A stretch of 64,000 bases of DNA from Fimbriimonas sp. Lineage in GTDB: Bacteria > Armatimonadota > Fimbriimonadia > Fimbriimonadales > Fimbriimonadaceae. The stretch lies in contig JARLGV010000095.1 of assembly GCA_031292555.1 (NCBI GenBank), positions 1-64,000 of the forward strand, in the 5' to 3' direction. Shown here piece by piece: positions 1 to 64,000 of this stretch. The notes under the pieces are model-generated. The model made no database searches, was not told the origin of the DNA, and worked only from the letters and a program-made list of their open reading frames with translations. The first letter of the stretch is position 1. The number at the start of each line of letters is the position of its first letter. Position numbers and translations under genes: made by a program.

Positions 1-169
1 AGCCCAATAAGCCCCCGTTGTCACTACATCGGAATTTCCAGGACACTTGAACCTGCAGACTTGCCCAACCAATTGCCACCACAGGTTCAAACGGGAATTC
101 CTAAGAATTCTGAGGCCACGTAACTGCGGAACTCAGGCTAGATGCGTGTATAGTCGAAGCTACTGCGCA

Positions 170-3100
170 ATGAAGGTAATTTGGTCGGCCTTGCTCCTTT
201 CGTCACTCGCTCCGCTCGCGATCGCTCAACTCGACCCTCCGCACCCTAAGCCCGTGTTTGGCGCCCGATCTCTGGCGCTCAGCCCAGACGGGAAGCGCCT
301 CGCGTTCAGTTACCGTGGCGATGTGTGGATTGCATCTTCCGACGGTGGCCGCGCCATCCCGGTCACGAACCATATCGAGATGGAGGACTATCCGGTCTGG
401 TCGCCAGATGGAAAGTGGATCGCATTCACAAGCAACCGAACCGGCAACAACGATATCTTCGTGGTGCCGGCCGATGGCGGCGAATCGCGGCAGCTCACCT
501 GGAACACGGGTAGCGACGTGCCTGCCGATTGGTCGCCTGACGGCAAGACCATCCTCTTCCGGGCCAGCCGGGACGCAGGGGAGGGCGGACTCTTCACGAT
601 CGACGTTCGCACGACTCGCACAAACCAGCTGTTCCTCGACATGATGTCGGTCAGCTCCTCCAAGTTCTCCGCCGATGGCAAACACGTTGTTTACAACCGC
701 TTTGGCTTTCCTTGGACTCGGCCGCGGTATCAGGGTTCGGCGGCTGCCCAGATCTGGGAGTACGACATCGCCGCGAACAAGCGAATCAAGATCCGGTCCA
801 ACGGCTTTCAACACTTGTGGCCCAACTTCGAGCCGAGCGGCCAATCGGTCTTGACCGTCACCGTCGGCGAGAAGACTCCGAGTAGCAGCTACGTTAACAA
901 GCCGATACCCAAATTCGTGGATAGCGCGGCACGAACTCCGAACGTTTACCGAGTCGGGTTGGACGGTCGCGCAACTCGCCTAACCGACTTCATCGGCTCG
1001 CCGGTCCGGTTCCTCACCGTGGCACGGCAAACTGGCGCCGCAGCATTCGAAGATGCCGGGAATATATACGTGATGGCGCCTGGCGAAAAGCCGAAATCGA
1101 TCGAGGTCTTTGCGACTACCGACGAGAAAACCACGAACGAACAGCGCCTTATCCTAACGACCGGCGCCGAGCAGATGGCGCTCAGCCCGAAGGCCGATCG
1201 TGCCGCGTTCGTGATCCAGGGCGAGATTTGGATGGTGCCGGTAAAGAAGGGCAAAGGCCCTAACAAGGATGATGCCGTTCAACTCACCGACTACGCCGGA
1301 TCGGACGAGGAACCGGTATGGACGCCAGACGGAAGCGCGATCTTCTTCACCTCCGATCGGAACGGAAGCAACGGCATCTATCGGATGAAGGTCGACACCA
1401 AGGAGATCAAACCGGTGACGACCCTGCCGTTCGATACGCTTAGGCTCCGTCTGACCCCCGACAAGAAGTTTTTGAGCTACTGGATGGTCGGCAAGTCCGG
1501 CGGACTCTATAAGGTGCCGGTCGATGGTGGCGAACCGAAGCTCGTTATGTCCCTTCCCGGAAGTTTTAACGGCCCCGACTCCCATTACGATTGGTCCCCA
1601 GACGGTCGTTACGTCGCTTATGCTTCTCGGGGCGGGAACATCACCACTAACATTTTCATTTTCGACACGACCACGTCGAAGTCGGTGAACGTGACCCGTC
1701 TCAACGCCGACCACGGCGCCCCGCAGTTCACTCCGGACGGCCGCTATCTTTTGCTTCGATCCGATCGGTCGGGAGGTGGGATTTACGCGCTGCCGCTCAA
1801 GTCGGAAGACGCCCGGGAACAGGATCTGGACCTCAAATACACGAAGCCAACCGGCTCGGTGAAAGTCGATATCGACTTCGACGACATCGCGATTCGGTTG
1901 CGTAAAGTCGTAAGCGAGGCAAACGATGGGAATATCCGGGTGGACTTGACCAACGGGGACCTGTACTTCCTCGGCGGCGGCGATATCTGGAAGGCGTCCT
2001 ACAGTGGAGAGAATCCTGCTCGCGTCACGAATGGCGGAGGAATAGAAGCGTTCGAATTCAGCGATGACGGCAATCAGCTCAGCTACGCCAAGAGCGGCCA
2101 ACTGAGCCTGATGGAGATTCACAAGCCGAACAACCCGGTCACTCAGGTCGCATTTCGTGCCGATTGGATCAAGGACCTGCGCAAGGAGCACATGGCCGCC
2201 TTCAATCAGTTCTGGCGGCTCTACAATCGCGGCTTCTATGACGCGAATTTCCACGGGCGCGATTGGGCGGCGATCAAGAAACGATACGAACCGATGCTGA
2301 CCAGCGTCGCTCATCGCAATGAAATGGCAATCATCCTGAACGAAATGGTCGGTGAGCTAGAGTGCTCCCACTCCGAAGTTGGGCCGGCGCCAGGAAACCC
2401 GCCGAGCCAAACGAGTGCCCACCCTGGATTCAAGTTCGACTACACCTATCCGGGGCCCGGCATCAAGATTCGCGAGGTGCCGCCTAGATCGCCCGGAAGT
2501 TACGCCAAAACCAAGCTCGTGGCGGGCGAAATCGTCACCGCGATCGACGGCAAGCCGGTGAATCTCGACGAATATCTCTGGCGAGACGTTCTGAACGACC
2601 AAGTGGGCCGGGACCTGACCTTTGCCGTAAAGGGGCTGGACGGCAAATCTCGGGAAGTGAAATACCGAGCCTTGAGCATGGGAGACTGGTCGAGCATCCT
2701 TTACCGGAATCGGATCGACGCGCGCCGCAAGTACGTCGAAGAGAAGTCGAACGGCCTGCTGACTTATGTTCACATCGCCGGAATGGGTGGAGGAAACTTC
2801 GACCAGTTCAACCAGGAAATCTGGGAGTACGGCCACGGCAAAAAGGGCGTGATCATCGATGTCCGCAACAACGGCGGCGGAAACATCAGCGACCGTCTCA
2901 TCGACATCCTCGAGCGCGTCCCGCACAGCTACTATCAGGATCGCGATGAACCGGCGGTCTTTGCTCCCGACCAATCGTGGAATCAGCCCACCGTCGTGAT
3001 GTGCGCCGAAACGAGCTTCTCGAACGCCGAGATGTTCCCGTACGCCATGAAGCAGCGGCGTCTTGCCACGCTGGTCGGTCGCCCAACCCCCGGCTACGTA

Positions 3101-3310
3101 ATCTGGACGTACGGCATCGGCCTGGTCGACGGCACCAGTGCCCGAATGCCGACCGCCGGCGTATACCGTCTCGATGGATCGCCGCTGGAAGACAACGGTC
3201 AGAAACCGGACATCGATGTCGAGATCACGCCGGAGGAGTACTTCGCTGACAAGGATCCTCAACTCGACAAGTCGATCGAGGTCTTGCTGGGCCAGATCAA
3301 GAATCGGTAG
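170..3310 (+). CDS. Tricorn-like S41 protease with beta-propeller repeats
   Basis: Secreted or periplasmic peptidase of the tricorn type, expected to degrade oligopeptides. The ATG at 170 is chosen because it opens a signal peptide (MKVIWSALLLSSLAPLAIAQ); the reading frame is open further upstream but that stretch looks non-coding. The first ~680 residues are PD40/WD40-like propeller blades with recurrent 'SPDGK' turns. The C-terminal third holds a PDZ-like segment ('VAGEIVTAIDGKPV') and an S41 catalytic core. Ser733-His734 ('CSHSEVG') and Ser951 in 'TSFSNAEMF' match the family's catalytic positions, and 'GVIIDVRNNGGG' is the usual S41 oxyanion strand. At 1046 residues it has normal tricorn length. 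It overlaps a small opposite-strand ORF by 14 bp. Confidence 0.9.
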   Translation: MKVIWSALLLSSLAPLAIAQLDPPHPKPVFGARSLALSPDGKRLAFSYRGDVWIASSDGGRAIPVTNHIEMEDYPVWSPDGKWIAFTSNRTGNNDIFVVPADGGESRQLTWNTGSDVPADWSPDGKTILFRASRDAGEGGLFTIDVRTTRTNQLFLDMMSVSSSKFSADGKHVVYNRFGFPWTRPRYQGSAAAQIWEYDIAANKRIKIRSNGFQHLWPNFEPSGQSVLTVTVGEKTPSSSYVNKPIPKFVDSAARTPNVYRVGLDGRATRLTDFIGSPVRFLTVARQTGAAAFEDAGNIYVMAPGEKPKSIEVFATTDEKTTNEQRLILTTGAEQMALSPKADRAAFVIQGEIWMVPVKKGKGPNKDDAVQLTDYAGSDEEPVWTPDGSAIFFTSDRNGSNGIYRMKVDTKEIKPVTTLPFDTLRLRLTPDKKFLSYWMVGKSGGLYKVPVDGGEPKLVMSLPGSFNGPDSHYDWSPDGRYVAYASRGGNITTNIFIFDTTTSKSVNVTRLNADHGAPQFTPDGRYLLLRSDRSGGGIYALPLKSEDAREQDLDLKYTKPTGSVKVDIDFDDIAIRLRKVVSEANDGNIRVDLTNGDLYFLGGGDIWKASYSGENPARVTNGGGIEAFEFSDDGNQLSYAKSGQLSLMEIHKPNNPVTQVAFRADWIKDLRKEHMAAFNQFWRLYNRGFYDANFHGRDWAAIKKRYEPMLTSVAHRNEMAIILNEMVGELECSHSEVGPAPGNPPSQTSAHPGFKFDYTYPGPGIKIREVPPRSPGSYAKTKLVAGEIVTAIDGKPVNLDEYLWRDVLNDQVGRDLTFAVKGLDGKSREVKYRALSMGDWSSILYRNRIDARRKYVEEKSNGLLTYVHIAGMGGGNFDQFNQEIWEYGHGKKGVIIDVRNNGGGNISDRLIDILERVPHSYYQDRDEPAVFAPDQSWNQPTVVMCAETSFSNAEMFPYAMKQRRLATLVGRPTPGYVIWTYGIGLVDGTSARMPTAGVYRLDGSPLEDNGQKPDIDVEITPEEYFADKDPQLDKSIEVLLGQIKNR

Positions 3311-3452
3311 AGGAACTATCCGATTCCGATTTGGCGTCGCTGTCGCGATGCGGTTTCCCCTTCAGGGCAACCGTCGCGGCAGCGACCGAAACCGTCAGGA
3401 TCACCAGTACGAGCCGGAGTTTTCCCGGAATACGCAGCGAAGGCAGTTTCAT
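3297..3452 (-). CDS. Small single-TM hypothetical protein (51 aa)
   Basis: A 51-residue ORF starting with ATG at 3452, 23 bp downstream of the histidine kinase on the same strand. The N-terminus is basic (MKLPSLRIPGKLR), followed by one hydrophobic helix (about residues 13-30) and a hydrophilic Ser/Asp-rich tail. The sequence AGGAAG sits directly before the ATG, closer than an ideal ribosome site. Its stop overlaps the end of the tricorn-like gene by 14 bp in convergent orientation. No family is recognised; the TM layout and position after the kinase are the only support. Confidence 0.4.
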   Translation of the reverse strand: MKLPSLRIPGKLRLVLVILTVSVAAATVALKGKPHRDSDAKSESDSSSTDS

Positions 3453-3475
3453 CTTCCTGATTAATCCGGCCGGCC

Positions 3476-4495
3476 CTACCTTGAGGATGGCAACGTAAAG
3501 AAGAACGTCGCCCCTCGGTCGATCTGCGCTTCGGCCCAGATCCTCCCACCGTGCTTACGAAGGATTCGATAAACGGTTGCGAGTCCGATTCCCATTCCAC
3601 TGTAGGTGCGCGGATCGTGCAGTCGTTCAAACGGTTGGAACAGCCGGGCAGATTGAGACATGTCGAAGCCTATGCCGTTGTCCTTGACGAAGAACGCTCC
3701 ACCTTTCGAGTCCCAACCGAACTCGATCGTCGATTCTGCTAATCCCGCCGTGAACTTGACGGCGTTCTCCAGCAGGTTTCGGACGGCCGCCTGAAGCATC
3801 CGGGTATCGCCGACTGCCGTAAGCCCGGGCTCGACGCAAAACCGAATCGAACGTGCTTCGTCCAAGTGAGTCAAGTCGTTTGCTGAGTTCTCCGCCAATT
3901 CGGACAGGTTTACATCCTCGAGGTCCAAGCCCGAGGTCGTCAGGCGTGAGAGCCGAAGTAGAGCGCTAAGCAGGTCGTCCATCCGTTTGGACGCATTTCG
4001 AATGCGAGCGAGATAGTCTCGACCGTCCTCGTCGAGGTTCTCCGCGTAGTCCTGTTGTAGGGCGTAGGCAAACCCATCGATGCTTCGAAGCGGAGCGCGC
4101 AAATCATGGGAAACCGCATAACAGAAGGTTTCCAACTCTTTCTGTGTCGCAAGCACCTCGTCGTTTGGAGTCGCATTTTGAAGAGGTTCCAAAAGAAACG
4201 CGACGATCTCCGATCCGCCTCGCCGATTGCCGGCAAGCCTCAAGGATATGGCAGTGGCATTGGCATCGCGGTCAAGGAACTCGGTTTGGAGCACAGGCTC
4301 GCCTCCCGCGTGCAGCGATGCGATGGTCAATTCGGGTAACCGAATTCGACCCACTCGATCTCCAGGGGATAGTGAGGCAATGCTAACCGAGGACAGGAAG
4401 GCGCTGTTTGCCGCGCAAACCGAACCATCCTCGGCCACGATCGCAACGCCAAATGGGGCATGCTCGAACATGAGCCGTCCTAGTTCCTCATTCAT
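3476..4495 (-). CDS. PAS-type sensor histidine kinase, cytosolic
   Basis: Two-component sensor kinase of 339 residues with no signal peptide or TM segment, so probably cytoplasmic. Residues 5-105 look like a PAS-type sensing domain ('HAPFGVAIVAEDGSVCAANSAF'). The HisKA phosphoacceptor is His130 in 'YAVSHDLRAPLRSIDGF', the variant typical of phytochrome-class kinases. The ATPase domain follows, with N box 'RNLLENAVKF', G1 'DNGIGFD' and G2 'GMGIGLATVYRIL'. No response regulator is adjacent; kinases of this class often pair with single-domain Rcp-type regulators, and one lies at 13425, but a link is inference only. The ligand or signal cannot be read from the sequence. Confidence 0.88.
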   Translation of the reverse strand: MNEELGRLMFEHAPFGVAIVAEDGSVCAANSAFLSSVSIASLSPGDRVGRIRLPELTIASLHAGGEPVLQTEFLDRDANATAISLRLAGNRRGGSEIVAFLLEPLQNATPNDEVLATQKELETFCYAVSHDLRAPLRSIDGFAYALQQDYAENLDEDGRDYLARIRNASKRMDDLLSALLRLSRLTTSGLDLEDVNLSELAENSANDLTHLDEARSIRFCVEPGLTAVGDTRMLQAAVRNLLENAVKFTAGLAESTIEFGWDSKGGAFFVKDNGIGFDMSQSARLFQPFERLHDPRTYSGMGIGLATVYRILRKHGGRIWAEAQIDRGATFFFTLPSSR

Positions 4496-4616
4496 GGCTG
4501 GCGCCTCGATCCAGACTCGATCCGATCTGCACGTCCCGAATATACGCGATCATGGATTCCAGGTTATGGGATCTGAGTCGTTTGGCCGTCGATCGGTAGG
4601 GCAGTAAACTTCACGC

Positions 4617-6389
4617 ATGTCTTCGATCCGCCTTTTGGACCACCACACCGTCAACCAGATTGCGGCGGGCGAAGTAGTCGAACGACCGGCATCGGTCGTC
4701 AAAGAACTGGTCGAAAATGCGATCGATGCCGGCGCTCGGCGCATTGAGGTCGAATTGGTCGACAGCGGCCGAAGCCTCATCCGCGTATTCGACGATGGCG
4801 CCGGCATGGACCTCGATGACGCGCGTCAGTCGCTGCAGCGTCATGCGACTTCGAAGATCTCGTCGGTCGATGACCTTTTGCGCGTTCGAACACTCGGATT
4901 CCGAGGCGAGGCGCTACCTTCCATCGCATCTGTGTCGCGTTTGACCCTTTCGACAACCCGAGCCGATGGACTGCGGACTGTCTTGAAGGTTGAAGACTCC
5001 CAGATCAGTCGACCCAAAGGAAACTCAGGCCCTAAAGGAACTGAGATCCTAGTCGAGGATCTGTTTTATAACACCCCCGCCCGCCTGAAATTCCTGAAGA
5101 GCGACACAACCGAACTTGGGCAATCACTCGAACACGTTTCGCGCTATGCCATCGCCTATCCGGGCATCGCATTTCAACTCGTTCACAACGGCCAAGTCGG
5201 GTTGAAGACGTCAGGCAGCAGAAACATGCAGGAAGCGATTTCCGATGTGTGGGGAAGGGACCTGGCTCGCTGTCTCGCCGAGGTCCGTCTCGACGCGGCA
5301 GGCATGTCGCTAAGTGGATTTGTCAGCCCACCCCACGTCACCAAGCCTACCCGGGCCTTTCAATACATCTACGTGAACGGTCGCCCGGTTCGAACGCGCA
5401 CTCTGACCGCCGCAATCGACCAGGCATTTCGCGATCTGACGCCGGACAAGCGGTACCCGCTACTCGTGCTGATGATCGAAATCGACCCGTCCCGAGTCGA
5501 CGTCAACGTCTCGCCGACCAAGAGCGAGGTCAAGTTCCAGCAAGAAGGGCAAGCATTCGACGCCATCCGCATTGCCCTCAAGTCGGCCCTGATGGAACAC
5601 GGAATGATGCCGAACGCCGCTGGAGTCATGGCCGCGAACGAAGCGTTGGCAGCCGCCCGCACTACCGCCCCCGAAACTGTGGACTACCGGAACTTCAACA
5701 CGTCCCCTGCGCCCGGCGCCGACCCGACTGTGCTGTTCAACTCGCCCACGGTGGACGTACCGATTCCCGTATTTCAGCGTGGTGACCTGGCCCTTCCATT
5801 CGCCAACCTTCTCGACGGACTTCGCGTCATTGGCCAGGCGATGAACACTTTCATCGTTGCCGAAACGAAGCACGGCCTAGTTGTCATCGACCAGCATGTC
5901 GCCCATGAACGAATCCTTTACGAGTATCTTTGCGGCATCCGAGGCGTGGCCGCAATCGAAAAGCAGGCTCTTCTCGTTCCGCAAACCCTTCACCTCGATC
6001 GGCGATCAGCCCTCCTGCTGCGTGAACGTCTTCAGGAGGTGATCGACGTTGGATTCGAATTGGACCCCTTCGGCGGTGAGAGTTACGTCGTGCGTGCGGT
6101 CCCTGCGGCAATTCGAAATCGGGACCCTTTGAAGGTGCTGCGCGACGTCGTCGACGAACTGGTCGAATCCTCGGTTACGAGGCGGCTCGTTCCGACGCGA
6201 GAGCAGATCTGGATCACAAGCTCCTGCAAGATGGCGGTTAAGGCAGGCGACCCGTTGAGCCATGCCGAGATGGAGAAGTTGATCGTCGACCTCGCGACGA
6301 CCGAGAACCCCTATCTGTGCCCTCACGGCCGCCCCATAACGATCACCCTCGGCAAAGACGCCCTGATGAAGATGTTCAAGCGCATCTAG
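4617..6389 (+). CDS. mutL: DNA mismatch repair protein MutL
   Basis: MutL couples MutS mismatch recognition to strand incision and repair. The N-terminal GHKL ATPase is complete: 'NQIAAGEVVERPASVVKEL', 'DDGAGM' and 'TLGFRGEALPSI'. The C-terminal dimerisation/endonuclease domain carries D425-Q-H-V-A-H-E431 followed by E436, fitting DQHA(X)2E(X)4E with Ala replaced by Val, plus 'SSCKMAVKAGD' and the zinc-site 'CPHGRP' at residues 568-573, ending in 'FKRI'. This is the endonuclease-proficient MutL type found in bacteria without MutH. Length (590 aa) is normal. No mutS lies in the window. Its stop overlaps the convergent downstream gene by 4 bp. Confidence 0.96.
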   Translation: MSSIRLLDHHTVNQIAAGEVVERPASVVKELVENAIDAGARRIEVELVDSGRSLIRVFDDGAGMDLDDARQSLQRHATSKISSVDDLLRVRTLGFRGEALPSIASVSRLTLSTTRADGLRTVLKVEDSQISRPKGNSGPKGTEILVEDLFYNTPARLKFLKSDTTELGQSLEHVSRYAIAYPGIAFQLVHNGQVGLKTSGSRNMQEAISDVWGRDLARCLAEVRLDAAGMSLSGFVSPPHVTKPTRAFQYIYVNGRPVRTRTLTAAIDQAFRDLTPDKRYPLLVLMIEIDPSRVDVNVSPTKSEVKFQQEGQAFDAIRIALKSALMEHGMMPNAAGVMAANEALAAARTTAPETVDYRNFNTSPAPGADPTVLFNSPTVDVPIPVFQRGDLALPFANLLDGLRVIGQAMNTFIVAETKHGLVVIDQHVAHERILYEYLCGIRGVAAIEKQALLVPQTLHLDRRSALLLRERLQEVIDVGFELDPFGGESYVVRAVPAAIRNRDPLKVLRDVVDELVESSVTRRLVPTREQIWITSSCKMAVKAGDPLSHAEMEKLIVDLATTENPYLCPHGRPITITLGKDALMKMFKRI

Positions 6390-7102
6390 CCGGTTGACTT
6401 GGATAGCCGGCGCATACGGATCTGCATGACTAGCTTCGGCTTCTGGTCCACCGGCGGATCGTTCCGTCTCGGCATTCTCGTATCCTTTCGGGCGATTCGA
6501 TAGTCGAGAATCAGGCCGTCCTGCGGATTCAGATCGATCGATCCCGAGTATTCGATCTTCGTGTGGTTCCGTCGCGACGGATTCTGCGTCCAATTGAAGT
6601 CGATCCGAATGGCCGTATTGGGTCCCATCGTCTCGACACTCTTCAACGAATAGCTGAAGGGAGCATTTGCCGGTATACCCATACTGGAGGCAAGTGGTGG
6701 AGGATCGCCGTGCCAGATGGCCCGTGCTTGTACCGGGCCAGAAGGGCAACCCGGAAGCCAGAACGCGACCGGCTGGTGCGAATTTCCCCGATTCGTCACC
6801 CAGGCACGCATGTGCATGAGCGATGCGGGGGCTGCGGCAAAGCCGAGTTCCTGGATTTCAATGCAGAAGTTGCCCTTCCTCGAATCGGTGCATCGAAGGC
6901 CGAATACCTCACGCTGGGTGGCAACTTTGGGATAGAAGAGCGTTCGTTGGACTTCATACGCTAGCCGGCAGTCTGGCTCCAACGACAACCTGATCAATCG
7001 GCCCTCCGGTAAGCAAGGCCCAATGCCAGGCCAACCTAAGATCGGAAGGGCGGAGGCCGCAATCAAGCATGCAAGACGGTTCAACGGTAATGGAGACTCC
7101 AA
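6386..7102 (-). CDS. Hypothetical exported protein
   Basis: 238-residue protein of unrecognised family. The frame opens with TTG at 7102; no earlier in-frame ATG is evident and the first internal Met is near residue 97. The N-terminus resembles a short signal peptide (about residues 8-25, 'NRLACLIAASALPILGWPG'), and five or six Cys residues in the body would suit an exported disulfide-bonded protein. It converges on mutL with a 4-bp overlap. A stretch rich in beta-forming residues ('AIRIDFNWTQNPS') and a charged C-terminal end are the only other visible traits. The start is uncertain. Confidence 0.5.
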   Translation of the reverse strand: MESPLPLNRLACLIAASALPILGWPGIGPCLPEGRLIRLSLEPDCRLAYEVQRTLFYPKVATQREVFGLRCTDSRKGNFCIEIQELGFAAAPASLMHMRAWVTNRGNSHQPVAFWLPGCPSGPVQARAIWHGDPPPLASSMGIPANAPFSYSLKSVETMGPNTAIRIDFNWTQNPSRRNHTKIEYSGSIDLNPQDGLILDYRIARKDTRMPRRNDPPVDQKPKLVMQIRMRRLSKSTG

Positions 7103-7147
7103 CTGCCTGCCCCAATATTCCCGAATGCGGTGCCCGATTGCATCACA

Positions 7148-8338
7148 TTAATCAGCGGCTGCCCGGAGAGCGGCAATCAGCGGTTCACGGCTCTTGGGGC
7201 TGTCCAGACTGAACGATCGGGCGTCTCCCAACTGGTCGCGAACGAAGCACTCGGTTTGGTCCACGGCTGCGTCTAGACCGGCGTTCCGCGCGACGAACGG
7301 ATACCAGGCGATGCTCGTGGTGGTCGTGTCGTACTCCCAGAGACCGATCACACGCCCTCGGTCAAGAATGGCGTTGCTCGGAAGATCGGCGAGTGCGCCA
7401 AGGTTTGTCATGCCCTTGCCGCTGAAAACGGAACGCTTGCCATCCTCAGGATCGACAATCGACTGAAGGTCTCGGCGCAGAAGGCTGATGCCATCAATAC
7501 TCGAGACGAGGGAATACTGCGGCGTCGCTGGTCGTTCAAAGGCTAGGAATTTGTCAAGATCCTCGGGGAGAAGCAACCGATCGCTATCAACTTCGATTGG
7601 GACAAGGTTCAATGGTGCCACCGCGGACTTGGCAGCGCCGACCCCCAGTGCCGAAAACCACTGAAACTCGGTAAGCGTCGCTGGCCCCGTCCATCTGAAG
7701 AACTTCCTAGCCAGTTCGCACGCGATCACATTGGGTTCGCGATGATAGCCGTCCCGCGGGTTGGGGGCCCATCGGACGTATTTGTATCGTTGCTGGTCAA
7801 GTCGACCATCAACCGGAACACGCCGAATACTGCCGCGAGCCTGGAGCTTCCCCAGGGCGAGAGGAACCGTCGTTGCGATGCCCTTCTTCTTTCCCTCTTC
7901 GCCCAGGCTGCGGGAAGCGTTGCCCGTCGCGGCTCGAATTTCGTCAGGACTCAGGGTCTTGTCGCCGAGCGCGCAAAGAATCGCATTGCAAAGCGATTCG
8001 ATCTCCAGATCGGTGACACCCAGTTTGTAGGCGACCCGCATTTCCGCTTCTCGATATGGGGCTCCCGTTGTCAACCCAAAGGCGAAATCCTCGGCAGGCA
8101 AGACGTAAGTGCAACCACGGACTGACGGTAGTTCGTGGATCTCGAGATCGACTACGGCCTGGTCAACACGTGCCCGGGAATGGTGGCCCCGGGCAAACAG
8201 AGTGAAGTACGGATTGCTTCCGCCGACCGATCTTGCCCATCCGGTTTCCTTGAGAATCTCGGCCGGACTCGATCCCCGTAGTCGCCCGTCCAGCCCTTGC
8301 CGATGCGACCACCATGCGCGCAGTTTCTCGATGTTCAT
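7148..8338 (-). CDS. Winged-helix DNA-binding protein, AlkZ/YcaQ-like (DUF1006)
   Basis: 396-residue protein resembling the winged-helix AlkZ-like superfamily (HTH_42), whose characterised members are DNA glycosylases acting on crosslinked or alkylated bases. Supporting features are the N-terminal 'LRAWWSHRQGLDGR' helix, 'GCTYVLPAEDF' and the central 'WTGPATLTEFQWFSALG' segment typical of the 'P.T..df..W.gl' motif. The catalytic QxQ of E. coli YcaQ is not obvious, so activity may differ from that enzyme. Its start overlaps the stop of the upstream VOC gene by 4 bp, giving an AraC - VOC - AlkZ-like transcription unit. Family assignment is likely; function is inference. Confidence 0.7.
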   Translation of the reverse strand: MNIEKLRAWWSHRQGLDGRLRGSSPAEILKETGWARSVGGSNPYFTLFARGHHSRARVDQAVVDLEIHELPSVRGCTYVLPAEDFAFGLTTGAPYREAEMRVAYKLGVTDLEIESLCNAILCALGDKTLSPDEIRAATGNASRSLGEEGKKKGIATTVPLALGKLQARGSIRRVPVDGRLDQQRYKYVRWAPNPRDGYHREPNVIACELARKFFRWTGPATLTEFQWFSALGVGAAKSAVAPLNLVPIEVDSDRLLLPEDLDKFLAFERPATPQYSLVSSIDGISLLRRDLQSIVDPEDGKRSVFSGKGMTNLGALADLPSNAILDRGRVIGLWEYDTTTTSIAWYPFVARNAGLDAAVDQTECFVRDQLGDARSFSLDSPKSREPLIAALRAAAD

Positions 8339-8754
8339 TGGCCATCTTTGTGCTGGCTCATACTGAACCAGTTTCCAGAGTTGTCCTTCAGGAGTGCCTC
8401 GATCCCGTAGAATCTTTCGGTTGGAGGCTGCGTGAACTCGACTCCCTTCGACATTAACTCGTCATAGGTTCTTTGGCAGTCATCGCAGTCGAATACGCCG
8501 GCGCCCAACTTTCCATTCCTGATGAGGTCTTGAAGCGCCGCGCTCGTGGCTTCATCCATCATTGGGCCCGGCGAGGTCGGCATCAGGGCGATCTCCAGAT
8601 CGGGCTGAGCAGGAGCGGTAACCGTGAGCCAACGGAATCCGCCGTCCATTTTGGCGTCAGTATGGACATTGAATCCGAGTTTATTGACATAGAAATCGTA
8701 AGCCGCTTCCTGGTCGATGACGAAGATTGTGACGTGGGACAGTTTTGTAATCAT
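8335..8754 (-). CDS. VOC family protein (glyoxalase/bleomycin-resistance fold)
   Basis: 139 residues with paired beta-alpha-beta-beta-beta modules of the vicinal oxygen chelate superfamily. It opens 'KLSHVTIFVIDQEAAYDFYVNKLGFNVHTDA', the standard first module, and ends with 'GIEALLKDNSGNWFSMSQ', the second-module metal-binding strand. The usual second-module Glu/His ligands are only partly recognisable. Such proteins are commonly found after a short AraC regulator, as here (AraC stop 140 bp upstream). The 4-bp overlap with the next gene indicates translational coupling. Substrate unknown. Confidence 0.85.
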   Translation of the reverse strand: MITKLSHVTIFVIDQEAAYDFYVNKLGFNVHTDAKMDGGFRWLTVTAPAQPDLEIALMPTSPGPMMDEATSAALQDLIRNGKLGAGVFDCDDCQRTYDELMSKGVEFTQPPTERFYGIEALLKDNSGNWFSMSQHKDGQ

Positions 8755-8893
8755 TTGGAGTGCTTTCCGCGACTATGATTGACCGAAAGCTGATTGTAAC
8801 GCTTCTTCGATCTTGCGGAACGGTAGCCTCCTTGGGGCAAAGCGATAGGAACGGCTGGCCGGCAGTTCGCATCCCAAAACCGCCGAAGCTTGC

Positions 8894-9361
8894 CTAACCG
8901 ATGGGCTCGCGAACACCGTGGAACTCGCTGAAACAGAACGGCACCGCTGCCCGCCGAACCATAAATGGTACATGGAAGATCCTGTTTGTCCGCGACTGAT
9001 ATTCTGATGGGGACGACCCGACGATTGATTTGAACCGAGTGCTGAACGATCCCAGGCTTGAGTATCCGATCGCGAAGCAAACATCGGTGACGGCCATTCC
9101 TTCGCGAACCAGGAGTCGTTTCGCTCTATCGATCCGAAGCCGAGTCACGAATTGGTGCGGCGTTTCGTGGAATGTTGTTACGAACAGGCGGTGAAAGTGA
9201 AAGGGAGACAGAAAGGCCTCACGCGCCGCGTCCTGCAGACGGATGGGACGATCGATGTTTGCGGCCAGGAAATCACGGGATCGACACAGGCGCCAAAAGA
9301 TCTCACCATCGACCAACGGGCCTAGTCGATGAGAGGCGGTATCGGTCAGCAGATGGGACAC
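8894..9361 (-). CDS. AraC-family transcriptional regulator
   Basis: Short AraC/XylS regulator (155 aa) beginning with GTG at 9361. Two helix-turn-helix units occupy about residues 30-125: 'IRLQDAAREAFLSPFHFHRLF' and 'AVTDVCFAIGYSSLGSFSTRFK', followed by 'GSSPSEYQ'. It lacks the usual ~150-residue N-terminal ligand-binding domain and instead has a C-terminal tail with 'AVPFCFSEF'. This stand-alone DNA-binding form is frequently encoded before a VOC gene, and here a VOC gene follows on the same strand. It probably controls the downstream VOC/AlkZ-like pair. Confidence 0.85.
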   Translation of the reverse strand: MSHLLTDTASHRLGPLVDGEIFWRLCRSRDFLAANIDRPIRLQDAAREAFLSPFHFHRLFVTTFHETPHQFVTRLRIDRAKRLLVREGMAVTDVCFAIGYSSLGSFSTRFKSIVGSSPSEYQSRTNRIFHVPFMVRRAAVPFCFSEFHGVREPIG

Positions 9362-9506
9362 TCGGTCATTTTAGCGGCTCGGAGCCTTGTTGGCAAACGC
9401 CCAATTGGCATCGCCTCTTGCGCACCTTTCGTTGGATGCAGAGCCGAAACCCGGTATAGCCGTCCACTAATTGGCGGATGCGAGTTATCTATACTCAGTT
9501 CGTTCA

Positions 9507-10412
9507 ATGATGCGCTCTCCACGACTACAGATTGTTTTCCCGTGGATGATGTTCGCGGTGTTCGTTGGCTATGTGTTCGGATGGATGGCCGGCGGGCGTG
9601 AATACGTCTTGGCCGGAGAGCTTCGTGACCGGGGTGTAGTGACGCAGGGCCAGATCCAAACAGTCACCAATGGCGACAGCCTTAACAGTCCCTCCGCCTC
9701 CTATCAATTTGAAGTCAATGGTTCGTCGGTCTCCGGCTTTAGTCATATCGGGCGATCCCTTCGAAATCAGCTTGGGCCGGGCAGTCAGGTGAGGGTGCTC
9801 TACCTGGCCGAGGATCCGCATAAGTCCGGGATCGATCTTGAAGGCATGGCCGAGTCGGGTCGACATTCCATCCAGATCGCACTCGTGATCGAGGTAGTGA
9901 TCGGTGCGTTTTTTCTAGCCATGATGTTCACGAAAGCAGCGCCGAGATCCTATGGAATCACCGCGTCGCGTTCGAACCCGACGAAGGGAAGTTATGCCGT
10001 CGGCATGGTGATCCTTTCGATCATGCTGTCATTCGGAGTGCTGATGCTCTTCGGCGCGGCGCTTCCCGACTTTCAAAAGGCGCGCCTTCTCAACCAGTCA
10101 CCCGAGGCTGCGGTGGGGCAGATCACCGACGTCCATACTCGCTCAAAGGGACGCGGACTCTACGCCCAGTACTCGTTCAAGGTCGGCGACGCCTACTACC
10201 ACGGATCCTTCGACTATCAGGGCAGCTACGGCGACCGGGGATCGGTCGAGGTCTACTATCTCCCGTCGGACCCGAGTTACTCAGCTCCCTATCCGCTGGC
10301 AAAACTGGCCAATGCACGATTCGGACTCTACTTCCTAAGCGTCTGGAATCTGGTGATTCTGGCCATCATCGCCGCCGTCTATCGCAGATGGCGCTCGGCA
10401 CGCACTATCTGA
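9507..10412 (+). CDS. DUF3592-type membrane protein with duplicated module
   Basis: Integral membrane protein of about 301 residues; ATG at 9507 is preferred over an in-frame TTG at 9471. It contains two copies of a DUF3592-like extracytoplasmic module: 'RGVVTQGQIQTV...YQFEVNGSSVSGFSHIGRSL...SQVRVLYLAEDP' and 'AAVGQITDVHTRSKGRGLYAQYSFKVGDAYYHGSFDYQG...GSVEVYYLPSDPSY'. Each is framed by TM helices (near the N-terminus, around the middle, and near the C-terminus before a basic end). The role of the family is unknown. No operon partner; the downstream neighbour converges. Confidence 0.65.
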   Translation: MMRSPRLQIVFPWMMFAVFVGYVFGWMAGGREYVLAGELRDRGVVTQGQIQTVTNGDSLNSPSASYQFEVNGSSVSGFSHIGRSLRNQLGPGSQVRVLYLAEDPHKSGIDLEGMAESGRHSIQIALVIEVVIGAFFLAMMFTKAAPRSYGITASRSNPTKGSYAVGMVILSIMLSFGVLMLFGAALPDFQKARLLNQSPEAAVGQITDVHTRSKGRGLYAQYSFKVGDAYYHGSFDYQGSYGDRGSVEVYYLPSDPSYSAPYPLAKLANARFGLYFLSVWNLVILAIIAAVYRRWRSARTI

Positions 10413-10428
10413 CCTGATCGAGGCGGCC

Positions 10429-10923
10429 TCAGCGGAAGTTCACGAAGTCGACCGGGTAGGCAAGGTCGAGCGACTTGACGTATGTGATCGCTTTCTGAAG
10501 GTCGTCTTTGCTCTTCGAACTGACGCGCACTTCGTCGCCCTGGATTTGAGCCTGTACTTTGAGGCCTTTGTCTTTGATCTGCTTCACGAGTGCTTTGGCC
10601 TTGTCTTGCTCGATCCCCTGCTTCAGGTTGAGCTTCATCTTTAGCGTAAGCCCGGTTGCCGGCTCCGGTTTGCCCCAGTCGATGTGGCGGGCGTCGACGC
10701 CGCGCTTGATCAACTTGCTAAACACGATATCCTTGACCTGCTCCATCTTGAACTCGTCGTCCGCGATGAGCGTGATGTCGTTCTTCTCGTGGAGGATTTC
10801 CGATTTCCCGCCCCGAAAGTCGTATCGGTTGGCGAGTTCCTTCTGGGCCTGATCGATCGCGTTCTTGACCTCCATGAGGTCGGCGCGGGACACGATGTCG
10901 AACGAAAAATCAGGCGCTGCCAT
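10429..10923 (-). CDS. yajQ: YajQ family nucleotide-binding protein
   Basis: 164 residues matching the YajQ/DUF520 family throughout: 'PDFSFDIVSRADLMEVKNAIDQAQKELANRYDFRG', 'DEFKMEQVKDI' and 'VQAQIQGDEVRVSSKSKDDLQ'. Family members bind nucleotides, and some bind cyclic di-GMP as effectors. The length equals the usual ~160 aa. The start codon shares one base with the stop of the upstream 110-aa gene, so the two are probably co-transcribed. No cyclic di-GMP turnover enzyme is seen nearby. Confidence 0.95.
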   Translation of the reverse strand: MAAPDFSFDIVSRADLMEVKNAIDQAQKELANRYDFRGGKSEILHEKNDITLIADDEFKMEQVKDIVFSKLIKRGVDARHIDWGKPEPATGLTLKMKLNLKQGIEQDKAKALVKQIKDKGLKVQAQIQGDEVRVSSKSKDDLQKAITYVKSLDLAYPVDFVNFR

Positions 10924-11255
10924 CAGGCGTTCTCCAGATCCGTCGCTTGGACGAGTAACACGTACTGGGCCTTGAAGGCTAATTCGGGTTCAGTCAGGTT
11001 TCGTTTTTGCTCCTGAGGCAATCCCTCAAGAAACTTGTCTTTCATCCGCTCAGTCGACTTGGTATGGACGTCGAGCGTAACTTTGCTCATGCTGGACGGG
11101 TCCACCTTGACTGCGATCTCGGTATCGCTGTAGACACTCTCAATCGTCCCCGTAAGGCCCGCCATATGCTCGAAATAGCGGTTCTTCTTCCGGTCTTCTT
11201 CCGTAACGTCCCGCGCGATCACGCGAACATGGTCGCCTTCCTTCCACTTTGGCAT
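10923..11255 (-). CDS. Small SH3/KOW-like hypothetical protein
   Basis: 110-residue soluble protein. The N-terminal ~55 residues read as a small beta-barrel of KOW/SH3 type ('WKEGDHVRVIARDVTEED', 'AGLTGTIESVYSDTEIAVKVD'). The remainder is charged and probably helical. It abuts yajQ with a one-base overlap, suggesting an operon. The family is not recognised; an RNA- or protein-binding role would be a guess from the fold alone. Confidence 0.6.
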   Translation of the reverse strand: MPKWKEGDHVRVIARDVTEEDRKKNRYFEHMAGLTGTIESVYSDTEIAVKVDPSSMSKVTLDVHTKSTERMKDKFLEGLPQEQKRNLTEPELAFKAQYVLLVQATDLENA

Positions 11256-11320
11256 GAACCCATTTTACCTCCTCGGGGTTGCGGGTCCATTTGACGTCAC
11301 TGCGGCAAAGCGTGGGCGGG

Positions 11321-13228
11321 CTAGTGGAGCACTCGCGCGTTTACAAGTTGTTCTGCTTCTTTGACGATGTGATCCGCGCATAGGCCGCAATCTCGGCGGA
11401 TCAGCGCTTGGGCCCCGTGTTCGACGAATTGGTCGGGGATTGCTAGCACCGTATGCGGGCAATGGCCGAGACCTGCCTCCTGCACAACGCGGCGAACCAT
11501 CTCCCCGAAACCGCCCGGCTGCACATTCTCCTCGATCGTGATTAGCCGACCCGTTTGGCGAACCGAATCGCAGATTGTTTCGGCGTCGATCGGTTTGGTG
11601 AACCGAGCGTTGATGACCGTCGCCTCGATCCCCAATCCCTCTAGTGCTTGGGCGGCCGCCCACGCTTCTCCGACCATCGAACCGAGAGCGCAAAGCGTTA
11701 CCGCGTCGTCACGGTCCTTGGCGACTCGAAGCACCTCGGCACGGCCAAGCGCTATCGGCGACCGGGACTCCGGAAGACGGTCGTCGCTGGACCCTCTCGG
11801 ATATCGCACCGCCGTCGGATGCTCGTCGAAGCCGGCCATCCAGCGACACATTTCACCAAGCTCCGTGGTGTCCCGCGGGGCAAGGAGCACGATATTTGGA
11901 ATCAGTGATAGGAATGAGATATCGAATGCACCGTGATGGGTTGGCCCGTCGTCGCCGACCAGTCCCGCACGGTCGAGGAAGAACCTCACCGGTAGGTTCT
12001 GGATGCACACGTCGTGGAGGACTTGGTCGAAGCCGCGCTGAAGGAACGTCGAGTAGATCGCACAGAATGGCTTCATGCCGTTTGCGGCCATTCCCGCCGC
12101 AAAAGTAACCGCATGCTGCTCGGCGATGCCGGTATCGAAGTAGCGGCCCGGGTAGGCCTTCTGGAACTTGGTTAGGCCGGTGCCGTCGGGCATCGCCGCC
12201 GTAATGGCGACCACTTTCGGGTCCGCATCGGCAGCTTCGATGGCAGCGTCACCGAATGCTTGGGTAAACGTGACTGGTCCCGCCGCCTTCACCATCTCGT
12301 TCGATTCCAGGTCGAATGGGATCACCCCATGCCATTTGCGGGCGTCCTCCTCTGCGACTGGGTATCCCTTGCCCTTTACGGTGATTGCGTGGACGAAGAC
12401 GGGGAAGTTGAGTTCCCGGATGTTTCGGAACACCTCTAGAAGGGTTGGAAGGTCGTGACCGTCCACCGGCCCGATGTATTCGAATCCGATCTCCTCGAAG
12501 ATTGTGCCGGTCTCATGAGGCGCCAAGTAATGGGTGATGCCGTGGCGGAAGCCGGCCGCCATACGGGTTACCGGATCGGGCATCTTCTCGACCACCGTTC
12601 TTGCGCGGCGAGCCAAGCTTTGCAATTGGGGCCGAGAGCGCAGTTTGGAGAGATAGTTCGTCAAGGCGCCGACGTTTGGCGCGATCGACATGCGGTTGTC
12701 ATTGAGGACCACTGCAAAATCGCTCTGCATCTCGCCTGCGTGGTTCAGCGCCTCCCAACTCATCCCTGAAGCGATCGCGGCGTCGCCGGTCACCGCAATC
12801 ACTTTCTCTTTGGTACCGAGCAGATCGCGGGAAGCGGCGAACCCGAGTGCGGCAGAGATCGCTGTACCGGCGTGGCCCGCACCGAATACGTCCAGCTCAT
12901 GTTCGTCGCGCTTGAGGAATCCGCTCAGGCCTTTATATTTGCGAAGCGTCTCGAAGCGATCTAGTCGGCCGGTGAGGAGCTTGTGCGGATAGGCCTGATG
13001 GCCCGTATCCCAGATCACCTTGTCGGGCGGGACCGAATATGCGGCGTACATCGCGACCGTGAGTTCTACTGTTCCCAGATTCGAGCTGAGGTGCCCGCCC
13101 GTCTTGCTCACGTTGTCCAGAATGGCGTTGCGAACCTCATCCGCAACTTCTTGCAGTTCCTTGTCGGTAAGCCGATGAAGGTCAGATGGTTGCACGATCT
13201 GGGACAAGTACCGATAAGGTGATTCCAT
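11321..13228 (-). CDS. dxs: 1-deoxy-D-xylulose-5-phosphate synthase
   Basis: First enzyme of the MEP isoprenoid pathway: condenses pyruvate and glyceraldehyde 3-phosphate using thiamine diphosphate. The 635-residue length is typical. Visible features include 'DTGHQAYPHKLLTGR', the ThDP motif 'GDAAIASGMSWEALNHAGE...NDNRMSI', 'GPVDGHDLPTL', and the central domain 'DTGIAEQHAVTFAAGMA' followed by the transketolase C-terminal domain. The usual GDGA is GDAA here, a small deviation. No other MEP genes are adjacent. Confidence 0.96.
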   Translation of the reverse strand: MESPYRYLSQIVQPSDLHRLTDKELQEVADEVRNAILDNVSKTGGHLSSNLGTVELTVAMYAAYSVPPDKVIWDTGHQAYPHKLLTGRLDRFETLRKYKGLSGFLKRDEHELDVFGAGHAGTAISAALGFAASRDLLGTKEKVIAVTGDAAIASGMSWEALNHAGEMQSDFAVVLNDNRMSIAPNVGALTNYLSKLRSRPQLQSLARRARTVVEKMPDPVTRMAAGFRHGITHYLAPHETGTIFEEIGFEYIGPVDGHDLPTLLEVFRNIRELNFPVFVHAITVKGKGYPVAEEDARKWHGVIPFDLESNEMVKAAGPVTFTQAFGDAAIEAADADPKVVAITAAMPDGTGLTKFQKAYPGRYFDTGIAEQHAVTFAAGMAANGMKPFCAIYSTFLQRGFDQVLHDVCIQNLPVRFFLDRAGLVGDDGPTHHGAFDISFLSLIPNIVLLAPRDTTELGEMCRWMAGFDEHPTAVRYPRGSSDDRLPESRSPIALGRAEVLRVAKDRDDAVTLCALGSMVGEAWAAAQALEGLGIEATVINARFTKPIDAETICDSVRQTGRLITIEENVQPGGFGEMVRRVVQEAGLGHCPHTVLAIPDQFVEHGAQALIRRDCGLCADHIVKEAEQLVNARVLH

Positions 13229-13424
13229 AAGAGCGCCTCTTAGTCATACGTTGAAACGAATCTCGCCGTTGTTGCGGTTCCTAACCATCATATCGGCAGA
13301 ATGGCCCGTTCCATGGCACTCGTTACAAAATGAGGATGGTATCACTAAGAATGGCCGCTAAGTTTTGTGGTGGCAATGCGCGAACGAAACCGGCATCGAA
13401 AAGAGTCGAGTCAAAGGTAACAGA

Positions 13425-13844
13425 ATGGCGAGCGAACCGAAGACGATCCTTTTGGTCGAAGATAATGCGGATGACGAACAACTGACCTTACGGGCACTCC
13501 GACAGAGTGAGATCCCGAACATGATTCGCGTGGCCCGCGATGGCGCTGAAGCGATCGACTACTTGTTTGGACCGGGCGTCGTGAACCTCCCCGACCTAGT
13601 TCTTCTCGACCTGAAACTCCCCAAGATCAGTGGCCTCGAAGTCTTGAGCCGCATCCGCTCAGAACAGAAGTCCCGGGCACTTCCGGTTGTCGTGCTGACG
13701 TCCTCCGACGAAGAGCGTGACATCGTTATGAGCTACGATTTGGGAGCGAATTCCTACATTCGAAAGCCGGTCGATTTCGACGAGTTCATCGACGCAGTTC
13801 GTCAGTTGGGGCTCTATTGGCTCGTACTGAATCGAGCAAAGTAG
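13425..13844 (+). CDS. Single-domain response regulator, Rcp/CheY-like
   Basis: 139-residue receiver domain with no output domain. The ATG at 13425 is chosen because AAAGG lies 7 bases upstream and the fold starts there ('KTILLVEDNADDEQLTLRALRQ'). The acidic pocket and phosphoacceptor Asp62 ('LVLLDLKLPKISG'), the switch 'VVLTSSDEERD' and Lys in 'SYIRKPVDFDEF' are all present. This is the Rcp type that commonly partners phytochrome-like or DLRAPL-type histidine kinases. The nearest such kinase is at 3476-4495, not adjacent, so pairing is speculative. Confidence 0.9.
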   Translation: MASEPKTILLVEDNADDEQLTLRALRQSEIPNMIRVARDGAEAIDYLFGPGVVNLPDLVLLDLKLPKISGLEVLSRIRSEQKSRALPVVVLTSSDEERDIVMSYDLGANSYIRKPVDFDEFIDAVRQLGLYWLVLNRAK

Positions 13845-13855
13845 CCGTCTAAACC

Positions 13856-14749
13856 TTACCGATCGACGTCCTCCAGCCAGGCGCGGATTGCGTCCCCCGG
13901 GGTCATGCTCGTAGGGGGCAAGAGTTCGAAGACAGGAATGCCTTCCCACATCCCTTTGTCGAATCCTCCGTCCGCCGCCTGGAATAGCGCCTTTGGCGAC
14001 CCAAACCGATCGCCTAGTTTGGTGACGTCGCCGACCAGCACCGTCTGGCACACAGTCAGCAGAAAGCGTTCGGCGCCGTTCGAATCCTCGTCGAACAAAC
14101 CGGAAATCTCATATTCCGGCATCGCAAATTTCTGCATGCCCAGTGTGTAGGCGTGAATCCCGTCCGGCTTCGTCGCGAATCGAACCGCGACATGCTCCCG
14201 AACATCGACTAACGGGTGAATGCGCTTCGTCTCGATGACGTTTTCAGGCAGCCGGTACCGTTCGCAAATGGAATCGGCGATGACGCCTTCGGTCAACGTT
14301 GCCAACCGAACCGCGACGCCCAGGAAGAAATCCAGCGCCGGGTAGACCCCAGGATCGTGGGATTCGAACGTGAGTTGTGCAATCGTCCAGGTAGCACGAA
14401 GGCGAGAGATCACCTCTGGATCCTCGTCTCGGGCAAGCTGGCTGCGGGCATACATCTCTGGATCGTAGGCGGCCTCCTCCTTGCTCATTACAAGCATGCG
14501 CAGCACTGTCTTGCGGTCGTTCGATGCAATCGCATACGGACCCAATCGCATGGGTTCCACTAGAAGCGACTTATCGGACGAACCTCCCAGCGGTACGCCT
14601 AGGCCCGTCGCCGCAGCGCCTGCGCCGGATGGATTGGCGACCTCGGCAATTGCCGGCAGCACCGATCGGGTTGAAAGGATCGTCAGGTAATAGCCTCGAC
14701 TTATCCCGTATCCAGGGGTCTTCGGCTTCGAGAAGGGCCATGCTCGCAT
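13856..14749 (-). CDS. Hypothetical protein, 297 aa
   Basis: Soluble protein with ATG at 14749; no signal peptide or clear TM helix. The N-terminal part begins 'MRAWPFSKPKTPGYGISRGYYLTILSTRSVLP', then a Gly/Ala-rich stretch and a central region 'PALDFFLGVAVRLATLTEGVIADSICERY', reminiscent of proteins that compare numerical or monitoring data, but no family is recognised. The last residues lie 11 bp from the convergent response regulator. Function unknown. Confidence 0.55.
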   Translation of the reverse strand: MRAWPFSKPKTPGYGISRGYYLTILSTRSVLPAIAEVANPSGAGAAATGLGVPLGGSSDKSLLVEPMRLGPYAIASNDRKTVLRMLVMSKEEAAYDPEMYARSQLARDEDPEVISRLRATWTIAQLTFESHDPGVYPALDFFLGVAVRLATLTEGVIADSICERYRLPENVIETKRIHPLVDVREHVAVRFATKPDGIHAYTLGMQKFAMPEYEISGLFDEDSNGAERFLLTVCQTVLVGDVTKLGDRFGSPKALFQAADGGFDKGMWEGIPVFELLPPTSMTPGDAIRAWLEDVDR

Positions 14750-14843
14750 AGGTTGAAACGTCCGCCTCGACTCTGCCCGTCGAGTACCCGATTATGACTA
14801 TGAGCAGCGGCCAGGAGATACGATGGCGAGCTGCTCGCCGCCC

Positions 14844-16067
14844 TCAGTCGGCAGGTTGGAGGGCATTGGCCTCGAATCGGGGCCAGAACTTCGGGCTGAG
14901 CGCCAGCAGCCAGATTCCCGGGCAGCGACTCTTGACCGCCTTGGACACGGGGATCGCGGAGCCGTCCTGCCGAATCGCGCTCCACCGATCCTCATTTCCC
15001 GTCACGTAGTGGATCAGCTTGAACGGATCGACCGCGTCCAAGAAGGCACCCGAGTGATCGGTCAAACGCATCCCATTCGGCATTCGAATCGTGACATGCC
15101 AGCGTGTCCATTTCGATCCCAGTCGCCGAGCCCACTCGGCGACTTCTTCCCCGTCGTAAAAGGTGATGTACAGCGATGTGACCAAATACGAGAACAGGGG
15201 GATATTCATGCTGTAGTCGATGTACCCATGAAGGATCAAGCCGGCCAGCAGCACCCAACCACGGAGGGGCCGGAAGAATACGAGGGTCCCGAGGGCGAAT
15301 TCAACGGCAAGCGTTGCATAGGTCGTGACATAGACCACAGGCACTTGGTTCATGAATGCCGGAACCGGAAAGCGATGAAACTCCGCTAAGCGTGCGGGAT
15401 ACCAGTTGGCTGTGCCATTCTGCCAAAGGTGTCCGCCCCACTTCGTCCATGTGGTCGTCAAATACAGTAGTGCCGTGTTGTAGGCGATCAGCCTCTGCGG
15501 CCACATCGACACCATGACGGGAGGCAAGGCTACTTTCCCTTTGAGGATGCCGATGAGCCGGTCGAGCGAACAGGCCGCCCCGCTCGGGGCAATGGCCAAA
15601 TAGAGGGAGGCAAGCCGGACCACTGTGTCGCCGCCATGCAAGATCGCCGAATTCCGATGGTGGAGCGACACGACGCCAACCGCCAGAATGATCGAACTCA
15701 GCCGAGTCCAAAGGCCCAGGCACGTTAGCAACGCGGCTAGGGCAGTAAGGGAGAACACAGCCAGCGATACTTGATCGTTCGTCACTCCGCTCAGGACGTC
15801 GATGCGCGGTAAGGACCAGCCGGTACCAAACCCGACCGGGACACGCGGCCACAGGAATCGGGCGCCCATCCACGCGGGCACATATCCCCGCTCGCTGAAC
15901 CACGTGCTCCAGTCGTACGAAAGGAGATGGAAATTGCACAGAATGAGGAAGCCGCTTACGATCCGGAACACGCCCAGCGCGGCCGGCGAGCCGAAGCCAA
16001 ACCAGTATCGGTCGAGGGTCCGAATCGTGTCCCGCAGGCCGCCGGAAGAGGTCGCCTGGGGGGTCAC
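14844..16067 (-). CDS. HTTM-domain membrane protein
   Basis: 407-residue multi-pass membrane protein of the HTTM family, related to the membrane domain of vitamin K-dependent gamma-carboxylase. The opening 'RYWFGFGSPAALGVFRIVSGFLILCNFHLLSYDW' and 'WTRLSSIILAVGVVSLHHRNSAILHGGDTVVRL' (hydrophobic helix followed by an HRN segment) are characteristic. The GTG start overlaps the stop of the upstream 224-aa gene (GTGA), so the two are translationally coupled. The biochemical role of bacterial HTTM proteins is not established; a small-molecule or protein modification at the membrane is possible. Confidence 0.82.
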   Translation of the reverse strand: MTPQATSSGGLRDTIRTLDRYWFGFGSPAALGVFRIVSGFLILCNFHLLSYDWSTWFSERGYVPAWMGARFLWPRVPVGFGTGWSLPRIDVLSGVTNDQVSLAVFSLTALAALLTCLGLWTRLSSIILAVGVVSLHHRNSAILHGGDTVVRLASLYLAIAPSGAACSLDRLIGILKGKVALPPVMVSMWPQRLIAYNTALLYLTTTWTKWGGHLWQNGTANWYPARLAEFHRFPVPAFMNQVPVVYVTTYATLAVEFALGTLVFFRPLRGWVLLAGLILHGYIDYSMNIPLFSYLVTSLYITFYDGEEVAEWARRLGSKWTRWHVTIRMPNGMRLTDHSGAFLDAVDPFKLIHYVTGNEDRWSAIRQDGSAIPVSKAVKSRCPGIWLLALSPKFWPRFEANALQPAD

Positions 16068-16738
16068 TCGTACCGCTCCCGAAACTGCTTAAGGCTCGCC
16101 TGGTCCACAAAATACTCGTAGAACATGAAGCTCTTGTAGTCCACGTTTTGAGGCTGTCCTGGTCCCATAACGACGCGCCAGTGGCGATAGAGCTTTACCG
16201 CAACCGGCGGGTTTTTCGGGTTGTCGAACATGCTGGCGATGTGGAATCCGAACTGGGGCCAGAGGAACTTGAATTTATCGTCTCCTGCCCGCTCGAAGAA
16301 CTTTCGGTACCGCTCCTTGACGTGCTTCTCGGGAATCGAGAGCAGGAACATGCGCGGATACTGGTAATACTTCTGTGAGCCGTCGCGGAAGATGACGATG
16401 GCATCGCCCCAGGTGTCGTTTTGCGCAGGATCGGGAGCAAACATATCCCAGTACTGCCAGAAACCCGAGATCATCAAGTAATCGGTGAACGGGGTGAAGT
16501 TCTTAAGATAAAGCTTGTTCCAATACGGAATCCACTGAGTGCCAGCGGGAGTGACCTTGCCGGTGTCGACCGCCGTAGGAGGGTTCGGAATTGCCCAGGA
16601 CGTGATGGCAAGGATGTGAAAGAGCACAAACAACTTGACCCAAAGCGATACTTTGGGACGGGCTTGTTGGTGTTCCCCGGAATCCGGGGCAAGTTCCTGG
16701 GACATCGATGTACTTGTAAATAACGACGGGGACGGCAT
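16064..16738 (-). CDS. Membrane-anchored partner of HTTM protein
   Basis: 224 residues with one N-terminal TM helix (about residues 32-48, 'LFVLFHILAITSWAIP') and a long extracytoplasmic portion rich in aromatics ('FWQYWDMFAPDPAQNDTWGDAIVIF'). It shares a 4-bp overlap with the HTTM gene. The 'W.MF.P.P' motif after a TM anchor recurs in proteins encoded next to HTTM genes, in my recollection, supporting a two-component membrane complex. The ATG at 16738 has no strong ribosome site; Met12 is an alternative start. Confidence 0.7.
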   Translation of the reverse strand: MPSPSLFTSTSMSQELAPDSGEHQQARPKVSLWVKLFVLFHILAITSWAIPNPPTAVDTGKVTPAGTQWIPYWNKLYLKNFTPFTDYLMISGFWQYWDMFAPDPAQNDTWGDAIVIFRDGSQKYYQYPRMFLLSIPEKHVKERYRKFFERAGDDKFKFLWPQFGFHIASMFDNPKNPPVAVKLYRHWRVVMGPGQPQNVDYKSFMFYEYFVDQASLKQFRERYE

Positions 16739-16763
16739 AGTTGCCGCCCCGCGTTGGTGCGTC

Positions 16764-18599
16764 TTATCGCTCGATTTCGCTCAATACAGGTTCCAACTCC
16801 TCGTTGGGACCGATCGCTTCGCGGATCTGCTTTGCTAAATCGCGCGCTTCCTGAACCTGACCGACCCGCTTGGCGGCCAGCGCCAGATTGATGTGGATCG
16901 GCAACGAGTTCGGATTGTGGGTGGCCGCGTACTTCATGAGTTGATACGCCTCGTCTGCCTTGTTCTGGCCGTGCAACGCGTTGACTAACTCGCCGTAACC
17001 CGGCTCGCATCCCGGATACAACTCCAGGAGCCTTCTCGCCGCTTCTTCCGCTTCGGTGAACTGCTGGGTGGCGTTATAGGCCGAACTGAGCATCGCCCAC
17101 AGCTTCCAATAGTCGGCAAGCCAGTTGCGTAACGGCTTGAGCGAACTGATCGCGCCCTGCATGTCTCCCGATTCCATCTTCATCCGAGCCGCTTCCACGT
17201 TCTCGACGCGCTTGGGCTGCTCTAGCTCGATGAGCCGGGCAAGCGCCTGGGCTCGGGTGTTCGGGTCGGGATTGCTGGCCAAGATGTCCTTCATGACCTG
17301 CGGGACCTCGAATTCGCGCCCGGCCGCTTCCAGCGTCTGCGCGTACTCCGTGAGTACCTGAATATCGTTCGGCGCAACGTCCAGGATGTCTTCGTAGAAG
17401 TCCATCGCCCGGTCGAGGTCGCCCTTCTTAACGAGCCAAGGCGCATAGAACCGCTTGACGACGAGGTTCTCGTCGACGATCTCCAGCGCGTGTTCGAACG
17501 CCTTTTCGGCATCGTCCTGCTTGTCGATCTGGAAGAGCGCAACCGCGTACTTGGCGTGAGCAGCCGCATTCTGCGGGTTCTCGTCGACGACTCCCTTCCA
17601 GAGAGGCACTACCTCGTGGGCCCTTCCGGTTTGAGTGAGAACCATCGCAAGATAATCGCCCGAGGGCTTGTCGTCGCCCTCCATGGTGAAGGCTCTTCGG
17701 AAGTTCCTCTCGGCGTTCACCGGCATTCCCAACTGCAACTGGACGATGCCCAGTCGCGCGTAGATTGCGGGGTCCTCGGTTTCGAGGGTGAGCGCCTTCT
17801 CGTAGAAATCGGCCGCTTTCGAGAGTGAGTTGACCGTCTGGTGTAGCTCGCCCAAGGCGAAGAAAGCGAGAAACTGGGTCGGTACCAGGGCAGACAGCTT
17901 GGCAAGCGCTTCATCCATCATCTCGAAAGTGCCGATTCGGAAGTGAGCGCATGCTCGGGCGAACTGGACGAGCACTTGATACGGGCCGTTGAACGTCTTG
18001 TCCATCTCGACCGATTCGAGCAAGGCGTCGAGCGCCGGCTGCGGCGAGAACTCGATTGCCACCATGCCATTGGCTTGCTGAACATGGCTGAGTGCGTCAT
18101 AACCCTCGAGGAACAGGAGGAACGCTTTGGGATCCGTCGTTCCGAACTCCATGCTCTCGCCGGCTAGAAACTCGGGAAGGCCGATCTCTGCCTGGTTGGC
18201 AAGGGTCTTGACGATCCAAAGAAGCTTGGAGAAAAGCTCATCGATTCCGAAGGTTGTAGACTCCTCGAAGAGAGGCTGGTCACTTTCCTTGCTGTGAAAT
18301 CGCAGAGTCAGATCGAAGGCATCGTCGGTCTGAGTAAGACTGCCATCCATCACCAAGTCGACTTGCGCTTGCGCGAACAGGTCGGTCAATTGCTCGTAGG
18401 GAAGCAGCCCGTTGCCGATGTTGACGAACGCCATCCGGGTTGTCCCGTCTGGCGCTTGAATCTGGGTCAGATAACTGACGGCATTGATGTCTGCTTGGGC
18501 ATGCGTGCGCAATTGCTCCGCAGCAAATGCGGCGAACTGTCGCCCGTAAGCAGCTTTGGTCCCTTCGGTGGCATTGAAGGGAAGGACGGCAACTTTCAT
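16764..18599 (-). CDS. TPR-repeat protein with FlgO/TolB-like N-terminal domain
   Basis: 611-residue soluble protein. The first ~140 residues form an alpha/beta domain ('MKVAVLPFNATEGTKAAYGRQFAAFAAEQL' then 'VDLVMDGSLTQTDDAFDLTLRFH') like that preceding TPRs in adenylate-cyclase-associated or FlgO-like proteins. From about residue 190 to the end it is tetratricopeptide repeats, e.g. 'PAIYARLGIVQLQLGMPVNAERNFRRAF' and 'AAAHAKYAVALFQIDKQDDAEKAFEHAL'. It lies 25 bp upstream of the HTTM pair on the same strand, so it may lead that operon. Likely a scaffold protein; partner unknown. Confidence 0.75.
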   Translation of the reverse strand: MKVAVLPFNATEGTKAAYGRQFAAFAAEQLRTHAQADINAVSYLTQIQAPDGTTRMAFVNIGNGLLPYEQLTDLFAQAQVDLVMDGSLTQTDDAFDLTLRFHSKESDQPLFEESTTFGIDELFSKLLWIVKTLANQAEIGLPEFLAGESMEFGTTDPKAFLLFLEGYDALSHVQQANGMVAIEFSPQPALDALLESVEMDKTFNGPYQVLVQFARACAHFRIGTFEMMDEALAKLSALVPTQFLAFFALGELHQTVNSLSKAADFYEKALTLETEDPAIYARLGIVQLQLGMPVNAERNFRRAFTMEGDDKPSGDYLAMVLTQTGRAHEVVPLWKGVVDENPQNAAAHAKYAVALFQIDKQDDAEKAFEHALEIVDENLVVKRFYAPWLVKKGDLDRAMDFYEDILDVAPNDIQVLTEYAQTLEAAGREFEVPQVMKDILASNPDPNTRAQALARLIELEQPKRVENVEAARMKMESGDMQGAISSLKPLRNWLADYWKLWAMLSSAYNATQQFTEAEEAARRLLELYPGCEPGYGELVNALHGQNKADEAYQLMKYAATHNPNSLPIHINLALAAKRVGQVQEARDLAKQIREAIGPNEELEPVLSEIER

Positions 18600-18742
18600 G
18601 GGGCGAGTTTACCGGGCAGAGGTGTCGCTCCGTTTGGTTTTCCGGTTGGGACCGGCTGCAAGGCTATCAATCCGACGACAGGGTTGCTTGTGAATTGACT
18701 TGCATTCGCCATCAAGCTCAAAAGCCTAACCAGTCCCATTCC

Positions 18743-19774
18743 CTAATCTTCGAATGTAAAGACGACTTTCCCTGCCTTGCCGGCCTTCATCAGCTCCATC
18801 GCCGCCTGGAATTCGGTGTAGTGCATCGTGTGCGTAATTACCGGTTTCAGGTTCAGCTTTCCGCCTAACAGCAGGGTTGCCATCTGATCCCATGTTTGCC
18901 ACAGGTTGCGGCCCACGATGCCCTGAACGTTGAGGCCCTTGAAGATCACGGAGTTCATATCCACGGACTGGTTCGGATCTCCGTAGACCCCGAGTAGGCT
19001 GACGCGACCTCCCGGCCGGGTCGATCGGACCGCGAGGCCAAGGGAAGAAGGGTGGCCGGACATCTCGAGTGTTGCGTCGACTCCACCTGGCGCCACGTCG
19101 GCGATTCGCTTGTCCAGGTCGCCTTCCGCGGGCGAGAGCACGACGTCTGCCCCCACCTCGTGCGCCAGGCCGATACGATAGGGGCTCACTTCGGTGGCGA
19201 TAACTTTCGCCGCCCCCGCCGCCTTGCAGATCGAAACCGCGAACAGGCCAATCGGTCCCATGCCGGTGATCAGCACCGTCTGGTTCAGGAGCGGTCCCGC
19301 CATCGCGGTATGAACCGCGTTCCCGAGTGCGTCCTGGAAACAAGCGATCTCCTTTGGAATCGACCGATCCGTGATGCGCGCGTTCTGCGAGGGAATGACT
19401 ACATGCGATGCGAAACCACCGTCGATGTCCACTCCGAGAATGCGCGTGTTCACACAAACATGGCCTTGTCCATGCAGGCACTGTCGGCAATGGCCGCATA
19501 CGATGTGTGACTCGCTCGCCACGAAGTCGCCCACTTTTCGGTCAGTGACTCCCACGCCGACCGCTTCGATCGTGCCGCAGAACTCGTGGCCGATAATTCG
19601 GGGCGGGTGGATGCGCGAGGCGGCCCAGTTATCCCATGTGTAGATGTGCAGGTCCGTTCCGCAAACTGAGGCGGCTTCCAACCTTATCTTGACTTCGCCT
19701 GGCCCGACCTCCGGTTCCTTAACGTCGACGATTTCAACACCCGGAGCTGGTCGCACCTTAGCGATGGCTTTCAC
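18743..19774 (-). CDS. tdh: L-threonine 3-dehydrogenase
   Basis: Zinc-dependent medium-chain dehydrogenase converting L-threonine to 2-amino-3-ketobutyrate with NAD+. 343 residues, as in characterised Tdh. Catalytic zinc ligands appear in 'SVCGTDLHIYTWD' and 'GHEF'; structural zinc cysteines in 'CGHCRQCLHGQGHVC'; NAD-binding 'VLITGMGPIGLFAVSICKAAGA'. 'TDLHIY.WD.WA' is specific to threonine dehydrogenases rather than general alcohol dehydrogenases. No kbl (2-amino-3-ketobutyrate CoA ligase) gene lies next to it. Divergent from the S9 peptidase with a 140-bp shared upstream region. Confidence 0.9.
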   Translation of the reverse strand: MKAIAKVRPAPGVEIVDVKEPEVGPGEVKIRLEAASVCGTDLHIYTWDNWAASRIHPPRIIGHEFCGTIEAVGVGVTDRKVGDFVASESHIVCGHCRQCLHGQGHVCVNTRILGVDIDGGFASHVVIPSQNARITDRSIPKEIACFQDALGNAVHTAMAGPLLNQTVLITGMGPIGLFAVSICKAAGAAKVIATEVSPYRIGLAHEVGADVVLSPAEGDLDKRIADVAPGGVDATLEMSGHPSSLGLAVRSTRPGGRVSLLGVYGDPNQSVDMNSVIFKGLNVQGIVGRNLWQTWDQMATLLLGGKLNLKPVITHTMHYTEFQAAMELMKAGKAGKVVFTFED

Positions 19775-19914
19775 ATCAGAAAAGTTACCCGGTTATTGGG
19801 GCTCTCCTGGGGACCACGCCTTCCCGAAACGGTTGCGGATTGGTCCAGTTTCTCGTTGCCCATCCAAACTGGCCACTCCTTTGACGAAAAGAGGTAAAAG
19901 CCTTTCATACCCGT

Positions 19915-22116
19915 ATGAAACTGAGCTTCATGCCCTTGAAGGGTCTCCTTGTCGTCGTCGCCGCTGCTGCTTTTGCCGGCAGCGCCTTGGGTCAAGACCT
20001 TCCCAAAGCCGATAATTCGATTCAGCGCCTGTACAGCTTCCCAGTTATCAATGGAAGGAGCCCGGCGGCGCCCAAGATGGCGCCCAACGGCAACCAGATC
20101 GTCTACGGATGGAACCAGACCGGCGAACGGAAACTGGATCTCTGGATCATGGACTATCCGAGCGGGAAGGCGAAGCGGATCGTCGAGGCGGCGAAAATCG
20201 AGGATCTTCCTCGCCAGGACGATGTGCGAACCGATCAGGAGAAGAGCGAAGCGAAGCTGTACGACGGCGGAATCGGGGGCGCAATGTGGTCGCCCGACAG
20301 CAAGCAGATTTTGTTCCAATACAAGGGCCGAACCTTCCTGGTCGATCCCAGCGGAGACAACCTCCATCCGATTTTTGATGGACATGTCACCGTCAACGGC
20401 CCTAAGTTCTCGCCCGACAACAGGTACATCTCCTACTCGGACGGGCAAAACGTCTATCGCTTCGACCGGACGACCCATTTCGTCAAGCAGTTGACGTTTG
20501 TGTCGAAGGCGAACACGTCGGTGGACGGCCACGACTGGTCTCCCGACGGCAAGTCGATCCTGGTGAACTGGTCTGACTCAAGCAAGACGGGCCATCACGT
20601 CATGATGGATTTCTCCAAGGACCGTGCCACCGTCGTAAACATTCAGCGTGAGTGGAACGGCGACCTCGACGTCGACAACCAGATCGGCATCATCTCCGCC
20701 GACGGGGGCATCATCCGGTTTGTGGCCGGCCTGCCCCGATACATGTGGATGCTGGCCACCGAATGGTCTCCCGACTCCTCGTCGATCGCGGTGGACTGGA
20801 TCCAAGACGATTTCAAGGCGTTCACGATTACCAAGATCGACCCCAAGAAGGCCACCAAAGTCGACATCTATACCGAGAAGGCGCCCAAAAACTACATCCC
20901 CGATTGGCGCCCCCTGATCTGGAGCCGCAACGGCAAGCAAATCCTGTTCGGCACCGACATCGTCGACGGAAAGTTCACGTGGCGCTCGATCATGCAGATG
21001 GATGCCGACGGCAAGAACCCGAAGAAGTTCTTCGCCGAGCACTTTGACGTTGCTGCCCTCGCCCGGCCGAAGGACAGCGACCGGATCTTCCTGAGCACCC
21101 TGGCGCACAGCCCGCTGCGCAGCGAGATCACCATCGTCGAGCCGAACGGCAAGCGCACCGAGCATATCGTCAAACCGGACGGAATGGCGGTTCCCGGCGA
21201 GTTCGACGCCCTCGGGCTGCCGCTTTACAGCGACGACGGCACGAAGGTCGCCACGATGGCCAGTGACCGAACGATCAACCCAGAGCTTTATTCGGTCGAG
21301 CCGCAGATCCACCGCCTCACCAAGAGCCAGCTCCCTCAGTTCGATCAGATCAAGTGGGCCGACTTCAAAGAGGTGACCTTTGCCGCGCCGGACGGGGCGA
21401 CGATCCACGGCCTTTTGATCACGAAGCCCGGCCTCGATCTTACGGTCAAGCATCCTGCGTTCATCAGCAACATCTACGCCAACTCGGCCAAGACGGGATG
21501 GGGCGGGTACTTTGAGAACTACGCGGCGATGAACCTGGACATGGTGGTTCTCTGCGTCGATTTCCGTGCCAGTTGGGGCTATGGTGGCGAGTTCAACAGC
21601 GGCTACTACCGACAGATGGGGCTGATCGACGCCGACGAAGCGGTGGCCGCCAAGAACTATTTGGCCGGGTTGTCCTACGTTCGGGGCGACCGGGTTGGCA
21701 TCTGGGGTTGGAGCTACGGCGGATACCTGACGTGTATGAGCCTCCTTACCAAGCCGGGCACGTTCTACGCCGGAGTCGCGGTGGCGCCGGTCACCGACTG
21801 GAAGTCGTACAACGAGTGGTACACCCGCCGTCGACTCGGGCTTGCCAAGGACGATCCCAAGATCTTCGAGAAGACCTCCCCGATCACCTACGCCGACGGC
21901 CTCAAGGACCACCTCCTTCTCGTCCACGGACTGCTGGACGACAACGTGCTGTTCCAAGACACCGCCCGTCTCATTCAGCGCCTGATCGACCACGGCAAGT
22001 ACTTCGACCTCATGGTCTACCCCCGAGACGACCACGGCATCGGCAAGGAAACCAGCCGCCCCCACGTCTTCGGCCGAATCATGACGTACCTCTACGACCA
22101 GCTAATCACGCCGTGA
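19915..22116 (+). CDS. S9 family peptidase (prolyl oligopeptidase type), exported
   Basis: 733-residue serine peptidase with an N-terminal signal peptide ending at 'AFAGSALGQ'. Residues ~30-440 are a beta-propeller with WD40-like blades ('WSPDSKQILF', 'FSPDNRYISY', 'WSPDGKSILV'). The C-terminal alpha/beta-hydrolase carries the triad Ser600 ('GWSYGGY'), Asp675 or Asp676 ('GLLDDNV') and His707 ('RDDHG'). The order and spacing are those of dipeptidyl-peptidase-like S9 enzymes. Together with the tricorn-like protease at 170 it suggests extracytoplasmic peptide use. A stem-loop follows the stop. Confidence 0.92.
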   Translation: MKLSFMPLKGLLVVVAAAAFAGSALGQDLPKADNSIQRLYSFPVINGRSPAAPKMAPNGNQIVYGWNQTGERKLDLWIMDYPSGKAKRIVEAAKIEDLPRQDDVRTDQEKSEAKLYDGGIGGAMWSPDSKQILFQYKGRTFLVDPSGDNLHPIFDGHVTVNGPKFSPDNRYISYSDGQNVYRFDRTTHFVKQLTFVSKANTSVDGHDWSPDGKSILVNWSDSSKTGHHVMMDFSKDRATVVNIQREWNGDLDVDNQIGIISADGGIIRFVAGLPRYMWMLATEWSPDSSSIAVDWIQDDFKAFTITKIDPKKATKVDIYTEKAPKNYIPDWRPLIWSRNGKQILFGTDIVDGKFTWRSIMQMDADGKNPKKFFAEHFDVAALARPKDSDRIFLSTLAHSPLRSEITIVEPNGKRTEHIVKPDGMAVPGEFDALGLPLYSDDGTKVATMASDRTINPELYSVEPQIHRLTKSQLPQFDQIKWADFKEVTFAAPDGATIHGLLITKPGLDLTVKHPAFISNIYANSAKTGWGGYFENYAAMNLDMVVLCVDFRASWGYGGEFNSGYYRQMGLIDADEAVAAKNYLAGLSYVRGDRVGIWGWSYGGYLTCMSLLTKPGTFYAGVAVAPVTDWKSYNEWYTRRRLGLAKDDPKIFEKTSPITYADGLKDHLLLVHGLLDDNVLFQDTARLIQRLIDHGKYFDLMVYPRDDHGIGKETSRPHVFGRIMTYLYDQLITP

Positions 22117-22128
22117 GGGTGGGCTGCG

Positions 22129-22159
22129 ATAGTCGCCTGACTCGATATCAGGCAACTAT
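22129..22159 (+). terminator. Stem-loop after S9 peptidase
   Basis: Inverted repeat with arms ATAGT-C-GCCTGA (22129-22140) and TCAGGC-A-ACTAT (22148-22159), one internal mismatch and a 7-nt loop, starting 13 bp after the stop codon. No long T-tract follows, so intrinsic termination is only possible. Confidence 0.5.
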
Positions 22160-22284
22160 TCTGCGGAAGGAGAGCGCCACCACTGTAATGATCTTCAAGC
22201 AAGGGGCCGGAGGTCCTTTGTCGCATTCCTTGAACTCACAGACGGAAGTGTTTACTCACGAGAGTTCTCACCTAGAGGTGTTGC

Positions 22285-22470
22285 GCTCACCGCGATCGTC
22301 ACGACTTCTTCTTTCTCGAGCCGCTACTCTAGCCATTAGTGGGGCTCCTCGCTGGCGGTATTCAATCTCCGATAGGACTTGCCTAAGTCCCGGGGTCGCG
22401 TCTCGTTTCCCCGTTTGGATTTCTTCAGGAAACCATGGAGATCGAAGGTTGCCTTCTCGCGGCCATTCAA
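22285..22470 (-). pseudogene. Decayed remnant of a HigBA-like toxin-antitoxin locus
   Basis: The minus strand carries a degraded copy of the toxin 3' end and antitoxin 5' end found at 28957-29343. It still reads 'FLKKSKRGNET' and 'ASEEPH', against 'FQKKSKRGNET' and 'AGEEHSK' in the other copy. Downstream, an ATG at 22336 starts 'MARVAARER', matching antitoxin 'MAKAARE', and then loses frame. The toxin N-terminal half and most of the antitoxin are not recognisable. The rest of the 455-bp gap 22117-22571 holds only the stem-loop above and no gene I can support. Confidence 0.75.
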
Positions 22471-22571
22471 TGAACCACGTCCAACGTTCAGCTGGAACTG
22501 CAGATGTTGCAGCAACGTGCAGATCTGTCGCGTTTCCGAATGGCTGCAGATTATCGAGTTAGAATTGAACT

Positions 22572-23063
22572 GTGGGCCAACCTGATTTTGAGAGGGATAT
22601 CTGGCATCGGGAGATAGGTGGGACATTGTGGATGCGAGGATTGGGTGGCTGGCTGGTCCTCGGTTTCCTGCTTGTCGTCGGCTTCGGCGATCTCGTGATT
22701 GCCTCCATGGGTCTCTTTCGAATGTGGTTTGCTTCGTCGGCCAAGTGGATGGGGGCAGGCCCATGGTTTCAGTACGTTTTGGCTTTCCAGGATGCCTTGG
22801 TCGGAGTCGCGGCCTTGCTTAGTGCCATCTATTGGCTGCGGAACCGGTCAACCCGATCCGCAATGATGGGTGGAGGTTTCGTGGGCGCCTTTGGCTGTTT
22901 CATTGGTCCGTCACATGCGCCAATAGATAGGTCCGCTATCGGGGGCTATTGGTTTATGTATGGGCTTTCTCTCTTGATGATCGTTCTCGGATGTTCGGCA
23001 TTCATCTTGGATTGGCCAAAGGCGAAGGAAGAGATGAGCCGTTCGCAACCCATGGACTGTTGA
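22572..23063 (+). CDS. Hypothetical four-TM membrane protein
   Basis: 163 residues starting with GTG at 22572; the first internal ATG would start at 'MRGLGGWL', residue 21, and is an alternative. Four hydrophobic segments are visible: 'WLVLGFLLVVGFGDLVIASMG', 'YVLAFQDALVGVAALLSAIYWL', 'AMMGGGFVGAFGCFIG' and 'YGLSLLMIVLGCSAFILDW'. No conserved motif is recognised. It starts beside the decayed TA remnant, in an accessory stretch. A short stem-loop follows at 23114. Confidence 0.55.
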   Translation: MGQPDFERDIWHREIGGTLWMRGLGGWLVLGFLLVVGFGDLVIASMGLFRMWFASSAKWMGAGPWFQYVLAFQDALVGVAALLSAIYWLRNRSTRSAMMGGGFVGAFGCFIGPSHAPIDRSAIGGYWFMYGLSLLMIVLGCSAFILDWPKAKEEMSRSQPMDC

Positions 23064-23113
23064 GCGCCCCATTGCCGAGACTTTGCCGAAATTGCAGGTG
23101 TGAGCGGGATGTT

Positions 23114-23140
23114 GGCTGGGCTGGTTAACTATGCCCAGCC
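23114..23140 (+). terminator. Stem-loop after membrane protein gene
   Basis: Perfect 8-bp arms GGCTGGGC (23114-23121) and GCCCAGCC (23133-23140) with an 11-nt loop, located between convergent genes. No T-tract directly follows. Confidence 0.5.
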
Positions 23141-23192
23141 TCTACAGGCTAAGACCACATTGTTCTAGTTGTTATTAAAACGCCATAATACT

Positions 23193-23525
23193 TTAGGCCA
23201 ACTCGACAATCGGCTCTCCTCCGGCAAGAAGAGCTATGGCCTGCGGAAATGCGTTCTTCAGAAGGTCTTTCATCGAGGCATTCGACCGGTTGCCACAAGT
23301 GACCCAAAGAATCTGCGGCGGTTGGCCCAATCGGTTGACGAGGTCGACAAAGTCGCTGTCTTTGCTGACGATGATCGTCGCCGATTTCCGTGCGGTGAGA
23401 AAGATGTCTAGGTCGTTTCCGCGATCCACTGGCAAATTCACGACCGAATGGCAACGGACTCCAAATCGTTCCTCGATCCAGGGCGCAAGGAAAGGCGAGA
23501 ATTGCTCGTCTAGCCAAAAAGTCAT
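23193..23525 (-). CDS. DUF5615 PIN-like toxin
   Basis: 110-residue Mut7-C/PIN-like protein; ATG at 23525 overlaps the stop of the DUF433 gene (ATGA). It opens 'MTFWLDEQFSPFLAPWIEERFG' with the acidic residues of the PIN-like fold, and has 'ATIIVSKDSDFVDLV' (the conserved 'tkDsDF' motif) and 'ILWVTCGNRSN' as in the family. DUF5615 proteins are regularly encoded directly after DUF433 genes and are viewed as RNase-type toxins of type II toxin-antitoxin modules. Toxicity here is inference. Confidence 0.88.
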   Translation of the reverse strand: MTFWLDEQFSPFLAPWIEERFGVRCHSVVNLPVDRGNDLDIFLTARKSATIIVSKDSDFVDLVNRLGQPPQILWVTCGNRSNASMKDLLKNAFPQAIALLAGGEPIVELA

Positions 23526-23749
23526 GCGGCAACCACAGGATGATCTATTCGCCGCGAAGCGAACAAGAGACATGCAGTGATGTCTTCGTCCTGAAGTGAA
23601 GGATGCTCAGCCAGAATCTGATCGCGAGACATGCCAGATGCAAGAAGCTCCAGAACGTCTGAGACCCGAATCCTCAGGTCTCGAACGCATGGCCGTCCGC
23701 CGCACTTTCCTGGAGTCGATTGAATCCGTTGAGAGATTGTCACGGTCAC
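23522..23749 (-). CDS. DUF433 antitoxin
   Basis: 75-residue protein with GTG start at 23749. The family signature is clear: 'RIQSTPGKCGGRPCVRDLRIRVSDVLELLASGMSRDQILAEHPSLQDEDITACLLFASRR', a winged-helix-like DUF433 domain. It is the first gene of a two-gene module with DUF5615, with a 4-bp overlap. By analogy it neutralises the toxin and represses its own promoter. The ~60-bp gap to the OYE gene stop at 23812 probably holds its promoter. Confidence 0.88.
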   Translation of the reverse strand: MTVTISQRIQSTPGKCGGRPCVRDLRIRVSDVLELLASGMSRDQILAEHPSLQDEDITACLLFASRRIDHPVVAA

Positions 23750-23811
23750 ACTTGGAACATATTATGGATCAATCAGCGTGCAAGGTTCCTTCGTGTTGCC
23801 CAAGCAGCCTC

Positions 23812-24918
23812 TCAAACCAACTGCCCCAGTAGCTTCGCTTCGAAGCCTTGAAGCTCCGTTGCGTGGCCGGACTGGACTTTGTTTGCCCAATCTGGGTTGC
23901 TGATCAGCGAGCGACCGATGGCGATCAGGTCGAACTCTTCGTTCTCCATTCTTCGGAGCAACTCATCCAACTTCGCGCTCTGAGAGACTTCGCCGCCGAA
24001 TGCGGCGATGAACTCGCCGGAGAGTGCCACCGAACCCACGCTGATCGTGGCCGCGCCGGTCAGCTTCTTGGCCCAGCCGGCAAAGTTGAGATCGGAACCT
24101 TCGAACTCGGGCTCCCAGAATCGGCGCTGCGAGCAGTGGAAGACATCTACGCCGGCTTCCCGAAGCGGTACAAGCCAGGCGGACATCTCGTCCGGCGTCT
24201 TGGCCAGTTTCACCGAGAAGTCCTGCGGCTTCCATTGGCTCAGGCGCAGGATCACCGGGAAGTCCGGACCGACCGCCGCGCGCACCGCCTTCACCACCTC
24301 GACGCCAAACCGGCTTCGCTCGGGGAGGGTTGCGCCGCCATATCCGTCGGTACGGAGGTTGGTGCCCTCCCAGAAGAACTCGTCGATCAGGTAACCGTGA
24401 GCGCCGTGGATCTCTACTGTGTCGAAGCCTAGTCGCTTGGCGTTGGCCGCCGCCTTGGCATAGCCCGAGATCGCGTCGGCAATATCCTCCTCGGTCATCG
24501 CCTGCCCACGCGGCGCCCCCGGCGCCAGCAGTCCCGACGGACTCTCGATCGGTCCATCGGGAAGCCAATCGGTGTCCGAAACGGGGACCGAACCGACATG
24601 CCAAATCTGCGGTCCCATCACGCCTTTGGCGTCATGTACGGCATCGATCACGTGCTTCCAGCCGGCAAGTGCCGCATCGCCATGGAAGGTGGGAATGCCG
24701 GGGTGGTTGCGCGATGCGGGCCGGTCGATCACGGTGCCTTCCGATAGGATCAAACCCACGCCGCCCTCTGCCCGTCGACGATAGTAAGCGGCAACGTTCT
24801 CTCCCGGAACGCCTCCCGGCGAGAAACATCGGGTCATGGGGGCCATGACGATGCGATTCTTGAGAGACAGTGACTTGATCTGGAATGGGCGAAAGAGAAC
24901 GCCGGTGTCTGGGCTCAT
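23812..24918 (-). CDS. NADH:flavin oxidoreductase, old yellow enzyme family
   Basis: 368-residue FMN-dependent TIM-barrel ene-reductase. Motifs: 'LFRPFQIKSLSLKNRIVMAPMTR', 'AEGGVGLILSEGT', 'GFDTVEIHGAHGYLIDEFFW' and 'EEFDLIAIGRSLISNPDW' at the phosphate-binding end. The active-site pair is in 'QIWHVG' and 'EIHGAHGYL'. It is divergently transcribed from an HxlR regulator with a palindromic operator between them, a common layout for inducible ene-reductases responding to electrophiles. The physiological substrate is not predictable. Confidence 0.93.
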   Translation of the reverse strand: MSPDTGVLFRPFQIKSLSLKNRIVMAPMTRCFSPGGVPGENVAAYYRRRAEGGVGLILSEGTVIDRPASRNHPGIPTFHGDAALAGWKHVIDAVHDAKGVMGPQIWHVGSVPVSDTDWLPDGPIESPSGLLAPGAPRGQAMTEEDIADAISGYAKAAANAKRLGFDTVEIHGAHGYLIDEFFWEGTNLRTDGYGGATLPERSRFGVEVVKAVRAAVGPDFPVILRLSQWKPQDFSVKLAKTPDEMSAWLVPLREAGVDVFHCSQRRFWEPEFEGSDLNFAGWAKKLTGAATISVGSVALSGEFIAAFGGEVSQSAKLDELLRRMENEEFDLIAIGRSLISNPDWANKVQSGHATELQGFEAKLLGQLV

Positions 24919-24928
24919 GGATGGATTA

Positions 24929-24947
24929 TAGTATACATCGTATACTA
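24929..24947. promoter_or_regulatory. Palindromic operator between OYE and HxlR genes
   Basis: Perfect inverted repeat TAGTATAC-ATC-GTATACTA, 8-bp arms and 3-bp spacer, 11 bp from the OYE start. A second GTATACT half-site lies at 24978-24984, just before the HxlR start. The HxlR protein is the obvious candidate binder, repressing both genes; that is inference from layout. Confidence 0.7.
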
Positions 24948-24994
24948 GAAGTCAATTGGATATGTTAAATATCTTTGGTATACTTTTGGAAGCC

Positions 24995-25363
24995 ATGTGT
25001 GAAGACGAAGAGGTTTTCAGTTCCGAGTGTCCCAGCCGAAAAATCCTCGACCAGATTTTCGACAAATGGTCGCTGTTGATCCTCGCGATCCTGGTCAAGG
25101 GGCCGAGAAGGTTTAACTCGCTCCGCCGGTGCCTGGACGGCGTAACCCAAAAGGCCCTGACCCAGACCCTACGCCGCCTGGAGCGCAATGGGTTGGTCTC
25201 CCGCACCGTCCTGCCAACGTCGCCCGTATGCGTCGAGTACGCCCTAACCCGCCTCGGCGAGACTCTGCAAGCACCCTTCGCCGCCCTCTACGCCTGGACG
25301 ATCGACAACATGGACGAGATCCAAACCGCCCAGCGCACTTTCGACTCCCGAGCAGATCGTTGA
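24995..25363 (+). CDS. HxlR-family transcriptional regulator
   Basis: 122-residue winged-helix regulator. The ATG at 24995, preceded by GGAAG, is preferred over upstream TTG/ATG codons because the family begins near the Cys motif 'SSECPSRKILDQIFDKWSLLILAIL', and the upstream extension would overlap the second operator half-site. 'LDGVTQKALTQTLRRLERNGLVSRTV' is the recognition helix and wing. Cys19 region ('ECPSRKIL') is the position used for redox or electrophile sensing in characterised members. It probably controls the divergent OYE gene. Confidence 0.9.
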   Translation: MCEDEEVFSSECPSRKILDQIFDKWSLLILAILVKGPRRFNSLRRCLDGVTQKALTQTLRRLERNGLVSRTVLPTSPVCVEYALTRLGETLQAPFAALYAWTIDNMDEIQTAQRTFDSRADR

Positions 25364-25500
25364 GTGGAACGTGAGCCGCCCATGAGGCAGGACGCATGGA
25401 TGGGCCGACAGCCCTTCGAATTTTTCTCCATATAGCGCTGCAGCTGTTATGTATTATTAGCTAGCCGGTAACCGGAACGCCGGGATTGGGCAACACGCAG

Positions 25501-27897
25501 ATGAACGTCCTTACGAGATCAAGTACACCGCCTGGGCATTCGGCATTCATGCGTCTGCCGCTTTTGGTCGTCGGCGTTGCTGCAGCGGCCTGCGTGATGG
25601 CGCAGTCCAATTCCCAATCCTCCTTCGAATGGGAATACATGCCGGTTGTCCAAGGCCTTGGACTAGCCTATACGCCCGATGGAAAGACGATCGCCGTCGG
25701 CGGAGTCGGCGGCATTCAACTGATTAACACCGCAACCCGAGCCCAGCGATCGTTACCTGCAACGCCGAACTCGGATTTCAACGCCGTAGCAATATCTCCG
25801 GATGGCAAATCGTTGGTGCTCGGCGGCAACGACGTAGAGGTCTGGAATGTGGCAGCGGGCAAGCTAACCGGAATGCTGACATTTCCCGGCGCCATGGTGA
25901 ATTCTGTCGCGTACTCGCCAAATGGGCGGTGGCTCGCCGTATCCGGATTCAGCATTACCTTTCATGGCCCCTATCAGCCACCGACCTCATCTTCGATCGT
26001 TCAGATCTACGATGCGTCATCTTTCGCGCCGGTCACCGGTCCCCTTTACAGCAACGGAGGCGCGGCAAACAGCGTCGTCTTCTCCAAGGACAGTCAGCAT
26101 CTGATCGAAGGAGGATCCGCCTCCGCGACGACGGCGATGCCGGGCTATGTCGACGTCTGGAATGCCTTGACCGGAGCATTTCAAGGGACGCTCGCCACCC
26201 GGGCAACTGCCGGTGTCAGTTCGGTGGCGCTGTCGTCCGATGGAACGCAAGTCGCGGTCGCCGGGAGCGACTCGACAGGCGCCATTCTAGAAGTATGGAA
26301 GTGGCAACAGGCAAGCTTGGCGCAGTCGATTCCTGTTTCATCCTCAAGCCAATTGAAGAGCGTCGCTTGGTCTCCCGACCAGAAACTGCTGGCTGTCAGC
26401 GGCAATCAGCCCACCGGAAGCGGAAACAACGACACGGTCGCCATCGTACAGACATGGAACCTCGCTTCCGGCAAACTCGCCCACAACTTCAACGTGAGCG
26501 CCTCGCTCAACGCCCAGGCGGTGGTTTTTTCGCCGGACGGGCGGACCATCGCCAATTGTCAAGGAAGCTCCCTTTCGAGCATCGCACGCTCTCCTGGGGG
26601 GTACTTGCAGCTATGGAATTCCAGTTCGAACGCACTCGAGTCTTCAATCGATACGATCGGAAGTTACGGTTCGGCCGCCGTGGCGTTTGCTCCCAATGGC
26701 AGGGTTGTCGCTCAGCCCTGGACCTCTCTGACGGGTAACACAATCCGCCTACTTAACTCCACGGATGGTGAGTTGATCCGGTCTCTGCATTCCCAGATCA
26801 CGACTGCGCTCGGACCCGTCGCATACTCGCAGAAAGGCGGCTACCTTGCCGATGCCGGGATTTTGACCACTAAAGTGGGATCGTCACAAAGGTCGACCGG
26901 CCTTATCGAAGTTTGGAGCGCCCTAACCAGCCAAAGCCTCTTTTCGCTGAGGAGTTCTGCAAACGTCTCCATATCGTCGATAGGGTTTAGCAACGATGGA
27001 ACGAAGCTTGCCCTGGGAGGAATGGACGCGGCGGGCGGGGTTGTCGAGTTGTGGAGCGTCGCCCATCGCCGATTGATCGCGGACCTAAAGACTCGTGCGA
27101 CCGGCGCCGTGAGCTGCGTTGCCGTTTCTCCAGATGGGAAATATGTCGCGGACGGTGGGCACGATTTCGAGTGGAACGGCACACTGGAAATCTGGGACGG
27201 ATCAAGCGGGAAGGCCATAGCGACCCTAGCGACCGCTTGCACATCTACGGTTCAGTTTCTTTCCTTTTCACCGGATGGAAAGGTGCTGGCCGTTGCCGGC
27301 TACCCGGCTTCTAGTAGTGGTTTTGTCGTGGAGTTCTGGAATACGAAGGACTGGAACCGGGCGATGACGTATGCGACGAATGGAGCGATCAATGGAATCG
27401 CCTTTACCCCTGACAGCAAGACCCTGCTCTTCAATTGGGGCTACTCGTTGCAGGCGCTAAGCGTGGAGTACGGAGTTGTGTTTGTGGGGTATCCCGATGC
27501 CGGTTTCGGATCGGTCGCTGTGTCGTCTTCGAGCGACCGGATCGTGACGACAAGCGCGAATGGCCAAGTCCTGGCGATGCGGGATTCTGTCAGTTCGGTA
27601 GTTTGGGCGACGGGTGTTTCCGTCAACCCTGGTTCCTTTACAGGTGGATCCACCGCCACAGGAACTTTGAAACTGTCCGCTCCGGCTCCGGCAGGGGGAC
27701 TGACCGTGCAGCTCTTTGTGAATATCAGTGGCGCGACGGTGATGTGTCCCAGCACAGTGGTCGTTCCCGCCGGCAAGACCGTCGCATCGTTTACCATTTC
27801 GTCATCGCCGGTGACGTCTCCGGTAACCGCTTTACTTGGGGTTGAAAGCAACGGGAGTTTTGCGACGGCGCGATGCACTTTCACTGTGACTCCGTAA
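25501..27897 (+). CDS. Exported WD40-repeat protein with C-terminal Ig-like domain
   Basis: About 798 residues; starts at ATG 25501, with ATG 25549 (directly before the signal peptide core 'LPLLVVGVAAAACVMAQ') as alternative. Residues ~50-700 are WD40 blades ('VAISPDGKSLVLGGNDVEVWNVAAGKL', 'VAVSPDGKYVADGGHDFEWNGTLEIWD'), enough for two propellers. The last ~95 residues form a beta-sandwich-like domain: 'SVNPGSFTGGSTATGTLKLSAPAPAGGLTV', then 'VPAGKTVASFTI'. This domain type is common in exported proteins of Fimbriimonadia as I recall. A secreted binding or scaffold role is likely; no catalytic motif is seen. Confidence 0.8.
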   Translation: MNVLTRSSTPPGHSAFMRLPLLVVGVAAAACVMAQSNSQSSFEWEYMPVVQGLGLAYTPDGKTIAVGGVGGIQLINTATRAQRSLPATPNSDFNAVAISPDGKSLVLGGNDVEVWNVAAGKLTGMLTFPGAMVNSVAYSPNGRWLAVSGFSITFHGPYQPPTSSSIVQIYDASSFAPVTGPLYSNGGAANSVVFSKDSQHLIEGGSASATTAMPGYVDVWNALTGAFQGTLATRATAGVSSVALSSDGTQVAVAGSDSTGAILEVWKWQQASLAQSIPVSSSSQLKSVAWSPDQKLLAVSGNQPTGSGNNDTVAIVQTWNLASGKLAHNFNVSASLNAQAVVFSPDGRTIANCQGSSLSSIARSPGGYLQLWNSSSNALESSIDTIGSYGSAAVAFAPNGRVVAQPWTSLTGNTIRLLNSTDGELIRSLHSQITTALGPVAYSQKGGYLADAGILTTKVGSSQRSTGLIEVWSALTSQSLFSLRSSANVSISSIGFSNDGTKLALGGMDAAGGVVELWSVAHRRLIADLKTRATGAVSCVAVSPDGKYVADGGHDFEWNGTLEIWDGSSGKAIATLATACTSTVQFLSFSPDGKVLAVAGYPASSSGFVVEFWNTKDWNRAMTYATNGAINGIAFTPDSKTLLFNWGYSLQALSVEYGVVFVGYPDAGFGSVAVSSSSDRIVTTSANGQVLAMRDSVSSVVWATGVSVNPGSFTGGSTATGTLKLSAPAPAGGLTVQLFVNISGATVMCPSTVVVPAGKTVASFTISSSPVTSPVTALLGVESNGSFATARCTFTVTP

Positions 27898-28075
27898 ATC
27901 GAAGCGAGAGTCTGATAGCTGGGCCGACCCGATACCCTTAGCACACAGCCTTGCGATAGCTAATGCGCTCGTCCCTTGTCATCGCCCGCAAGAGTCCTTC
28001 GCCGAACTAGATCGATCACCCTGCGAGTCTCAACTTTGCCGCAGGATAGTAATGAATGCGGGCTCATAAATCGGA

Positions 28076-28351
28076 ATGAAGACGACGTCTGAAGCATGCG
28101 ATGGCTGCTATGACAGGATGGGTAGAGCCCGTCGCAGGTTATGGAATGCGTTCGGAGACGCTAAGTCGGTCAAAGATTGGGCTGCTGATCCTCGTGGCTC
28201 CGTTTCCCAAACGGAGTTTCGTCGCCGGGTCAAGGGCGGAGTGCCTCCCGAAGACGCCATCAAGACGCGCGATCCAGATGCCGGGCACACCACCTACACT
28301 GCGCTAGACGAATCGAAGATCCTCTCTGAGTGGGCGCGAGATCGTCGATGA
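28076..28351 (+). pseudogene. Small protein with tandem 'W..DPR' motif, apparently interrupted
   Basis: 91-residue ORF with one full and one cut copy of a motif known from phage/plasmid HNH-associated proteins: 'AFGDAKSVKDWAADPRGSVSQTEFRRRVKGGVPPEDAIKT', then 'ALDESKILSEWARDRR' ending at TGA 28349-28351. The same frame stays open after the TGA to TAG at 28511-28513 with protein-like composition ('DIEKYKGVGYESLEIDFARLR'), so the gene may be broken by a nonsense codon. The family usually has 'DPRC'; here it is 'DPRG'. The interval 28352-28639 holds only this possible continuation. Confidence 0.45.
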
Positions 28352-28639
28352 CTTGTAGCCACGGAAACCTTGCTCCCAATTTGGGATATTGAGAAATACA
28401 AAGGCGTCGGCTACGAGAGTCTCGAAATCGACTTTGCCCGTTTGCGAGTTGACGACAAGCTTGCCCAGGAAAAGACGAAGCGAACCAGGCTTCCGTATCG
28501 ACCGGCGCAATAGATCGTTGCGGCCTTGTGTTCCGCCCAATTCCGCTCATCTTAGCGAGGTTTCCAGTCCATGACGCGATCCTACGCCTCCGCTCGATCC
28601 TCTGGCTCTCTCGGAAGTGAAAACGGGGGATTCCCCCTA

Positions 28640-28996
28640 TCAGCTCACTGCCACGAGGGTTCGCCCTCGAGTGTCCTCGCGCAGAGGCATTGCTCCCACC
28701 ACGATCGTAACGTCGCGACCCAGCGCATTGAGCATTTCGGCCAGTTTGTCGATGGTGATGCTCCTAAATCGACCCCGCAGTAACTTCGACAGTGTGGGCT
28801 GATCTATGCCTACAATCTCGGCAGCCTGGATCTGGGTAAGTCCTCTGGCTTTGATTGTGTCGTTAATAGTTGACACCATGAGGGCTTTGCGCTCCATTTC
28901 GTCGGCGTTCACATACCCAAGACCGTGGTAGACACTTCCTGTCGTTCGCTCCACCGTCACGACTTCTTCTTCTTTTTCTCGGGCTGCTTTTGCCAT
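28640..28996 (-). CDS. XRE-family antitoxin (HigA-like)
   Basis: 118-residue protein with a Lys/Glu-rich N-terminal arm and a HigA-type HTH at ~45-100: 'MVSTINDTIKARGLTQIQAAEIVGIDQPTLSKLLRGRFRSITIDKLAEMLNALGRDVTIVV'. It overlaps the 3' end of the toxin gene by 40 bp. Toxin-first order is the higBA arrangement. The antitoxin frame is intact even though the toxin is not, so it may now act only as an autorepressor or protect against related toxins. Confidence 0.85.
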   Translation of the reverse strand: MAKAAREKEEEVVTVERTTGSVYHGLGYVNADEMERKALMVSTINDTIKARGLTQIQAAEIVGIDQPTLSKLLRGRFRSITIDKLAEMLNALGRDVTIVVGAMPLREDTRGRTLVAVS

Positions 28997-29343
28997 TTAC
29001 TGTGCTCCTCGCCGGCGGCTTTCAATCGTCGCTCAATCATGTCCTTATCCTGTTGCGGCGTCTCGTTTCCTCGTTTGGACTTCTTCTGGAAATAATGGAG
29101 GACGTAGATCGCCTCCTCAAACTCAACGCTGTAAACGGCACGAAAAGTGTCGGTGTCGAAGTTCGAGATGATCTCAAGGACGCTTGCCCCTCCAAAACCG
29201 CGGTGCACCTTGGCGTCCTGAGGCATTTTCCCTTGTTGGGCCTCAAACAAATTGTAACCGACGTCATCCTCGACCTCATTGGGAAACTCCCCGAGGTCTT
29301 ACTTGCTGGGCCCTAGTCACACAATCGCTTTCAGGCCCGCCAT
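28957..29343 (-). pseudogene. HigB/Gp49-like toxin with two nonsense codons
   Basis: The C-terminal 97 codons are a clear Gp49/HigB-type toxin: 'DAKVHRGFGGASVLEI', 'TFRAVYSVEF', 'IYVLHYFQKKSKRGNETP'. The frame extends upstream to ATG at 29343, reading M-A-G-L-K-A-I-V, then TGA (29317-29319), L-G-P-S-K, then TAA (29299-29301), D-L-G-E-F-P-N-E-V. This matches the usual N-terminus in which a Trp precedes the 'GSSK.DL' motif, so TGA probably replaced TGG. Full-length toxin cannot be made; a shortened protein from TTG at 29250 is conceivable but would lack the N-terminal strand and helix. Confidence 0.8.
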
Positions 29344-29588
29344 CATTATGAAGTATATACCATATTTGGCAAACTAGAACAGACAGTCTAGTGTCAGTGC
29401 TCCATGGTTTTCCTGTCACGCGGCAAGACACAATCTTGCTGAGCGAGAGGATTATTTGACCGGTGCGGTTGTTAATCTGTCGTCTCTACCACAGAAGAAC
29501 AACCCCACCGTTGTGATCAGATGCTGCCCCGCCTAAGCAAAAAGCATCGCAGGAACCTCAGCGGTTGGCAGAAGGTACCCTCTCGAAG

Positions 29589-29768
29589 ATGCAGCGAACG
29601 GATTTGCTTGATACCCACATTGAAGTTCATCAAATGCGCGTCAAGCTCCTGCGCGAAAAGTCGCCCTCGTGGCGATTGCAGAAGACATTTGAGCTAACCG
29701 ATCTAAGCCGCCAGCTATTTCCAGAGCAGACTCGACGAGCCTTACGAAAAGAATTAGGGATCAAGTGA
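29589..29768 (+). CDS. Small partner of nucleotidyltransferase
   Basis: 59-residue protein starting at ATG 29589 (an in-frame TTG at 29565 is less likely). It has the charged helical pattern of small proteins encoded directly before nucleotidyltransferase-like genes: 'LLREKSPSWRLQKTFELTDLSRQLFPEQTRRALRKELG'. Its TGA overlaps the GTG start of the next gene (GTGA), giving translational coupling. Probably one half of a two-gene accessory module; antitoxin-like or subunit role not established. Confidence 0.7.
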   Translation: MQRTDLLDTHIEVHQMRVKLLREKSPSWRLQKTFELTDLSRQLFPEQTRRALRKELGIK

Positions 29769-30349
29769 TTTCTACCCCGAGCCTCGTAATAGAACTTCTG
29801 GAATGTCTCCAGAATCTTGGCATTCGGTTTATTGTCGGAGGCAGTTTTGCGAGCAGCGCATGGGGACAGCCACGACAAACGAATGATCTGGACCTTGCTG
29901 TTTTGCTCAATCCGACCGAAATTCAAAACTTGCACGAAGCGACACGACACGACTACATGGGCTCCAAATCTCAGATGCTTGACGCGCTAGAATCGGCAGA
30001 AGAATTTCGATCGTTCCAGCTCTTACACTTTGAGGAGACATTCAAAATTGACTTCTTTGTACTCAATCCGAGCGAGTATGTATCTGAATCCCTTAGCCGC
30101 GCTCAGCGATACGAATTAGCGCCAGGCAGAAGTTTTCCATTTGCCTGTCCAGAGGACACGGTCATAACCAAGCTTCGCTGGTTCGTCCTCGGCAACAAAG
30201 TCAGTGACAAGCAATGGAATGACATTGTACAAGTTTTAGAAATACAACAGGGCCAGCTCGACGAGGCATTCTTGGACAAGTGGGCAAGGTTCTTCGGCGT
30301 CTTTGACCTCCTGGTCGAAGCACGTTCGCAAGTTGTGCCGACTGCCTGA
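29765..30349 (+). CDS. Nucleotidyltransferase-fold protein
   Basis: 194 residues from GTG at 29765. The nucleotidyltransferase signature is present: 'GGSFASSAWGQPRQTNDLDLAVLL' (GGS followed by DLDL), with a third acidic residue possibly in 'FKIDFFVL'. 'PEDTVITKLRWFVLGNKVSDKQWNDIVQVL' is the C-terminal helical region seen in DUF6036/AbiEii-like members. It pairs with the 59-aa upstream gene. Such modules are suspected defence or toxin-antitoxin elements. The following 238 bp (30350-30587) contain no gene I can support. Confidence 0.8.
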   Translation: MISTPSLVIELLECLQNLGIRFIVGGSFASSAWGQPRQTNDLDLAVLLNPTEIQNLHEATRHDYMGSKSQMLDALESAEEFRSFQLLHFEETFKIDFFVLNPSEYVSESLSRAQRYELAPGRSFPFACPEDTVITKLRWFVLGNKVSDKQWNDIVQVLEIQQGQLDEAFLDKWARFFGVFDLLVEARSQVVPTA

Positions 30350-30587
30350 AAGGGGCTGGCGAGCAGATGCCTGGAAATCCACCCAATCACAACGGAGTGG
30401 TTGTTCATCTGTCGTCTTGTCGCTGGAGAGTACTCCTGGGTGTACCGGGAGAAGTCGGTGCCGCCGGCATTCTGCTTGCCCCAATAATCGACGCGGACCT
30501 CATCCTCCACCATGAGGACTATACAGCGAACCGATTCGTGACCGACAATTCTACTGCCGACTGCTTCGGTGAACTATTCTTTGAGAC

Positions 30588-33230
30588 ATGACCTTACGGT
30601 GGGATTGTCTCCTATCCGCCTCGTTGCTTTGCGCTGCGGCAAATGCCGGCACCCAGGTCTCACAGCTTCGCTGCGAGTACCTGCATGAGCCGCTCGGTGT
30701 GGATGCTCCGCATCCGCGGCTGAGTTGGGTGACGACGAGCGACCGGCGAAACGGACGGCAAGTCGCCTATCAGATTGTTGTATCGAACAACCCAACAAAC
30801 CTCCAGTCGGGAAGCCTGTGGGATTCGGGCAAGGTCCTATCCAACCAGAGTAACCAGATTCCCTACAACGGCAAGCCGCTCCAGCCTCGGCAAATCTGTT
30901 GGTGGAGGGTCCGGATCTGGGACCAAGAGGGAAGGGCGACTGCCTGGAGCAGACCTTCGCGCTGGACCGTCGGTCTCATGAACCCATCCAACTGGCATGC
31001 CGAGTGGATCGGCATGGAGGAGCCAAGCCAGTCGGAATTCGCTACTCCGCGCTATCTCCGGCGGGACTTTGATGTCAACAAGAGGATCAAGAAAGCGACG
31101 CTCTACGTCACCGCGCTCGGGCTTTACGAAATCCGCCTGAACGGGCACCGGGTCGGCGACCACCTCTTGGCGCCCGAGTGGACGAACTATTTCAAGCGCG
31201 TCCAGTATCAAACGTTTGACGTCACCGGCCTTGTCCACACCGGCCCCAATGCAGTTGGCGCGATCCTCGGAAACGGCTGGTACTCGGGAGGTTGGCAGAA
31301 GTGGCAGTCCAAACTGTCCCCGATCTATGGCAAGGAGCCTGCCCTCCTCGCTCAACTCGAAATCCAAACCGTCGACGGCGCCACCCAAACTATCGCAACC
31401 GACAACCGTTGGAGGGGAACCACCGAAGGGCCCATCCGCTTCGCCGGCATCTACGAAGGAGAGACGATCGACGCCAACAGATCAATCGACGGCTGGGATC
31501 GTCCCAAATTCCGAGGCGACAGTTGGCAATCAGCACGAATCGAGCATCCCCGAGTCGGCAAGGTTGAGTGGCAGCGGAACGAGCCGATCCGTATAACGCA
31601 AACCCTCCGACCGGTTTCTGTCAAACAGCCCAAGCCAGGCATCTACGTCTTCGACCTCGGCCAGAACATCGCCGGATGGGCCCGACTAGAGCTGAGCGAG
31701 CCAAGAGGAACTCAAGTCAAGCTCGAGTTCAACGAGGTCCTCAACCCGGACGGCACCGTCTACATGGCCAACCTCCATGCCGGGCATCTCAGTACGGGGG
31801 ACCGCCAGATCGACCGCTACACCTGCAGAGGCGCGACAATGGAGCAGTTCGAGCCCCACTTCACCTACCACGGCTTTCGATACGTTCAGGTCACCGGCCT
31901 GACCCGGGCCCCGTCGATTGGTGACCTCGAAGGTTGCGTCTTCCACTCTGGCTTTACTCGTTCTGGATCGTTTGCGTGCGACAGCCCTCTGCTGAACCGG
32001 CTCGCCCAAAATATCCAGTGGTCGCAACGCGCGAACATGATGGGCGTCCCCACCGACTGCTGCCAGCGCGACGAGCGGTGCGGATACACGGGCGACGCCC
32101 AATTCTTCATGCCCACCGCCGTTTATAACTTCGACGTCGCCGCGTTCTATAGCAAGTGGCTTACCGACGTCTGCGAGGACTCTCAAAACCGGGATGGCAG
32201 CTTTGCCGACCACGCCCCGACCTACGGACCCGGCGACAACTGGAACGTCGGCTGGTCCGATGCCGGCATCATCTGCCCCTACACGATCTGGCAGACCTAT
32301 GGCGACACCCAGGTCATCCGCGAGCACTACGCCGCCATGCAGCGGAACATCGCCATGCTAGAGCAAGCCAGTCCGACGTTCGTCCACACCAGAAACGTCG
32401 GTAACGGCGACTGGTTGAACCTTGGAGGAGGCGCCTCCAACGGAGTCATCGGCACCGCCTACGATGCCTACGACTGCCGGCTCATGTCCGAAATGGCCCA
32501 GGCGATAGGGAAGGCTAGCGACTCCCGCGAGTATAAGTCGTTGGCCGACCGGTTCACCGATGCCTTCGACCGAGCCTTCCTCAACCCGGAAGGAGGGATC
32601 AAGGACAGCAGTCAAACCGGCTACGCCCTCGCCTTTACGATGGACCTGGTTCCCGCCAGCCTCAAAGCCAAGCTCGGACTCCGATTCGCGGACGAGATCC
32701 GTCGTTTCAACAATCATCTCGCCACCGGCTTCATTGGAACTCCCCGGCTCCTGCCGGCCCTCCACCTCGCCGGTCGCGATGACCTCGCCTATAGGCTCCT
32801 GCTTCAAGATTCGTTCCCAAGCTGGCTCTATCAGGTGAAGCAAGGCGCCACCACGATGTGGGAGCGATGGGATGGCTGGACGCCCGAGCACGGGTTCCAA
32901 GACGACGGGATGAACTCCTTCAATCACTACGCCTTCGGCTCAGTCGGCCAGTATCTCTTCGGTATGGTGGGCGGAATCCAATCAGAAGCTCCCGGCTTCG
33001 CCAAGATCCGAATCCAACCCGTCATCCAGCCTGGGCTGAACTGGGCACGTACAAGCTACGATTCGATCCAGGGCAGAATTTCGTGCCGATGGCGAAAGGA
33101 GTCGAACAAGGTCGCCGTAGACGTCGAAATCCCGTTCAATACGACGGCAACCGTCATCCTCCCCGGAGTCGTGAAACAAGTCGGCTCAGGACAGTACCAC
33201 TTCGTCACGAGCCTTCAGGCCCAGCATTGA
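30588..33230 (+). CDS. Alpha-L-rhamnosidase, GH78
   Basis: 880-residue glycoside hydrolase with a weak signal peptide (residues 1-20, 'LLSASLLCAAANAGTQ'). Domain order matches GH78: an Ig-like N domain ('LRCEYLHEPLGVDAPHPRLSW'), the rhamnosidase N domain ('LYVTALGLYEIRLNGHRVGDHLLAPEWTNYFKRVQYQTFDVT'), the concanavalin-like domain, the (alpha/alpha)6 barrel with the general acid in 'CQRDERCGYTGDAQFF' near residue 494, and a C-terminal beta domain ('RISCRWRKESNKVAVDVEIPFNTTATVILP'). It releases terminal rhamnose from plant or microbial glycans. No transporter or rhamnose catabolic genes are adjacent. Confidence 0.94.
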   Translation: MTLRWDCLLSASLLCAAANAGTQVSQLRCEYLHEPLGVDAPHPRLSWVTTSDRRNGRQVAYQIVVSNNPTNLQSGSLWDSGKVLSNQSNQIPYNGKPLQPRQICWWRVRIWDQEGRATAWSRPSRWTVGLMNPSNWHAEWIGMEEPSQSEFATPRYLRRDFDVNKRIKKATLYVTALGLYEIRLNGHRVGDHLLAPEWTNYFKRVQYQTFDVTGLVHTGPNAVGAILGNGWYSGGWQKWQSKLSPIYGKEPALLAQLEIQTVDGATQTIATDNRWRGTTEGPIRFAGIYEGETIDANRSIDGWDRPKFRGDSWQSARIEHPRVGKVEWQRNEPIRITQTLRPVSVKQPKPGIYVFDLGQNIAGWARLELSEPRGTQVKLEFNEVLNPDGTVYMANLHAGHLSTGDRQIDRYTCRGATMEQFEPHFTYHGFRYVQVTGLTRAPSIGDLEGCVFHSGFTRSGSFACDSPLLNRLAQNIQWSQRANMMGVPTDCCQRDERCGYTGDAQFFMPTAVYNFDVAAFYSKWLTDVCEDSQNRDGSFADHAPTYGPGDNWNVGWSDAGIICPYTIWQTYGDTQVIREHYAAMQRNIAMLEQASPTFVHTRNVGNGDWLNLGGGASNGVIGTAYDAYDCRLMSEMAQAIGKASDSREYKSLADRFTDAFDRAFLNPEGGIKDSSQTGYALAFTMDLVPASLKAKLGLRFADEIRRFNNHLATGFIGTPRLLPALHLAGRDDLAYRLLLQDSFPSWLYQVKQGATTMWERWDGWTPEHGFQDDGMNSFNHYAFGSVGQYLFGMVGGIQSEAPGFAKIRIQPVIQPGLNWARTSYDSIQGRISCRWRKESNKVAVDVEIPFNTTATVILPGVVKQVGSGQYHFVTSLQAQH

Positions 33231-33377
33231 CACCTATGCCTTTCCACTTTTGGTCAACTGACTTTATGGCTACTCTGTCCTTACCTGACGGGAGAATCGA
33301 GGCTGCTAGCAGATCCAGGTTTGTTCGCGATCAAACGAACCACTAGAAGCCCTCCTGAGGACGTAAGATAGCAAGCG

Positions 33378-34079
33378 ATGGTCTTTACAGAGCTTGTCTA
33401 TGCCGGACATTCGGCGACGTTTTTGTATGGCGATGGGGTGGCCGTCGCCATCGATCCTTGGCTTTCGGCGAACCCGTCGTGTCCTCCCGAACTGAAGGAC
33501 CCGGGGCGCCTGGACCTTATCGTGGTCACTCATGGCCACGGCGACCACTCGGGCGATGCGGTGTCTCTCGCTAACAGAACTGGCGCCACCGTCGTTTGCA
33601 TGGTGGAGTTGGCTGGACTCCTCGTCGGGGACGGCGCTTCCCCGGACAAGGTCGTTGGGATGAACAAGGGAGGATCCTTCGTGTGGAACGGCCTCAAGAT
33701 CTCGCTCACCCATGCGATGCACTCCAGTTCTTACGGTCCGAACCAGGCGTATGCGGGCGAGCCCTGCGGCGTCGTGCTGACGGACGACCGGCGTGCCATC
33801 TATCATGCGGGCGACACTGCTTTGTTCGGTGACATGAAACTCATCGGCGAGTTCTATCACCCGGAGATCGCTCTTCTCCCCATTGGCGATCATTACACGA
33901 TGAACCCGATCGAGGGCGCCTACGCTGCCAAGCTTGTTGGGGCATCGACGGCGATCCCCATCCACCACTCCACTTTTCCGATCCTAACCGGGAAGCCGGA
34001 GGATTTCGCCATGAAGTGCAGCGAGTACGGAATCGGCGCCAAGGTCCTCGCCCCCGGCGAACGCTTGCCGTTGGCCTAG
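33378..34079 (+). CDS. UPF0173 metallo-beta-lactamase-fold hydrolase
   Basis: 233 residues, full length for the UPF0173 family of metal-dependent hydrolases. Metal ligands: 'THGHGDHSGDA' (HxHxDH), His in 'THAMHSSSYG', Asp in 'HAGDTALFGDMK' and His in 'IPIHHSTF'. The opening 'ELVYAGHSATFLYGDGVAVAIDPWLSANP' is typical. Cytosolic. Substrate not known for the family. Stands alone between the rhamnosidase and glycosyltransferase. Confidence 0.93.
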   Translation: MVFTELVYAGHSATFLYGDGVAVAIDPWLSANPSCPPELKDPGRLDLIVVTHGHGDHSGDAVSLANRTGATVVCMVELAGLLVGDGASPDKVVGMNKGGSFVWNGLKISLTHAMHSSSYGPNQAYAGEPCGVVLTDDRRAIYHAGDTALFGDMKLIGEFYHPEIALLPIGDHYTMNPIEGAYAAKLVGASTAIPIHHSTFPILTGKPEDFAMKCSEYGIGAKVLAPGERLPLA

Positions 34080-34307
34080 CCACGGCGGTTTGGCAACTGT
34101 ATTGCGGCAGTTGAGTAACTGGGTGCCACAAGTCTGGAAACGGGTGTCGACGACAAATCGAACATCATCACAATCGATCCGCTAGAATCTGATGGAACTT
34201 CGGTCGAGAATCGACCTCCAGTTCCATCTGCGACCTCTGCAAAATTCGACATGGGTAGTAGACTCGGTCCCGTCCTGCGCGCTGGATGCATGCGCCTGAC
34301 ATAGTCC

Positions 34308-35465
34308 ATGCGCCTGTTTGTCCTGCTCCAAAGGTATTTGGTACCGAGCGAATCGTGGCTGACTGATTCGATCGGTCGGATGTCTGACGAGGTCGTCGGC
34401 ATCGCCGGACGTACCATCGCCGATCCCGAACGCTACCGTGCCCTCCAATCGGAGTCGCGCTTCTTTCGCCTGCGTTCCCGTAACCTGATACATCGCGTCC
34501 TTCCCATGCCATTACGTCGCGTAAGTCCTTGGCGCGGGGATGCGATCCTTGCCCGAGCGATCGCCGAAACCCGCGCCGATCGGGTGCTTTGCCATTTCGG
34601 CGTGATGGCGGCTGAATACGAGGCGGTTTGGAACGAAACCGATATTCCACTCTTCGTTCACTTTCACGGCTACGATGCGATGTTCGACATGCGCGAACAT
34701 AGCAATCCCGACCGTCCGGTACATGAGCCGGGATACCGCGACAAGATCGTTCGACTCTCCGAAAGGGCAATCTACCTCGTGAACTCCCAGTTCCTTGGGC
34801 GTAGGCTGACGGAGGCGGGCGTCCATCCTGACCGCATTGTCGTCAAACCGCTAGGGGTCAAGATAGCAACCGAGCCCAAGAAGCACACCCAGTCCGTTCG
34901 CCCTCAGATTTCGACGATCGGCCGGTTGGTTGACTGCAAAGGAGTTGACAAAACCGTCGAGGCCTTTGCCCTCATGCGAAGCAGGGGCGTCGAGGCAAGC
35001 CTTGTGATCGTCGGGGAAGGGCCGGAACGTGGAAGGATCGAAAGGGCGATCCAAGCGTCAGGATATTCCGGAGATATTCGCATGACGGGGTGGCTCTCAA
35101 GCCCCGACCTGCAGAGAGTTCGCGCGGAATCGGACATCTACACGGTTCACAACCTGGAAGGTCCCTTAACGCGTCAGGTGGAGGCCTACAACCTCAGCAT
35201 CGTAGAAGCGATGGCCGGGGGGTTGCCTGTTGCGGTAACTCGTAGCGGAGGCGCCGCCGAATCGGTTGTGGAAGGCATTACCGGATTCCTAAGCGACCCT
35301 GGCGACATTAACGAACAGGCAGACAATCTCGAAGCCCTGGTTCGGGATGGACAACTCAGGCAAACGATGGGACTCGCAGGCTGGAAGCGTGCGCAACAGG
35401 TCTATACCGTGGAATATGAGATGGCCACGCTTCGACGCGTATTGAACATGCCCAAAACGAAGTAG
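34308..35465 (+). CDS. Glycosyltransferase family 4
   Basis: 385-residue GT-B glycosyltransferase. The C-terminal Rossmann domain shows 'ISTIGRLVDCKGVDKTVEAFALM', 'LVIVGEGPERGRIERAI', 'GWLSSPDLQRVRAESDIYTV' and the nucleotide-sugar EX7E-type motif in 'EAYNLSIVEAMAGGLPVAVTRSGGAAESV'. It most resembles exopolysaccharide (colanic-acid-type) transferases. No neighbouring polysaccharide cluster is seen. A direct repeat CATGCGCCTG lies at the start and ~17 bp upstream. A perfect stem-loop overlaps its stop codon. Confidence 0.9.
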   Translation: MRLFVLLQRYLVPSESWLTDSIGRMSDEVVGIAGRTIADPERYRALQSESRFFRLRSRNLIHRVLPMPLRRVSPWRGDAILARAIAETRADRVLCHFGVMAAEYEAVWNETDIPLFVHFHGYDAMFDMREHSNPDRPVHEPGYRDKIVRLSERAIYLVNSQFLGRRLTEAGVHPDRIVVKPLGVKIATEPKKHTQSVRPQISTIGRLVDCKGVDKTVEAFALMRSRGVEASLVIVGEGPERGRIERAIQASGYSGDIRMTGWLSSPDLQRVRAESDIYTVHNLEGPLTRQVEAYNLSIVEAMAGGLPVAVTRSGGAAESVVEGITGFLSDPGDINEQADNLEALVRDGQLRQTMGLAGWKRAQQVYTVEYEMATLRRVLNMPKTK

Positions 35466-35494
35466 CGGCCGGTTGGACTCCAACCGGCCGCTAC
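35462..35494. terminator. Perfect 15-bp stem-loop, bidirectional
   Basis: Arms GTAGCGGCCGGTTGG (35462-35476) and CCAACCGGCCGCTAC (35480-35494) with loop ACT. It includes the stop codon of the glycosyltransferase and sits 14 bp from the convergent gene's stop, so it can serve both. No T-tract follows in either direction. Confidence 0.65.
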
Positions 35495-35508
35495 GTAACA
35501 ACCTCGAA

Positions 35509-36144
35509 CTACTCGGACAGATCGACTTCGAGGCCAATCTCAGCTTCCGGTTCGGGTTCCGGCTCGATCTCCACGATGCCCTTGGATCGGCTAGGCCGCT
35601 TCTTGGGGCCGCCGACACCCATTTCGATACCGACTGCGCCCTCCGTAAAGCTCGCTTTGATCTTGATTCGCCGGCTGATCTCGCTTTCGCTGATCGTGTT
35701 CCAGTTCGCCCGGTCGAGTGCCCACTGCCAGCCGATGTCGGTCGTCGCATAGACGAATTCGACGCCTTCTTGCAGGATGTCGCTCAACACGACCTTTAAA
35801 TCGTCGCGATTCGCGAGGATCTGTTCGCCCGCCTTGAGGTTGGGCATCAGGCCGACTGTCACGATGACTGGTTCTTCCTCGACGGTAGATTTCGACGAGC
35901 GCTTCGGCGTGTTGTGCTCGATCGCTTCGTTGACCATTTCCATTTGGCTGACCATCGAATTCGTCAGGCGCTCGTAGTCCTCCGGCCAGGTGAACTGCTC
36001 GCCTTCATAGATTGCGATCGCGTGTCGGCCGGTTACCGATAGGGCGGTGGCGATGAGAGCGGCATCGGCGGCAAGCAACTTGGGCTGAGTCTTGCGAATC
36101 TGGTCCAAGGCGCTTTCAAGCTTCGTGAGTTGGATGGTGATCAA
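35509..36144 (-). CDS. Hypothetical protein with acidic tail
   Basis: 211 residues. The start is TTG at 36144, supported by AGGAG nine bases upstream (CTCCT at 36154-36158 on the plus strand). The N-terminal half is helical ('LTKLESALDQIRKTQPKLLAADAALIATAL'). The C-terminus ends in a basic segment ('GGPKKRPSRSKG') and an acidic Glu-Pro repeat. No family is recognised and there is no signal peptide. The clean leader and own terminator suggest a real single-gene unit. Confidence 0.65.
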   Translation of the reverse strand: MITIQLTKLESALDQIRKTQPKLLAADAALIATALSVTGRHAIAIYEGEQFTWPEDYERLTNSMVSQMEMVNEAIEHNTPKRSSKSTVEEEPVIVTVGLMPNLKAGEQILANRDDLKVVLSDILQEGVEFVYATTDIGWQWALDRANWNTISESEISRRIKIKASFTEGAVGIEMGVGGPKKRPSRSKGIVEIEPEPEPEAEIGLEVDLSE

Positions 36145-36270
36145 ACGTGCGGTCTCCTAAATCGGATGGCGTTTTTGCGGACATAAGCTGTCCATCAGCC
36201 ATAATCACCCAGTTTACCCCGGCTCGGGGCAATGCACTTGGGGATACTGGTTCCTAACGGAGGCTATGAG

Positions 36271-37320
36271 GTGAGGATTCGGAATTTCGTATGGCTTTTT
36301 GCCGCGTTTGCGCTTGTCGGATGTAATTCAGGTGGAGGCGGCGAGAACGCCGGCGGCGGTCAGGCGACCCCTGCGAAGAAACTCCTTGTCGGCATCGTAT
36401 TCGACAGCGGCGGCATCGGAGACAAATCGTTCAACGACAGCGCCAACGCGGGTGTTCAAAAGGCGGCTAAGGACCTCGGCGCAGATATCAAGTCTGCTGA
36501 CAGCAAGAGCGAGAAGGACTACGAAACGAACTTGACGGGCATGGCCGAAAAGGGCTGCAACGTCATCTTCGCAGTGGGATATAAACAGGAAACTGCCCTC
36601 AAGACGGTGGCGCCCAAGTACCCGAACATCTCCTTCGCGATCGTCGACGATGTCGTTGACCTTCCAAACGTTCGCTCCTTGGTATTCGCGGAGGAGCAGG
36701 GAAGCTTCCTTGCCGGCTATCTGGCTGCGCTCGTAAGCAAAACCGCCAAGGTCGGATTCGTCGGCGGCGAAACCGGGCCGCTCATCAAGAAGTTCGAGTC
36801 GGGTTACGTCGCCGGAGCCAAGACAGCCAATCCTGCGATCGACGCGAGCGGAATCAAGTACACCGAAAGCTGGGATGACACGAGCACCGGCAAGCTCATG
36901 GCCTCGACGCTCTTTACCGGCGGATGCGACGTGGTCTACCACGCCGCTGGCCGTTGTGGGTTGGGAGTGATTTCGGCAGCAAAAGATGCCGGGAAGTTCG
37001 CGATCGGAGTCGACTCGGATCAAGACGGCGAGGCGCCTGGCAACGTTCTGACTTCGATGGTCAAGCATGTGGACGTCGCCGTATTCGATACCATCAAAGA
37101 CGTCAACGACGGCAAGTTCAAGCCTGGCGTGCAGCGCTTTGACCTCAAAACGAAGGGTGTTGGACTTACCGACTTCCAGTACACGAAGGATAAGATCGGA
37201 GATGCGAACATCAAGAAGATCCAAGACATCTCCCAGCAGATCATCGATGGCAAGATCAAGGTTCCGGCGACCGATGCCGATCTCAAGACCTACCTTGCCG
37301 GCCTAAAGAAGACCCCTTAG
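36271..37320 (+). CDS. BMP-family substrate-binding lipoprotein
   Basis: 349-residue lipoprotein of the Bmp/PnrA-type solute-binding family, which delivers nucleosides or similar ligands to ABC importers. The GTG at 36271 is chosen over an upstream ATG because GGAGG sits 7 bases before it and it opens a compact signal with lipobox 'FALVGC' (Cys18). Family motifs: 'VGIVFDSGGIGDKSFNDSANAG', 'VIFAVGYKQETAL', 'EEQGSFLAGYLAALVSKT' and 'VGFVGGETGPLIKKFESGYVAGA'. The ATPase and permease genes normally following it are absent; a GNAT gene follows instead. Confidence 0.92.
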   Translation: MRIRNFVWLFAAFALVGCNSGGGGENAGGGQATPAKKLLVGIVFDSGGIGDKSFNDSANAGVQKAAKDLGADIKSADSKSEKDYETNLTGMAEKGCNVIFAVGYKQETALKTVAPKYPNISFAIVDDVVDLPNVRSLVFAEEQGSFLAGYLAALVSKTAKVGFVGGETGPLIKKFESGYVAGAKTANPAIDASGIKYTESWDDTSTGKLMASTLFTGGCDVVYHAAGRCGLGVISAAKDAGKFAIGVDSDQDGEAPGNVLTSMVKHVDVAVFDTIKDVNDGKFKPGVQRFDLKTKGVGLTDFQYTKDKIGDANIKKIQDISQQIIDGKIKVPATDADLKTYLAGLKKTP

Positions 37321-37329
37321 ACGGGACTC

Positions 37330-37360
37330 GGCTGTCTCGGACCCCACGCCCGAGGCAGCC
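37330..37360 (+). terminator. Stem-loop after BMP lipoprotein gene
   Basis: Arms GGCTGTCTCGG (37330-37340) and CCGAGGCAGCC (37350-37360), 11 bp with one G-U pair, loop of 9. It starts 10 bp after the stop and is followed at a distance by a C-run ending in TTT. Confidence 0.55.
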
Positions 37361-37400
37361 AGTCTGCACCCCCCCTTTCCTCCAGGCGCTAGAATAGGCA

Positions 37401-38462
37401 GTGGACCAACGGGTGCTCGATAAGTGGCAGGGATACTTTAGCAACAACTACCGGGCGACGCCGTTCTCTAGGTCCGAGTGGATCTGGCCGAAGGGCGAAC
37501 AGGACCAATTCTCCCCCTATGTGCTCGACCTGGGTTGCGGCTACGCGCCGCTGGAGTTCAAGAACCGCAACACAACCCGAACGATTCGCCTATCGGGCGA
37601 GGATTACGAGGACATCGTTTCGGCCCCCGGTGAGGAACTCGAGGCGGTCGGAAACCTCCTGGAGCAACTCCGTTCGAGAAGCCGAGAATGGGATATATGC
37701 GACTTTCGATCCCTCTTGCCGGATAGCGTTCTCCTGAGCGTGTTCTCCGATGGCGAGGGCAACCTGGTCAAGAACTCCGCCATCGCGTCGTTGCTCAAAG
37801 GCCTATCTTGCTCGCTTGTGCCGCATCAGACCTATTATCACGTGCAGATTCCTGACCGATGGGAGACGTTCGAAGAACACCTCGGCAAGAAACTCGCCTA
37901 CCAGATGCGGTCCGCTCAAGGCAGGCGCACAAAATACTTCAATACATCCAGCCTCCGCCGAGCAACGCCGGAAACCCTCGACCAGGATCTGAATGCGCTA
38001 TTTGACCTGCATACCGCCCGATGGAGGGCCAAGGGTCACTCCGGACACTTTGGAAACGAGGCAAATCGGGAGCGTTTCCGACTGCGGTCGGCCGGTCTCC
38101 TCGCGCTTGGGCAGTTACGGCTCTACACTTTGTGGCTGGACGAGAAGCCCGCGAGCGCCCTGTTTACGCTGTCCGACGAGCGACGCATCTACTACCACTG
38201 CAGCGGATTCGACATCGAATTCGGCAAACACCACCCCACCAAAGTGCTGATCGCGGAAGCAATCAAAGACGGACTGAAGCATGGTCCGGGTGAATTCGAC
38301 TTCATGAAGGGTGAGGAGGAGTACAAACTATTCTGGGCGAACGGTAAGAGGACGACCTATCGCCTTGTCGTGGCGCGAAACACCCCGCAGGGCCTTGCCG
38401 CCCTCGCCGCCCTAAAAATCCAGTCGCGATTGCAGGATCTGCGACAGTCCAAGAGCAAGTAG
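37401..38462 (+). CDS. GNAT-fold acyltransferase, CelD/FemAB-like
   Basis: 353 residues from GTG at 37401. The C-terminal half matches the BioF2/CelD-like acetyltransferase family: 'LGQLRLYTLWLDEKPASALFTLSDERRIYYHCSGFDIEFGKHHPTKVLIAEAIKDGLKHGPGEFDFMKGEEEYKLFWANG', where 'P...L...I..G...G..EFDF..G.E.YK..W' is diagnostic. The N-terminal half contains 'YHVQIPDRWETFEEHLGKK', the usual first module. Such proteins are linked to polysaccharide or cell-envelope modification; substrate unknown. Confidence 0.85.
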   Translation: MDQRVLDKWQGYFSNNYRATPFSRSEWIWPKGEQDQFSPYVLDLGCGYAPLEFKNRNTTRTIRLSGEDYEDIVSAPGEELEAVGNLLEQLRSRSREWDICDFRSLLPDSVLLSVFSDGEGNLVKNSAIASLLKGLSCSLVPHQTYYHVQIPDRWETFEEHLGKKLAYQMRSAQGRRTKYFNTSSLRRATPETLDQDLNALFDLHTARWRAKGHSGHFGNEANRERFRLRSAGLLALGQLRLYTLWLDEKPASALFTLSDERRIYYHCSGFDIEFGKHHPTKVLIAEAIKDGLKHGPGEFDFMKGEEEYKLFWANGKRTTYRLVVARNTPQGLAALAALKIQSRLQDLRQSKSK

Positions 38463-38515
38463 TTTCCATCGAGCCAGGAGATTTTTGGTCCTCCGACTGC
38501 GTACAGTATGGCTAG

Positions 38516-39223
38516 ATGGTTATCGTTGCTCAGCTTTCGTTACTGCTTGCCGCCCAGAGCGGGGAGCATTCGATCATGGATTATGTCCAGTCCAATCTCA
38601 AGGACTTGGCGGTGTCGGCAAGGGTATTGAGCAGCGATGTTCGGGAACTCAAGAAGATCAAGTCGGACTACGCCCAGAACTACACGTTCGACCGTTCGAA
38701 CGTGCTGTTCAAGGATCCGTTCAAACTCAGAGTCGACTCGACGGTCGAGGATACGACCATTTCAATTACGTATAACGGTTCCAACCTGCGAATCAAGGCG
38801 CCCGGCGTGTCCTCCAGGCAGGACATCACGAACGAGCCGTCTCGTCGCGAAACCGCCCTCGACTTTGGCCTGCTAATTCCCAGCCTCTTCAATGGCTTCT
38901 TCAATGCTCGGTTCGTTCGGATGGACCGGGAAACCGGCTGTCCCGTTTTCGACATCACTTACGTCGATCGCACCGAGTCGGCCCGGTATCGCGTCTGGAT
39001 CGATCCCACTCGAAAGATCACGACAAAGCGCGAATGGTACAACCGTTACGGCACTCAGATCGCTACTTTCTATTACGATCGGCCAGAGCACGTCAACGGT
39101 GTGTGGGTCCCCACGATGATTACCGTGAAAAACGTCGAAAACAAGGTTGGCGGCTCAACCCGATATGAGGCGATCAAGGTGAATGCCGGAATCGCCGATT
39201 CCATGTTCAACGTAGGTCGCTAG
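38516..39223 (+). CDS. LolA-like / DUF1571-type exported protein
   Basis: 235 residues with a short N-terminal hydrophobic segment ('VIVAQLSLLLAAQS') acting as signal. The body is beta-rich and resembles outer-membrane lipoprotein-sorting (LolA-like) or DUF1571 proteins: 'FKDPFKLRVDS', 'NGSNLRIKAPG', 'SARYRVWIDPTRKITTKREWYNRYGTQIATFYYD', 'VNGVWVPTMITVKNVEN'. Probably periplasmic; a lipid- or lipoprotein-binding role is inferred from the half-barrel pattern only. Confidence 0.65.
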   Translation: MVIVAQLSLLLAAQSGEHSIMDYVQSNLKDLAVSARVLSSDVRELKKIKSDYAQNYTFDRSNVLFKDPFKLRVDSTVEDTTISITYNGSNLRIKAPGVSSRQDITNEPSRRETALDFGLLIPSLFNGFFNARFVRMDRETGCPVFDITYVDRTESARYRVWIDPTRKITTKREWYNRYGTQIATFYYDRPEHVNGVWVPTMITVKNVENKVGGSTRYEAIKVNAGIADSMFNVGR

Positions 39224-39269
39224 CGTTTGTGCGGGGATCGGATGCAGGGGATCCATGGACGATTACTGA

Positions 39270-39294
39270 GCCGCCCGCAAAAAATGTGGGCGGC
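39270..39294. terminator. Stem-loop between convergent genes
   Basis: Arms GCCGCCCGCA and TGTGGGCGGC (one G-U pair) around an AAAAA loop. It lies between the LolA-like gene and the convergent zinc-ribbon gene and may end transcription from both sides; no strong T-tract. Confidence 0.5.
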
Positions 39295-39343
39295 GCAGTA
39301 ATCGCATTCCGGACTCCAATCCGGGGCTCATTCCTTCCTAGCC

Positions 39344-39655
39344 CTAGGAAGTGGGCGACGGTGGGGTCGCTACTGGAGTGGCTGGAGCCGACTCAGTCGT
39401 TGTAGATTCCGGTTTTGGCGTCTCCGTAGCTTCCGGCTCCTTCGAGGACGATGAACCAGCGGACCCGCTCGTGGACGAGGCGTAGTCGTTGATATGGAAT
39501 CCCGATCCCTTGAACATGACGGCGATCGGCTGGATGATTCGCTTAACGGTTCCATTCGAACCGCATTGACAAGTATCGAGAGCGTTTTCGGTGATCCTTT
39601 GTTCGACTTCGAACTGCTGGTTGCAGCTTGAGCATTCGTAGACGTAAGTCGGCAT
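39344..39655 (-). CDS. FmdB-family zinc-ribbon protein
   Basis: 103 residues. The N-terminal ~45 are an FmdB/Zn-ribbon_8 domain: 'MPTYVYECSSCNQQFEVEQRI' and 'DTCQCGSNGTVKRIIQPIAVMFKGSGFHINDYA', with four Cys for one zinc. The Ser/Pro/Thr/Glu-rich tail is low complexity, as usual in the family. It is a short regulatory-type protein of unclear function. The gene stands alone and faces the LolA-like gene. Confidence 0.92.
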   Translation of the reverse strand: MPTYVYECSSCNQQFEVEQRITENALDTCQCGSNGTVKRIIQPIAVMFKGSGFHINDYASSTSGSAGSSSSKEPEATETPKPESTTTESAPATPVATPPSPTS

Positions 39656-39788
39656 AGGAAGGAATTATGTCCTGAAAGCCCACTCCGGGTGAATACCTCG
39701 GCCCCCAGAGGCTCCGAAGATCGGACGATGAGGTCCGCATGAATGGGAGTCGATTGAGTAATCTGTCAGGGTCCCAAACAGGAGGGAC

Positions 39789-40877
39789 GTGCAGACGAAA
39801 ATGGCTAAGAAACTGAAGATTGGAATCATTGGCAGCGGTGGAATTGCCCAGGGCTGTCACATGAAGGGCTATCAGAGCATCCCAGAGTTGTGTGAGATGG
39901 TAGCAACGTGCGACGTCAATCCGGAAATCGCTAAGCAGGCCGCGGAAAAGTACAGCATCGAGAAAACGTACGTCGATTACCGCGAAATGCTCGCCGATCC
40001 GGAAATCGATGCGGTGTCGGTTGCTACTCCTAACAAGTATCACATGCAACCCACGGTCGACGCTTTGCTGGCCGGCAAACACGTCATCTGCGAAAAGCCT
40101 CTCGGCATGAACGCCGAAGAGTGCCGCGCGATGTGTCGAGCCGCCAAGGATTCAGGCAAGATCCTGCAGGTTGGGCTTCAGTCCCGATTTAGTGGACCGA
40201 TCCGGTTCATGAAGGATTACGTGGACGCTGGGAATCTCGGCCACATCTACTATGCCCGGGCTCAGGCTCTACGTCGGCGAGGCGTTCCCGCTTGGGGTGT
40301 CTTCATCGACAAGGACAAGCAGGGCGGCGGACCCCTGATTGATATCGGCGTGCATATCCTCGATATGACGCTTCACCTCATGGGCTATCCGAAGCCGGTT
40401 AGCGCATCTGGCAAGACGTGGGACACGTTGGGTAAGAACCCCGACCTGTTCAACTATTGGGGATCTTACGATCGGGCGAAGTTCACCGTCGAAGATTTCG
40501 CGGTTGGCCTAATCAAGTTCGACGACGGATCGGTGGTTGTTCTGGAGAGTTCCTTCATGGCAAACCTGGAAGGTGATCCGTTCCAGACGCAGTTCTTCGG
40601 TACGAAGGCCGGTGCGCTCGTAAAGCCCTACGGAGGCGACGACGCGATCAAGATCTATACGGAAGAGAACAAGCAGTTGTTCGATTTGAAGCCGGCCAAC
40701 ATTCCTCATGTGGACTCCGCCCACACCGCCGAAATTCAGGCATTCGTTGACGCGATCCTGAACGACAAGCCGTCCCCGGTTCCCGGCGAGAACGGCCTTA
40801 TCCTCAATGCCATCTTCGATGCTCTCTACAAGAGCAGTGTGAGCGGCAAAGAAGAGTCGGTCGACGTCTCCTTCTAA
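39789..40877 (+). CDS. Gfo/Idh/MocA-family oxidoreductase
   Basis: 362-residue NAD(P)-dependent sugar or inositol-type dehydrogenase. N-terminal Rossmann: 'LKIGIIGSGGIAQGCHMKGYQSIPEL', then 'VSVATPNKYHMQPTVDALLAGKHVICEKPLG' with the EKP catalytic Lys. C-terminal sheet domain includes 'GGGPLIDIGVHILDMTLHLMGYPKPV'. The GTG at 39789 has GGAGGG only 2-3 bases upstream; ATG at 39801 is an alternative with a long spacer. Substrate unknown. A strong stem-loop follows. Confidence 0.93.
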   Translation: MQTKMAKKLKIGIIGSGGIAQGCHMKGYQSIPELCEMVATCDVNPEIAKQAAEKYSIEKTYVDYREMLADPEIDAVSVATPNKYHMQPTVDALLAGKHVICEKPLGMNAEECRAMCRAAKDSGKILQVGLQSRFSGPIRFMKDYVDAGNLGHIYYARAQALRRRGVPAWGVFIDKDKQGGGPLIDIGVHILDMTLHLMGYPKPVSASGKTWDTLGKNPDLFNYWGSYDRAKFTVEDFAVGLIKFDDGSVVVLESSFMANLEGDPFQTQFFGTKAGALVKPYGGDDAIKIYTEENKQLFDLKPANIPHVDSAHTAEIQAFVDAILNDKPSPVPGENGLILNAIFDALYKSSVSGKEESVDVSF

Positions 40878-40884
40878 GGAAGCT

Positions 40885-40909
40885 TGCCGGGCGCTTTTTG
40901 CGCCCGGCA
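40885..40909 (+). terminator. GC-rich stem-loop after Gfo/Idh gene
   Basis: Perfect 10-bp arms TGCCGGGCGC (40885-40894) and GCGCCCGGCA (40900-40909) with a TTTTT loop, 7 bp after the stop. It lies between this gene and the lipoprotein gene, so it may reduce read-through. Confidence 0.65.
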
Positions 40910-40925
40910 GGGTACTTTAAGAAAA

Positions 40926-41309
40926 ATGCGCAGATATTTGGTGTTTGTCCCCACCTTGGCTGGCCTATTGTTCGTGGCTGGCTGTCGCTTCAAAGGAGTC
41001 GAGAGCTTCGAGAAATCAACGACTCCGGTTAACTACGCAAAGCAAGACGCTGAATATGGCGTCAAGGGTGACCCCTATATGAGCGGTGGCATCGCCTATG
41101 CTTCCGCAGCCCATCAAACTAAGACTCGCTACGGGCAGGGCGCCAACGTTCAATCGACTAGCCCCGTCGATCCCAAGCTGGATCGTCCGGCCAAGGGTTC
41201 GGGCCAGCAGCCGGGCGAAGAGGGCGGAGATGCGGCCCCCGGATATGGCCACTCAAACGCACCTGCCAATCAGCCGGCGCCTACCGTCGACAGCGTCGTC
41301 AATCACTGA
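40926..41309 (+). CDS. Small lipoprotein, hypothetical
   Basis: 127 residues from ATG 40926, chosen because it opens a lipoprotein signal 'MRRYLVFVPTLAGLLFVAGC' with Cys20 at the cleavage site; the frame is open upstream. The mature part is hydrophilic and Gly/Pro/Gln-rich ('KGSGQQPGEEGGDAAPGYG') with no known domain. Likely a short membrane-attached protein. It is bracketed by two stem-loops, so it is probably its own transcription unit. Confidence 0.65.
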   Translation: MRRYLVFVPTLAGLLFVAGCRFKGVESFEKSTTPVNYAKQDAEYGVKGDPYMSGGIAYASAAHQTKTRYGQGANVQSTSPVDPKLDRPAKGSGQQPGEEGGDAAPGYGHSNAPANQPAPTVDSVVNH

Positions 41310-41310
41310 T

Positions 41311-41336
41311 CGTTCGCCTCTGAATAGAGGCGAACG
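41311..41336 (+). terminator. Stem-loop after small lipoprotein gene
   Basis: Perfect 11-bp arms CGTTCGCCTCT (41311-41321) and AGAGGCGAACG (41326-41336) with GAAT loop, directly after the stop codon, followed by TACATTTG. Confidence 0.65.
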
Positions 41337-41427
41337 TACATTTGTGTAGCTCGCTGTTCGATTGCATGAACGCAATCCCGTTTGCTCGTCACACAGGATC
41401 ATCTCTCAACAGGAGCGTGATCCAGAA

Positions 41428-42435
41428 GTGTCGACAATCAAGAGTTTTGCCGCTTTGGCAAATGTCGCAATCGCCCTAGCCTTGTTCATCGCCTTGGCCG
41501 GATGTGCCAAGAGCGATGAGTCCTCAAGTGTTGCCTCGGCTACCGCCGACAAACCGAACGTAGTCCTCTCGTCGTCGGAGTCTCAGAAGGAAGCCCCTGC
41601 CTCTGCACCGGCAGACTCCGCTGCGAGCCCGGCAGTGGAAGTCCGGAGCATGGAGAAAGCCCCCATGATGCCAAGACCCATGGGCGGGATGCATAGCGCG
41701 ACCTGGACCGATACCAATGGAAGCGCCATCCAAGCATCGGTTGAATCGTCCCGCAACGTGATTCGAAATGCCGATCTTGACGTCCGTGTTCCGAACGTCG
41801 AAAAAGCGGAGAAGCAGGTTTCCAGTATCGTGCGCGATGCTGGGGGCTATACCGAAAGCGCAACGAGTTCCGACCTCGCTTCCGGGCATCCATCGATGAC
41901 GATCTCGTTGCGCATTCCGGTTGGGCTCTTCGACGAGTCGATCGCTAAGTTCGAAGGGCTGGGCGTCCGGTTGTCGAAGACGATAAACTCGCAGGATGTC
42001 ACTGGACACATCGTGGACCTGGACGCTCAGCTCAAGATGCTCAGTATCCAGGAAGAGGTCTACCGCAACATGCTCAAGGGCAGAACGCGACTCAACGAAG
42101 TGTTCGAGATTCAGCAACAATTAACGAGCACACAGACTCAAATCGAAGACATCGCCGGCCAACGAAAGTCTCAGGCTGGCCTGGCCGCACTATCCACAAT
42201 CAAGTTGACCCTTGAGCAGGATGCGGTCATCAGTCAGGTGCCGACAGACCCTAACTGGTTGGTGCAGTCCTGGGCAGGCGCCACCTCAAGCGCCGGAACG
42301 GCCCTACGCGGCTTTGCGGTCGCTTTGATGTGGATTGTCGCGTTCTGTCCGTTCTGGATCCCGGTACTGATCGTGTTGCGGAAGGCATGGCGGGATTCGA
42401 CTCGATCCAAGGACTCAATCGGCGCACATAGCTAG
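41428..42435 (+). CDS. DUF4349 lipoprotein
   Basis: 335 residues from GTG 41428 with AGGAG 12 bases upstream. The signal ends in lipobox 'FIALAGC' (Cys26). A low-complexity Ser/Ala/Pro linker precedes the DUF4349 domain: 'RNVIRNADLDVRVPNVEKAEKQVSSIVRDAGGYTESATSS', 'ISLRIPVGLFDESIAKFEGLGVRLSKTINSQDVTGHIVDLDAQLKML', a coiled segment 'LNEVFEIQQQLTSTQTQIEDIAGQRK', and a C-terminal TM helix ('FAVALMWIVAFCPFWIPVLIVL') with a basic end. Envelope protein of unknown function. Confidence 0.88.
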   Translation: MSTIKSFAALANVAIALALFIALAGCAKSDESSSVASATADKPNVVLSSSESQKEAPASAPADSAASPAVEVRSMEKAPMMPRPMGGMHSATWTDTNGSAIQASVESSRNVIRNADLDVRVPNVEKAEKQVSSIVRDAGGYTESATSSDLASGHPSMTISLRIPVGLFDESIAKFEGLGVRLSKTINSQDVTGHIVDLDAQLKMLSIQEEVYRNMLKGRTRLNEVFEIQQQLTSTQTQIEDIAGQRKSQAGLAALSTIKLTLEQDAVISQVPTDPNWLVQSWAGATSSAGTALRGFAVALMWIVAFCPFWIPVLIVLRKAWRDSTRSKDSIGAHS

Positions 42436-42479
42436 TCTGCCTTGACCCCGACTTCTATGGTCGGGCGAGGGGACTCAGC

Positions 42480-42507
42480 GAGCCAGGAGGCAATTCGCCC
42501 CTGGCTC
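42480..42507 (+). terminator. Terminator-like stem-loop after DUF4349 gene
   Basis: Perfect 8-bp arms GAGCCAGG (42480-42487) and CCTGGCTC (42500-42507) followed at once by TTTG, 45 bp after the stop codon. Confidence 0.6.
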
Positions 42508-42572
42508 TTTGCCGTAACCTCGCTGCCGACCCATCGGTCCTCAGTCGAGTAGAATATGACCAGAAGCCGAAA

Positions 42573-43274
42573 ATGGTCAGCAAGAGTCACGCAAAACAGA
42601 AGGAGTGCTTGGACAATCACGAACTGATTCTGGACTCGGCGGCCGTTTTGCTCAAAGAAGTCGGCTACAAACGGATGACCATCGATGAGTTGGCAAAGCA
42701 CGCCGGGCTGGGAAAGGGCACCGTTTACCTCTATTTCGACAGCAAGCAAGATGTCGCCCTCTCCTTTATCGACCGTCAGAATCAGCGGCTCCAATCTTCG
42801 ATTCGGGAGATTTTGCGATCGAAGGAGACGGCGTCCGCCCGATTGCATCAGATGCTCGTCCAGCGCGTAATGTTTCGCTTTCAATGCGTGCAAGGATACA
42901 AGCAGAGCATCGACGATCTCCTTGCCGATTTGAGGCCGCAACTGCTCGAGCGACGCGCCCGCTATCTTTCAAACGAGGCGAAGATCCTCGCCGAAGTCCT
43001 CATCGAGGGGAGAACAACCGGGGATTTTTCGCTCGATGAGCCATTCCGAGTGGCAGAGGCCTTCCTCGATGCCACGAACTCGCTGCTGCCGCACAGCTTG
43101 AGTCCCTACCAATTGGGGGAGCGTAACCAACTTCTCGAACGAGTGACCCTATTGTCCGAACTACTGGTCAAGTCCGTTCAAGCCCGCCCCGACGTGCGAA
43201 CAACTGCCCCGGATATGACGAAGAATACTAAAAGGATGACTCGAACTCAAATCGAGTCAGCAGATAAGCAATAG
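42573..43274 (+). CDS. TetR-family transcriptional regulator
   Basis: 233 residues with an N-terminal TetR HTH: 'LILDSAAVLLKEVGYKRMTIDELAKHAGLGKGTVYLYFDSKQDVALSFIDR'. The ligand-binding C-terminal region is unclassified and ends in a basic, Thr-rich tail. The stop lies 4 bp before the HlyD gene, so they are co-transcribed and the regulator probably controls its own operon in response to an exported compound. Confidence 0.92.
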   Translation: MVSKSHAKQKECLDNHELILDSAAVLLKEVGYKRMTIDELAKHAGLGKGTVYLYFDSKQDVALSFIDRQNQRLQSSIREILRSKETASARLHQMLVQRVMFRFQCVQGYKQSIDDLLADLRPQLLERRARYLSNEAKILAEVLIEGRTTGDFSLDEPFRVAEAFLDATNSLLPHSLSPYQLGERNQLLERVTLLSELLVKSVQARPDVRTTAPDMTKNTKRMTRTQIESADKQ

Positions 43275-43278
43275 ACCG

Positions 43279-44883
43279 ATGGCAACCGTAATAGAGAAAG
43301 AAGAGAAAACTGAGACAACGACGGGAGCTATCCCAACCGAGGGCGTAGCCTCCGATCCTGGGCTAGCCTCGAAGAAGAGTCGCAAACCGCTGATTCTAGC
43401 TGTGATTGGTGCTCTTGCCCTCGTTGCTGCCGTCATGGCCATCCGATTTGTAGTTTGGGCGTCCGGCCATACAAGTACCGATGATGCGACGGTGACAGCC
43501 GATGTCGTACAGATCGCTCCGCAGGTGACGGGAACCGTGATAGCCGTTCCGGTCAGCGAGAACCAGCACGTTAAGAAGGGCGACGTTCTCGTTCAACTGG
43601 ATTCCTCGTCATTCGAAACGGCGGTTGCACAAGCGAAAGCAAATCTGGATCTCGCAGTCGCCCAGGCAGAAGGGGCATCCGCCTCGGTGAGCTTGGCGAA
43701 ACAGACGGCGATCGCACAGGTGACTCAAGCTCAAGGCGTGGTCGGGCAGTCCAAGGGAGGCGTCTTTAGTTCGATCGCCGATCTGGCAAAGGCAAGGGCG
43801 GGGGTGGCGCAATCCAAGGCGCAGGCGAGCGGAGCCGATGCCGGGTTTTACGGCGCCCAGGCTAACGTCTCGATCGCGGTGGCGAGTCGACAAAAGGCGT
43901 ACGACGCCGTCTCAAGCGCGATGGCGCTTTTAGATAGTGCCCAAGCGGCCGTGAACACCGCAAAGGCCAATGTAGACGCCGCAGTGGCCACCGCCGACAA
44001 CGCCACGAAGCAGGCAAAGCGAATTGAGACGCTGTACAAGCAGGGCGCTGCGAGCGGCCAACTGGCCGAACAGACGAGGGCGGCGGCTGATGTCGCGGTC
44101 GCCCAAGTTACCGCCTCAAGGCAGCAAGTTGTTCAAGCCCAGTCGGTGGTTGTGCAGCGTCAAGCCGAATTGCGTGCGGCAAGGAACCAACTCCCCGCAG
44201 CGGATGCAGCGGTGGCTCAAGCCAAGGCCATGTTGACTTCGTCGCAGGACCAAGCAGTGGCGGCAAAGGAGACGGTGCAGCAATATGCCGCTCAAGTTCG
44301 CTCTGCCCAAGCCGCGATCACCCAGGCCAATGCCCGGTCGACTCAGGCAGTGGGGCAGTTCCAGATGGCAAGCGAAGGCCCAACCCAGATCCAGGTCAGC
44401 GTCACTGCTGAAATGCAGGCTCAAGCGAAAGTGGAACAAGCTAAAGCGGCTCTCAGAGATGCCGAGATCAACCTGGCTCGTACTAGGATTGTGGCACCCG
44501 CGGACGGCCGCATCAGCAAGAACACTGTCGAAGTCGGCAACCTCGTGCAGCCCGGTAGCGGTCTGATGTCGATTGTTCCGGACGAGGACATGTGGGTCGT
44601 CGGTAACTTCAAGGAAACCCAGCTAGCCGATGTTAAGGCCGGTCAACCGGTCGACATCGACGTCGACGCCCTTCCAGGAAAGACCTTCAAAGGGCATGTT
44701 GGCAGCATCTCTGCCGGCACTGGCTCGACTTTCGCCCTACTGCCTCCAGACAACGCGACAGGCAATTTCACTAAAGTCGTCCAACGCATTCCGGTCAAGA
44801 TCATTCTCGACCACAGTCAGCCAGATATGGATCGATTGCGCACTGGCATGTCGGTAACCGCGACGATCACGACTAAGCAGTAG
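43279..44883 (+). CDS. HlyD/EmrA-type membrane fusion protein, long coiled coil
   Basis: 534-residue periplasmic adaptor. One TM helix near residues 36-56 ('LILAVIGALALVAAVMAIRFVVW'), then the first half-lipoyl domain ('VQIAPQVTGTVIAVPVSENQHVKKGDVLVQLD'), a very long Ala/Gln-rich hairpin (~residues 115-395), the second half-lipoyl ('ARTRIVAPADGRISKNTVEVGNLVQPGSGLMSIVPDEDMWVVGNFKETQLADVKAGQPV') and a beta-barrel domain. EmrA is ~390 residues, so the coiled coil is roughly 140 longer. No EmrB-like transporter or TolC gene follows. Confidence 0.92.
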   Translation: MATVIEKEEKTETTTGAIPTEGVASDPGLASKKSRKPLILAVIGALALVAAVMAIRFVVWASGHTSTDDATVTADVVQIAPQVTGTVIAVPVSENQHVKKGDVLVQLDSSSFETAVAQAKANLDLAVAQAEGASASVSLAKQTAIAQVTQAQGVVGQSKGGVFSSIADLAKARAGVAQSKAQASGADAGFYGAQANVSIAVASRQKAYDAVSSAMALLDSAQAAVNTAKANVDAAVATADNATKQAKRIETLYKQGAASGQLAEQTRAAADVAVAQVTASRQQVVQAQSVVVQRQAELRAARNQLPAADAAVAQAKAMLTSSQDQAVAAKETVQQYAAQVRSAQAAITQANARSTQAVGQFQMASEGPTQIQVSVTAEMQAQAKVEQAKAALRDAEINLARTRIVAPADGRISKNTVEVGNLVQPGSGLMSIVPDEDMWVVGNFKETQLADVKAGQPVDIDVDALPGKTFKGHVGSISAGTGSTFALLPPDNATGNFTKVVQRIPVKIILDHSQPDMDRLRTGMSVTATITTKQ

Positions 44884-44987
44884 GCCTTTCGCAAGGGCGC
44901 AAAGGCGAGAAGATAGGTGAGTGCGGGGCCGTACTACGAGCAATTGCACGGGCGGCATATCTACCCCCGCCCCTGACCTAAAAGAGC

Positions 44988-45024
44988 GATAGGGGTCTGA
45001 GGAAACAACCCTCAGACCCCTATC
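44988..45024. terminator. Perfect 15-bp stem-loop between hlyD and glnA
   Basis: Arms GATAGGGGTCTGAGG (44988-45002) and CCTCAGACCCCTATC (45010-45024), 7-nt loop. On the minus strand it is followed by CGCTCTTTTAGG, consistent with glnA termination; it may also stop read-through from the HlyD gene. Confidence 0.7.
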
Positions 45025-45061
45025 TACTTGCGGACCCCGTGATTGGAGTCCATTGCGCAAC

Positions 45062-46471
45062 CTAGTGGTCGGCGTAGAGATAGAACTCGTACGGATGCGG
45101 GCGAAGGTCGACCGCGTCGCACTCGTTGACCAGCTTGTACTCGATGTAGCTCTCAATGAGCTCCTTCGAGAAGACGTCGCCGCGGAGCAGGAACTCATGG
45201 TTCGCAGCCAGAGCGGCAAGGGTCGCGCGGAGGGAACCGGGCGTCTGCTGAATGCCGGCTCGCTCGAGCGGCGGCAGTTCGTACAGGTCCTTGTCCAAAG
45301 GCTTCGGCGGCTCGATGCGATTCTGAATACCATCGATGCCGGCCATCAGGAGCGCGGAGAACGCCAGGTACGGGTTTGCCATGGGATCAGGAGCGCGGAA
45401 CTCAACCCGCTTCGCCTTGGGCGACTTGGAGACCATCGGAATGCGAACGCATGCCGATCGGTTGCGAGCGGAGTACATCAGGTTGATGGGCGCCTCGTAT
45501 CCAGGCACCAAACGTCGATACGAGTTGGTCGTCGGCGCGCAGAAGGCAAGCAAGGCGGGAGCGTGCTTCAATAGACCGCCGATGTACCATCGGGCGTTTT
45601 CGCTGAGGCCCGCATAGCCGGTCTCGTCGTAGAAGGTCGGCTCGCCGTTCTTCCAGATCGACTGATGGCAATGCATGCCGCTGCCGTTGTCGCCGAAGAT
45701 CGGCTTGGGCATGAACGTTGCAACATAGCCGTGCTGGTAGGCGGTGTTCTTGACGATGTACTTGTACTTCATCAATTTGTCGGCCATCGTCGTCAGCGTG
45801 TCGAATCGCATGTCGATCTCGCACTGCCCGGCAGATGCGACCTCGTGGTGATGCATCTCGACGTCGATGCCTGCATCGATCATCTTCAGGACCATCTCGG
45901 TGCGGAGGTCCTGAAGCTTGTCTACTGGAGCGACGGGGTAGTAACCGCCCTTCGGCTTGATGGTGAAGCTTGGGCTGCCTTCGCGACCGGAGGTCCAGAA
46001 GGCTTCGTCGGAGTCAATCTTGTAAAATGCGCCGCTTGCCTGGTTATCGAAGAGAAGTTCGTCGAAAACGAAGAACTCGGCTTCCGGACCGATAAAGATC
46101 GTGTCGCCAATACCGGTCGACTTGAGGTACTGCTCAGCTTTCTCGGCCGTATACCGGGGATCCTTGCTATAGCGCTGGCCGGTGAGCGGATCGGTGATAT
46201 CGCAGACGATTACTGCTGTTGGAACCTCAGTGAACGGATCCATGAAGATGGTGTTGGGATCCGGCATGAGGAGCATGTCCGACTCGTTGATGGTCTGGAA
46301 TCCGCGGATACTCGATCCGTCAAAGGCCAGTCCGTCTTCGAACTTGTCTTCCGTGAAGTGATTCGATGGGATACTAAAGTGTTGCCACGTACCAAGTAAG
46401 TCGGTAAATCGAATGTCGATAACTTGAGCGTCGTTTTCTGTCGCAAACTTGACAGCGTCCTTAGGGGTCAT
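45062..46471 (-). CDS. glnA: Glutamine synthetase, type I
   Basis: 469-residue GSI, forming glutamine from glutamate, ammonia and ATP. Motifs: 'GLAFDGSSIRGFQTINESDMLLMPD', 'GPEAEFFVFD', 'DVEMHHHEVASAGQCEIDMRFDTL', 'NGSGMHCHQSIWKNG' (ATP-binding glycine/His), 'KSPKAKRVEFRAPDPMANPYLAFSALLMAG'. The segment 'DKDLYELPPLERAGIQQTPGSL' retains the Tyr that is adenylylated in GSI-beta enzymes. Strong ribosome site GGAGG before ATG 46471. A 5' leader with a stem-loop precedes it (next entry). Confidence 0.97.
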   Translation of the reverse strand: MTPKDAVKFATENDAQVIDIRFTDLLGTWQHFSIPSNHFTEDKFEDGLAFDGSSIRGFQTINESDMLLMPDPNTIFMDPFTEVPTAVIVCDITDPLTGQRYSKDPRYTAEKAEQYLKSTGIGDTIFIGPEAEFFVFDELLFDNQASGAFYKIDSDEAFWTSGREGSPSFTIKPKGGYYPVAPVDKLQDLRTEMVLKMIDAGIDVEMHHHEVASAGQCEIDMRFDTLTTMADKLMKYKYIVKNTAYQHGYVATFMPKPIFGDNGSGMHCHQSIWKNGEPTFYDETGYAGLSENARWYIGGLLKHAPALLAFCAPTTNSYRRLVPGYEAPINLMYSARNRSACVRIPMVSKSPKAKRVEFRAPDPMANPYLAFSALLMAGIDGIQNRIEPPKPLDKDLYELPPLERAGIQQTPGSLRATLAALAANHEFLLRGDVFSKELIESYIEYKLVNECDAVDLRPHPYEFYLYADH

Positions 46472-46546
46472 TTGTTCCTCCGAGAGTAATTACAGAGTCC
46501 GCATCGCACTTTGGGCGAGCCGGCATGCAGACGTAGGTCTCACCAA

Positions 46547-46577
46547 GACGCGGAGGGGATCGCCCCCTCCCGGCGTC
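46547..46577 (-). promoter_or_regulatory. Stem-loop in the 305-bp glnA upstream region
   Basis: The gap 46472-46776 upstream of glnA has no gene. On the minus strand it contains a GC-rich hairpin 76 nt before the start: GACGC...GCGTC closing an inner GAGGGG/CCCCTC stem with a small asymmetric bulge and a GCGAT-type loop. It could be a leader structure or an old terminator remnant; no match to the known glutamine or glnA RNA motifs was made by eye. Confidence 0.4.
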
Positions 46578-46776
46578 CGTATAAGTCCCCGTTCGCGACG
46601 TTGCTGAACGATTGCGACGATTATTGCCAATTCCCAAAGGAATAAGAAAGGGAATGGCTGCCAATTGTTGCCGATCTGTAAAGAAACGGTAGGAATGCTC
46701 GGCTTCGGGGGTATACGGAGCTGCGCCGAAGCAGCAATCCTCCCGGAAGCCTCCCCAAACCGCCGCATTACTACCT

Positions 46777-47793
46777 TTAGGGCTTCAGTTGCTTTGTGAA
46801 GAATTGCTGGATCTTGTCCAACGCGAGAGGGACGATTGGGCCCTCAAAAACGTCGCTCATCTCCGCCGTCGTTTCCTTCAGACAGTGGCTCGCCTTCGGC
46901 ACGATTACCATTTCAACGCTTCCAGACCCCCGTGATTCAAGGGCTGCTCTTAGTTTTGGAGAGTCTCGCTCCGCCGAAACCTGTGTGTCGTTGGCGCCGT
47001 TGACGATCAGAACCGGACCAGGGTACTTCTTGGCCAGATCGGTTGGATCGATCCGGCAATACGACTGCATCAGCTTGGTTGTCGTCGGGTTGAAAAGCGC
47101 GGCCAAACCTGGAAGTGGATCGGGTGGGAACGTCGCGTCTTTTGCCACTTGTGCGGTCGCTCGATCGACGTAGTCCATGTACTTCTTCTGAAGGTCGGCA
47201 GGCACCTTCTGGCGTTGGAGAGCCCGAGCGATCTGCTCGTGGAGGATCGGACCCATTGGCCGCCCAGCTCCTCCAATCGTGACGATGGCAGCCGGACAAA
47301 GCGGATTGTGCGATAGGTCGCTCCCAATCTGGAGCGCTATCTCGGCTCCTTCGCTGTGGCCCACAATTCCAAGACGCTTGGGGTCGATTCCAGGCTGAGA
47401 CGCCAGAAACTTGAGGGCGTCGGTCGCATCGGCGACAAAATTCTCCCATTTGAAGAACTCAGGGAAATCGGCAGGCTTCATCGTTCGGAATAAGGCGAAA
47501 TACGGATGGGAGGCCCTCTTGTCGAATCGGATAGTGGCGATTCCCTGCGCATTGAGCGTCTTGGAAATTTGCTTGAGAACATCCGTTATCAAGGTCGGCG
47601 GTTGATTGCCGTCGCGATCGCTTGGACCGCTGCCTGGGAGGAGCAGAACGCCGGGAACCGTCTTACCCGTTGCGTGGGCTGGGATGGAGAGTGCCCCCTT
47701 CAGTTGGAATCCGCCCGCGCCAGTGAACACAACTTCTTTGTCGATCGTCGCCTGACCCATCGCGATCACCGCCAAACCTAAGAAAAGACTCAT
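46777..47793 (-). CDS. Exported alpha/beta hydrolase (S33/DLH-like)
   Basis: 338 residues with a short signal peptide (about 1-14, 'MSLFLGLAVIAMGQ'). The hydrolase core shows 'GVLLLPGSGPSDRDGNQP', the nucleophile elbow 'LGIVGHSEGAEIALQIG', Asp in 'PVLIVNGANDTQVSAERD' and His in 'VPKASHCLKE'. It resembles exported serine hydrolases of the DUF3887/S9-like type that act on peptides or esters. No operon partner. A 77-nt stretch after glnA's upstream region separates it from glnA. Confidence 0.88.
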   Translation of the reverse strand: MSLFLGLAVIAMGQATIDKEVVFTGAGGFQLKGALSIPAHATGKTVPGVLLLPGSGPSDRDGNQPPTLITDVLKQISKTLNAQGIATIRFDKRASHPYFALFRTMKPADFPEFFKWENFVADATDALKFLASQPGIDPKRLGIVGHSEGAEIALQIGSDLSHNPLCPAAIVTIGGAGRPMGPILHEQIARALQRQKVPADLQKKYMDYVDRATAQVAKDATFPPDPLPGLAALFNPTTTKLMQSYCRIDPTDLAKKYPGPVLIVNGANDTQVSAERDSPKLRAALESRGSGSVEMVIVPKASHCLKETTAEMSDVFEGPIVPLALDKIQQFFTKQLKP

Positions 47794-47900
47794 TTCGCTT
47801 CAAACCACCAGATATTTAGAAAACCATCTAAATATACTTGGAATGACTCTATCGGTTGCATCGGCCCCCCTTGAAAGGCAAGCTGTGTCCTGACCAACGA

Positions 47901-47938
47901 GTGAGGGCTTCCAGAACCGTGGTTCTGGAAGCCCTCAC
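47901..47938. terminator. Perfect 18-bp stem-loop after NrfD-like gene
   Basis: Arms GTGAGGGCTTCCAGAACC (47901-47918) and GGTTCTGGAAGCCCTCAC (47921-47938), 2-nt loop. It sits just past the end of the leftward cytochrome/NrfD operon and upstream of the hydrolase, so it marks that operon's 3' boundary. Confidence 0.7.
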
Positions 47939-47958
47939 GGCTCGTTTGACCGTTGCGG

Positions 47959-49167
47959 CTAGGTGAGAGCCGGTTCCTGGTCGGGCTTGTCCCAGGGCGG
48001 AAGGATTGCGGTAAGGAACCACAAGATGAAGAAGGGGAGCAAGAGAATGATCATGAACGCGATCAGGCCCTCATGTCCTACCATCTGCAGTCGATACGTT
48101 GTGAGTCCTCGCAAGGTCTTTGAGAAGAGCTGGCCACCAATCACGACGTTCCAACGCATGGCAAACACGCCGATTAGAACGAGAGTGGACATGACGAGGT
48201 AGTAGCGGGTCTTGACGACGTCGCTTACTTTCGCCGCCTGCAGCACCGCGAGGGCGACCAGGGGAACGATGCCGCCCAAGAAAAGCTGGACGATGAACAA
48301 CGTGTAGTACATGTAGCCTGAACTGACCAGATGGAGCACATCGAACCATTCGCCTGCTTCATACATTCGGTGGACGATGTCCAGCGCCTCGAGGGTTAAG
48401 TCGAATATCAGGGCGAACATGAGGTACCGCCCGATCGCATTTGCGCACCGCATATCGATCTTCTGCCGCCGGTACCAGGTGCTGATCATGTAGATCAGGA
48501 AGACCATGGCGATGCCGGAGACGATGGCGGAGAGCAGGAAGATCAGTGGCATCAGGACGCTTGACCACCAAGGGTTGCCTTTGAGCGACCCGAAGATGAA
48601 GCCGACGTATCCGTGCAGAAGCACAGCAGACGGGATGCCAATTACGGTTAGGAATCGGCCCGCCTTCTCGTCGAATTCAAGCGCCTTGTGGGAAAGGTCC
48701 TTGACGCCTAGAGTGCAGACGGTGAAGAAGACCTTCATGATCGGCCCGGATTTCTCGGCGGCCAGCACCATGTCCTTACGATAGTCGAAATAGACCTCGA
48801 GCAAGAGGACAGCCATCAGGTACCAGGCGTAGACAAACCCGAAGATCGCCATCGCCGAAGTCAAGTGCGGAGTCATCATGATCTGGATGGCTCTTTCTGG
48901 ATGTCCCAAGTGGGCGACGAGGGGAAGCGGGGCACAGATCAGAAAGGCCAGGGCCGTCAGAAGGGCGAGGCGGTATGTAGGGCGCACTGCTTCCGCTTTG
49001 AATACACGTACTAACGACGCCAAGATGAATGCGCCGGCTACCAATCCGGTGATATAGGGGTAAAGAACGATGAGGATGCTCCATTGCAATTCCCCGCGTT
49101 CGTTCGGAAAGACGTAACCAGTTCCCTGAGCCAGCAAGTTCATTGGGTTCGCAAAAATCGGGTTCAT
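47959..49167 (-). CDS. NrfD/PsrC-type quinone-interacting membrane subunit
   Basis: 402-residue integral membrane protein with about nine hydrophobic helices, of the NrfD/PsrC family that exchanges electrons with the quinone pool. It starts 'FPNERGELQWSILIVLYPYITGLVAGAFILASL', typical of the first helices, and includes 'CAPLPLVAHLGHPERAIQIMMTPHLTSAMAIFGFVYAWYL' (the conserved His-Pro-Glu loop). Third gene of a leftward operon (tetraheme cytochrome, ferredoxin, NrfD) with a 4-nt gap to the ferredoxin gene. By analogy to NrfCD/PsrBC it links menaquinol and the FeS/heme partners. Confidence 0.93.
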   Translation of the reverse strand: MNPIFANPMNLLAQGTGYVFPNERGELQWSILIVLYPYITGLVAGAFILASLVRVFKAEAVRPTYRLALLTALAFLICAPLPLVAHLGHPERAIQIMMTPHLTSAMAIFGFVYAWYLMAVLLLEVYFDYRKDMVLAAEKSGPIMKVFFTVCTLGVKDLSHKALEFDEKAGRFLTVIGIPSAVLLHGYVGFIFGSLKGNPWWSSVLMPLIFLLSAIVSGIAMVFLIYMISTWYRRQKIDMRCANAIGRYLMFALIFDLTLEALDIVHRMYEAGEWFDVLHLVSSGYMYYTLFIVQLFLGGIVPLVALAVLQAAKVSDVVKTRYYLVMSTLVLIGVFAMRWNVVIGGQLFSKTLRGLTTYRLQMVGHEGLIAFMIILLLPFFILWFLTAILPPWDKPDQEPALT

Positions 49168-49171
49168 AGGA

Positions 49172-49987
49172 TCACACGACCTCCTTCGAAAGGCCCTTGT
49201 ACACGACCTTGGCGCCGGTTCGGAGTTGAGGCTTCAACGTCATAACCGGATTCTCACGGCAGAACTTTGATATGGGGCTATCCGGATCGGCAAGGTTCCC
49301 GAATATCCTTGCCTTAACCGGACATACCTCGACGCAAGCGGGCAGCTGTCCCTTCGTGATGCGGTGGTAGCAAAGCGTGCATTTGTCCGCTGTGTGTTTG
49401 TTGGGATTCCAGAAACGTGATCCGTATGGACAGGCCTGGATGCAGTAGCCGCATCCGATGCAGTATTCATAGTCAATGAGGACCACGCCCTCAGGACTCA
49501 GGAACGTAGCGCCCACTGGGCAGACCTGGATACACGGAGATTCGTCGCAATGATTACACAGCTTCGGCATGAAGAATGCCTTAGAAATCTGGTCTTCCGG
49601 AACCGTGTCCGTAAATCCGTCCTTCCCGCCATTCGGCGAATCGATGACGACCTCACCGTCCTTCTTAACGATATACCGCTCGACCCATGTTCGGAAATGT
49701 TCAGCGGGAACATCGTTCTCGGCACAGCAGGCATCGACGCACTTGCCGCATCCTATGCAAGCGGTTATGTCGACTGCCATCGAATACCACGGTGAACTCG
49801 GGTACCCGCGGATAGGCGTCAATTTGCGTTGGGCGAGCCTGGAAGTCAAGCTGTTCCATGAGGCATAGCCGGCAGCTCCCGCCATCAACAGTACGACGGA
49901 CTTGCCGGTAGCGGTCAGGAAGTCTGCCCGTGTCATGCCCTGGTCGGCAGAAGGAGATGTCTCGGTTGGTTGATCTTCCTTTCTCAT
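49172..49987 (-). CDS. Four-cluster ferredoxin subunit (NrfC/PsrB-like)
   Basis: 271-residue electron-transfer subunit with 16 Cys in four [4Fe-4S] motifs: 'CIGCGKCVDACC', 'CNHCDESPCIQVCP', 'CIGCGYCIQACP' and 'CTLCYHRITKGQLPACVEVCP'. The N-terminus has a hydrophobic stretch after 'MTRADFLTATGK', which resembles a Tat signal but with Arg-Ala in place of Arg-Arg. ATG 49987 overlaps the cytochrome stop by 4 bp. It should carry electrons between NrfD and the tetraheme cytochrome in the periplasm. Confidence 0.93.
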   Translation of the reverse strand: MRKEDQPTETSPSADQGMTRADFLTATGKSVVLLMAGAAGYASWNSLTSRLAQRKLTPIRGYPSSPWYSMAVDITACIGCGKCVDACCAENDVPAEHFRTWVERYIVKKDGEVVIDSPNGGKDGFTDTVPEDQISKAFFMPKLCNHCDESPCIQVCPVGATFLSPEGVVLIDYEYCIGCGYCIQACPYGSRFWNPNKHTADKCTLCYHRITKGQLPACVEVCPVKARIFGNLADPDSPISKFCRENPVMTLKPQLRTGAKVVYKGLSKEVV

Positions 49988-50637
49988 GATTTACTCCCTT
50001 TTGTCGTGGGCTGCGGCTTGGCGCTGGTCGGAGCCTTGGACGAGGTCTTGCTTGGGATCGAGCCGGCATCCGGAGGTCCGCTCGGTGAGGGCGCCGCGGT
50101 TGCCGCCGAATCCGCCTTGGGCGCCTTGTCCGGCACAGAGCCGGCGTCGGGGGGCGTAACGCCCGCCGGAATCTTGTTGTCTGGCGCCTTTAGGTCGGAC
50201 CTTGCCGCCTTCACATCCAACTTCATATGCATTTTGTGGCAATCGACGCACCTCTGGCCCGGGTTATGCTCGGACAAGTCGACTTGCGGGAAGGTGTCCC
50301 GTCTTGCCGCACTCATTGCATGGCAGGCGCCGCAGGCTGCGCGAGTCGGCATCACGGTGACGCCAATGCTGTCATCCTTGGCGTGGGCTGCTCCTGGACC
50401 ATGGCAGGATTCGCACGAAACGCCGTTTTGGGAGTGGGGAGCGGTATTGCCGTGGCATTTGATGCACGTTTCCTTTCCCGCGAACTTCTGAGGGTGGCCC
50501 TGCAGTTCTGCAAGCGCGGCATATCGGTAGTGGCCCAGCTTTCCAAAGGAATCTGGGACGACAACCGATTTTAGTCCGAGGAATGCGAAGACCAGGCAAC
50601 CAAAGACGATGCAGATTCGCGTCACTTGTGGTGTCAT
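49984..50637 (-). CDS. Membrane-anchored tetraheme cytochrome c
   Basis: 217 residues from ATG 50637 (the frame is open upstream to a GTG). N-terminal anchor helix ('ICIVFGCLVFAFLGLKSVVV'). Four heme sites: CIKCH, CESCH, CGACH and CVDCH, spread over residues ~50-130, with nearby His residues for bis-His ligation. The last ~65 residues are a Pro/Ala/Ser/Lys low-complexity tail containing two copies of 'PPDAGS(V/I)P(D/S)K'. First gene of the ferredoxin/NrfD operon. Likely passes electrons toward the periplasmic decaheme cytochrome encoded divergently 406 bp away. Confidence 0.9.
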   Translation of the reverse strand: MTPQVTRICIVFGCLVFAFLGLKSVVVPDSFGKLGHYRYAALAELQGHPQKFAGKETCIKCHGNTAPHSQNGVSCESCHGPGAAHAKDDSIGVTVMPTRAACGACHAMSAARRDTFPQVDLSEHNPGQRCVDCHKMHMKLDVKAARSDLKAPDNKIPAGVTPPDAGSVPDKAPKADSAATAAPSPSGPPDAGSIPSKTSSKAPTSAKPQPTTKGSKS

Positions 50638-50907
50638 GATTTTTACTGACCTGTCGATCGTGACCACAACTCACAAAGAAGTCGTGGTGACGACGTCTAG
50701 ACCAGTGTTAGCCGTAAACGGGACTCACCTACAAGCCATTGCTTTCAAGTCATTAGTATCACGGACAAAGATCCTTTGCCTTTTTTGATCCTAAATGGAC
50801 ACCGTGGAGGCTGAGATTTCGGAGTCGTCGAACCAGCCGATCCAGTGATTCAGCATCAAAAGGGGATGGGATGCTTCGCGCACATCCGTTTCATGAGGTG
50901 ACTTCTA

Positions 50908-50964
50908 ATGACACGGCCCATATTTGATGGATTTGACGATTATCTGCCTTTCCTGATGCGCTAA
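50908..50964 (+). promoter_or_regulatory. Candidate leader ORF (18 codons) in the divergent region
   Basis: The 406-bp region 50638-51043 between the two cytochrome operons contains an ATG at 50908, with AGGTGA six bases upstream, encoding MTRPIFDGFDDYLPFLMR and stopping at TAA 50962-50964, directly before a hairpin. It resembles an attenuator-type leader but has no obvious run of regulatory codons. Translation is unproven. The rest of the region holds a small CAAAG-ATC-CTTTG hairpin followed by a T-run (about 50768-50790) and otherwise nothing I can name. Confidence 0.4.
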
Positions 50965-50995
50965 TCTCAATTCGCTGGACTAACCAGCGTTGAGA
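50965..50995 (+). promoter_or_regulatory. Leader hairpin before the decaheme cytochrome gene
   Basis: TCTCAA-TT-CGCTGG (50965-50978), loop ACTAA, CCAGCG-TTGAGA (50984-50995): a 12-bp stem with a 2-nt bulge. It starts at the base after the leader ORF stop and ends 48 bp before the decaheme GTG start. Confidence 0.5.
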
Positions 50996-51043
50996 GACTC
51001 GATTCGCAGGGTATGTGGCGGACGACTCAATGGAGACTGGGAC

Positions 51044-52057
51044 GTGAAAATACAAGCGCTAGTGCTCAGTATAGGAATCGCAAGCCTCGTATTCGGGGCG
51101 ATGCAGGCCGGCAAATCACCGGCCGCTAAGGCTACGGCTGACAAGCCAGATAAAGAAGTTATTCAGATCAACCAAAGGTTCTCTCAGGCCAAGCCTGAAG
51201 ACTACATCGGAGATGCCGCCTGCGTCGAATGCCATTCGACCAAGTCGCACTCGTTCAATGAGTCGGCTCACTTTGCCTTCATGTCCGACCCGAAGCTTCC
51301 GCTATCCCAGCGAGGTTGCGAAGGATGCCATGGCCCAGGCAAGGCGCATCAAGACAACCCCGACACGGAAGTCATTTCGTTCGGCAAATTGAGTCCGAAA
51401 GACTCGGCTGCGGCTTGCCTTCGCTGCCACGCGCAGACGATGGACAAGTCAAGCTGGAAGCACACCGAGCACGCGAAAGCCAATCTCGCCTGTGTGACAT
51501 GCCATCAGATCCATCCAGACACCGATTTGGCATTGGAAGACCAGGCGCTCAAGAAGGGGCGCACCGTCGATCCGAAGAGCATCGCTCATTTGGCGAAGCA
51601 GCCTGACAAACAACTGCTGCTAAAGGCTGACGAGATAACGCTCTGTGGCCAGTGTCACCAGAGCGAGGTCGCACAGTTCCGATTGAGCTATCACCACCCG
51701 GTGCTTGAAGGTCAGTTGGTTTGCAGCGACTGCCACGCAACCCACCCTTCGAAAGCAGCTCAGTCTAAGCAGAGCGCATTCAAGAGTAAGTGCGTGACAT
51801 GCCATGCCGACAAAGCTGGACCGTTCGTGTACGAACACGATCCTGTGGCCGGATTCGGTGGCAGCGGCTGTGAAGAGTGTCACAGTCCGCACGGGTCGCA
51901 GAACCCGAACATGCTCGTCACGAGAACTCGTGGGCTGTGCGCCCAGTGTCACTCGGACAAACTCGCCACCCACCATCCGGGTGAGACCTGTTGGTCAGCC
52001 GGATGCCACGTTGCACCTCACGGTAGCAACAGCAGCAATCGTTTCTTGAGCTATTAG
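51044..52057 (+). CDS. Periplasmic decaheme cytochrome c, MtrA/DmsE-like
   Basis: 338 residues from GTG 51044 with GGAG 8 bases upstream; upstream frame is read through but lacks a signal. Signal peptide 'MKIQALVLSIGIASLVFGAMQAG'. Heme motifs: nine CXXCH (CVECH, CEGCH, CLRCH, CVTCH, CGQCH, CSDCH, CVTCH, CEECH, CAQCH) plus one CX4CH ('CWSAGCH') near the C-terminus, making ten hemes in a length equal to MtrA (~330 aa). It is followed 12 bp later by an MtrB-like barrel gene, as in MtrAB/PioAB conduits. It should carry electrons across the periplasm into the barrel. Confidence 0.93.
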   Translation: MKIQALVLSIGIASLVFGAMQAGKSPAAKATADKPDKEVIQINQRFSQAKPEDYIGDAACVECHSTKSHSFNESAHFAFMSDPKLPLSQRGCEGCHGPGKAHQDNPDTEVISFGKLSPKDSAAACLRCHAQTMDKSSWKHTEHAKANLACVTCHQIHPDTDLALEDQALKKGRTVDPKSIAHLAKQPDKQLLLKADEITLCGQCHQSEVAQFRLSYHHPVLEGQLVCSDCHATHPSKAAQSKQSAFKSKCVTCHADKAGPFVYEHDPVAGFGGSGCEECHSPHGSQNPNMLVTRTRGLCAQCHSDKLATHHPGETCWSAGCHVAPHGSNSSNRFLSY

Positions 52058-52069
52058 GAGGAATTGACG

Positions 52070-53800
52070 ATGAAGCGATGGATAACACCCCTGGCAGTCG
52101 TCGCCGGAACGGCAGTGATGCTGGCTTGTGCCAACGGGCAAGAGGCCCCTACTACCGCTCAAGACGCTGCGCAATCTTCATCCGGCAAGCAGGCGCCAAA
52201 AACTGCTACGAAGAAGCAGAAGCCGGCGGCTGAGAAGAAGGATGCACAGGCGGACCAATCGGCAAAGGATGATGCAAAGAAGAGCGATGCATCGGACGAT
52301 TCGGAAGCGAAACCCCTTCTGAATACGCTCGACCTCGCCTACACGACGTGGAGTTCGACTCGAAACATCAACACGATCCACCGTAACGGTTATGTTCAGG
52401 GCGGATTCGGGATAGCCGATCTCAAAATCCTCGAGCCGTTCGAGACGGACCACCTGATGTGGTTCGATTTCAAGGGCAACCCGTCCAACGACTACGGGAC
52501 GCGTTTAGTAACTCAGTGGGGGGATGGCACGACCCTCAAGGCAGGGGCGGGAGAGTTCTCATACTACGAGCCTAGCTTTGGCACAAACCTGCCGAGTCAA
52601 GATAAGTCCTGGGACGTATCGATCGATCGGCAGTTGGCGCCCAATTTCGGGGCATTCGTCGCTTATCGGTACGACGAATCGCAACATCACTTTCCGGCGC
52701 CGTATGCTCAGCCTAACTATAACAACAGCACGGCTTCATTTGGGATCCAGAAGGGAATGGGCGACACGACGATCGGAGTGACGTTAAGCGAAAACCGCTT
52801 TAGCGATCTTCTCCAGATCCAGCCAAACACCCTGACCGATCGAGGCGAAATGCGCCTGTCGAATACGTCGGGCAACCTGTCGACGCAAGCGGTTGCTGCG
52901 ACTACGATGATCCAGCAGCCCGGCGAACAGAAGAGCTTCATTCGCGATTACGGCTTGAGCGGGATCTACGACGTGTCGGAGAATTCCAACCTCGCCGCGC
53001 AATGGCACGAGCAGATCCTCGATCTCAACTCGGTCCAGAACGCCTATGTTCGAAAGAAGGTTAGCACCGGAGCGACCTATGATCTGCGGCTCGGAAACTG
53101 GGGCGCTGCCCTTGGGTTCCAACATCGGGAAGAAGAGCGCGTACGAGCTGATCACAGCTTCGTCGATGTACCCAAGTGGAATACATGGGACTTCAAGTTG
53201 ACCGGGCGCCTTGCAAAGGCCTACCGTGTAAGCCTTAAGAGCACGATCGAGGACCTTACGACCTCCCCCGTCTTCCTGACTGACGATCCTTCACTGCTCT
53301 ATTGGAGCCGCAAGGAAACCGTCGCAGCGAAGATCAGCACAGGGAACACGATCAACACCGGTTATTTCACCTATACCTACCGCTATCGACAGAACAACGA
53401 TCGCGGCCTCTCGGTTAATTGGTATAACTTTGCGCTAGGCGGGAGCCGGGTGTTTTCACCCAAGCTGCTCGGTTACGCCGAGTTCGCTTCCGATCAGTAC
53501 AACTCCGGTGGCCAATCCGCCCAGGATTCGGCCATTGGCAGCTACTTCCCGTCAAGCGAGACGTTCATGTTTGGATTGGATTACACGCGCAATTCGCGCG
53601 AAAACCTATCCCTCGTCCTGTCAAGTTTCTACACCCAAGACGAATGGGGCCAGCAAGTTGCTGTGACCTATCATCTGGACTGGGGTAAGGAACGCAACCT
53701 GCAAATCACCTATTCCCCTTGGCTCCAACGGGATCGACTCTATGACGTGGACACTTTCGACGCACCCATCTTACAAGTGAAAGTCGGAACCCGATTCTAG
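52070..53800 (+). CDS. Outer-membrane beta-barrel, MtrB/PioB-like
   Basis: 576 residues from ATG 52070, with AGGAGG about 8 bases upstream. Signal peptide (residues 1-24), then a Lys/Ala/Asp-rich low-complexity segment, then a long run of alternating-residue beta strands separated by turns ('LNTLDLAYTTWSSTRNINTIHR...', 'YFTYTYRYRQNNDRGLSVNWYNFALGG'), ending in 'LQVKVGTRF' with terminal Phe, the outer-membrane targeting mark. The barrel has no Cys, unlike Shewanella MtrB, which has an N-terminal CXXC. Position right after the decaheme gene supports a porin-cytochrome conduit role. Shorter than typical MtrB (~690 aa). Confidence 0.85.
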   Translation: MKRWITPLAVVAGTAVMLACANGQEAPTTAQDAAQSSSGKQAPKTATKKQKPAAEKKDAQADQSAKDDAKKSDASDDSEAKPLLNTLDLAYTTWSSTRNINTIHRNGYVQGGFGIADLKILEPFETDHLMWFDFKGNPSNDYGTRLVTQWGDGTTLKAGAGEFSYYEPSFGTNLPSQDKSWDVSIDRQLAPNFGAFVAYRYDESQHHFPAPYAQPNYNNSTASFGIQKGMGDTTIGVTLSENRFSDLLQIQPNTLTDRGEMRLSNTSGNLSTQAVAATTMIQQPGEQKSFIRDYGLSGIYDVSENSNLAAQWHEQILDLNSVQNAYVRKKVSTGATYDLRLGNWGAALGFQHREEERVRADHSFVDVPKWNTWDFKLTGRLAKAYRVSLKSTIEDLTTSPVFLTDDPSLLYWSRKETVAAKISTGNTINTGYFTYTYRYRQNNDRGLSVNWYNFALGGSRVFSPKLLGYAEFASDQYNSGGQSAQDSAIGSYFPSSETFMFGLDYTRNSRENLSLVLSSFYTQDEWGQQVAVTYHLDWGKERNLQITYSPWLQRDRLYDVDTFDAPILQVKVGTRF

Positions 53801-53850
53801 GCAATGAGTGAAATGAGACCGAATTCGAAGGGACAAACAACGGAGGACTT

Positions 53851-55377
53851 ATGAAAGCACGATGGCTTACATTGTTTGCATGCGTCCCAGTGATCGTCGG
53901 AACTGTGTTGCTGCAGAGCTGCGGCGGCGTTGGCGGACCTGCCAGTCCGTCCACTTCGTCTGGCTCGAGTGCCCCAACGCAGGCATTCCTGGCGCTCTTG
54001 ACGCCTGAACAAAAGGCCTCAAAGACGATCGGGCCAGTGGCGTGCGCCGCGGCGAACTGCCACGGAGGCCCAACGACCTCGAAACACGTGGCGGGTCACC
54101 TGACCTCGCTGACGGCATCGGGAGACACCGGCCAGTACGACACCTGGAAGAACACCGTCCACGCGTCGAAAGGCGTGACATGCGAAAGCTGCCACGGCCC
54201 CGGCGGAGCGCACCAAGCGATGCCTACGAACACCGACGGTACGCCGCACGCCATATTGACGTTCCCGCTGATCGCATCGGCGACGGTTTGTGGCCAGTGC
54301 CACGGTCCGCTGCATGATGACTGGGCTGGGTCCAAGCACGCGCAAGTGATCTCGACCCCTGTCACAGAGGCAGCAAGCGCTGAACAAAGTTCACAGTGCT
54401 TTGTTTGCCATGGCGGATTGGTTCGAGCTCAGTACCTCGAAAACGGAATCCCACCTGAGCAGATGACCTTAGCGCAGATAACGACGGTAGGACTAAACAC
54501 TTGGGTTCCTGGCACGACATCCAACCCGGCCGGTAGTCCTGGTCCGATTCCGAACACCGCAACGTGCTCGACGTGCCATAACCCGCACGCCAAGATGGGC
54601 AACGTGAGCAGCGCGACTGGCAAAGACGTCCAGATCTACCACTCGGAAGCTCTGACCGACAGCAGCGGAATCGTCGCGGGCACCACTGTTCAGCAGTATT
54701 CGAGGATAAACCAAGTCTGCGCTCAGTGCCACAATGGACGCGCCACTGACGGATCTGATGCTGCCCTTCTGAAGAGCACCTCTCGATCCTCGGCTCACCA
54801 TAGCAATCAGTTCAACTCGCTACTCGGAGTTGGCGGAAACGAGACGCCGGGCGGACCTCCGCAGCGATCGGGTACCCACGCGTTGGCTCCCGGCCAATGC
54901 GCCAATTGTCACATGCCGGCTTCTCGACACACGTACACGGTCAGCTACGAAGGTTGCGCACCGTGCCATACGGTTACTGACGCGGCCGCTCGTGCTTCGG
55001 CTCTTCAAACGGAGATCGTCGACGACCTAACCGCGCTGAACACCGAGATGTCCAACTGGGCAACCACGACCTTCGGCGCCGCCGACGGATGGGACTTCTC
55101 GTCCAACCAGAGCCCGAATCTGAACAATCAGGCGAAGATCCCGCTCGCCATTCTACGAGCGCGACACAACTACTACTATGAGGTTATCTCGGGCGACTAC
55201 GGCGTGCATAACCCCGCGTACACTCGCTACCTCATGCAGTGGGCTGAGACCAACCTGCAGACCCTTGGCCTGCCCAAGGCGAACATGGACGAAATCAAGA
55301 AAATGCCCATGTCAACGAAACTCAGTATGCTGAAGGCTGCCCGCCAAAGAACGGCAAAAGCCAACAGCCCCTACTAG
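53851..55377 (+). CDS. Octaheme cytochrome c, probable cell-surface lipoprotein
   Basis: 508 residues; GGAGG four bases before ATG. The signal ends 'VLLQSCGG', a lipobox-like site at about Cys24. Eight heme motifs: one CX4CH ('CAAANCH') then CESCH, CGQCH, CFVCH, CSTCH, CAQCH, CANCH and CAPCH. The C-terminal ~120 residues are heme-free and helical ('LQTEIVDDLTALNTEMSNW', 'IPLAILRARHNYYYEVISGDYGVHNPAYT'). Following decaheme and barrel genes, it fits the terminal, surface-exposed cytochrome of a conduit (functional counterpart of MtrC), though it is not a clear MtrC homologue. A long palindrome follows. Confidence 0.85.
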   Translation: MKARWLTLFACVPVIVGTVLLQSCGGVGGPASPSTSSGSSAPTQAFLALLTPEQKASKTIGPVACAAANCHGGPTTSKHVAGHLTSLTASGDTGQYDTWKNTVHASKGVTCESCHGPGGAHQAMPTNTDGTPHAILTFPLIASATVCGQCHGPLHDDWAGSKHAQVISTPVTEAASAEQSSQCFVCHGGLVRAQYLENGIPPEQMTLAQITTVGLNTWVPGTTSNPAGSPGPIPNTATCSTCHNPHAKMGNVSSATGKDVQIYHSEALTDSSGIVAGTTVQQYSRINQVCAQCHNGRATDGSDAALLKSTSRSSAHHSNQFNSLLGVGGNETPGGPPQRSGTHALAPGQCANCHMPASRHTYTVSYEGCAPCHTVTDAAARASALQTEIVDDLTALNTEMSNWATTTFGAADGWDFSSNQSPNLNNQAKIPLAILRARHNYYYEVISGDYGVHNPAYTRYLMQWAETNLQTLGLPKANMDEIKKMPMSTKLSMLKAARQRTAKANSPY

Positions 55378-55395
55378 CAGCTAGTGTGGTTATAA

Positions 55396-55425
55396 AACAG
55401 GACTTGCCCTAGGGCAAGTCCTGTT
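55396..55425 (+). terminator. 30-nt perfect palindrome between octaheme and ccmF genes
   Basis: AACAGGACTTGCCCT (55396-55410) and AGGGCAAGTCCTGTT (55411-55425) with no spacer (a hairpin with about 4 nt as loop), 19 nt after the stop. It probably attenuates read-through into ccmF, or ends the cytochrome operon. Confidence 0.65.
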
Positions 55426-55451
55426 CCACACTCAGGGCAAGGAATTCCATC

Positions 55452-57854
55452 ATGGATGAGGCTATGACACCTCCCGTCCCGCCCGACTGGTCTCTCACAA
55501 CTGGGGATTTAGGTCGTTACGCAGTTTTACTGGCTGCGCTTCTCTTTACCTTCGCAACCGTCGGTTGGCTTCTCGCCCCCCGGATGCCGAAGCTGAGCAA
55601 GGTTGCATCGATCGCGATCACGATCGGCGTACTGAGCCTCTTTACCGCGTTTGTCAGTCTTGGCGCTTTATTCGTAGGGAATCGATTCGAATACGGCTAC
55701 GTCTACCAGCACGGCGATAACACCAACGCTTTGGCGTACAGAATAGCCGGGATCTGGTCCGGACAGCAGGGAAGCTTCCTGCTATGGGCATGTGCCTCTG
55801 GCCTGTTCCTAATCCTAACGGCTCGAGGTACCGGAGCTTTTCGAAGGTGGTATTCGGTCGCCTACGGGACGTTCATGGCTGCCCTAGCCGGCATCCTGGC
55901 ATTCGAATCGCCATTCGATTTGGCCCGGGTGGACGGTCAGGTCGTCGTGCCGGCAAATGGAGCCGGTTTAGCCCCATCGCTTCAGAACTATTGGGTCACG
56001 ATTCACCCGCCGACCATCTTCCTCGGCTTTGGAGCACTAACGGTTCTCTTTGCCTATGGCTTCGCCGCGCTAGTGGAGGGAGACTTCACAAACTGGCTGA
56101 AGCAGGTTCGACCGTGGGCTCTCGTTGCCACATCTCTGCTCGGTCTGGGACTCTGCATGGGAGGCTTCTGGGCCTACGAAACACTCGGATGGGGTGGCTT
56201 CTGGATGTGGGATCCAGTTGAGAACGTTAGCTTCGTTCCGTGGTGCATATCCATCGCTTTTATCCATGGAATTGTCATACAGACAGCTCGTGGCACCAAG
56301 AAATTCGGAAACCTCTTTCTGTCGGGAATGCCATTCCTTTCCTTCCTCTATGGCACGTTCCTGACCCGATCAGGATTCCTTGCCGATGCGAGCGTACACA
56401 GCTTCGCCGAAATGAACCGGTCGGCTCTCAAACTCCTGATCGGCCTAATGGTGATCGCCTTTGGTTCATTCGCGGGTCTGATGATCTGGCGATCGGTGAC
56501 TGAGCGTCGCAAGGCTGCCACCGTTGCCGAGAATTCGGCCGAAGCGTCCGCCTTTGGTCGCGAATCGCTCATTAACATTGGAATTGCCACTGTGTCGGCT
56601 ATCGGCGTCGCGACGCTTATTGGAATGAGCATTCCCTTCGTACAAGCTCTTCGGCATCAGCCGTCGAAGGTGGTGGAAGAGGGCCTCTATCATCAGGTTC
56701 TGACCTGGTTCTTCATCCCGACCTTGATACTCATGGCGATTGCTCCGTTTGCATCGTGGCGAAAGGCCACTGCGAAGGACGCGATCAACCGGTTCTATTC
56801 GATCCTCTGCGTTTCGGTCGGGGTTACCGGCTTGTTCATGATCAGCCTGGTCTATACGCCGTTTGGCAAAGTTGTCGATCATTCGCCGGTGGTGACGCTG
56901 GTCGGCAAACACAATCTGCCCGGAATGGCCTGGATGCTGTTCTTGGTGGGTACGTGCAGCTTTGCTATCATCGGCAACGTTTGGCGGATCGCTGAACTCC
57001 GAAAGGCGAGCAGATTGGGCTGGTCTCCTTTCCTTGCCCATATCGGCCTGGTCATGTTGATGGTCGGTCTGATCGTATCGCGAGGATTCGAGCAGAAGGA
57101 CCAGATCATGGTCATGAAGGACCACCCCGGAAAGGCGCTTGGATACGTTTTCAAGTACCGAAAAATGACGTCGACGGACCACGATCACAACAACCACGTG
57201 TTGTTCGACGTCTACGACGCGGACGATCCAAAGCAACTCCTCTTTACCGCTGCTCCGGGTATGTACAAAGTGCCCGCCGATGATGGCAACGAGAACACGA
57301 TGGTATGGCCGGCGATCGTCCACCGTCCCCTATACGACGTGTACGTGTCACTTAGGCCGCCTCAGGGCGAGGTTAGTGACCCTATGCCCATCAAGGAAGG
57401 CGAGACCAAGGTCTTCGGTGGTCTCGTCATCAAATACGACAAGATGTCCATGAATGGGCAGCCCGGTCAACCCGGGACGGCATTTGTAGCCAATCTCGCC
57501 ATTAGTGCCGGCAACAAGACACGGATGGTTCAGCCATCCATCTCGCTGGGCTCCGACGGTGGCCCGACTCACCAGAGTGTTGCCCTTGACGACAACCTTA
57601 AAGTCTCGGTGGCATCCATAAATGCTGCCGACCGCTCCATCAACCTCCAATTTGAACTGAATGACCCCATGTACCCCATCGACGTGTATCACAAGCCGAT
57701 GGTCATGCTTGTATGGCTGGGTACCGGGTTAATGACCGTAGCTGGACTCTTAGTAGCTGTATACCGGCGTGTTCCTTATGTGTCGAAGGCCGCCGAGAAG
57801 GTAACGGCGCCTGCAGCCAAGAAAGGCCAGCGACTCGCAAAGCAGAATGTATAG
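55452..57854 (+). CDS. ccmF: Cytochrome c heme lyase subunit CcmF
   Basis: 800-residue multi-pass membrane protein of the heme-handling family. It has the WWD signature 'WGGFWMWDPVENVSFVPW', the 'NYWVTIHPPTIFLGFG' His segment and 'LSGMPFLSFLYGTFLTRSGFL'. About 12-14 TM helices are followed by an extracytoplasmic C-terminal domain (~550-740) with a His-rich 'DHDHNN' patch, then a last TM ('MLVWLGTGLMTVAGLLVAVYRRV'). CcmF is usually ~650 aa, so the C-terminal part is long. It attaches heme to CXXCH motifs, matching the dense hemes nearby. Other Ccm genes are not in the window. AAGGA precedes ATG. Confidence 0.94.
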   Translation: MDEAMTPPVPPDWSLTTGDLGRYAVLLAALLFTFATVGWLLAPRMPKLSKVASIAITIGVLSLFTAFVSLGALFVGNRFEYGYVYQHGDNTNALAYRIAGIWSGQQGSFLLWACASGLFLILTARGTGAFRRWYSVAYGTFMAALAGILAFESPFDLARVDGQVVVPANGAGLAPSLQNYWVTIHPPTIFLGFGALTVLFAYGFAALVEGDFTNWLKQVRPWALVATSLLGLGLCMGGFWAYETLGWGGFWMWDPVENVSFVPWCISIAFIHGIVIQTARGTKKFGNLFLSGMPFLSFLYGTFLTRSGFLADASVHSFAEMNRSALKLLIGLMVIAFGSFAGLMIWRSVTERRKAATVAENSAEASAFGRESLINIGIATVSAIGVATLIGMSIPFVQALRHQPSKVVEEGLYHQVLTWFFIPTLILMAIAPFASWRKATAKDAINRFYSILCVSVGVTGLFMISLVYTPFGKVVDHSPVVTLVGKHNLPGMAWMLFLVGTCSFAIIGNVWRIAELRKASRLGWSPFLAHIGLVMLMVGLIVSRGFEQKDQIMVMKDHPGKALGYVFKYRKMTSTDHDHNNHVLFDVYDADDPKQLLFTAAPGMYKVPADDGNENTMVWPAIVHRPLYDVYVSLRPPQGEVSDPMPIKEGETKVFGGLVIKYDKMSMNGQPGQPGTAFVANLAISAGNKTRMVQPSISLGSDGGPTHQSVALDDNLKVSVASINAADRSINLQFELNDPMYPIDVYHKPMVMLVWLGTGLMTVAGLLVAVYRRVPYVSKAAEKVTAPAAKKGQRLAKQNV

Positions 57855-57863
57855 GAAATCAAA

Positions 57864-58193
57864 ATGAAACGAACAATCTCGATTCTCGCTCTCGTAGCAC
57901 TCGGGGCATGCGCCTTGCCCACAACCGCCAGCTGGAAGGTTTTCCAGGCCAAGTACAAAATCGAAAAGGAATCCAAGATCGGTACTGCTACCTGCCTGAA
58001 CTGCCATCTTAGCAAGAAGGGCGGCAAACTGAATCCGTATGGCCTCGACCTCAAGGCTGCCTTGAAGGCTGAGAGCACGAAGAAGCTCACTCCCGAAATT
58101 CTTGCCAAGGTCGAAGGACTCGACTCCACCAAATCCGGAAAGACGAATATCGCCAAGATCAAGGCCGATATCGTCGTCGGCGAGAAGGACTAG
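57864..58193 (+). CDS. Small exported monoheme cytochrome c
   Basis: 109 residues, 9 bp after ccmF. Signal peptide 'MKRTISILALVALGACALPTTA' (cleavage near residue 22-24). One heme motif 'CLNCH' within 'TATCLNCHLSKKGGKLNPYGLDLKAALKA'. The C-terminal end 'VEGLDSTKSGKTNIAKIKADIVVGEKD' resembles a degenerate EF-hand/type-3 repeat. It is homologous to the N-terminal part of the next gene. Likely a soluble or surface electron shuttle for this locus. Confidence 0.85.
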   Translation: MKRTISILALVALGACALPTTASWKVFQAKYKIEKESKIGTATCLNCHLSKKGGKLNPYGLDLKAALKAESTKKLTPEILAKVEGLDSTKSGKTNIAKIKADIVVGEKD

Positions 58194-58274
58194 GCCGGAA
58201 TTGTCGCCGCAGCTGACGATGGCAAACCGTCGTCGGTCGTTGAGCGACGACAGAGCGTCGAAAACCGACAACTA

Positions 58275-58308
58275 TGGGCTAACCGAACAGAGTAGATCGG
58301 TTAGCCCA
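58275..58308 (+). terminator. Stem-loop between the two monoheme genes
   Basis: Perfect 12-bp arms TGGGCTAACCGA (58275-58286) and TCGGTTAGCCCA (58297-58308), 10-nt loop, 82 nt after the first monoheme stop and 162 nt before the next start. No T-tract; may be a terminator or leader element. Nothing else is evident in 58194-58469. Confidence 0.55.
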
Positions 58309-58469
58309 GATTCTGCATGCCGAAGGGATTTGCGAAATGGCTTTTTCGTTTCATGACGACAGAATGGCCAATTTAGGTTGTCCATGAACACGGTTTTTGG
58401 TCATGGGAAATAACGACTTACCCTGACGCGCAAAACTGGTTAATACTCATTCCCGGAGTGAACTATAAG

Positions 58470-59264
58470 ATGAAGTTCCGTTATCTGATCGTGTTTGTCT
58501 TGATGAGTATCGCTGGATCCGTATTTGCGAAGAGCGAGTTCCTCGACCTCTTCATGACGACGTACAAGATCAACGACAGCTCGGTCTTGGGACAGAAGGC
58601 GTGCCTTATCTGCCACCAGACGGAGGACGACTATACGAAGATGACGCCATATGGGCGCGATCTTAAGAAGGGACTTGCAGATGCGGGAACCGACACTCTC
58701 AATGTAGACATCCTGAAGACTGTCAGCAAACTCGACTCGAACGGCACCGGCAAGACTAATTTGGAGAAGATCGAGGCGGGCATCTCGCCGGGCGAGCCGG
58801 CCCCGGCTGGCGCAAACAATCCACCAACTCCTCCCGCTCCGCCAAAGCCAAAGTCGATCATTCCCAAGAACGGATTCCATCCGGCGGTAGTTCACTTTCC
58901 GATCGCGCTTTTTATCGGTGGACTCTTCCTCGATGCGTTAGGACTCATTCGCAAGAACCGTCACCTCCTTTTGGCCGGTTGGTACAACATTTTGATGGCA
59001 ACCGTCACATCGTTCGGAGGGATGGCTACTGGTCTCTTGGCCATGTACGTTCAGAAGGTGCCGTTCCGGGGACTGATCCTCACCCACCTCTTTCTCGCCG
59101 TAATCTCAGTTTTAATGATGGTGATGATGGTCGGACTTCGAGTCGACCGTCACGAGAAGATGCACCTGCCTACTCGCATTGCCTACTACATCCTGGCAAC
59201 GCTCTGCTTTGTTCTGATCTCCTATGCTGGTCACCTGGGAGGGGCGTTCGTCTACGGCGAATAA
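58470..59264 (+). CDS. Monoheme cytochrome fused to DUF2231 membrane domain
   Basis: 264 residues from ATG 58470 (GGAG upstream; an in-frame GTG at 58458 overlaps that site). Signal peptide 'MKFRYLIVFVLMSIAGSVFA'. Residues ~25-110 are a monoheme module: 'ACLICHQTEDDYTKMTPYGRDLKKGL', ending 'LDSNGTGKTNLEKIEAG'. A Pro-rich linker follows, then a DUF2231-type four-TM domain beginning 'FHPAVVHFPIALFIGGLFLDALGLI'. The His in 'HPAVVHFP' could ligate a cofactor. This fusion puts a c-heme directly on a membrane domain and may be a second entry point for electrons. Confidence 0.85.
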   Translation: MKFRYLIVFVLMSIAGSVFAKSEFLDLFMTTYKINDSSVLGQKACLICHQTEDDYTKMTPYGRDLKKGLADAGTDTLNVDILKTVSKLDSNGTGKTNLEKIEAGISPGEPAPAGANNPPTPPAPPKPKSIIPKNGFHPAVVHFPIALFIGGLFLDALGLIRKNRHLLLAGWYNILMATVTSFGGMATGLLAMYVQKVPFRGLILTHLFLAVISVLMMVMMVGLRVDRHEKMHLPTRIAYYILATLCFVLISYAGHLGGAFVYGE

Positions 59265-59322
59265 CCTCCACCCTCGCCGGGAATGCCTTCCTCGTTGAGA
59301 GGAGGGCAGGAAAATACGAAAC

Positions 59323-60408
59323 ATGACACACGCTACACGTATCGATTTCGCTCAACGTCCCATGCTCGTGTATTGGGAAACGACTCAAGCCTGTCCCCTC
59401 GCCTGCAAGCACTGCCGGGCGTCGGCAATGCCGCACGCTCATCCCGATCAACTCAGCTTCGATGAGGGCCTCCGTCTCCTGGACGGCATCGCCTCCTTCG
59501 GCGATCCGCTTCCTCATCTGGTACTCACCGGCGGAGATCCGTTGCATAGGGACCGACTGTTCGACCTGATCGCAGAAGCGCGAGCGCGCGGCATCAGAGT
59601 TTCGATTACTCCTGCAGCGAGTCCGTTCCTGACCAAGCAGGTGTTCGAAGAACTGAAAGCGGCCGGCGTCGAGAGCCTTGCGCTCAGCTTGGACGGATCG
59701 AACGCGACCCGGCACGACGATATTCGCCAGGTACCCGGATGCTTCGACATCACCATTCAAGCGGCGAAATGGGCCGGTGAAGTTGGGTTGCCGCTCCAGG
59801 TGAATACGTTGGTTTCGGAAGAGACGGTGGACGATTTGGATAACGTCTACCAACTATTGCACGGCTTCCCGGTGATGCGTTGGAGCCTCTTCTTCCTGAT
59901 TGCGGTGGGCCGTGGCAAGCAACTCAATGAAGTCGATCCGATCGGTGGAGAAAAGATCATGCACTGGGTGCAGCGATTGGTCCCCGTTTCGCCATTCCAG
60001 ATCAAGACGACAGAAGCGCCATCCTACCGGCGGGTTGCCTCTGAAGCGATGAAAGAGCAGGGCATGACCGCCGACCAAATCCGATCCACCAGCGTCCATG
60101 CCGGCTATGGGATTCGGGATGGCAACGGCATCGTGTTCATTTCGCATACTGGCAAGGTCTATCCTTCAGGCTTTCTTCCGCTGGAAGCGGGAGACGTGCG
60201 ATTTACGCCGCTTCAGGAAATCTATCAAAGTTCCGAAGTGTTCCGGACTGTTCGCGACGTCGACGGGTTCGACGGAAAGTGCGGGCACTGCGAATATCGA
60301 CGGATCTGCGGAGGATCGCGAGCTAGGGCGTTTGCTCACACCGGAAACCCTGCCGGCAGCGATCCGCTTTGCGATTACGAGCCGGTCGCTCATATGGCGA
60401 TCGCCTGA
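59323..60408 (+). CDS. Radical SAM/SPASM protein (heme-biosynthesis type)
   Basis: 361 residues. Radical SAM cluster motif CX3CX2C in 'TTQACPLACKHCRASAM', and a C-terminal SPASM-like auxiliary cluster 'GKCGHCEYRRICGGSRARAFAHTGNPAGSDPLC'. The overall pattern, 'IDFAQRPMLVYWETTQACPLACKHCRA', is that of the TIGR04053/AhbC-like subgroup involved in alternative heme (siroheme-dependent) or heme d1 pathways. It lies just before protoporphyrinogen oxidase and after cytochrome genes, suggesting a role in heme supply. Exact reaction uncertain. Confidence 0.85.
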   Translation: MTHATRIDFAQRPMLVYWETTQACPLACKHCRASAMPHAHPDQLSFDEGLRLLDGIASFGDPLPHLVLTGGDPLHRDRLFDLIAEARARGIRVSITPAASPFLTKQVFEELKAAGVESLALSLDGSNATRHDDIRQVPGCFDITIQAAKWAGEVGLPLQVNTLVSEETVDDLDNVYQLLHGFPVMRWSLFFLIAVGRGKQLNEVDPIGGEKIMHWVQRLVPVSPFQIKTTEAPSYRRVASEAMKEQGMTADQIRSTSVHAGYGIRDGNGIVFISHTGKVYPSGFLPLEAGDVRFTPLQEIYQSSEVFRTVRDVDGFDGKCGHCEYRRICGGSRARAFAHTGNPAGSDPLCDYEPVAHMAIA

Positions 60409-60470
60409 CCTCTCGCCGGTTCCGACTGGTACTATGATTTCTCTCCCTGCCCGTTTACGGGCGGGGTCGC

Positions 60471-61847
60471 ATGACCATGGCACGAATCGTCATCATTGGG
60501 GGTGGGATCTCAGGCCTCAGCGCGGCCTACGACATTCACCGCGACGGACATCACCAGGTCACCCTACTCGAAGCATCTGATCGTTGGGGTGGCAAGCTTG
60601 TGACACACCGGCAGCAAGGACTGCTGATCGAAGGCGGACCCGATTCGGTGTTCACCTCGAAGCCGTGGGCGGTGGAACTAATGGCGGAATTGGGCCTTGA
60701 GGCTGAGTTCGTCGAACCGATCGGAAGCGGCTTTTCAATCCTCTCTGGAGGGAAACTGCACTCTGTCCCACGCGCGATGGCGAGTCTCATTCCGTCCGCG
60801 AACAGCGCTTTGGAGTCGATCGGCTTCCTTTCTGCCGCAGCAAGGCGAAGGATTCGATCTGAGGGCAACGTTCCAAAGGGCACGGGCGGAGACGAGACGA
60901 TAGCCTCTTTCTTCCGCCGGCGATTCGGAAACCACTTTTCGAAGTCCTTGGCGGAACCGCTTCTGGCCGGGATACACGCAGGTGACGCCGAAGTGCTGAG
61001 CATGAAGGCCCTCTATCCATCGTATATCGGGCTGGAACAGAAGAACGGCAAGCTGACGTTCGACGCTATTCCGGGGGCTCCTGTCTCTGGGGGAGCGCAT
61101 TCGCCGCGTAGGGCAGGCTTCCTGACGCTGAAGGACGGTGTTCAGCGTCTTGTCGATGTCTTGGTGGCCCGCCTGGATGGTGCGGATCTGCGACTGAACA
61201 GCCGGATCGATTCATTGGAACGAGTTGGGGACGGGCACTTCCAGATTGGGGCATCGGCGACGATCGATGCAGATGCTGTGATCTTCTCAATCCCGTCCTA
61301 CACTGTCGCCAAGCTGCTGGCGGGGGTGGCTCCTGACGCCGCCGGTCAGCTCGCCAGCATCCGCCATGCTTCAACTGCCGTCGTGAGCCTTGCCTATCCA
61401 ATCGATGCCTTTCCGCATGGCTTTCATGGCAACGGCTTCCTGGTTCCCGCCGACGAACCGGCTTCAATCACGGGATGCACGTTCAGTTCGTCAAAATGGC
61501 CGGGTCGGGCACCGGAAGGCGTTGGGCTCCTCCGAGCGTTTATGGGACGGGATCGTGGGCTCAACGTCGACGAATACTCCGACGAACAATTGTTACAGAT
61601 GGCGATGGAGACCGTCACCAAACAGCTTGGTGTCCAAGTCGAACCAGTTGTTTGCCGGGTCGATCGCTGGACACGAGCGATGCCCCAATATGAAGTGGGT
61701 CACGTTGAGTTGATGGAACGCATCGAAGCGGCGCTAGGTGATTTCCCGATCTTTCTGGCTGGCGGATCATTCCGAGGAACCGGCATTCCAGATTGCATCA
61801 AGCAGGGCCGGCACTCTGCCCGAAAAGTACTGGACCGATTTGGCTAG
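60471..61847 (+). CDS. hemY: Protoporphyrinogen oxidase (HemY type)
   Basis: 458-residue FAD enzyme of the heme/coproporphyrin pathway, oxidising the porphyrinogen to the porphyrin. FAD-binding 'IVIIGGGISGLSAAYDIHRDGHHQVTLLEASDRWGGKLVTHR', 'IEGGPDSVFTSKPWAVELMAELGL', and the C-terminal FAD motif 'FLAGGSFRGTGIPDCIKQGRHSARKVLD'. The start at ATG 60471 has an in-frame ATG two codons on. It follows the radical SAM gene and meets a convergent GNAT gene with a 4-bp overlap. Whether the product is protoporphyrin or coproporphyrin III cannot be read from sequence. Confidence 0.93.
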   Translation: MTMARIVIIGGGISGLSAAYDIHRDGHHQVTLLEASDRWGGKLVTHRQQGLLIEGGPDSVFTSKPWAVELMAELGLEAEFVEPIGSGFSILSGGKLHSVPRAMASLIPSANSALESIGFLSAAARRRIRSEGNVPKGTGGDETIASFFRRRFGNHFSKSLAEPLLAGIHAGDAEVLSMKALYPSYIGLEQKNGKLTFDAIPGAPVSGGAHSPRRAGFLTLKDGVQRLVDVLVARLDGADLRLNSRIDSLERVGDGHFQIGASATIDADAVIFSIPSYTVAKLLAGVAPDAAGQLASIRHASTAVVSLAYPIDAFPHGFHGNGFLVPADEPASITGCTFSSSKWPGRAPEGVGLLRAFMGRDRGLNVDEYSDEQLLQMAMETVTKQLGVQVEPVVCRVDRWTRAMPQYEVGHVELMERIEAALGDFPIFLAGGSFRGTGIPDCIKQGRHSARKVLDRFG

Positions 61848-62641
61848 CCGTCGGTTCGAACATCAATTTTGAGACTTAGCTGGCTGTAAGCGACTCTGAA
61901 ACCTGCTCGCTCGACGTTTCGGTGCGACGTCGTCCCCGGACTTGCGCCAACGAATGCGATATCGGCATCTGAGCGGGCGTCGACGAGTCGCCGTCGGATC
62001 ATGCAACTTTGTAAGCCTTGTCCGCGAAAGGCGGGTAACGTCGCCATTCCGCCAAGAAACGCGACGCCCTGATGGACGGTCAGCGATGCCGCGGCGGCCG
62101 GGATCCCGTGACAAGTGACGAGGTACTTCCGAACGGCCGAGGATCGCGTCAGCATCTTGGCAAGATCGACGAAGGCTTGCGGCACGTCGCCTGGGCAGAA
62201 ACCTCGGGTCGCAACGTCTGCCCAGTTGGCTGCGTTGTCCTCGGATACGTCTTCGATGACCGCGCCATCAGGTAGGTTGTTGGTGTCAACAGCGGAAGGG
62301 ACGGGGATGAAGAGCATATTCTCCCAGCCCATGAAAGCCGCATCCAGCGCAATAAGGCGATCGATCGCACCCGAGTCGGAGAACGGTGTGACCACTGCCT
62401 CCCAGTGTTTCGTGCGTCCCCGGTAGAAGCTTTGAATTTCGACGAGGTCGTCCGCATCGAATCGGCCCCCTGCCTGCGTGAGCGGAGAACCATTTCCGGC
62501 ATGGAACGCGAATCCGCCGTCAAGAGCTAGGAATGGCTCGCCCTGAACAACCCCAAGCTGCCGAACGGTAGGCGCGAGACTCGAAAAATAGTATTTGTCG
62601 ACCTCTCGTAGCCGCGCAGCTAGACCGTGATCGAACGTCAT
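61844..62641 (-). CDS. GNAT-family N-acetyltransferase
   Basis: 265 residues. The C-terminal half is GNAT: 'AAAASLTVHQGVAFLGGMATLPAFRGQGLQSCMIRRRLVDARSDADIAFVGASPGTTSHRNVERAGFRVAYSQ', with the acetyl-CoA loop 'RGQGLQ' and the typical 'N.ERAGF' end. The N-terminal half resembles DUF4081-like tandem modules ('GDAALDGGFAF'-like and 'VVTPFSDSGAIDRL'). Probably a tandem-GNAT. Substrate unknown. Converges on hemY with a 4-bp overlap; divergent from the SLOG gene. Confidence 0.85.
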   Translation of the reverse strand: MTFDHGLAARLREVDKYYFSSLAPTVRQLGVVQGEPFLALDGGFAFHAGNGSPLTQAGGRFDADDLVEIQSFYRGRTKHWEAVVTPFSDSGAIDRLIALDAAFMGWENMLFIPVPSAVDTNNLPDGAVIEDVSEDNAANWADVATRGFCPGDVPQAFVDLAKMLTRSSAVRKYLVTCHGIPAAAASLTVHQGVAFLGGMATLPAFRGQGLQSCMIRRRLVDARSDADIAFVGASPGTTSHRNVERAGFRVAYSQLSLKIDVRTDG

Positions 62642-62730
62642 TCGGAAATGCTACCCTTCGGAACCCACCGGCCCCGGGTAAACCGGCCAATTCCCACTAC
62701 ACGGACGCAATGTTGTTCACAATGTAAAGG

Positions 62731-64000
62731 ATGGAGTCGAAGGACGTACAGATTGTCGAGTTGGAGCATCCCCCCAAACCTCCGTTGGCATTTCGGGTCG
62801 GAGTCGTCGGACACCGTCCCCACCGCCTTCCCAAAGACATGACCGGTATTCGCGGCGCAGTGACTTCGGTCTTGTCTGTGATCGACGATGAGGTCCGTGA
62901 GCTAGCTCGACGGGGGATCCCGCTCTACGTTCCCGGCGAACCCATCCTAAGAATGATCTCTCCGCTGGCAGAGGGTGTCGACAGGCTTGCTGCCGAAGTG
63001 GCATTGGGACTGCAATGGGACCTGGCATGCGTCCTGCCGTTTCATCGGCCCGAATACGAGAAGGATTTTGCTAAGGAAATTTCACTTGAACCCGATTCTT
63101 TGGCTCGGTTCGTACAGCTGCTCGATCAGAGCACTGGCTGCTTCGAGTTGGATGGCAGCCGGGCAGACGCGTCAAGCGCCTACGAGGCAGCCGGCGAATT
63201 GGTCTTGAACCAGTCCGACCTTTTGATCGCAGTTTGGGACCATGAGAGAAGAGGGAAGCACGGCGGCACTGAAACTACCATGCGTCAGGCCATACGACTC
63301 GGTATTCCCGTCCTCTGTATCGACGCACGTTCACCCCATGAATGGCGGTGGTTCCCGGCAACAGGTGGCAGTCATGAAGAATCCATTCGCACAACGATTC
63401 GCTCCATTCTCGAACTTCCCGAATTGACAAACGGACCCACGACGTCGGAATCAGTTCGCATGAAGGGCGATCTGAAGAAGTTCCAGCTAGAATGCCGTCC
63501 CAGGCGGAACATCGCCGTGCTCTGGCGAATCTTCAGGTCCCTTCTAGGCGATGGCACTTTCCCGCGTTTGTCGGTGAAAGTTGAACGATACGAACTGGAC
63601 GTCCTCAAGGAATGGCCGACCGAAAAGCCGGTCCCAAACAAATTGCGGCCGTTCTATGCTTGGCCAGACAAGCTGGCCGACCTGTATGCTGACCGCTACC
63701 GAAGCTCGTTTTTGCTTAGTTACCTGCTCGCTGGCCTGGCGGTAGGATTGGCACTCGCTCCGATCGTGTCCGAGATGCCAGTTTGGGTCGAGACTATGTT
63801 CGGTTCAGGGGAGTTCCTGGCGATTGCCATCGTCCTGGGTGTGATTTCGCTTGGCAGAAAGCAATCGTGGCATGAGAAGTGGATTGACTATCGGTTTACT
63901 TCGGAACAGATCCGGCATTTGAGGTTGGTAGCTCAAGTGGGAGGCGCTCGCCCGTTCCTACAGTTGGCTGCGCACCATGCGAGTTACGGACACCCGTCTT
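62731..64000 (+). CDS. SLOG-domain protein with two-TM SLATT-like region (partial)
   Basis: Open to the window end, at least 423 codons. The start at ATG 62731 is adjacent to AAAGG and uncertain. Residues ~20-200 are a SLOG-type nucleotide-sensing Rossmann fold: 'RVGVVGHRPHRLPKD' and 'LIAVWDHERRGKHGGTETTMRQAIRLGIPVLCID'. Residues ~310-400 carry 'DKLADLYADRYRSSFLLSYLLAGLAVGLAL', a second helix (~361-375), then 'SWHEKWIDYRFTSEQIRHLR', the SLATT/DUF4231-like 2TM pattern. These domains are predicted pore-forming effectors in nucleotide-dependent conflict systems. The C-terminus and partner genes lie beyond the edge. Confidence 0.8.
   Translation, partial: MESKDVQIVELEHPPKPPLAFRVGVVGHRPHRLPKDMTGIRGAVTSVLSVIDDEVRELARRGIPLYVPGEPILRMISPLAEGVDRLAAEVALGLQWDLACVLPFHRPEYEKDFAKEISLEPDSLARFVQLLDQSTGCFELDGSRADASSAYEAAGELVLNQSDLLIAVWDHERRGKHGGTETTMRQAIRLGIPVLCIDARSPHEWRWFPATGGSHEESIRTTIRSILELPELTNGPTTSESVRMKGDLKKFQLECRPRRNIAVLWRIFRSLLGDGTFPRLSVKVERYELDVLKEWPTEKPVPNKLRPFYAWPDKLADLYADRYRSSFLLSYLLAGLAVGLALAPIVSEMPVWVETMFGSGEFLAIAIVLGVISLGRKQSWHEKWIDYRFTSEQIRHLRLVAQVGGARPFLQLAAHHASYGHPS

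Follow-up and report, generated by a model that had tools for sequence, protein, structure and literature searches.

A predicted MtrAB-type porin–cytochrome conduit with an octaheme surface lipoprotein in Armatimonadota

Gene organization of the locus

The window, by which we mean the whole analyzed stretch of 64,000 nucleotides, belongs to a genome assembly of 6.46 Mb. An NrfD-type module and a cytochrome–barrel gene cluster diverge from a 322-bp intergenic region, and further genes follow the cluster on the plus strand:

47959–49167, minus strand: NrfD-type integral membrane quinol dehydrogenase subunit (PF03916, 144 bits against a cut-off of 25.8; 8 TM-like segments in a hydropathy scan)
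49172–49987, minus strand: ferredoxin-like protein with four 4-Cys cluster motifs, NrfC/TtrB/DsrO-like (Fer4 Pfam matches)
49984–50667, minus strand: membrane-anchored tetraheme cytochrome c in a NetB/NrfB-like position (4 CXXCH)
50668–50989, no strand: divergent intergenic region of 322 bp between the NrfD module and the conduit (from the sequence)
50990–52057, plus strand: MtrA/DmsE-type decaheme periplasmic cytochrome (9 CXXCH and 1 CX4CH; MtrA profile match)
52064–53800, plus strand: 26-stranded outer-membrane beta-barrel of MtrB fold (AlphaFold model; Foldseek; VIA-align)
53851–55377, plus strand: predicted octaheme surface lipoprotein, OcwA/NrfA-superfamily-like (8 heme motifs; lipobox; OcwA profile match)
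55452–57854, plus strand: CcmF/NrfE-family heme lyase for cytochrome c maturation (PF01578; PF16327; TIGR00353, 235 bits)
57864–58193, plus strand: small periplasmic monoheme cytochrome, candidate shuttle (1 CXXCH; N-terminal hydrophobic segment)
58458–59264, plus strand: monoheme cytochrome fused to a DUF2231 membrane domain (PF09990; relatives occur downstream of the conduit)
59323–60408, plus strand: radical SAM/SPASM protein TIGR04053, related to the heme b synthase AhbD; probable associate (454.8 bits against a cut-off of 395)
60471–61847, plus strand: flavin amine oxidoreductase, protoporphyrinogen oxidase-like (HemG/HemY type); probable associate (PF01593, 187 bits)

The initial annotation had described positions 47959–58193 as a complete candidate extracellular electron transfer locus, and every gene that it named is present there. 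Its NrfD and CcmF assignments agree with the Pfam matches listed above, and a motif script returned its heme counts (10 motifs in the decaheme protein, 8 in the octaheme and 4 in the tetraheme). These counts are far above chance, since shuffled proteins of the same composition contain on average fewer than 0.1 CXXCH motifs and at most 2. The ferredoxin described as having 16 Cys contains 18 in total, 16 of which fall within the four cluster motifs; the sole Cys of the barrel, described as Cys-free, lies in the predicted signal peptide, so that the mature chain is indeed Cys-free. No strong repeat was detected in the intergenic region at 50668–50989. A perfect 12-nt inverted repeat with a 10-nt loop, possibly a terminator or an operator, is located at 58275–58308 between the two monoheme genes.

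The decaheme cytochrome and the outer-membrane barrel

A profile of decaheme orthologs (n = 14) matches MtrA of the Shewanella Mtr complex (PDB 6R2Q, chain 6r2q_A; MtrB is 6r2q_B) at E 6.6e-43, which makes MtrA its nearest solved relative. The protein scores 196 bits against the GSU2203 decaheme family model and 190.2 bits against the DmsE family model, just under the cut-off of 192.2. A hydropathy scan places a hydrophobic segment at the N-terminus, and the true start is probably the GTG at 51044. Eleven non-motif His residues are conserved in at least 95% of the orthologs (n = 55), sufficient for bis-His ligation of all ten hemes. The tenth motif takes the expanded form CX4CH (CWSAGCH) across most of the phylum; orthologs at loci L066–L068 have two expanded motifs, and those at L074 and L131 have ten plain CXXCH.

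The barrel gave no match to MtrB/PioB sequence models. PF11854 found none of 14 members of the barrel family at E ≤ 10, nor the barrels of loci L066, L071 and L082, and, as a positive control, it does recognize barrels adjoining MtrA relatives in other phyla. Used alone as a query against public genome contigs, the barrel returned no matches; the public-genome loci analyzed below were gathered with the decaheme alignment as query.

The stop between the decaheme and barrel genes is in frame, and the pair was read through (TAG as Gln) and folded together by AlphaFold, using an alignment of 23 related rows of which 3 are also read-through pairs. The fused model, which contains no heme, placed the barrel only: the barrel part has 26 strands, mostly at pLDDT 80–98, and the decaheme part has a pLDDT of about 35–60. 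With the barrel model as query, Foldseek ranks MtrB (6r2q_B) first at E 7.3e-15. VIA-align, whose rows cover the barrel part of the fused model only, gives MtrB a Z score of 26.5 (rmsd 2.8 over 481 residues), with the next fold 9 lower at Z 17.2. As judged by the predicted structure, the barrel has the MtrB fold. The resemblance to MtrB/PioB claimed in the initial annotation thus fails at the level of sequence profiles and holds at the level of fold, and a refutation based on sequence is overturned, since the structural comparison puts MtrB on top.

The octaheme lipoprotein

The motif script counted seven CXXCH motifs and one CX4CH in the octaheme protein. The protein also has a lipobox (LQSC); its Cys is present in 46 of 47 orthologs, and the only sequence without it is truncated at a contig end. 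Across these 47 orthologs the eight motif His residues are invariant, and exactly eight other His are 94–100% conserved; the first heme motif varies between CXXCH and CX4CH. No CXXCK motif occurs in the window protein. With eight conserved distal His for its eight hemes, the protein probably leaves no catalytic heme open and, at the level of sequence, looks more like an electron wire than an enzyme.

By octaheme profile the nearest solved relatives, ahead of NrfA-type enzymes, are OcwA (Thermincola potens, 6I5B; E 4.5e-12) and, at E 1.1e-10, 6QVM, which we take to be an OmhA-like multiheme of Carboxydothermus ferrireducens. Both are surface multihemes of organisms that perform extracellular electron transfer (EET), and they appear to share with the octaheme the C-terminal helices with an HN motif. 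The alignment to OcwA lies mostly around the heme motifs and this HN motif, and the relation of the octaheme to OcwA and NrfA, as read from the profiles, is therefore distant. OcwA differs in having nine hemes, two of them with open sites, whereas the octaheme has eight hemes, eight conserved distal His, a lipoprotein signal and a porin alongside. OcwA itself acts as a terminal reductase at the cell surface, and its relatives include NrfA but not MtrC (PMC6703420).

The AlphaFold model of the octaheme is poor (mean pLDDT 46.6) with confident C-terminal helices; with this poor model Foldseek found no match at E ≤ 0.001, and the comparison with OcwA gave E 3.9 and an rmsd of 2.6 over 103 columns. 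Membership of the MtrC/OmcA family was considered and rejected, as TIGR03507 gave no match. The score of 39.8 bits against PF22113 (MtrC/F domain II/IV) is to be read with the fact that this model also matches other multihemes.

Distribution and synteny in the phylum

Among the 80 best public loci, 38 are Armatimonadota decaheme loci, and the decaheme, barrel and octaheme genes are contiguous and in conserved order in 29 of these. Of the other nine, two have no octaheme; in the remaining seven a contig end interrupts the locus or the ORF calling obscures it. None of the 42 loci with MtrA relatives from other phyla among the same 80 carries this barrel or octaheme. The order recurs in relatives of the same genus, family and order and in further families of the phylum. 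Full-length octaheme orthologs (E ≤ 1e-60) are present in 61 of 291 phylum genomes, from 11 families, in a search that scored the top five candidates per genome and may miss paralogs. In near families the trio is followed by CcmF and then one or two monohemes, and the small monoheme at 57864–58193 is conserved after CcmF in relatives.

The trio does not recur within unrelated dissimilatory operons: a molybdopterin enzyme lies near it at one locus only (L027). A DmsEFAB-like role was rejected on the same observation. The L027 gene (16294–18954) is the sole molybdopterin oxidoreductase found near any trio, at a locus that also carries an NrfD module.

The NrfD module and other quinol modules

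The ferredoxin-like protein scores 197 bits against TtrB, 172 against DsrO and 160 against NrfC, all below the curated cut-offs. The tetraheme has one hydrophobic segment, at its N-terminus in a hydropathy scan, and weak matches, both far below cut-off, to NetB (NF049875, E 2.3e-4) and NrfB (E 0.0011). NrfD orthologs share 66–79% identity in 11 other genomes and 45% in a twelfth (G183).

The module occurs in 13 of the 291 phylum genomes, and 12 of these 13 have the conduit, compared with 61 of 291 overall. Hypergeometric probabilities of this co-occurrence are 3e-8 by genome and 4e-6 by genus, both optimistic on account of phylogenetic dependence. The module lies near the conduit in only three of the 13 carriers (the window, G005 and G031), being divergent in the window, about 5 kb off at L022 and inside the cluster at L027. 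Identities within the module are at odds with those of the conduit: compared with the same-genus genome G005, NrfD and the ferredoxin are 75% and the decaheme 78% identical, and compared with G028, from another genus, NrfD is 79% (79–80% for NrfD and ferredoxin) and the decaheme 54% identical. This discordance suggests transfer or replacement of the module. In one genome (G044, contig C19, L093:8254–10745) the module was found alone, with no barrel or octaheme found in the genome, and at L092 the gene opposite the module encodes a NapC/NirT-type heptaheme.

Other conduit loci carry different candidates for quinol oxidation, namely multiheme proteins fused to cytochrome b561 (L023, L025) and a cytochrome b/b6 accompanied by a large multiheme (L020). 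We infer that the NrfD, b561–multiheme and cytochrome b modules are interchangeable quinol oxidizers. The initial annotation had treated the locus as a single complete unit, which is not supported, since in most carriers the NrfD module is found away from the conduit, and relatives rely on different ones; the module is a loose partner of the conduit.

Heme maturation and genome context

The genome has three CcmF paralogs in all (contigs C3, C12 and C16, the last being the contig of the window), one of them beside CcmE, and the copy at the locus may be a dedicated heme lyase. Adjacency gives no support to its dedication to the CX4CH heme in particular: several loci with a CX4CH motif have no adjacent CcmF. 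With three CcmF in the genome, such a dedication may nevertheless exist. The TIGR04053 radical SAM protein is also found near the conduit at L021, L022, L070, L082 and L083, and at L021 a homolog of the amine oxidoreductase adjoins both. The recurrence of the radical SAM gene beside the conduit in other families hints at a dedicated heme supply, and the amine oxidoreductase at 60471–61847 is probably a protoporphyrinogen oxidase. A large survey found a periplasmic octaheme, CcmA-I and heme-synthesis genes near mtrCAB (PMC8805035).

The genome carries menaquinone genes, a heme-copper oxidase and a probable alternative complex III (ACIII), and no RuBisCO was found in it. Given the probable ACIII and the oxidase, aerobic respiration is probably the main mode and the conduit an auxiliary route.

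Proposed function

The MtrA match, the MtrB fold, the lipobox and the synteny all agree with the initial annotation of an MtrAB-type porin–cytochrome conduit with an octaheme surface lipoprotein. Based on these observations, we propose as the probable function a trans-outer-membrane conduit with a replaced surface cytochrome that would export electrons from menaquinol, where the assembly of the complex, the surface location, the link to NrfD, the direction and the acceptor are predictions. Menaquinol oxidized by NrfD at the inner membrane would yield its electrons to the ferredoxin subunit with its four clusters and to the membrane-anchored tetraheme; transfer across the periplasm could then fall to the small monoheme or the tetraheme, and the decaheme, inside the 26-stranded barrel, would pass the electrons through the outer membrane. 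From there the octaheme lipoprotein may deliver them to an extracellular acceptor: an Fe(III) or Mn(IV) mineral, humics, a shuttle or a partner cell. CcmF, and probably also the neighboring heme-synthesis genes, would supply maturation. Export is the best reading because menaquinone genes are present, RuBisCO is absent and the alternative modules are of quinol-oxidizing types.

The same conduit could run inward, with an external donor such as Fe(II) supplying electrons that pass via the octaheme and decaheme to the oxidase or, by way of NrfD, to quinone. Conduits of the MtrA type can work in reverse, as in MtoAB and PioAB, and the probable ACIII and heme-copper oxidase would suit such a flow. 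The isolate names of same-genus MAGs suggest stratified lakes, boreal and other, and an Armatimonadota MAG has been annotated with an MtoA close to PioA/MtoA (PMC9671151). The lack of RuBisCO and the fact that NrfD and b561–multiheme modules oxidize quinol in characterized systems argue the other way, and we regard inward flow as unlikely. We consider it quite improbable that the octaheme, fed by the conduit, works outside the cell as an enzyme of the NrfA/OcwA/HAO superfamily on nitrite, hydroxylamine or similar in place of minerals. The profile relatives are mostly NrfA-family enzymes, and OcwA shows activity on hydroxylamine and a slow reduction of nitrite (PMC6703420), but the eight hemes and eight non-motif His suggest that all hemes are bis-His with no open site, and the window protein lacks the CXXCK motif, in contrast to OcwA with its two open-site hemes.

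As a further alternative, the NrfD module may be no partner of the conduit but a mobile quinol:cytochrome c module that is a neighbor by chance. Its proximity to the conduit in only three carriers, the one carrier without a conduit and the incongruent identities favor a chance neighbor, but the conduit in the other 12 carriers, and the placement of the module at the window, L022 and L027, weigh against it, and we consider the chance association rather unlikely.

Comparison with known systems

Like MtrCAB of Shewanella (6R2Q), the locus encodes an MtrA-family decaheme, a 26-stranded barrel of MtrB fold and, alongside, an outer cytochrome lipoprotein. Unlike MtrCAB, its barrel has no detectable MtrB/PioB sequence signal, its outer cytochrome is an octaheme outside the MtrC/OmcA family, its decaheme has one CX4CH heme and its gene order is A–B–surface cytochrome. 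In NetBCD with MtrCAB, SirCD and Geobacter Cbc4 (CbcSTU), as is predicted here, a cytochrome, a ferredoxin-type protein and a membrane quinol-oxidizing subunit feed EET, and the membrane subunit of NetBCD and SirCD is of the NrfD/PsrC type found here. Unlike in NetBCD, the tetraheme is only weakly NetB-like and the module is unlinked to the conduit in most relatives. NetBCD is an Nrf-like inner-membrane quinol dehydrogenase functionally characterized with MtrCAB (PMC8805035), and SirCD is able to replace CymA (PMC11434368); both contradict the statement in the initial annotation that no characterized conduit has an NrfD-type module. NrfD-type entry to such a conduit is thus already known.

A large MtrCAB survey, whose search needed an MtrC, found the system in three phyla only (PMC8805035). 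Such surveys would miss the conduit described here, whose surface cytochrome is of another kind and whose barrel escapes MtrB models. An MtrA-family decaheme has been reported once in the phylum, as MtoA in MAG mg024 of class UBA5829, in a report whose accessible part describes no barrel, octaheme, synteny or phylum-wide distribution (PMC9671151). Relative to the main texts of the open-access literature, what is new is the phylum-wide trio, a barrel family missed by sequence models and an OcwA-like lipoprotein in place of MtrC.

More tentatively, the trio may represent an ancient, mostly vertically inherited Armatimonadota conduit, in which a barrel family of MtrB fold and an OcwA-type cytochrome bridge the Gram-negative porin–cytochrome and Gram-positive surface-reductase designs, and in which the quinol module (NrfD, b561–multiheme or cytochrome b) is freely swapped; we hold this broader reading possible without giving it preference. 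If true, a phylum whose members are seen as aerobic heterotrophs would have the export of electrons among its core traits. If the conduit is functional, this little-studied phylum with few cultured members gains a testable trait, the exchange of electrons with minerals or partners.

Variation among conduit loci

If the conduit is functional, its loci would offer a ready-made series in which quinol modules and surface cytochromes are exchanged on a single conduit core. An additional 8-heme cytochrome lies between barrel and octaheme at L066 (7649–8779), L067, L068 and L120. At L026 (21–3182) a tandem pair of octaheme lipoprotein genes follows a single barrel, and at L071 (1656–8279) two decaheme–barrel pairs are in tandem, with an octaheme after the second only. 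A clear Armatimonadota trio is also present at L110 (JADZEW010000016.1), titled 'Methanoregulaceae archaeon', which is probably a mislabelled MAG. In two distant families, proteins with 32 CXXCH (L083:8636–10789) and 28 CXXCH (L074:4927–6840) adjoin the conduit and are possibly cytochrome filaments or long wires.
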